From a virus: a stretch of DNA of 20,855 nucleotides. The stretch spans positions 1 to 20,855 of IMG/VR virus record IMGVR_UViG_3300005737_000054; one strand, written 5' to 3'. Shown one piece after another: positions 1 through 20,855 of this stretch (position 1 is its first letter; each line of letters starts with the position of its first letter). The notes beneath the pieces were generated by a model. That model ran no database searches. It had not been told where the DNA came from and saw nothing but the letters and a program-made list of their open reading frames with translations. Position numbers and translations under genes: made by a program.

Positions 1-128
1 TCTCGTTCTCCAACCGCATCAAAGGCCGGAGAAGTCCAATTTTCAACCCAATGGTTTTCGGGGATGATTACCGAACATCCCAATTTCTCGCGAACGAATT
101 CAAAGGCAGCTAAGCCGAATAAAAACAT
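1..128 (-). CDS. Partial unrecognised protein running off the left edge
   Basis: The minus strand is open from about position 246 to the window edge and reads like real protein, with segments such as FLFGLAAFEFVREKLG, CSVIIPENHWVENW and TSPAFDAVGER. The only ATG in frame is at 128, giving 42 visible residues. However, the frame stays protein-like upstream of it (LQALLFTAIDTRVSS, then FTEKQKYNVHLNTD) as far as a stop near 250. Either the true start is a rare codon, or the 5' end is frameshifted: an out-of-frame ATG sits at 249. I do not recognise the family. It is divergent from the phosphoribosyltransferase-like gene and could be its neighbour or the edge of the insertion site. The plus strand is also open over 1-213, so the coding call itself is tentative. 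Confidence 0.35.
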   Translation of the reverse strand, partial: MFLFGLAAFEFVREKLGCSVIIPENHWVENWTSPAFDAVGER

Positions 129-262
129 GTCTGTGTTGAGGTGTACGTTGTATTTTTGCTTTTCGGTGAATGAAGATACCCTTGTATCTATTGCTGTGAA
201 AAGTAAGGCTTGAAGCTTGGTCTTTATTTTGTCGTTACAAATCGATCATTCGGATTCAAAAA

Positions 263-1075
263 ATGGATATAAGCTTTGAGCAACTCAACGAAATTGACGA
301 AATACTATTGCAAAAGGGCTGGGACAAGATAACAAATAACAAGGGAGAAGCTGTAAATAACTTAGCATTCTCACTGTTTGAGCAGGTTAATAACGATGAG
401 GAATTCTCTCTTCTAAAGAGTTTAATTAATAGATATTTTTTATGCACTGACTACGATCGATATTGCTTTGAAATTGCGAAGCACATAGAGGACGTTTTCC
501 ATGGCGAAAACATAATTATTATTCCGGTTAGTGACGGTAACCGCAAAATTAAAAGTGGCCACGCCATTAGCTATGACCTAACTCGCTTTCTGAATGAAGA
601 TAGTTTCTCGGAAATGCTGATTCAGGAATCTCTGGACTCCATTAGTAAGCGGATCAATGAGTTCAATGTTATCGTAGTGGATGATTTCGTCGGAAGCGGC
701 TCTCAGTTCCGTGCTTTTGCTAGAAAATGCGCTGCAAGCTACGGACTAAATACTTCGAACATCTATTTGTATTCCATAGCAATGATGGTGAAGGCACGGG
801 AGCGCATCAGTAATTATTGTTACGCCGCAACCCCAATGATAGAATTTTCAAGGGCGTTGTCAGACCTATCAGAGCTACAAGACGTACCAGATCCCATATC
901 CGTGTATAATCGCATTGAAGCACGGGCAAAGGTAGGGAAAAACTATCGCCGTGGATTTTTGCGTTCTGAGGCGCTCGTAACAATGAAAAAAACGCCCAAT
1001 AACACGCTACCAATATTCTGGTGTAAACATGACCAAAACGGCGAAATATGGCCGGCAATTTTCCCAAGAGGCTAA
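263..1075 (+). CDS. Phosphoribosyltransferase-like retron effector
   Basis: This 270-residue protein has a type I PRTase fold signature. A beta strand near residues 83-91 (NIIIIPVSD) is followed by the PRPP-loop motif VIVVDDFVGSGSQF at 136-149, with the paired acidic residues D140/D141 and the small-residue loop GSGS. A C-terminal block, GFLRSEALVT then PNNTLPIFW (231-253), is typical, as I recall it, of conflict-system PRTase-like proteins rather than of housekeeping salvage enzymes. It opens a three-gene plus-strand unit: its stop is 3 bp before the winged-helix ATG, and the RT follows. In known retrons of this layout the PRTase is the likely toxic effector, held in check by the RT/ncRNA complex. 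Its substrate is unknown. The A+T-rich base composition contrasts with the prophage and suggests transfer. No strong Shine-Dalgarno sequence is seen before the ATG. Confidence 0.75.
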   Translation: MDISFEQLNEIDEILLQKGWDKITNNKGEAVNNLAFSLFEQVNNDEEFSLLKSLINRYFLCTDYDRYCFEIAKHIEDVFHGENIIIIPVSDGNRKIKSGHAISYDLTRFLNEDSFSEMLIQESLDSISKRINEFNVIVVDDFVGSGSQFRAFARKCAASYGLNTSNIYLYSIAMMVKARERISNYCYAATPMIEFSRALSDLSELQDVPDPISVYNRIEARAKVGKNYRRGFLRSEALVTMKKTPNNTLPIFWCKHDQNGEIWPAIFPRG

Positions 1076-1078
1076 AGA

Positions 1079-1414
1079 ATGGCTATAACGATTGAGGATG
1101 CGGTTCTAGTTGCAGTTGCTCGCGACGGCTCCCTTTCGTCAGTAGAAAATAGAGGTTTCACCGCTGCACAAATCGCTAGAGCGATAAGAATTCTCCTGAA
1201 TGAAGGGCGTTTAGTTCGAAACGAGTCTAAATTCACCTTGGCTCAAGGCGTAGCTTTACCAAGGATAAAGCATTCTCCGCCGAAAATCCTAGCGCTGCTC
1301 GACGAATACGCGGTTGAAAAATTAGATGAAAATGCGCACTATGTTATCGAGCATCAAACGTTTACTCAAATCAAAGAGCGAGTTAGACCCCAGCGGGATA
1401 GGCCGCAGGATTGA
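1079..1414 (+). CDS. Small winged-helix DNA-binding protein of the retron
   Basis: The protein has 111 residues and starts 3 bp after the PRTase stop, so the two are probably translationally coupled. The segment FTAAQIARAIRILLNEGRLVRN followed by KFTLAQG (about 27-55) has the recognition-helix-plus-wing pattern of a winged HTH. The C-terminal part is helical and then turns basic (RVRPQRDRPQD). Retrons with a PRTase effector usually carry a second small DNA-binding protein, and this gene fits that place. Its role may be to bind the msDNA or the effector; that is inference. The last codons, from about 1391 on, overlap the predicted 5' part of the retron ncRNA, so the odd basic tail may reflect RNA constraint rather than protein function. 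Confidence 0.65.
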   Translation: MAITIEDAVLVAVARDGSLSSVENRGFTAAQIARAIRILLNEGRLVRNESKFTLAQGVALPRIKHSPPKILALLDEYAVEKLDENAHYVIEHQTFTQIKERVRPQRDRPQD

Positions 1415-1518
1415 CGAGTCGTCGATCTGGATTGGATGGCACTTAAGGCCCATTCAATGGAAATGAATTTTCCACGGAGTGAAAAATGTAATTTCCATTG
1501 AAGCGCCTATCGGCGTTT
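1391..1518 (+). ncRNA. Predicted retron msr-msd RNA
   Basis: The elements occur in the order expected for a retron RNA just upstream of its RT. A left arm GATAGGC (1397-1403) is complementary to GCCTATC (1505-1511), as a1/a2. A small hairpin, ATTGACG/CGTCGAT (1410-1416 with 1420-1426, loop AGT), resembles an msr stem. A long hairpin covers 1455-1500: the outer arms CAATGGAAAT and ATTTCCATTG are perfect over 10 bp, and after a GA/GTA internal loop 1467-1475 pairs with 1479-1487 with one mismatch and a GGA loop, as an msd would. A G in the AGGA at 1407-1410 could be the branching guanosine, but this is a guess. The a2 arm also forms a competing local hairpin (1501-1507 with 1512-1518). The ends are approximate. 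Confidence 0.55.
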
Positions 1519-1557
1519 ACCTAGACGGTAATGGTTATTTAGTAACTGGAACGTTTG

Positions 1558-2586
1558 ATGCTCAATTTCCGCTTCGCGCAAGAGTATGTCCAGCTCGATC
1601 TATTTGACGATTTCGGAGCGGAAGATAGAAAAACTACTGTTCAACAGTATGTTGATTTTATTTCGGCAAATCGAGCAAAGCCCATATTCGATACGGAACA
1701 TTTTTCGCGCCTTGTCGGGTATGCGGAACAATTTCTATATTCCGTTTCCGCTTCTCCATCCCATTTTTATCGAGAATTCAAAATACCAAAGAAAAGCGGC
1801 GGTGTTCGGACACTGAATGAGCCGCTCCCCACCTTGAAGGCAGTACAAAAATTTATCGTGAACGAGGTTTTATGCGATGTTGAACCTCACAAAGCTGCGA
1901 AAGCATTCCGTAAAAACCACACTTTACGCGGCAATGCGGTCATTCATCGCCGCCGCCCGTGCATGCTGAAAGTCGACATAAAGGACTTCTTTTCAAACAT
2001 AGATGAGCACTCGATATATACGCTGTTTTACAACATCGGCTACACACGACAAATAGCTCGCTTGTTGACCGGACTTTGCACCTTAAACAATGGATTGCCA
2101 CAAGGTGCACCAACTAGCCCCATGCTGTCTAACTTGGTGATGCGCGATTTCGACAATACGTTGTTCGAATCTTGCGTAGAAAACGGTATATTTTACACTC
2201 GTTATGCTGATGACATGACTTTCAGTGCAGCAGATGATCGGGTGAAGTCCTTGCTCCCATTAATCCGGAGCGAGTTGAAGAAAAATCGACTTACAATTAA
2301 TAACGAGAAGACATCATTTTCCGGACCAGGAGCCCGAAAATACGTCACTGGAATCGTCGTCAATGAACGATTGAATATTCTTAGGGATGAAAGAAAGAGA
2401 CTCCGACAGGAGATGTATTATATACGAAAGTTCGGAATAAATGGACATTTGCGCAAGACTGAAATCAGCCGCGCAAACTATATTGACCACCTTGTTGGCC
2501 GTTTAAACTTCGCTTACTTTGTCACCAAGGAGCCTGGGTTTCTGGAAGATATGCGCTATCTTCAGGAGCTTAAAAATATATTCTGA
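1558..2586 (+). CDS. Retron-type reverse transcriptase
   Basis: This 342-residue enzyme would make the branched msDNA from its cognate ncRNA. Numbered from the ATG at 1558, it has the retron region X motif NAVIH (126-130), the first catalytic aspartate in DIKDFF (D140), NGLPQGAPTSP (178-188), the catalytic YADD (216-219) and the VTG triplet (263-265) of the retron thumb/region Y. The length is normal for retron RTs, and no effector domain is fused. A TTG directly before the ATG is another possible start; neither has a clear ribosome site, so translation may be coupled to upstream genes. An unusual N-terminal QLDLF (residues 12-16) matches the beta-clamp-binding consensus. All catalytic residues are present, so the enzyme should be active. 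Confidence 0.92.
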   Translation: MLNFRFAQEYVQLDLFDDFGAEDRKTTVQQYVDFISANRAKPIFDTEHFSRLVGYAEQFLYSVSASPSHFYREFKIPKKSGGVRTLNEPLPTLKAVQKFIVNEVLCDVEPHKAAKAFRKNHTLRGNAVIHRRRPCMLKVDIKDFFSNIDEHSIYTLFYNIGYTRQIARLLTGLCTLNNGLPQGAPTSPMLSNLVMRDFDNTLFESCVENGIFYTRYADDMTFSAADDRVKSLLPLIRSELKKNRLTINNEKTSFSGPGARKYVTGIVVNERLNILRDERKRLRQEMYYIRKFGINGHLRKTEISRANYIDHLVGRLNFAYFVTKEPGFLEDMRYLQELKNIF

Positions 2587-2806
2587 CTATTAAACGTCAT
2601 CCTTCCAACTCATCAATTTGACCGCAAGTACACACGCCGAATGTTTGTACGGCAGCAGGATGCCCAGATCCGTTCAACAGGACGCATCATAGCTGAGCCA
2701 TAGTTTATCGAAACCCTAAAGAAGCGATAGGGGCGCGACGCCTATGCTTTCCATCCAGACCTTCGATATTACAAAGCGTGATCGATAGTCGTACCTTTAA
2801 GGGAAC
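2587..2806 (+). other. Intergenic gap with a bulged hairpin
   Basis: These 220 bp between the RT and the DUF3800 gene hold no convincing reading frame. A stem is possible at 2724-2747, with GC/GC and ATAGG/CCTAT arms, a bulge, and a CGA loop. There is no following T run, so it does not look like a standard terminator. The ATAGG/CCTAT core is similar to the a1/a2 pair of the predicted retron RNA, which may be coincidence. A promoter for the DUF3800 gene may lie here but is not evident by eye. Confidence 0.3.
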
Positions 2807-4039
2807 ATGGCCGAGTTTGCTGAAGCGCATGTGACAACGGTTGGGTCAATGCGTACCATGAATAACACCTCAGGCCTCGCACTTTTGGCGCCGATGCAAC
2901 AAAGCTGGCAATCTGCGACAACGAAGATTGTAATGACCGATATTAACGACATCCGCGCGCCCGTACTCGCGATGAACAACCTTCCCAACGTCGATGGCGC
3001 ATACACAATGCATTACGACGAGACCAATAACATCCGGCGCTTGCACTTGACGCCCAACGGGTTGAACATCCGAACGCTGCAGTGCTTCGTACTCGGGGGG
3101 GTTGCTCACCGCGGTACCCCGCCATCGCTCTGTTTCGAGGAGCTTAGGAGCGTGCTTCGGCTTCAGAAATCGACACAGGAGCTTAAGCTGGAGCACCTCG
3201 GAAAGGGGGATTTCCTCAATCTTATAAATTCTCAAAAGGTTGAGGCCATGCTCGACTGGCTGCACACCCAAAACCTATTCGTACACTTCCAGGTCCTCGA
3301 CCCACTTTATTGGTCAATCGTCGATTTCGTCGATTCCATCATCATCGAAGACGGCAGCGCTGAGTGCATTTCGATGGCTACCAGATTCAAGAATGACCTT
3401 TACGCGATCCTGCGCGACGATGTGGACATAACCGCAGACTTGCTTGAACGGTATAGCTATCCAGATGTTGGGCCTGATCGGCGCGTGGCGTTCATTGCAG
3501 AAGTGCGCGACCTACTGGAGACCCGTCATTCTCGGCTACCCCATTTCAACTATCAGATGCTCAAAGGTTTGCTTCAAATCGCTACGAGGCTCGACGCACT
3601 TCCCTACCTGGAAGACGAGACACCCAACGTTCTCATCGATGGCTTTGGTGTCTTTTACCTACAGCGGCTCGCACTCTTCAAAAATGCCACGCACGTCCTG
3701 GACATCGAGAGGAAGATCGAAACCTACCTCAGCGACCTCGATCTGCGGGATGGCCCAGTTCCCCTATGCAATTTCTCATTTGTCAACTCGAAGGACCACC
3801 CTTGGGTGCAGGTTTCCGACGCAATAGCTGGCCTTCTTGGCAAATTCTTTAGTTTTGTGAACCAAACGTCGGTGAACGACCTTAGCAATGCTCGCGCTGA
3901 ATTTACCGAACGCCAGAAGCGCGGATTCGAAACACTGGGCCTCTTAATCGATCGATCGATAGAAGAGTGCCCGGCTTTCGTCAATTATGTAGTGTCACTG
4001 GAGGATCAACAACGACGGGCGAGTGTGCTCGGATTCTAG
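2807..4039 (+). CDS. DUF3800 family protein
   Basis: The frame codes for up to 410 residues. DUF3800 proteins have an RNase H-like fold with an N-terminal acidic motif and a C-terminal VQxxDxIAG motif. Here these are HYDETNN (about 69-75), LIDGF (276-280) and HPWVQVSDAIAG (331-342). The first 42-55 residues look like low-conservation extension: M43 (2933) or M56 (2972) put the start closer to the acidic motif and may be the true initiation sites, while at 2807 an AGGGA lies only 2 bp from the ATG. DUF3800 proteins occur beside or fused to retron RTs and in other defence loci. A 220-bp gap and higher GC than the RT gene leave open whether this is part of the retron or a separate acquisition. 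Nuclease activity is suspected for the family but cannot be confirmed here. Confidence 0.75.
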   Translation: MAEFAEAHVTTVGSMRTMNNTSGLALLAPMQQSWQSATTKIVMTDINDIRAPVLAMNNLPNVDGAYTMHYDETNNIRRLHLTPNGLNIRTLQCFVLGGVAHRGTPPSLCFEELRSVLRLQKSTQELKLEHLGKGDFLNLINSQKVEAMLDWLHTQNLFVHFQVLDPLYWSIVDFVDSIIIEDGSAECISMATRFKNDLYAILRDDVDITADLLERYSYPDVGPDRRVAFIAEVRDLLETRHSRLPHFNYQMLKGLLQIATRLDALPYLEDETPNVLIDGFGVFYLQRLALFKNATHVLDIERKIETYLSDLDLRDGPVPLCNFSFVNSKDHPWVQVSDAIAGLLGKFFSFVNQTSVNDLSNARAEFTERQKRGFETLGLLIDRSIEECPAFVNYVVSLEDQQRRASVLGF

Positions 4040-4321
4040 TCAAACGCGTCCAAAACACCAGACGTGGTCTATAAGCATTAAGACGCTGCGAACGCATAAC
4101 TGGTTGCGCGATTCCATACGAACAATCTGCGAAAGGCAAATATCAAAACCTCTAAGCATCTTTCTCCAAAATTCTGCGATTGGTGCAAAAGCAACTCCTT
4201 AGTTACCATGGCGAGGTCGTCTTTATGGCAGCTGGAAGACCGCCGTATAGTACCGCTGCGAGGCGGAAAGCAGCCATTCCACCCTTCCCCTACCACCTAA
4301 CATTCCGCCGTTAAACACCCT
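4040..4321. other. Junction between defence cassette and prophage
   Basis: No supported gene lies between the DUF3800 stop and the end of the phage-like sequence, where the two units converge. The stretch is lower in GC than the phage DNA. It contains four copies of the hexamer CTGCGA in the same orientation (starting at 4086, 4127, 4174 and 4256), extended to CTGCGAA in the first two, and two TTAAACA copies near 4313 and 4324. Repeats of this kind could be remnants of a transposable phage end, but no copy was found at the other end. No Rho-independent terminator was found for either converging unit. Confidence 0.35.
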
Positions 4322-4411
4322 TTAAACAGGCAGGAGCGCCATCAGCCGTTGCTGGGTACCAAGATGCATCCAGCCCCTAAAAACGCGCCCAGCGGCCTTC
4401 CTGTCAAACAT
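4322..4411 (-). pseudogene. Possible truncated next gene, 29 codons
   Basis: An ATG at 4411 overlaps the stop of the F-like gene in the sequence ATGTTTGA, the same kind of coupling seen between most genes of this operon. The frame runs only 29 codons (MFDRKAAGRVFRGWMHLG then TQQRLMALLPV) to a TAA at 4322. This position would be occupied by the next head gene in Mu. The short frame may be the 5' remnant of a gene cut by the deletion or insertion that brought the defence cassette next to the phage, or it may be a small gene or chance. No family is recognised. Confidence 0.25.
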
Positions 4412-5189
4412 CCCGGAACTCCACCTCACCCTGCGCCAGCACCCGCCGCACCGTCTCGGCATGCCCTGCCTTGCCCGGATTGTAATCCCACCCAGGATCC
4501 ACCCCGTCCGGGATCTGCCGTGTCTCGCCGGTCCGCCTGTTCTCCCACGCCCGGTAAGAGATCGGCGGCGCCTCAAACACCAGCTCTTCCCCCGCCCTGA
4601 TGAGCCGGTCGATATCCGCCTGAGACAGGCTCTGCAGTGTACAGCGGCAGTTCCAGCCATTGGGCGGCGCGAAGACATCCCAGAACGGATCGCCAATGGG
4701 CAGCACCAGATTATGCAGGCGCTGGTGCGCTGGCCGGGTCAATCCATCCTGAACCGCTACATAGCGCAAGTACGGGCGGCTCTGCCTGGTCCGTTCAAAC
4801 CCGGACCAATGCCCGGCTGCGTAAGACACATTCATGTTGGCATCAAAGATCGTCCGCAGCCGACGCATGGAGCCGAGGCGGACCTTCACCGGCTCACCGG
4901 TCAACGGATCTTCCTGGATGGCTTCGCCCCACCAGCCCTTGCGCACCAGCTCAGGCCTGATCAGGCGCGAGAAACTCTCGAAGGTCTCACCCTGGGCAAG
5001 GGCTTTCAGGAGCGCTTCCCAGATATCGACCAGAATGTCGTGGCCGGTGGATTTTGCCACGGTGAACATGGCAGCATGATCCTGGGCATAGACATCCTGC
5101 CAGGCGAAGGTCGGATCGAGGCGATATCCACGGGTCTGAAGCGCGGCTATGGCAGCACGCGGCGGCAGGGGCTTGAATCTCGCCGCCAT
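4404..5189 (-). CDS. F: Mu gpF-like minor head protein
   Basis: The 261-residue protein belongs to the phage Mu F / SPP1 gp7 group, which joins the portal and is needed for head assembly. Diagnostic features are the central block FDANMNVSYAAGHW (about 114-127), RYVAVQDGLTRPAHQRLHN (142-160), and FWDVFAPPNGWNCRCTL (169-185), in which the NGWNCRC segment is highly characteristic. The C-terminal VDPGWDYNPGKA is also typical, so the gene seems complete. The start is ATG at 5189, two bases after the portal stop. It is the last recognisable phage gene in the unit. Confidence 0.9.
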   Translation of the reverse strand: MAARFKPLPPRAAIAALQTRGYRLDPTFAWQDVYAQDHAAMFTVAKSTGHDILVDIWEALLKALAQGETFESFSRLIRPELVRKGWWGEAIQEDPLTGEPVKVRLGSMRRLRTIFDANMNVSYAAGHWSGFERTRQSRPYLRYVAVQDGLTRPAHQRLHNLVLPIGDPFWDVFAPPNGWNCRCTLQSLSQADIDRLIRAGEELVFEAPPISYRAWENRRTGETRQIPDGVDPGWDYNPGKAGHAETVRRVLAQGEVEFRDV

Positions 5190-5191
5190 GG

Positions 5192-6763
5192 CTATTGCGT
5201 CCCCTCACCCGTCTCACCGGAGATCCGGGCAGCAAAACTAGCCTTGGCCAGAGTGTCCGCAAGTGCTGTAACGCCCATGGTCTCCAGCCGCCTCTGAAAG
5301 ATCGCTTTAGCTTCCTCGATCGACGTCGCTGCGGCCAACTCTTCCTCTAGCCCGGCGATCATCGGTTCCACCAACGGCACCCAGCCGTCATCGGCCAGAA
5401 TTTCGTCAATTGCCCGCCCTAACGCGTCGGAGTGGCGTAACACCTGTGCCCCCGCGGGGACTGTCCGAAATGCTTTCACCTGCGTGGAAGATTCTGCCTC
5501 ATCCTCTTCCTGGGACACGGGACTTCCTGTCTGCAGCCCAAGCAGTTCTTCGTCCGGATCAGGATCAGGCAATCCCAGATGATCGCGCATGGTCGACATG
5601 CCAACCTTCAGCCCAAGCGGCACCAGCGCCACCACGTTTTTGACCAGCGCCTCGATGTCGACCTCATCAGGTCGACCCATCTTCAGCCTGGGATAGGCAC
5701 GCCGCGGGCCGAAGTTGAGATCCACCAGCGGGCGTACCAGATCCCGATTGAGGGTCGCGCCAAGCTGACGCGCATCTGCCAGCTCGATATCATCGCGCAC
5801 GCCATCATGGACTTTTGCGGTCGCATAGCCGCCGGCTGTCGCATCGGTGGTCTGCGTCTGACCCAGCACCAGCTTGGAGACCTGCCGGTCCAGCCAGTCG
5901 GCGCGCTTTTCATAAAGGTCGTGGGACCCGGAGAGGCTGGCCTCGATGAACTCGATGGCCATGCTCTCAGGAACGATCGCGGAAAAGTCCGCGCCGATGT
6001 TGGCGACAGCCTGATGCAGCTTGTCCTTGTCTTCATCGCTGGCGCCGGGCCCGAACTTGCCCAGGCGCAGCGGCTGGCCATAGGCTTCGGAGAAGATTGC
6101 CCAGTCCTTCAGGGTGAAGGATTTGAAGAGGAAGGCCCAGGCAGCGCCCCGCGCCAGACCGCCCCGGATTGGAATGCCGGACTTGGCCTTGCCGAAATGG
6201 GTGATCCAGCCAAAGGGCCGCAAGGGCTCGTCGCCCTCGATGCCCCTGAGCAGCAAAGTCTCGCCATCCTCATCATCAAAGCGGAACCAGCGCGGATCGC
6301 GCCACTTGAAGGCTTTCGGTCGCCACTGCCCCTCGGATGTGTCCCAGAGGATCTCCGTGGCAGAGAAGCCCTTGCCGACCGCATCCAGAACATCGAACAG
6401 CTCATCCTTGAAGGCATCGCGCTCGGTGATCTCGCGCACCAGGTCGGCCGCTTTGACGTCTTCAGCAGCATCGCTTGCCGCTTCCACGGTGATTTCCAGC
6501 GAGGAAACCTGACGTTTGCGAGTGCCCAGCACCCCGGCATAATGCTCGTTGCGTTCCTCCATGTCCTCAGCCAGCGCCAGATAGCGCTCCGGATCGCCGG
6601 CAATACTGGAGCGCAGGATTTCTGCCAGGCCCCGGGGCGTCAGGCCGCTGGCCGGATGCATGGCGGAACTGCGGTGGGTCGCGCGCAGCTGGGGCCCGGC
6701 CTGTTCAGATTTCAGGGCCTTGGAGGAAACCGGACGGCCAGTGGGATCGACAAGCTGCACCAT
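5192..6763 (-). CDS. DUF935 portal protein (Mu gp29-like)
   Basis: At 523 residues this is a normal-length Mu-type portal, the ring through which DNA enters and leaves the capsid. The N-terminal region has LTPRGLAEILR then YLALAEDMEERNEHYAGVL (about 61-79) and the TRKRQV motif (81-86), the classic DUF935 pattern. FSATEILW (133-140) and RDPRWFRF (154-161) follow. The C-terminal third (after about 430) is acidic and variable. The ATG at 6763 overlaps the terminase stop by one base (TGATG), showing tight coupling. The portal, terminase and F-like protein together form the packaging and head-vertex module. Confidence 0.92.
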   Translation of the reverse strand: MVQLVDPTGRPVSSKALKSEQAGPQLRATHRSSAMHPASGLTPRGLAEILRSSIAGDPERYLALAEDMEERNEHYAGVLGTRKRQVSSLEITVEAASDAAEDVKAADLVREITERDAFKDELFDVLDAVGKGFSATEILWDTSEGQWRPKAFKWRDPRWFRFDDEDGETLLLRGIEGDEPLRPFGWITHFGKAKSGIPIRGGLARGAAWAFLFKSFTLKDWAIFSEAYGQPLRLGKFGPGASDEDKDKLHQAVANIGADFSAIVPESMAIEFIEASLSGSHDLYEKRADWLDRQVSKLVLGQTQTTDATAGGYATAKVHDGVRDDIELADARQLGATLNRDLVRPLVDLNFGPRRAYPRLKMGRPDEVDIEALVKNVVALVPLGLKVGMSTMRDHLGLPDPDPDEELLGLQTGSPVSQEEDEAESSTQVKAFRTVPAGAQVLRHSDALGRAIDEILADDGWVPLVEPMIAGLEEELAAATSIEEAKAIFQRRLETMGVTALADTLAKASFAARISGETGEGTQ

Positions 6764-8421
6764 CAGAATATCCCCCGGGAGCGACGCAAGGACCCCATCC
6801 GGAAGCCCTCACCACCATCAGCTTCAAAACTGCCTTCATCAAATCGGCTTCGATTGGGTGTCACCGGCTCATAGCCGAACTCGCGCCACATCATCCGGCT
6901 GGCATAATAGCCAAGCGCCAGCGCGATGGCATAATCGCCGTGCCGCTTCTTGCCCTTCACGCCTTCCCTGAGTGGCGGCACCCGTGGTACGCCCCGCACC
7001 GTCTTGACCGCTCGAAGATCCGACAGGTGATCGCTATCAGCCGAGATGGACAGGACATCATCCTCAAAGGCAGCTTTCAGTGGCGGCATCTCCAGCCGGT
7101 ACCAGGTCTCTGAAAAGTGGATTGCCATGACAATGCCGGCACCTTGCGGGTCTTCGCGCAGGCCGAATTCCCGCCCCATGTCCTCGGCAACCGTCCAGCC
7201 CATGCCCGTGGCATCGAAAGCTGCCCCCACAAGCCGTGTTTGAACGGCCTTTAAAACGGCTTTTGTGATGGCCTTTTGTTCGTCGCCTGGCACATTGCGG
7301 AGCTCGAACGATAGTACCTCCCGCCGCTTCAGGTCCTTCTCGATAGCCAGCAGGCTCCCGACCGTCAGATCCGAGACCCGGGCAAAGTCGAAGCCAAAGG
7401 CATAAAGAACATCGAGCGACAGGGCATCCAGAACAGCCTTCAGCTCCTCCAGGAACGGCGCCATCAGGATGGACTGTTCCAGCTTACTCTTGTGCAGATA
7501 GTCAGGCGGCAGTTCCAGCCTGAGAATAGGCGCAGCAGAGGTCATTCGCGCTTCGATCAGCGGGGCAGCCAGCCAGGTGCCCGATCCCATGGAGGGAATG
7601 CAGAAGAGTTCCTCATCTGCGCCATCGCCATAAAAGTCGATGATGTCCTGCCGGAACTCTGCTTCCGCCTCCGGCGTCCAGGCCTGTCCCTGGACCAGGC
7701 TGATCCGCTCGAAGAGGCCTTCTTTCAGGGCATCATCCAGATCAACCCGCATATGGGCGTATTTGGAGCGCCCCGCCAGGATGTCCTGGACCTGAATGTT
7801 GAACTCGTTCTCGCTGCCATCGTGCGTCGAGCAGACCACCACCTGGCCGCCCCACATCAGGAACGCCAACGCTGCCTTGAGCAGTTCCTTCAGATTATCA
7901 ACAAAGGCCGCCTCATCGATAATCACCAGGCCCTGTTTGCCGCGAAGCGATCTTGGCGCGGACGAAAGGGCAACGATCTCAAAGCCTGAGGCAAAGCGTA
8001 TCCGGAACGCCTGAATGTGGCGGGTCTCGTCTGGAGTGTTGGGGTCGGTGTCCTCGAACAGGAATTCGTCCTGGGCGATGGCAGCCGTGGCATAGGCCCG
8101 GGCCCACATGGCGCAGGCATCAATGAACTCGCGCGTCATCTCCTGGCTGTAGGAGATATACATGGCGTCCATGCCGCCGGCAGGCTTCTCCCGGGCGGCC
8201 CTGAGCACGGCATAAGACGCAAGCCCCCAGGTCATGCCGATCCGGCGGGATTTCTCGATAAAGAGCACCTTCAGCCCGGTGCTTTCCAGAAGGCTGACAG
8301 CCCGTGACTGATAACCAAGCAGAACCTTCGGCAAGCCAACCCTTGCTGCGATGTCCTCGATGGCGGTGCTGGTCGCCCGGCGCAGCTCCTGCCATTGTTC
8401 CTTGGAGATTGGCGCGCTCAT
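6763..8421 (-). CDS. Terminase large subunit (Mu gp28-like)
   Basis: This 552-residue packaging motor has an ATPase and a nuclease domain. The Walker A-like motif is KSRRIGMTW (57-65), a form usual in phage terminases, and the Walker B with catalytic glutamate is LVIIDEAAF (165-173). A coupling motif VVVCSTHDGS lies at 194-203. The RNase H-like nuclease domain begins at FGFDFARVSDLTV (342-354, D345), and its C-terminal acidic site lies in KRHGDYAIALALGYYASR. In Mu-type phages it cuts host DNA next to the right end by headful packaging. The gene overlaps the upstream DUF3486 gene by 4 bp and the downstream portal by 1 bp. Nothing suggests inactivation. Confidence 0.93.
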   Translation of the reverse strand: MSAPISKEQWQELRRATSTAIEDIAARVGLPKVLLGYQSRAVSLLESTGLKVLFIEKSRRIGMTWGLASYAVLRAAREKPAGGMDAMYISYSQEMTREFIDACAMWARAYATAAIAQDEFLFEDTDPNTPDETRHIQAFRIRFASGFEIVALSSAPRSLRGKQGLVIIDEAAFVDNLKELLKAALAFLMWGGQVVVCSTHDGSENEFNIQVQDILAGRSKYAHMRVDLDDALKEGLFERISLVQGQAWTPEAEAEFRQDIIDFYGDGADEELFCIPSMGSGTWLAAPLIEARMTSAAPILRLELPPDYLHKSKLEQSILMAPFLEELKAVLDALSLDVLYAFGFDFARVSDLTVGSLLAIEKDLKRREVLSFELRNVPGDEQKAITKAVLKAVQTRLVGAAFDATGMGWTVAEDMGREFGLREDPQGAGIVMAIHFSETWYRLEMPPLKAAFEDDVLSISADSDHLSDLRAVKTVRGVPRVPPLREGVKGKKRHGDYAIALALGYYASRMMWREFGYEPVTPNRSRFDEGSFEADGGEGFRMGSLRRSRGIF

Positions 8422-9071
8422 TCGGAATCGCTTTCTTCGGGGTCATCTGAACCGCTTTTTTCCACTCCGAGGATCTGGCCAAGGATTGCCTGAACAGTGT
8501 CTTTCGTAAGCCCTTTGGTCCTGGCGACAATGCCAACAGCTTCTTTGGTCTTGATTGCAAAATCCTTCTCAACCTTCTGCCGCCGCTGAGTGGACACTCC
8601 TTGTGCTTGGGCTGCGGCGCGTAGCGCGTTGGCCAGATCCATTGCACCCTTGGGATCGATGCCGCTTTCACCCGCATCGGTCAGAACTTCAAACACCAGC
8701 GTCTTGATCGCTTCAGCTGCAATCAGCGTCAGATCGTCAGAGGCTTCTGCATCGAACCGCTCGGCAATGGAGCCGGCGATCTGCCGGGTCTCTTCAAGGC
8801 GCCGGGTCAGGGTGGCCAGCCTGATGGAATAGCGGTTGAAGGCTGAGAACGAGGGAAGTTTGAAGTCCAGTTCACCGTGATGAGATGCCTGTAAAGCTTC
8901 AAGCTGGGCAATGAACTCCGGGTAGATATCAACCTGGGTGCGTTCCCGATCGCGAAGCTGATTGGCTGCCCAGGCAATCACATCATCGCACTCGGCTGGC
9001 AGCTGCTCGATGGCCGACAGGCGACCGCGCCCACGTTTCGGGCTTTTTGCCTTCTTGCCCATATCAGGCAC
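8418..9071 (-). CDS. DUF3486 protein (Mu gp27-like, probable small terminase)
   Basis: The protein has 217 residues, or 214 if translation starts at the ATG at 9062 rather than the GTG at 9071. The N-terminal basic RGRGRLSAIEQLPAE (about 13-27) followed by the FSAFNRYSIRLATLTRRLEE segment (75-94) is the DUF3486 signature. The rest is helical. In Mu-like phages this gene always precedes the large terminase and is thought to be the small terminase subunit that recognises packaging DNA; the role here follows from family and position. The ATG at 9062 lies one base after the gp26-like stop and is a good alternative start. Confidence 0.85.
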   Translation of the reverse strand: MPDMGKKAKSPKRGRGRLSAIEQLPAECDDVIAWAANQLRDRERTQVDIYPEFIAQLEALQASHHGELDFKLPSFSAFNRYSIRLATLTRRLEETRQIAGSIAERFDAEASDDLTLIAAEAIKTLVFEVLTDAGESGIDPKGAMDLANALRAAAQAQGVSTQRRQKVEKDFAIKTKEAVGIVARTKGLTKDTVQAILGQILGVEKSGSDDPEESDSE

Positions 9072-9360
9072 CGATCGAAGGTTTCAGGACGCCTGCCAGG
9101 AAGGCTCGGCGCTCCACGTGATCCAGCCCGGAGCGCATAAGCTCTGCAACAAGGACAGAGCCTGCCTCCGTCAGTTTGACCGCCAGGAGATCCTCGAGCT
9201 GGCGCAGCTGGGTGCGGATGTAGTCCCGGCTCTTGGAATGGCCGAAGGTCTCCAGCACATGGGAGAGCATGGTTTCATTGAGACGGTGATCAGCTTCCTT
9301 GGCCAGAGCCTTCAGGATGATCAGGCGGCAATCGGCAGCAGCATGTTCTGCGTAGCTCAT
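9064..9360 (-). CDS. Mu gp26-like winged-helix protein
   Basis: At 98 residues this is a compact, mostly helical protein. ADCRLIILKALAKEADHRLNETMLSHVLETFGHSKSRDYIRTQLRQLEDL (about 9-58) has the pattern of a winged helix, with a recognition segment near SRDYIRTQLRQL. It matches the small protein found between the DUF2730 and DUF3486 genes in many Mu-like prophages. Function is unknown; a role in packaging or in late gene expression is possible. It sits between DUF2730 (stop 9362) and the overlapping DUF3486 start. Confidence 0.65.
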   Translation of the reverse strand: MSYAEHAAADCRLIILKALAKEADHRLNETMLSHVLETFGHSKSRDYIRTQLRQLEDLLAVKLTEAGSVLVAELMRSGLDHVERRAFLAGVLKPSIGA

Positions 9361-9361
9361 G

Positions 9362-9688
9362 TCAGTCGCCCTCCTTCAGCAGGAAACCTTCAACCCTTCG
9401 CACCGTGCGCGAAATGCCGTTGAGGCTCTCATCCAGGCGGCCAATCGTGCCGCGCAATTCTGCAATTGAGAGCTTCAGGTCGTTGACATCATCCTTGCCG
9501 GGCAAGTGTTTCAGTTCACCCTCGACCGCTTGAACCCGGCGATCATGATCGATCAGCTTCTCATCAACGATCTTCAGATGTTCTGCATTCACCTTGGCCT
9601 TCGAGGTGATCCACGAATGCACGAGCGCGCCGATCGACAGCAAAACCGCCAGCAGACTGGCCCAGTCCTTGAAAGTCTCGGGAAGCAT
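9362..9688 (-). CDS. DUF2730 membrane/coiled-coil protein
   Basis: The 108-residue protein has one N-terminal membrane helix (about residues 8-28, WASLLAVLLSIGALVHSWITS) followed by a long charged coiled coil (32-104). This is the DUF2730 layout, as in Mu gp25-type proteins. Its place immediately after the holin and lysozyme suggests a part in lysis, for instance as an inner-membrane component or a spanin-like helper, but no second lipoprotein spanin was found. The start ATG at 9688 overlaps the holin stop. Confidence 0.75.
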   Translation of the reverse strand: MLPETFKDWASLLAVLLSIGALVHSWITSKAKVNAEHLKIVDEKLIDHDRRVQAVEGELKHLPGKDDVNDLKLSIAELRGTIGRLDESLNGISRTVRRVEGFLLKEGD

Positions 9689-10221
9689 CAGGCCCCTCCG
9701 GACGTCTTCTCGTCCGACCGCCGCCAGACGTAGACCCCGACCACACCGGCCCAGGTTCCAAGCACCGTGCCCAAAAACCCATAGGCGACGGACGCATTGG
9801 CAATGGTCTGAACGTCGCCCTTCAGCATGAGAATGCAGAAGGACAAAACCAGAGCCAGACAGCTGAGCGCAAACAGGATGCCGTTCAGCGGTCGCCAGAT
9901 CCGGGTCAGCATCGATGGACTGGCTCGGTCGCCTGCCATCAGCTGCTGATAGGATTGCGTGGCCTCGGAAGCTGCCCGGGCAATGGGGCCGAGATCTTGC
10001 TCGACCGCCTGAAACGCCTCAGACACGACCTCGGGAGCGCTTTCATACCTCGCTGCAATTGCCTCCTCCGTCGGCTCGACCCCAAGCGTGTCGGCCACCT
10101 GCCGGATCGCGGCCTCTGCGACATCAGCTGCAATCGTTCCAGCTCGTCCTCCATGCTGTCGCAGGATTTTAGAAAGGGCACTCGCCCCCACATCAAGAGC
10201 AATCACGGCCAATGGAGTCAC
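9688..10221 (-). CDS. Holin, 3TM GTA type
   Basis: The 177-residue protein has a soluble helical N-terminal half and two clear membrane helices near 112-133 (LNGILFALSCLALVLSF core) and 144-166 (VAYGFLGTVLGTWAGVVGVYV), followed by a basic tail. This matches the holin family of three-TM proteins known from alphaproteobacterial gene transfer agents; only two helices are obvious by eye, and the hydrophobic N-terminus (LAVIALDVGASALSKIL) may be the third. It would permeabilise the inner membrane and release or activate the lysozyme. The start is GTG at 10221, overlapping the lysozyme stop as GTGA. Confidence 0.75.
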   Translation of the reverse strand: MTPLAVIALDVGASALSKILRQHGGRAGTIAADVAEAAIRQVADTLGVEPTEEAIAARYESAPEVVSEAFQAVEQDLGPIARAASEATQSYQQLMAGDRASPSMLTRIWRPLNGILFALSCLALVLSFCILMLKGDVQTIANASVAYGFLGTVLGTWAGVVGVYVWRRSDEKTSGGA

Positions 10222-11198
10222 AGTGACCTCCCAAGAGATTTGACTGCAATTGCAAGCTCATCCCGGTACTGCCAGGCGAAGTACCCAAGGACTGCAACGG
10301 TCAGGGCAAGCCCCCCATAGAGGATAACATCACCGTAGCCCGAGGCATCAGCGGCTTTATCAGCCGCCCCCCCGCCTGCAACGGCCCCGCCCCCGGCTCC
10401 GGTTGTCTGGACCTTGGTCTTTAGATCGACCACTCGCTGGATCTGAGCAAGGGTTGCCCGGCCGAGGATACCGTCATTGGACAGCTGCGGATGCTGGCTC
10501 TGGAAGATGAGAACCGCCTGCCGAACCGCCAGAGCATCACCCCGGTGGCCGGGTGTCAGAACCTTCAGCTGCTCCAGCCAAATCAGGCCCTGTAGATGGT
10601 CGTCGGGACGCAATCGCCAGGTTGGCAGCGATCGGGAAATATCGCGCGTGGTCATGGAGGCAGGCGCCTGGACCCAGTCAGGCCAGGAATTGCGCTCCAG
10701 AATGGCTGCGCCTTCCTTGCGCCGGCGCACCAGACCTGGGAGCTTCCGGCCTTTCGATGTCTGGGCGGTAACACGGTATTTGGCAGCCGCGCCCTTGATA
10801 TCTCCGGCAAGCAATAGACGGAACCAGGACCACTTCAGAGCACCGGCTCCGCAATTGTAAGCCATATCGATCGCGGCAGAAGCGCCGTGCAGGGAAACCT
10901 TGCTGGTGGAGCTTTTTAAGGCAGCGATGACCGGCGGTGCATAATCCTCGTCAATCAGCTTGCCCAGCAGCATGATCGCATCGCTCTCGGTGATCACATC
11001 GCCAGCGCGCATCTTGCGGCGATACCTGGCCATCCACCAGTCGCGGAAGATCTTTGAGCCCCAGGTAAATCCAAATCCGATCGTCGGCGTTCCGGTTGGA
11101 TCCCGGTACCAACGCAGGACAGCACCTTCGTTGCCCCCGGTCCAGGGAATAAGGCGCGGATCATAAAATGAAGATTTGAGATCAGAAGTCACATCCAT
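10218..11198 (-). CDS. GH24 phage lysozyme with PG-binding domain and C-terminal TM
   Basis: This 326-residue endolysin cleaves peptidoglycan glycan strands. Residues E24, D33 and T39 (in NEGAVLRWYRD and PTGTPTIGFG) repeat exactly the E11/D20/T26 spacing of T4 lysozyme, so the GH24 active site is intact. A peptidoglycan-binding domain follows (about 205-257, DGILGRATLAQIQ), then a Gly/Ala-rich linker (268-286) and a single membrane helix (290-309, VILYGGLALTVAVLGYFAW). There is no N-terminal signal peptide, so the enzyme is likely to be tethered by its tail until the holin acts. The start at 11198 is well supported by AGGAGA a few bases upstream. It is the first gene after the Mor-like regulator and heads the late-type cluster. 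Confidence 0.9.
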   Translation of the reverse strand: MDVTSDLKSSFYDPRLIPWTGGNEGAVLRWYRDPTGTPTIGFGFTWGSKIFRDWWMARYRRKMRAGDVITESDAIMLLGKLIDEDYAPPVIAALKSSTSKVSLHGASAAIDMAYNCGAGALKWSWFRLLLAGDIKGAAAKYRVTAQTSKGRKLPGLVRRRKEGAAILERNSWPDWVQAPASMTTRDISRSLPTWRLRPDDHLQGLIWLEQLKVLTPGHRGDALAVRQAVLIFQSQHPQLSNDGILGRATLAQIQRVVDLKTKVQTTGAGGGAVAGGGAADKAADASGYGDVILYGGLALTVAVLGYFAWQYRDELAIAVKSLGRSL

Positions 11199-11302
11199 GT
11201 CTCCTGGCTTTGAGCAAAAGCGTGAAGTCGGAAACAGGATGGCGTTTATCGGGAGGCAGGCTCACCCACGCCGGTACACTGGTGTTGCGTTGGGGCGTAG
11301 CC
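11199..11302 (-). promoter_or_regulatory. Candidate middle/late promoter region before the lysozyme
   Basis: This 104-bp gap is one of the few in the leftward operon and lies exactly between the Mor-like activator and the lysozyme gene. In Mu, Mor and C act on promoters placed downstream of their own genes, so this is the natural place for an activated promoter. I see no strong -35/-10 pair, as would be expected for an activator-dependent promoter, and cannot define the operator by eye. The lysozyme ribosome site AGGAGA lies at its left end. Confidence 0.4.
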
Positions 11303-11647
11303 TTAAAACAAGGAGAGCTGGTTCTTCTCAGAGGAACCTGACAACCAGCGGCGGACCGTCGTCTGGTCCACGTGGAGCTGGCGGGCAATCGCCGCCTTTG
11401 AAAGGCCCTTGCTCATGAGCACTTCGGCAATCCATGGCTTGGGAATTGGAACCCGCACGTAGCCATGGCCGAGCGCCTTGGCAAGGATGGCCGCTTTTTC
11501 GGCACCGGTCAATTCAAGCACCATCGAGCTGCGTGGCCGATCGCTGAAGTAGATCTCCGATCCGCCAAATGCCAGGAAGAAATCCACCGCAAGCTCTTGC
11601 CCGAGGACCTCGATATAGGTGGCTATATGGGCGGGACATCTGTTCAT
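11303..11647 (-). CDS. Mor-like middle transcription activator
   Basis: The protein has 114 residues. The N-terminal half, IATYIEVLGQELAVDFFLAFGGSEIYF (about 8-34), matches the dimerisation region of Mor/C activators of Mu (the GG-x-x-I/L-Y segment). The C-terminal half carries a classic HTH (SKAAIARQLHVDQTTVRRWL, 83-102). It would switch on the lysis and head genes that follow. It starts with ATG at 11647, overlapping the GemA stop. Unusually, it ends in QLSLF, a match to the consensus bacterial beta-clamp-binding pentapeptide. Mor of Mu is slightly longer, and I am not aware of a clamp motif there. Confidence 0.8.
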   Translation of the reverse strand: MNRCPAHIATYIEVLGQELAVDFFLAFGGSEIYFSDRPRSSMVLELTGAEKAAILAKALGHGYVRVPIPKPWIAEVLMSKGLSKAAIARQLHVDQTTVRRWLSGSSEKNQLSLF

Positions 11648-12273
11648 TTGATGGAGGTCCGCAGCAATCGGCCAAGGTCGTTCTGGAGATCAATCCACTC
11701 ACTGCCTGAAAGACTTCCAGGCATGTCCTTGCCAGTGCGCTCTATGAGATAGCTGGAAAGGTTTGCGGTTGGTGCGCGGTCCCGCTTGACGAGCTCTGAC
11801 CAGGCATGCAGGCAGACCTGAAACCGGAAATCATTGTAGGCAGGCGGCAGTCTTTGATCCTTGCGGAATAGCCCGTCATTTCTCGTCGATCGGCGGATCC
11901 AGATCTTCAGCGCGTCAATCGCCTTTTCAGCATCTTCGCCATGCCGCAGGAACCGGTGATGATCAAGCCCGGTCTGGCGCTTCAGGAAGGCCATCATCGC
12001 CTTGTCTGAGCGGTTCTTGATTACACCCAGATTATAGCCGGCGATCCAGAGAGCCTGAAGCTTGCGGGCGTAGGGACCCGCGGCCCGCGTCGTTGTCGCT
12101 TCACTCGTTTTTGGAAGAAGGCGGTCCAGCGCGCTGATAACTTTAAGATGTTCCCCAGCAGAAAGACCTTTGGCAGAGCGCGCACCGGCCTCACGCTCCA
12201 GTAAATCACGATAGCTGTCATCATCGAGCCCGGCCTGTCTTTTCAGCACATGGATTTTGGCAAGAAGCTTCAT
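11644..12273 (-). CDS. GemA-like protein (DUF1018, Mu gp16)
   Basis: The family is recognised from LLAKIHVLKRQAGLDDDSYRDLLE near the N-terminus, KLQALWIAGYNLGVI (about 70-85) and the FLKRQTGLDHHRFL block (95-110). Mu GemA changes host gene expression and DNA supercoiling during development. I prefer the ATG at 12273, with AAGGA about 9 bases upstream; a TTG at 12282 adds three residues but has no spacing to that site. The C-terminal half (DFRFQVCLHAWSELVKRD onward) extends past the typical DUF1018 domain and may be specific to this phage group. It is coupled to the Mor-like gene by ATGA. Confidence 0.85.
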   Translation of the reverse strand: MKLLAKIHVLKRQAGLDDDSYRDLLEREAGARSAKGLSAGEHLKVISALDRLLPKTSEATTTRAAGPYARKLQALWIAGYNLGVIKNRSDKAMMAFLKRQTGLDHHRFLRHGEDAEKAIDALKIWIRRSTRNDGLFRKDQRLPPAYNDFRFQVCLHAWSELVKRDRAPTANLSSYLIERTGKDMPGSLSGSEWIDLQNDLGRLLRTSIK

Positions 12274-12278
12274 GACAC

Positions 12279-12557
12279 TCAATCCTTGTAGGGACGCCGA
12301 TTGGGCAAACTGCCGCCAACAGCCCCTGCATCTCCCAAGGCTTTGATCTGACGCAGTGACGTTTCCGGTTTCTGGCCTGCCTCCAGTTCGAGCCTGAGCA
12401 GCTCATTGGTGGCGTCCTGAAGAGCCCTCGTCAGGCCGGACAAGCGATGCAGGCGGTATTTCCGTTTTTCAGCCTCGCGCAACAGCCGGTCTCGGCGTTC
12501 GCGCAAAGCGTTTTTGTCTCCCAACTCGAACCGATCCGGGTTGGCGAGCCGGGGCAT
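12279..12557 (-). CDS. Small coiled-coil protein of unknown function
   Basis: The 92-residue protein has a highly charged helical stretch (about 13-65, from KNALRERRDRLLREAEKRK to NELLRLELEAG) that suggests a coiled coil, followed by a disordered basic tail. No family is recognised. It is embedded in the early operon: its ATG is one base after the stop of the upstream gene, and its own stop overlaps the alternative GemA start. Such position-conserved small genes are common in the early regions of Mu-like phages. Confidence 0.6.
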   Translation of the reverse strand: MPRLANPDRFELGDKNALRERRDRLLREAEKRKYRLHRLSGLTRALQDATNELLRLELEAGQKPETSLRQIKALGDAGAVGGSLPNRRPYKD

Positions 12558-12558
12558 G

Positions 12559-12786
12559 TCACGCGTCCTGATTTCTGGCGTCGCGTGCGTCCATTCGGTC
12601 GATCAGCGCCAGAACCTCATCCGTCCGGCCTTCGGCCACCAAGGCGGCAGGTTCCTGATTTTCGAGCTCCGGATGAGGCAGATTGAACCACTCCATTGCC
12701 TTCTCCGGGCTGAAGTGCTGCTCGAGGCGTTGTCCCACCGCCCGAACATGGTTCCAAAAGAGCGATCCGTCGTCATGTTCAGTCAT
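12559..12786 (-). CDS. Xre/MbcA/ParS toxin-binding-domain protein (DUF2384-like)
   Basis: At 75 residues the protein consists almost only of the pattern AMEWFNLPHPELENQEPAALVAEGRTDEVLALIDRMDA (about 30-68), which matches the C-terminal domain of Xre/MbcA/ParS antitoxins (W-x-x-x-P-x-P-x-L and P-x-x-L-V/L plus the final helix). The DNA-binding part of such antitoxins is missing, and no RES-domain toxin lies nearby. It may act as a stand-alone decoy or anti-toxin carried by the phage; this is inference. It starts 33 bp after the DUF3164 stop. Confidence 0.6.
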   Translation of the reverse strand: MTEHDDGSLFWNHVRAVGQRLEQHFSPEKAMEWFNLPHPELENQEPAALVAEGRTDEVLALIDRMDARDARNQDA

Positions 12787-12819
12787 TGCTGTTATCCTCC
12801 AGTTTCACATCGATCGGGC

Positions 12820-13461
12820 TCAAGCTACCTTTGCCAGGTCAATCGAGATGGCTTCCCATTTTCCGTCCGGTGTCTCTCTCTTGTGGAAGCGGACATAGGT
12901 TTTCGATCCGGTGATGCGCATTGCATCGCGAATGGCTTCCATTGCCTTTATCCAGCGTTCATCCTCAATCTCCAGGCGCAGCAGCATGAAGATCTCTGAC
13001 CGGTTGATCTGACCTTCTCGATCGGTGTTGAACGCCCGTGTGACAATCGCCCGAATTTCGACCGGGCTGTCAGCCGACCATTCGTTCAGGCATTCGTCAA
13101 TCAAGCCCTTCGCGATCTGGAGCTGTGGCCCAAAGTCGATGAAATCCGCCACCTGAACGCTAACCTTCAAACAGCCATCAAAGCTCTGATAGGTTCGGTT
13201 TCCCTTCTTTCCACCGCGGTTCTGTCCATAGTCCTGGGCAAGAAGGGCGTCGAACTCTCCAAGGTCCGTGAACGTATGGCCTCGGAACCTTGCGATCTGC
13301 GCGGACAAGTCTTCGGCAAAACCGATGATTTTACGCACCATCTCGTCTTCCAGCTTGTCGGCAGGCTTGACCAGTTCGAGCGGCACCAGGTTGCTCTTGG
13401 CATCGCTCATGTAAGGCTTTCCCTCGACAAGCACGGTACCGTCGCCTTTTATCTCTTCCAT
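12820..13461 (-). CDS. DUF3164 protein
   Basis: This 213-residue protein is a DUF3164 member, a family spread through the early regions of Mu-like phages. Signatures are the N-terminal YMSDAKSNLVPLELV (17-31), the central FDALLAQDYGQNRGGKKGNRTYQSFDG (about 69-95) and CLKVSVQVADFIDFGPQL (96-113), and the C-terminal helical segment with RTFV/YVRFHKRE-like residues (YVRFHKRETPDGKWEAI). Its biochemical role is unknown. The ATG at 13461 is 3 bp after the SANT-like gene. Confidence 0.85.
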   Translation of the reverse strand: MEEIKGDGTVLVEGKPYMSDAKSNLVPLELVKPADKLEDEMVRKIIGFAEDLSAQIARFRGHTFTDLGEFDALLAQDYGQNRGGKKGNRTYQSFDGCLKVSVQVADFIDFGPQLQIAKGLIDECLNEWSADSPVEIRAIVTRAFNTDREGQINRSEIFMLLRLEIEDERWIKAMEAIRDAMRITGSKTYVRFHKRETPDGKWEAISIDLAKVA

Positions 13462-13464
13462 GGG

Positions 13465-13848
13465 TCAAACCTCCAGTGAAGCAATGCGTGCACGGCGATC
13501 GGGATCAGGATCGCCCATCAGCTGGGCCGTGACATCGGGACCTGCGGAGACCCGAATATGGGAAACAGGCGTTGTTGCGCGGTAACGACTGGAGCCGATG
13601 GCTCTCCCCGCCTCAGGATCAATCCGATCCGTTTCCTCAACTGGCGCGGCCGTTCGGCGGCGAAGCAGTGTCGATGGCCCTTGCCCGAGCTTTCGCACAG
13701 CGCGCCAGCTTTCGATCATTCCGATGGCTTCACCGCGCGTGCAGTTCAGCTTGTGCGCAATGAGCTCGAAGTCCTTGCCCATCGCATGGAGACCGATCAG
13801 CAAGGCCAGATCGGTTTCAGTCCACGACTTAATGACACGCCCGCTCAT
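13465..13848 (-). CDS. SANT/Myb-like small DNA-binding protein
   Basis: The first 50 of 127 residues form a three-helix pattern, WTETDLALLIGLHAMGKDFELIAHKL followed by CTRGEAIGMIESWR, typical of SANT/Myb-like DNA-binding domains in phage regulators. The C-terminal half is probably disordered (RRRTAAPVEETDRIDPEAG). It starts with ATGA overlap on the preceding small gene and ends 3 bp before DUF3164. It may control early gene expression or bind phage DNA; the target is unknown. Confidence 0.6.
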   Translation of the reverse strand: MSGRVIKSWTETDLALLIGLHAMGKDFELIAHKLNCTRGEAIGMIESWRAVRKLGQGPSTLLRRRTAAPVEETDRIDPEAGRAIGSSRYRATTPVSHIRVSAGPDVTAQLMGDPDPDRRARIASLEV

Positions 13849-14099
13849 GCTGCGCCCTCCGGTTTACGGCTCGGCACAGGACGCTTTGCCACCGGAAACA
13901 GCGCGATCTTTTCATCGCTCAAGTCGATCATGATCGGGCGAACGGCTACGGTCGCAGCTTCCAGGTGAGCAGCTTGGTCAGCGCCTGCCTGGATCCTTTC
14001 GGCAAGAAGCATCAGACTTCGTTTCAAATCCTCGGCGCTGTCACTTTCCAAGGATAGGAAAGCCATCCTGGCCAGGGACGTGAGATCTTGGCTAAGCAT
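13845..14099 (-). CDS. Hypothetical early protein
   Basis: The 84-residue product has a helical N-terminal half (LTSLARMAFLSLESDSAEDLKRSLMLLAERIQAGADQAAHLEA) and a basic, proline-rich tail. No domain is recognised. The evidence for a real gene is its coupling on both sides: the ATG at 14099 overlaps the upstream stop and its own stop overlaps the next ATG. Confidence 0.6.
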   Translation of the reverse strand: MLSQDLTSLARMAFLSLESDSAEDLKRSLMLLAERIQAGADQAAHLEAATVAVRPIMIDLSDEKIALFPVAKRPVPSRKPEGAA

Positions 14100-14481
14100 G
14101 TTTGACCTCTTTCAGTCTCGAGTGAGGACAACCGGACCGGCAGGCCCGATGAAGTTTCGTGCGCATGGCGTTGGTCACGGCGCGAGGCTTCTTCTGCCAG
14201 GAGAGACAGGTATCGCGGCCGATCTCCCCGAGGACGGGGCAGTCGACAACGGATCCCATGAGCGCACCGCGCACCTTGTCTTCCACCTTGGAAAGATCGC
14301 CGGGATATTTGGCCGAGATTGTCTGGCTGATGACGGCCGCCGAATAGCCGAGCCGCCTCGCACAGGCGTTCAGACCTTCACGGTCGGCAAGGCTTGCCAG
14401 TTCGCTGACCCATTCGGGAACCTGATCGTTCCAGGCAGAGCTTGCCTTTTGTTGCATTGTGAGCGTGTTCAAGCGACGCAC
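14092..14481 (-). CDS. HTH protein with four-cysteine C-terminal region
   Basis: The 129-residue frame starts at GTG 14481; TTG 14472 and ATG 14457 are alternatives, and an AGAGGA site lies just before 14481 at a spacing better suited to 14472. The N-terminal part has an HTH (LASLADREGLNACARRLGYSAAVISQTISAKYPG). It is followed by CPVLGEIGRDTCLSWQKKP and a final RACRSGCPHSR, which gives cysteines in a C-x10-C ... C-x3-C arrangement. Such a set could hold zinc or an Fe-S cluster. The same combination occurs in early regions of other Mu-like prophages, as I recall. It is probably a regulator. Confidence 0.65.
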   Translation of the reverse strand: MRRLNTLTMQQKASSAWNDQVPEWVSELASLADREGLNACARRLGYSAAVISQTISAKYPGDLSKVEDKVRGALMGSVVDCPVLGEIGRDTCLSWQKKPRAVTNAMRTKLHRACRSGCPHSRLKEVKHA

Positions 14482-15125
14482 TCCTCTGCCACAGGCCGGC
14501 CCATGATCTCCTTGCGATTGACGTCATAGACCATCTTGCTGCGCAGGATCTTCGGTGCCTTTGGCCCGGTGTTCATGGAGGGCTTCAAGCGCCAGATGCC
14601 CGGTGTCCGGCCCTTGCCTCGCCGCAGAGCCTGCAAATAGCCCGCGCTCTCCAGATGCACCACGTAGGTTTGAACGGTCTCGCGTGAGATAAGGACTTCA
14701 TCGGTGCCAGCGGCGATCGTGAGTTCCTTCGTCTCGAAAGTCTTCAAGGCGCGAATGGCGTTCCAGATCTGCTCCTGTCCGCGGCCCTGTTTGCCGATCG
14801 ATCCGTCACGGTTGATGATCGGCGTGGCCGTCGGGCGCCTCAAAAGCCGATAAATTCTCTGCCGAAAGGTCTTCTGGTTCGTTGGTCCCTGCCCCGCCGT
14901 CGAAACCTGTTTTGTTTCGACAACCTCAAGGAAACCGGCCCGCTGGAGGCGGCGCAAGAACTCGCCGATGGCTTCGCCGTCCCGGTCGTTGCAGACCATG
15001 TCCACGTCATGAAAGGTGAACAGCTGCCCGGACTTGCCGAGATCGCGAATCGCGCTCCAGTAGTGATCATGCCCCCGGTAGACCGGCGTTCCGGACGAGA
15101 CCCGAAGCTGCAGTTGGATCGACAT
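14469..15125 (-). CDS. Protein with two predicted winged-helix domains
   Basis: Two similar helical-wing segments are visible in 218 residues: HYWSAIRDLGKSGQLFTFHDV with EAIGEFLRRLQRAGFLEVV (about 21-66), and QIWNAIRALKTFETKELTIAA with SRETVQTYVVHLESAGYLQAL (about 119-165), each ending in a G-[FY]-L wing. This suggests an internal duplication of a winged helix. It begins with TGATG overlap on the MuB-like stop. In Mu this place is taken by small early genes such as kil or gam, but no similarity to Gam is seen. It is probably a DNA-binding early regulator. Confidence 0.6.
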   Translation of the reverse strand: MSIQLQLRVSSGTPVYRGHDHYWSAIRDLGKSGQLFTFHDVDMVCNDRDGEAIGEFLRRLQRAGFLEVVETKQVSTAGQGPTNQKTFRQRIYRLLRRPTATPIINRDGSIGKQGRGQEQIWNAIRALKTFETKELTIAAGTDEVLISRETVQTYVVHLESAGYLQALRRGKGRTPGIWRLKPSMNTGPKAPKILRSKMVYDVNRKEIMGRPVAEECVA

Positions 15126-15940
15126 CAGGTACCCCTCCTTGTTCTGCGGGGCGGCTCGCCCGTATAGAACCAGCCGGCATCAAAACTGCGGGCATCGAAG
15201 GCCTGCTGGCGCGTATTGCGTGCCTGCTCGCCCATCTTGTTGAGGTTCACCACGATGCGCCTTGCGCGCCCCTCAGCCTTCTCGACCAGGAGATCCATCA
15301 GGTCATCGCTCAACGTGAGATTCGGGCAGAAGAGGTCAGCGAGAGCGCGCGCATCATCACGGTCGCAAGGCTCGGCCGGAACCCAATCCAGCACCCGGTT
15401 GTGAACGCGCTCCACTTTCATGAGCTTGCCGGGCAACTGTTCTTCGCCGATCAGCAGAACCGGCACCTGGGAATGTTCCTGGATCTCGCGCACCAGTTCC
15501 AGCATGCCCTTGTCGGCCAGCTTGTCTGCCTCATCGATGATGAGCGGGCGCTCGAAATCATCGCCGAGGGCCATGATCGCTTCGGTGGTCAGATCCGCGA
15601 TCGTCGAGCGCTGCGGCCTGACGTCTGCCTCGGCCAAGAGGTTCTCAAGGAACTTCTTGCGGGTCCAGCTGTCGCCCACTTCTATGCGCAAGGCCCGACG
15701 CTTGTTGGTGGTATAGATCGAGGCATAGGTCTTGCCATACCCGGAATACCCGTGGAACACCCCAATGCCGGGCAGATGCGGTCCCCTGTGGATCAGCGTC
15801 TCTACCAGTGCCAGGAACCGTGCCACATTCTTGAGCGCTGCAAGCCCGCCCGAATTGACAGATGTCTCTCTGTCCCCCATCGCTAACTCCATCCCAGGTT
15901 TGACTACGAGACCTTGAGGATTGTTCTTTCCAAGGCCCAT
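15125..15940 (-). CDS. B: MuB-like AAA ATPase, target-capture protein
   Basis: The 271-residue frame holds a AAA+ ATPase with Walker A GYSGYGKT (64-71), Walker B RPLIIDEADKLA (131-142) and a sensor-like segment VPVLLIGEEQLP (about 155-166). MuB coats target DNA, stimulates the transposase and gives target immunity. The gene directly follows the transposase, as in Mu. Initiation is uncertain: ATG 15940 has AAGGA immediately before it, while ATG 15880 (residue 21) has GGAG at an ideal 6-base distance. The N-terminal 20 residues are therefore doubtful. The C-terminal part (after 215) is the helical domain that binds DNA or MuA in the family. Confidence 0.9.
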   Translation of the reverse strand: MGLGKNNPQGLVVKPGMELAMGDRETSVNSGGLAALKNVARFLALVETLIHRGPHLPGIGVFHGYSGYGKTYASIYTTNKRRALRIEVGDSWTRKKFLENLLAEADVRPQRSTIADLTTEAIMALGDDFERPLIIDEADKLADKGMLELVREIQEHSQVPVLLIGEEQLPGKLMKVERVHNRVLDWVPAEPCDRDDARALADLFCPNLTLSDDLMDLLVEKAEGRARRIVVNLNKMGEQARNTRQQAFDARSFDAGWFYTGEPPRRTRRGT

Positions 15941-15953
15941 TCCTTGCCCCGAC

Positions 15954-18119
15954 TTACGCGGGCGATACGCCGTTTCTCAGCGGCTTCCGGTCCTCCCAAA
16001 TCAGCCGGTGAGCTCGATATTCCGGCCCTGCCTGATAGGCGGTCAGCCAGAGTGCATCATCATCGGAAAGGGCCTGTCCCTGTGCGAGGCGGGCCTCAAA
16101 CGCCAGGGCGCGCTTGAACCGGGCCTCCGGGGTTTTCATGGACGACAGTTTGTGAACAGGCGCCGGTGCTTTTCCTGCATCGGCTTTCAGGCTCTCCATC
16201 ATCTGCCGCTCAGCATCCGAGAGCGCCCGCGGTTCGGGGCGTTTCTTCACGTCCGCCGCAGCCAGGCTTTTGGGCGTGACATGGGGTTCGCGGCGCTGCG
16301 GGAAGGCCAGGACAGATGCTGATTGCGCATAGGCAGAGCGCTGCGCGTCCAGCACCGTGCGCGGTGTGATCTTGCGTTTTTCCTTGCGGATTTCGGCGAG
16401 TTTTTCGGTCTCATGCGCCTTCTGGAGGGCCTTGACCTGAGCTGCCACATGGACCGGATCGAGACCAGCCAGATCCGGGTTGACCGCTTCGCCCAGGTAA
16501 GTCTCGCCGTCTGGCTCGAACAGCCAGAGCCGGCCAAGGTCTGACGGATCATGTCGGCAAAGGACTTCTGCGCCCGGCATCACACCGCAGACCGGCAGAT
16601 AGTACTCGCGGTCCACCTTGACGCCTTGCTTGGTGACCTTTCGAAGACCGTCCTTGCCGGGGACCGGTGCCAGAAGAACATCAAGGCCTTCAGGGTCTTT
16701 GATCGCTCTGACATCGCCGGTCCAGCTGTTGGCGACCTGGAAGGGCGTCCTGCGCTTCAGGCTCTCATGCGGGCTATGCGCGTATTGTTCACGCGCCCAA
16801 CGGTCCGCCTCCGCCTGGAGGTCGCTAGCGGAGAGTTCCACCTGGAACATCTTGGCGTCGTCCGTGCCGAGGCGGTCGGAGAATTGCCGGCGCGCTTCAA
16901 TCACTTTCCGATCGGCGACCGAATGGCCGACAAAACCTGGAAGCGGCGCGCAGCAATCCCGCTGAAAGGTGCCGATGACACGCTCGACCGTGCCCTTTTG
17001 CTGCGGCGTATAGGGCGCAGAAAACTCCTGATCGATGCCGAGCGCGTCCAGGAGGCGGACCGTGGCGCGGGCAGCAAAGTCCGCTCCATTGTCGGTCTTG
17101 ATCAGCTCCGGAACGCCCCACTCAAGGAGGCACTTGCGGATGAGGAGCCCCACAGCTGACGCCCGTGCCGTGTCGGAGATCAGCAGCACGACCCGCCGGG
17201 AGTAGAGATCAACCGCCATATAGAGGTTCTTGCGGCCGTCCGTGGTCATGGCGTCCACCGGTGAAGCGTCGATTTCCCATTTCTGGTTCAGTCGTTCGAC
17301 CCGGTGCGCTCCCGTCATGGCGAACTGCACATTGCTGCGATAGGCATCCGGGTCTGTGATCTTCAAAAGCTCATTGCGATATTCGGATTTCCAGCCTTTA
17401 AGCGCGTTTTGAAACGTCCTCAAAGGCGGCATTGGCACCCGTTTTTGTCCCCGTGTCGTTGGCACCAGGATGGTCTCGCCAAACTCTGCAAGTGCCGTGT
17501 GCCGGATATGCTTGGCGCTCAGGAACTGGTTGGAGGCATGCACAGCCAGGCAGTAGTTCTTCAGACGCCCCCCTTCTGCCCGCTCCAGCACGCCCGTCCC
17601 CTTGCGTGCCTTGGAGGCATCCGAACCAAGCCGGTTGATGTCATGTCGCATCTGACGCCGCCAACGGGCCAGGGTACGGATCGATACGCGCTTGATCACG
17701 TCAGTGACCCATCCCGGAACAGGAACCTCACCGGCCAGATAGAGCTCGGAGAACAGATGATCGGACGCGGTCGCGCCCATCCCGCAGGTCTTGCGGAACC
17801 GCTCGGCCACTTTCAGGACAATCACCTTGGCATCCCGGGCCGTGCGTTCCGCGGCTGTGAGGCTGACATCGGTCTCGGTGAGGAAATCGCTTTGTTCGAT
17901 CCGGACAAAGGAGCCGGCATAGGCAAGACGTTGAGGCAGTGGCAGGAGGTCGATGTGAAACTCAAAGCCGCCGCCCCCTGCCCGGCCCTCGCGCTTGCGT
18001 GCCAGGGGCGTCTCGCCCCAGCGCTCGCGCTCTATGACCTTGTGGACACCCCGTTTGGTTCCGGGAAATCCGTCCAGGCAAAGATCGGCGAGTTCCTGAG
18101 CGGTTAGCCAGAGTTTCAT
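15954..18119 (-). CDS. A: MuA-like DDE transposase
   Basis: At 721 residues this protein catalyses phage integration and replicative transposition. Residues 1-70 match the N-terminal winged-helix (enhancer-binding) domain of MuA (LTAQELADLCLDGFPGTKRG). Helical end-binding domains follow (about 90-250). The catalytic core has D284 in WEIDASPVD, D343 in IKTDNGADF and E379 in KGTVERVIGTF, a complete DDE triad. The beta-barrel Mu_transpos_C domain follows (about 510-565, YYLPVCGVMPG, LWLFEPDGETYLGE), and the C-terminal basic/helical tail would contact MuB. The ATG at 18119 overlaps the preceding stop (ATGA). The protein appears intact, so transposition could still be possible if both ends are present. 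Confidence 0.95.
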   Translation of the reverse strand: MKLWLTAQELADLCLDGFPGTKRGVHKVIERERWGETPLARKREGRAGGGGFEFHIDLLPLPQRLAYAGSFVRIEQSDFLTETDVSLTAAERTARDAKVIVLKVAERFRKTCGMGATASDHLFSELYLAGEVPVPGWVTDVIKRVSIRTLARWRRQMRHDINRLGSDASKARKGTGVLERAEGGRLKNYCLAVHASNQFLSAKHIRHTALAEFGETILVPTTRGQKRVPMPPLRTFQNALKGWKSEYRNELLKITDPDAYRSNVQFAMTGAHRVERLNQKWEIDASPVDAMTTDGRKNLYMAVDLYSRRVVLLISDTARASAVGLLIRKCLLEWGVPELIKTDNGADFAARATVRLLDALGIDQEFSAPYTPQQKGTVERVIGTFQRDCCAPLPGFVGHSVADRKVIEARRQFSDRLGTDDAKMFQVELSASDLQAEADRWAREQYAHSPHESLKRRTPFQVANSWTGDVRAIKDPEGLDVLLAPVPGKDGLRKVTKQGVKVDREYYLPVCGVMPGAEVLCRHDPSDLGRLWLFEPDGETYLGEAVNPDLAGLDPVHVAAQVKALQKAHETEKLAEIRKEKRKITPRTVLDAQRSAYAQSASVLAFPQRREPHVTPKSLAAADVKKRPEPRALSDAERQMMESLKADAGKAPAPVHKLSSMKTPEARFKRALAFEARLAQGQALSDDDALWLTAYQAGPEYRAHRLIWEDRKPLRNGVSPA

Positions 18120-18574
18120 TTGGCGCTCCGGATCTGTGCCTGAAGGAACTTGGCCCTGCCCTCGATCTCACGCCGATGATCTTCAATCAGCGCCAGTTCG
18201 ATGACGTTCTCATAGCGCTTGGGAATGACGGCGAGCTCGAACTCGTCAGCCAGGAACCCGAGAAGCGCTGTCTGCCCGGTCGCCCGGACAAGAGCGACGA
18301 ACCGCTCCACCGTGATGTTATGATCGACCTTTGCCTCGGAGGCGTAGGCCTCCAGCATGGCAACCGAGACTGGCGCGGCGAGCTGTTCACTCATGAGACC
18401 GGCCACTGTCAGACGGTCTTTGCCGCAGTCCTTCAAGGCTTTGGCAACCGCTCGGCTGACCCGCGAGGACAGCCGCTTTCCAGGGATCGCTCCGGGCTCG
18501 AACCCCACGCTGACCCGCGGCGGCTTCCAGTCAGTGAACATGTCGATGGTATAGGGATCACGGGACTTACGCAT
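18116..18574 (-). CDS. Early protein between ParB-like gene and transposase
   Basis: The chosen ATG at 18574 (MRKSRDPYTIDMF) overlaps the ParB-like stop; an upstream ATG at 18604 would add ten poor residues. The resulting 152-residue protein is helical, with a possible HTH-like part at MSEQLAAPVSVAMLEAYASEAK followed by ITVERFVALVRATGQTALLGFLADEF. That order loosely resembles phage regulatory CII-type proteins, but the match is weak and I do not assign a family. Its tight coupling to both ParB-like and transposase genes suggests a function in early regulation or transposition. Confidence 0.6.
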   Translation of the reverse strand: MRKSRDPYTIDMFTDWKPPRVSVGFEPGAIPGKRLSSRVSRAVAKALKDCGKDRLTVAGLMSEQLAAPVSVAMLEAYASEAKVDHNITVERFVALVRATGQTALLGFLADEFELAVIPKRYENVIELALIEDHRREIEGRAKFLQAQIRSAK

Positions 18575-19406
18575 TGAACCACCCTTCCCGTCTTGCGAGA
18601 TCAATGATCTCGTCCTTGTGGTTTCGAAACAGAACCGTCCGGCTTGCCTTGGGGAGCTTGACCAGGCTGTCGGACACTGTGCGGAAGATCCTTTCCGCAG
18701 CCGTCAGCGGCTTCCGGCCATTGACGATCACCAGGGCATCGGCAACCGAAGCCGCCTTGGGAACCGGACCGACAAGGATGTCCAGAACCTTGGACTGGGT
18801 GTCCTCGTCCAGGTCCGAGAGGGCCTTGAGATCGGATTGTCTGGCGGCGAATGGCGTGCCCTTCAGCCGCTCGCGGGACGCCGGGACCAAACCTTCCCAG
18901 ATTTGGACCGCGAGCCGGACCGAGCGATCAGAAAGGCCGGTCGTTTCGGCAGCACTCTGGCAAAAGGCAAAGATTGCCACTTGCCTCTTTTGGCCGCCAA
19001 TGTGCTGATTGCCACGTCTCCCGCCATGCTTGGCAGCTGGATGCAGCCCCTCATAAATCCGCTTCATCTCATAGAAGGCTTCGCAGCGCTCCAGGGCGTT
19101 GAAATCCTTCCGCGCGATATTCTCAAGGATCTCATGGAGCCGCAGTTCATCCGCGACCTGCTCGCTCGTGGGGCTGAGGATCCGCGCGTCTATCTCTTTC
19201 CACTTCGCCAGCTTGGCAGCACACAGACGATGGGCGCCGGCAACAAGCGTGAACCGCTTGTCCATTGCAATGACATCGATCGGCGTCTTCTGTCCGGTTT
19301 CCAGAAACATGCCGGAAAGGCAGTCAGCCCAATCCCCATCAATCTCCCGAAGACGCCCTTCAGGAATATCGATCAGGGAAACTCTGATGGATTGATACGA
19401 CGTCAC
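18567..19406 (-). CDS. ParB-like nuclease-domain protein
   Basis: The 279-residue protein carries the ParB/sulfiredoxin N-terminal fold: LVAGAHRLCAAKLAKW (54-69) contains the GxHR box, and LHEILENIARKDFNALERCEAF (90-111) contains the ENIxRxD/N box. An HTH-like segment (SAAETTGLSDRSVRLAVQIW, about 151-170) follows, as in ParB. Box II GxHR is the CTP-binding site in true ParB. The C-terminus is a distinct helical domain. The start is GTG at 19406 with GAGGTGAT upstream. ParB-like genes next to transposases are seen in several alphaproteobacterial Mu-like phages; the role (segregation, DNA binding or nicking) is unknown. No canonical parS was seen. Confidence 0.8.
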   Translation of the reverse strand: MTSYQSIRVSLIDIPEGRLREIDGDWADCLSGMFLETGQKTPIDVIAMDKRFTLVAGAHRLCAAKLAKWKEIDARILSPTSEQVADELRLHEILENIARKDFNALERCEAFYEMKRIYEGLHPAAKHGGRRGNQHIGGQKRQVAIFAFCQSAAETTGLSDRSVRLAVQIWEGLVPASRERLKGTPFAARQSDLKALSDLDEDTQSKVLDILVGPVPKAASVADALVIVNGRKPLTAAERIFRTVSDSLVKLPKASRTVLFRNHKDEIIDLARREGWFNA

Positions 19407-19491
19407 TTCATCACCTCGTGCGAAGGATCAAAGGGAATGAGGATGTGCTGCTCTGGTCCGGTTGCCTTTGCATCCGGACGGAAAACCTGTG

Positions 19492-19803
19492 TCAGGCCGC
19501 TTTTCTGTCCGGCGTGGGCCGGCTTTTCTGGCTAGCTTGCAGCTTGTCGTATCTGCTATGCAGGATACGTGAGGTCCTGATGGGATACCGTCCTGGCCAG
19601 AGTTCCTTGAGCGGAAGTTCGAGAAAATCGCTGATGGCTTTCTCGGCTTTACGAACCGGACGGGTCCACACGTGGGAGAACGAGTTGGGGGTCATCCCCT
19701 CCAGCTCTGCGAGCTTGGCCAGGGTCATGCCCTGGCGGTGCAACTCGGCCTTGATCGAGTGTTTGTCCCATCCGTTCGGTGGAACCTGAAGCGGCTTCGC
19801 CAT
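19492..19803 (-). CDS. ner: Ner-like HTH regulator
   Basis: The 103-residue protein has the Ner/Nlp fold signature, GWDKHSIKAELHRQGMTLAKLAELEGMTPNSFSHVWTRPVRKAEKAISDFLELPLKELWPGRY over residues 11-73, ending in the hallmark LWPxRY. Ner in Mu represses the early operon and the c promoter after lytic growth begins. It is the first gene of the leftward early unit, divergent from c. An inverted repeat lies 17 bp upstream of its ATG. The tail beyond 75 is longer than in Mu Ner (about 75 residues) and is basic. Confidence 0.9.
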   Translation of the reverse strand: MAKPLQVPPNGWDKHSIKAELHRQGMTLAKLAELEGMTPNSFSHVWTRPVRKAEKAISDFLELPLKELWPGRYPIRTSRILHSRYDKLQASQKSRPTPDRKAA

Positions 19804-19948
19804 TAGGTGCCTCGCTTCCGGAAAACGGTTTGTTGCAGCAAGCCGTTTTCGTTTGAGTTTGGTGTGATAACTCGGCGCGAATGATCGAGCCGATAAAATA
19901 GGGATAAATGAAGATTCTCTTTTTGTAAATGAGAATATTCATTTTACG
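19804..19948. promoter_or_regulatory. Divergent c/ner control region with two inverted repeats
   Basis: The region lies between the divergent repressor and ner genes, where Mu has its operators and early promoters. Repeat 1 has arms GAAAACGGTTTG (19821-19832) and CAAGCCGTTTTC (19839-19850), complementary over 12 positions with one G-T, and a 6-bp spacer. Repeat 2 has arms AATGAAGATTCTC (19907-19919) and GAGAATATTCATT (19931-19943), 12 of 13 complementary with an 11-bp spacer, ending 5 bp before the c start. An A/T-rich core (GATAAAATAGGGATAAAT, 19892-19909) could hold the promoters. Repeat 1 suits Ner or repressor control of ner, and repeat 2 autoregulation of c. Which protein binds where is inference. 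Confidence 0.65.
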
Positions 19949-20434
19949 GTGAATTTGGCTCGACCAGAAAGCGAGCCGAAGACGGCACTCGGCAGTCGCT
20001 TGCGCGCAGTCCGGCGGCACTTCGGCGATGAAAATCGGCAAGACTTTGCAAAGACTTTGGGTATCAGCAAAGATGCACTCGCCCTGTATGAACGCGGCGA
20101 AAACGCACCCTCAGCCCCTGTACTTGCCGCTTACAACGTGAAGTTCGGAGTCGATCTCAATTGGCTTCTAACCAGCAATGGAACGATGTTGATCGGCGGC
20201 AATGTCCAGGTCGAAAACACAACTCTCGCCGAGATCCGCAAATACGTCTGGAACATCACCGCGACCTTCTGGGAAACCGTTCCCCGTCGGACGAAACCGG
20301 AAAGCGTCGCTGACCAGGCAGTTGAAATGCTGGACTACCTCATCAGTCGTGAAGGCGTGAACGAAGACGCTGTCTCGGAAGTGATCCAGTTCGAAGCCGA
20401 GCGCCTGAAACGCACCTCCGACACATCCGACTGA
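19949..20434 (+). CDS. c: XRE-family phage repressor (c)
   Basis: The 161-residue protein has an N-terminal XRE HTH (about 14-72: LGSRLRAVRRHFGDENRQDFAKTLGISKDALALYERGENAPS then LAAYNVKFGVDLNWLLTSNG). The last segment, DLNWLLTSNG, is typical of HTH repressors of temperate phages. The C-terminal part is helical and probably dimerises. The start is GTG at 19949 with no visible ribosome site, so it may be a leaderless or weak start, which would suit a tightly tuned repressor. No LexA-type protease motif is seen, so inactivation is probably not by RecA-driven self-cleavage. Divergence from ner and its place at the phage left end make it the lysogeny repressor. Confidence 0.85.
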   Translation: MNLARPESEPKTALGSRLRAVRRHFGDENRQDFAKTLGISKDALALYERGENAPSAPVLAAYNVKFGVDLNWLLTSNGTMLIGGNVQVENTTLAEIRKYVWNITATFWETVPRRTKPESVADQAVEMLDYLISREGVNEDAVSEVIQFEAERLKRTSDTSD

Positions 20435-20458
20435 AGCCTTCCCGCGCGCCAGTTAAGC

Positions 20459-20525
20459 ATATTGCCTCGTCAAATTTGACGAGGTTGCATATTACCATAA
20501 TATGCAACCTCAAATAATAATCATT
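20459..20525. repeat. Two overlapping perfect palindromes after the repressor gene
   Basis: A perfect 20-bp palindrome, CCTCGTCAAA/TTTGACGAGG, lies at 20465-20484. Its last four bases begin a second perfect inverted repeat, GAGGTTGCATATT (20481-20493) and AATATGCAACCTC (20499-20511) with spacer ACCAT. As RNA the two stems exclude each other. There is no long T run, although CAAATAATAATCATT follows. They could end c transcription, act as an operator for the small gene at 20534, or be binding sites at the phage left end. The region lies where attL would be expected. Confidence 0.6.
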
Positions 20526-20533
20526 AGGGCGGG

Positions 20534-20758
20534 ATGATGCGGGACGAGCGATTGGCGTCGGTGATCAGGCAACGGGTCGACGAAAGCACAGAACACAATG
20601 GAAAACTTTACGCGGGCCTGACGTTCGGCCTTATCCTGGGCTTTGCAAGCAGCACCCTGTCCTGGACCGTATCAGCCAGTTCGCCGTCCCCTACGCACGC
20701 CGCAGTGGTCGAATGCTCTTCCGGGTATTCTATGGTGAGCGTTTCGGATGGGGATTGA
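20534..20758 (+). CDS. Small single-pass membrane protein
   Basis: The 74-residue frame (MM start at 20534 or 20537, with a GGGCGGG a few bases ahead) has a charged N-terminus and one membrane helix near residues 25-47 (YAGLTFGLILGFASSTLSWTV). A short Ser-rich tail follows. No family is recognised. It lies beyond the palindromes and may be a lysogenic conversion gene, a membrane immunity factor, or host sequence outside the prophage. The coding assignment rests on the membrane helix and the plausible start only. Confidence 0.4.
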   Translation: MMRDERLASVIRQRVDESTEHNGKLYAGLTFGLILGFASSTLSWTVSASSPSPTHAAVVECSSGYSMVSVSDGD

Positions 20759-20855
20759 TACTGCTCGGCAGAGGTCGAATTTGGGCGGATACCGTTGAAA
20801 AAGTCGATGGTTTTCCGGTTGATCGCCATCGATTCTGATTAGTCCATGACTTTCC

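Follow-up and report, generated by a model that had tools for sequence, protein, structure and literature searches.

The putative late-gene activator of a Mu-like transposable phage ends in the pentapeptide QLSLF, which has the form of a β-clamp-binding motif. Retention of this tag in distant relatives, including both activators of phage Mu, suggests that these viruses tie the expression of their late genes to the copying of their DNA. The favoured interpretation, to which we assign a probability of about 0.6, is that QLSLF is a genuine motif for the host clamp DnaN on a flexible tail, which would concentrate the activator on replicating DNA and stimulate late transcription.

Organisation of the window and identity of the activator

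The DNA analysed, referred to here as the window, is 20,855 nt in length (IMG/VR record IMGVR_UViG_3300005737_000054, positions 1 to 20,855). Its minus strand is that of a Mu-like transposable phage, with MuA- and MuB-like genes, gemA, a gene for a small activator, a lysozyme gene and head genes. The relevant genes are:

15954 to 18119, minus strand: MuA-like transposase, with rve, Mu-transpos_C and HTH_Tnp_Mu_1 domains
15125 to 15940, minus strand: MuB-like AAA ATPase, with AAA_22 above the cut-off and TniB just under it
11644 to 12282, minus strand: gemA (PF06252, E 1.7e-27)
11303 to 11647, minus strand: Mor/C-like transcription activator of phrog_836 (ORF of 114 aa, E 1.7e-19)
10218 to 11198, minus strand: phage lysozyme (PF00959, E 4.5e-17)

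The presence of a MuA-like transposase implies replication by transposition. The start codon of the activator gene overlaps the stop codon of gemA (ATGA), and the order gemA, activator, lysozyme is shared with many relatives. The activator gene is the last early gene after gemA and lies upstream of the middle/late genes, as is the case for the Mor/C family. Its product is the probable activator of the late genes of the phage, and the lysozyme gene is the putative first gene of the late operon under its control.

The phrog_836 profile ('late transcriptional activator') aligned with the window protein through its last residue. This family is a sister to Mor/C of Mu (PF08765/phrog_532), and the protein differs from the latter in scoring to phrog_836 only; it gave no match to Pfam Mor above the curated cut-off, and an HTH was all that Pfam found. 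Weak Pfam Mor matches were obtained for 3 of its 16 close relatives (best E 0.025), and the Rhizobium phage RR1-B protein, also a member of phrog_836, exceeded the Pfam Mor cut-off with 30.7 bits. The phrog_836 profile matched both Mu Mor (E 1.2e-10) and Mu C (E 2.1e-11), and an hhalign comparison between the window family and the Mor/C alignment gave a probability of 95.9 and an E value of 5.3e-9, the alignment running through the tail. Hence, the label 'Mor-like' used in the preliminary description is right in substance, with phrog_836 rather than a direct Pfam Mor match providing the connection.

As in Mu, the gene for a small HTH activator is located between gemA and the lysis genes, a candidate dyad site lies upstream of the lysis gene, and the activator carries a clamp-like motif at its C-terminus. 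Unlike Mu, the phrog_836 phage loci inspected have one activator gene, immediately preceding the lysis gene, and no distinct gene annotated as C.

The AlphaFold2 model of the activator, built with 16 sequences, is of good confidence (pLDDT 85.7) and predicts an ordered body followed by a loose tail. A Foldseek search of the PDB with this model gave HTH-sized matches only, none of them significant, and did not recover the solved Mor. The features of the C-terminal part of the protein are:

11342 to 11398, minus strand: helix-turn-helix, residues 84-102 (AIARQLHVDQTTVRRWL), Pfam HTH_3 above the cut-off, with helices at residues 84-91 and 95-102 in the AlphaFold2 model
11306 to 11332, minus strand: C-terminal tail, residues 106-114, predicted to be disordered (AlphaFold2 pLDDT <50 for residues 106-113)
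11306 to 11320, minus strand: codons of QLSLF, the C-terminal pentapeptide (β-clamp-binding motif), identified from the sequence and conserved in homologues

The C-terminal motif and its conservation

The plus strand at 11303-11320 is ttaaaacaaggagagctg, and the minus strand reads CAG CTC TCC TTG TTT TAA, i.e. Q-L-S-L-F-stop. The activator thus ends SSEKNQLSLF followed by TAA, and the location of the pentapeptide at a free C-terminus, with its codons at exactly 11306-11320, is as originally described. The pattern taken for motifs of DnaN clients was Q-x-x-[LM]-[FL] or Q-x-x-[LM]-x-[FL], located in a loop or at a terminus that is accessible; QLSLF has the first of these forms and lies at such a terminus, in a tail with pLDDT <50. 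Among the 27 likely genes of the window, a canonical Q-x-x-[LM]-[FL] of this kind was found only in the activator and a retron-type reverse transcriptase (RT). The activator has one, whereas the MuA-like transposase and MuB of the same phage do not.

A C-terminal clamp motif is present in nearly all of about 20 phrog_836 relatives, which are ~31-66% identical to the window protein. Phage relatives with 31-44% identity in tblastn (33-45% in the MAFFT alignment) end in QMDLF-PA, QLSLF, QMRLF, QLKLPL or QFDLF-ENT, and the ends at further relative loci are QLSLF-DT, QLSFF-EV, QPSLF, QASLF, QMSLF, QLKLF-AD, QLDLF, QLDLL and QPNLPL-D. Relatives differ in the length of the linker that joins the HTH to the motif, while Q is invariant and L nearly so; thus, the tail behaves as a short linear motif. 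A close relative (IMGVR_UViG_2895340002_000002) has an activator that is 98% identical and also ends in QLSLF.

Published rules for β-clamp motifs specify Gln at position 1, tolerate variation at positions 2-3, and require Leu or Met at position 4 and Phe or Leu at position 5 or 6, both pentameric and hexameric forms being known (PMC11139829). These two forms interchange among the homologues, the hexameric ones including QLKLPL, QPNLPL, QLAMDF, QLSLDF, QLTLPL, QHSLDL and QMDLDL. Variable C-termini in close homologues had been put forward as the outcome that would speak against the motif. Such variability did not occur in the survey, in which the motif drifts within the β-clamp rules (PMC11139829). 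The reading of QLSLF as a clamp motif is strongly supported by its retention in relatives and by a switch between five and six residues like that of published motifs.

The end of Mu Mor is ...RQYQPSLL, with the motif QPSLL, and that of Mu C is ...RRHQPDLFSPETPK, with QPDLF. The possibility that the motif is peculiar to the window phage was rejected, as both Mu activators have one. Other Mor/C proteins, from Vibrio, Shewanella, Pasteurella, Pseudoalteromonas, Pseudomonas and Escherichia phages, end in QPELF, QPNLF, QRDLF, QRRLF, QPDLF, QGKLF, QGDLF, QFDMF, QMPLL and QGKLDL. Exceptions are QYSLD in a Klebsiella phage and EPDLF, which lacks the Gln, in an unclassified phage; among the Mor/C homologues, that of Microcystis phage Mae-JY22 has no clear QxxLF (SGQLF) and a Salmonella chromosomal homologue is without the motif.

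A second motif is frequent at the N-terminus of Mor/C proper, examples being MTEDLF in Mu Mor and MQHDLF in Mu C (locus L033), and QSELF, QDDLF or QLDLL (such motifs occur also at loci L064-L069 and L074). It is possibly a second clamp contact per monomer of the dimer. The DLF motif of the Mu proteins is absent from the window protein. One Mor homologue (L097, G701:C6) carries a tandem pair of clamp-like motifs, RRQGDMFDEQQPSLLER.

Background frequency and association with gemA

The frequency of such C-termini was assessed in the 264 proteins of the complete Mu-like phages Mu, StopSmel, RC1, martha and ThpS-P1. Each of the six Mor/C proteins has a pentapeptide motif within its last 14 residues, as does 1 of the 258 other proteins (Fisher p=1.6e-11; 1.9e-10 when hexapeptides are counted too).

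Pfam-Mor homologues were then collected from 398 Pseudomonadota genomes and divided by the presence of gemA within 4 kb. In the first 30 loci, most gemA-adjacent copies had the motif whereas the others lacked it. The rule was then fixed as a match to Q..[LM][FL] or Q..[LM].[FL] within the final 20 residues, with the remaining loci serving as the held-out set. In that set, the strict motif was found in 20 of 30 gemA-adjacent homologues as against 3 of 58 others (p=1.1e-9). For all 118 homologues, the figures are 35/48 and 3/70, respectively (p=8.6e-16), and the contrast persists when the homologues are clustered at identities of 70, 50 and 40% (p 9e-9, 2e-6 and 9e-4), with 11/14 gemA-adjacent and 3/18 other homologues having the motif at 40%. 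About half of the 13 gemA-adjacent homologues that lack the strict motif retain a degenerate xxLF or xxFxF, and the relaxed count is 42/48. Many homologues away from gemA are tailless, ending a few residues past the HTH. The motif is therefore largely restricted to gemA-bearing, Mu-like elements. The two non-gemA copies whose neighbourhoods were inspected adjoin repressor-like genes and may thus be early regulators of other phages. Two Mor homologues on the same contig (L110 and L118, G431:C31) lie <1 kb apart, one ending in QLSLF and the other tailless.

The contrast was weak in a survey of alphaproteobacterial phrog_836 proteins, where 8/18 gemA-adjacent copies and 1/11 others have the motif, a suggestive difference (p=0.10); this is in part because several gemA-adjacent copies have xxLF without the Gln. 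The tree of the homologues is poorly resolved, with only two independent pairs on supported branches, which affords little power; on the best tree, ~9.5 independent pairs agree with the association and 1.3 disagree (median p 0.02).

These counts bear on the possibility that QLSLF is a chance match, or that the C-terminus is purely structural and lacks a partner. Five-residue motifs do occur randomly, and the one instance among the 258 other phage proteins lies near a C-terminus. Set against this are conservation across variable linkers, the 6/6 versus 1/258 ratio and the held-out context test, and a structural role is at odds with the predicted disorder of the tail. A chance match is largely refuted by the survey and the background counts, and we regard this explanation as highly improbable.

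Candidate promoter downstream of the activator gene

Two elements were noted between the activator and lysozyme genes:

11263 to 11284, minus strand: candidate activator site, imperfect dyad CACCAGTGTACCGGCGTGGGTG, within a 58-nt block conserved in relatives
11235 to 11241, minus strand: candidate -10-like element CATCCTG, by analogy with Mu Pm

In the window alone, the palindrome 3' of the activator gene is weak and not significant; significance attaches only to the family-wide block, which is conserved in 19 relatives (Gibbs score 289, compared with 79-98 in shuffles) and has the consensus CACCC.CGCACC.GCG.GGATGA, a gap of ~20 nt and CA...TGG. The distance from the dyad centre to CATCCTG is about 35 nt, as it is at loci L009 and L017 (spacing determined by eye). 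In Mu Pm, the Mor dyad is centred at -43.5 (PMC4390567), and the ~35-nt spacing fits a comparable arrangement, with the activator bound at a dyad near -43 and the second element acting as a -10 element. By analogy, the block and its spacing support control of the lysozyme/head operon by the activator.

Possible role of the motif in late transcription

In the proposed mechanism, QLSLF would dock on host DnaN from a flexible tail that follows the DNA-binding HTH. Replicative transposition would leave clamps on the new, discontinuous phage DNA, and the activator, tethered by these clamps, would become locally enriched near the late (lysis/head) promoter. Middle and late transcription would in this way be biased towards, and timed by, phage replication, with the clamp probably acting as a booster or targeting device and not as a requirement. 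If so, there would be a concrete molecular reason for Mu middle/late expression to follow replication. Mu middle and late RNA is reportedly lower in replication-defective mutants, a point that carries no weight in the present argument; the primary papers on the replication dependence of Mu late transcription are Marrs and Howe 1990 and Stoddard and Howe 1989.

Mu C activates late promoters in vitro on linear DNA with RNA polymerase alone and no clamp (PMC4461284), and Mor activates Pm in vitro in a study that mentions no clamp (PMC4287176). The clamp is therefore not strictly needed, and a T4-like absolute requirement for it is unlikely for Mor/C. Transcription was stated to be normal in a replication-delayed Mu mutant in a source that does not name the genes measured (PMC10052514); if late genes were among them, this would argue against tight coupling.

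A tail that binds DnaN for a purpose other than transcription coupling would account for the same conservation, and is considered somewhat unlikely. The clamp might be sequestered from host replication and repair, or brought to transposition intermediates or promoter-proximal nicks, or might itself turn the activator off or mark it for turnover. Clamp use by TnsE and IS transposases (PMC5371812, PMC9690074) and the activation seen in vitro without a clamp (PMC4461284) are compatible with such roles. However, the motif is on a DNA-bound activator and missing from the transposase and MuB of the phage, and it is shared by Mu Mor and Mu C, two proteins whose common activity is promoter activation; a middle/late activator would also be an odd location for a bulk clamp inhibitor.

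Alternatively, the tail could be a conserved peptide for a partner such as an RNA polymerase surface or a protease adaptor, with a mere resemblance to a clamp motif. Contacts with RNA polymerase are established for Mor/C, since Mor needs the C-terminal domains of the α and σ subunits (PMC4287176) and C contacts β' (PMC4461284). Nevertheless, the variation among homologues stays close to what the clamp rules allow: position 1 is Gln, positions 2-3 are free, position 4 is Leu or Met, and Phe or Leu stands at position 5, or at position 6 where one residue is inserted. In addition, the Pfam-Mor homologues away from gemA are mostly tailless, yet would need RNA polymerase if they too are activators. 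A non-clamp partner is thus judged quite unlikely, and DnaN binding that stimulates late transcription is the preferred reading.

In the sources cited, clamp-activated transcription is exemplified by T4, in which gp33 and gp55 bind the clamp gp45 via C-terminal motifs and transcription of the late genes is coupled to DNA replication (PMC7892883, PMC2988020). Transcription factors with C-terminal clamp motifs are common to both systems. The T4 factors, a sigma and a co-activator, bind RNA polymerase and use a phage-encoded clamp, whereas the window protein is a sequence-specific HTH protein that, by analogy, would use the host β clamp. TnsE of Tn7 and IS transposases are, like the window protein, encoded by mobile elements, and binding to the host β clamp has been reported for them (PMC5371812, PMC9690074); they direct transposition to replicating DNA, a role different from the activation of transcription ascribed to the window protein. 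QLxLF/QLxLxL motifs, pentameric or hexameric, also occur on the terminal tails of Hda, Pol II, Pol IV and other DnaN clients (PMC11139829), which are replication and repair proteins, not promoter-specific activators.

We give roughly even odds to the wider proposal that Mor/C of transposable phages, Mu included, are host β-clamp-binding factors that read replication and direct middle/late transcription to fresh copies, forming a second, independently evolved clamp-coupled system. If Mor/C bind DnaN, the coupling of late transcription to replication would be widespread among transposable phages, achieved with the host clamp and ordinary HTH activators. A search of openly licensed papers found none connecting a sliding clamp with Mor or C, an absence that is no proof. 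In Mu, a classical system, the motifs of both activators are open to direct mutational tests.

Other features of the window

The phrog_2345 transcriptional regulator encoded at 18116-18604 (minus strand) has TIDMF close to its N-terminus, and StopSmel gp8 (L080:3700-4158), which resembles a homologue of this regulator, has QFDLF at residue 7. A 75-aa orphan Xre/MbcA/ParS C-terminal (toxin-binding) domain is encoded among the early genes at 12559-12786 (minus strand).

The plus strand carries retron type III-A defence genes at 263-2586, with PADLOC scores of 209 bits for the PRTase and 409 bits for the RT, and a weak match points to a possible winged-helix protein at 1079-1414 within the retron. 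The RT (1555-2586) has QLDLF at residue 13 (about 1591-1605), an N-terminal, possible clamp motif. The retron is adjoined by a gene for a 410-aa protein at 2807-4039 (plus strand), which matches the candidate defence family PDC-S51 with 344 bits.
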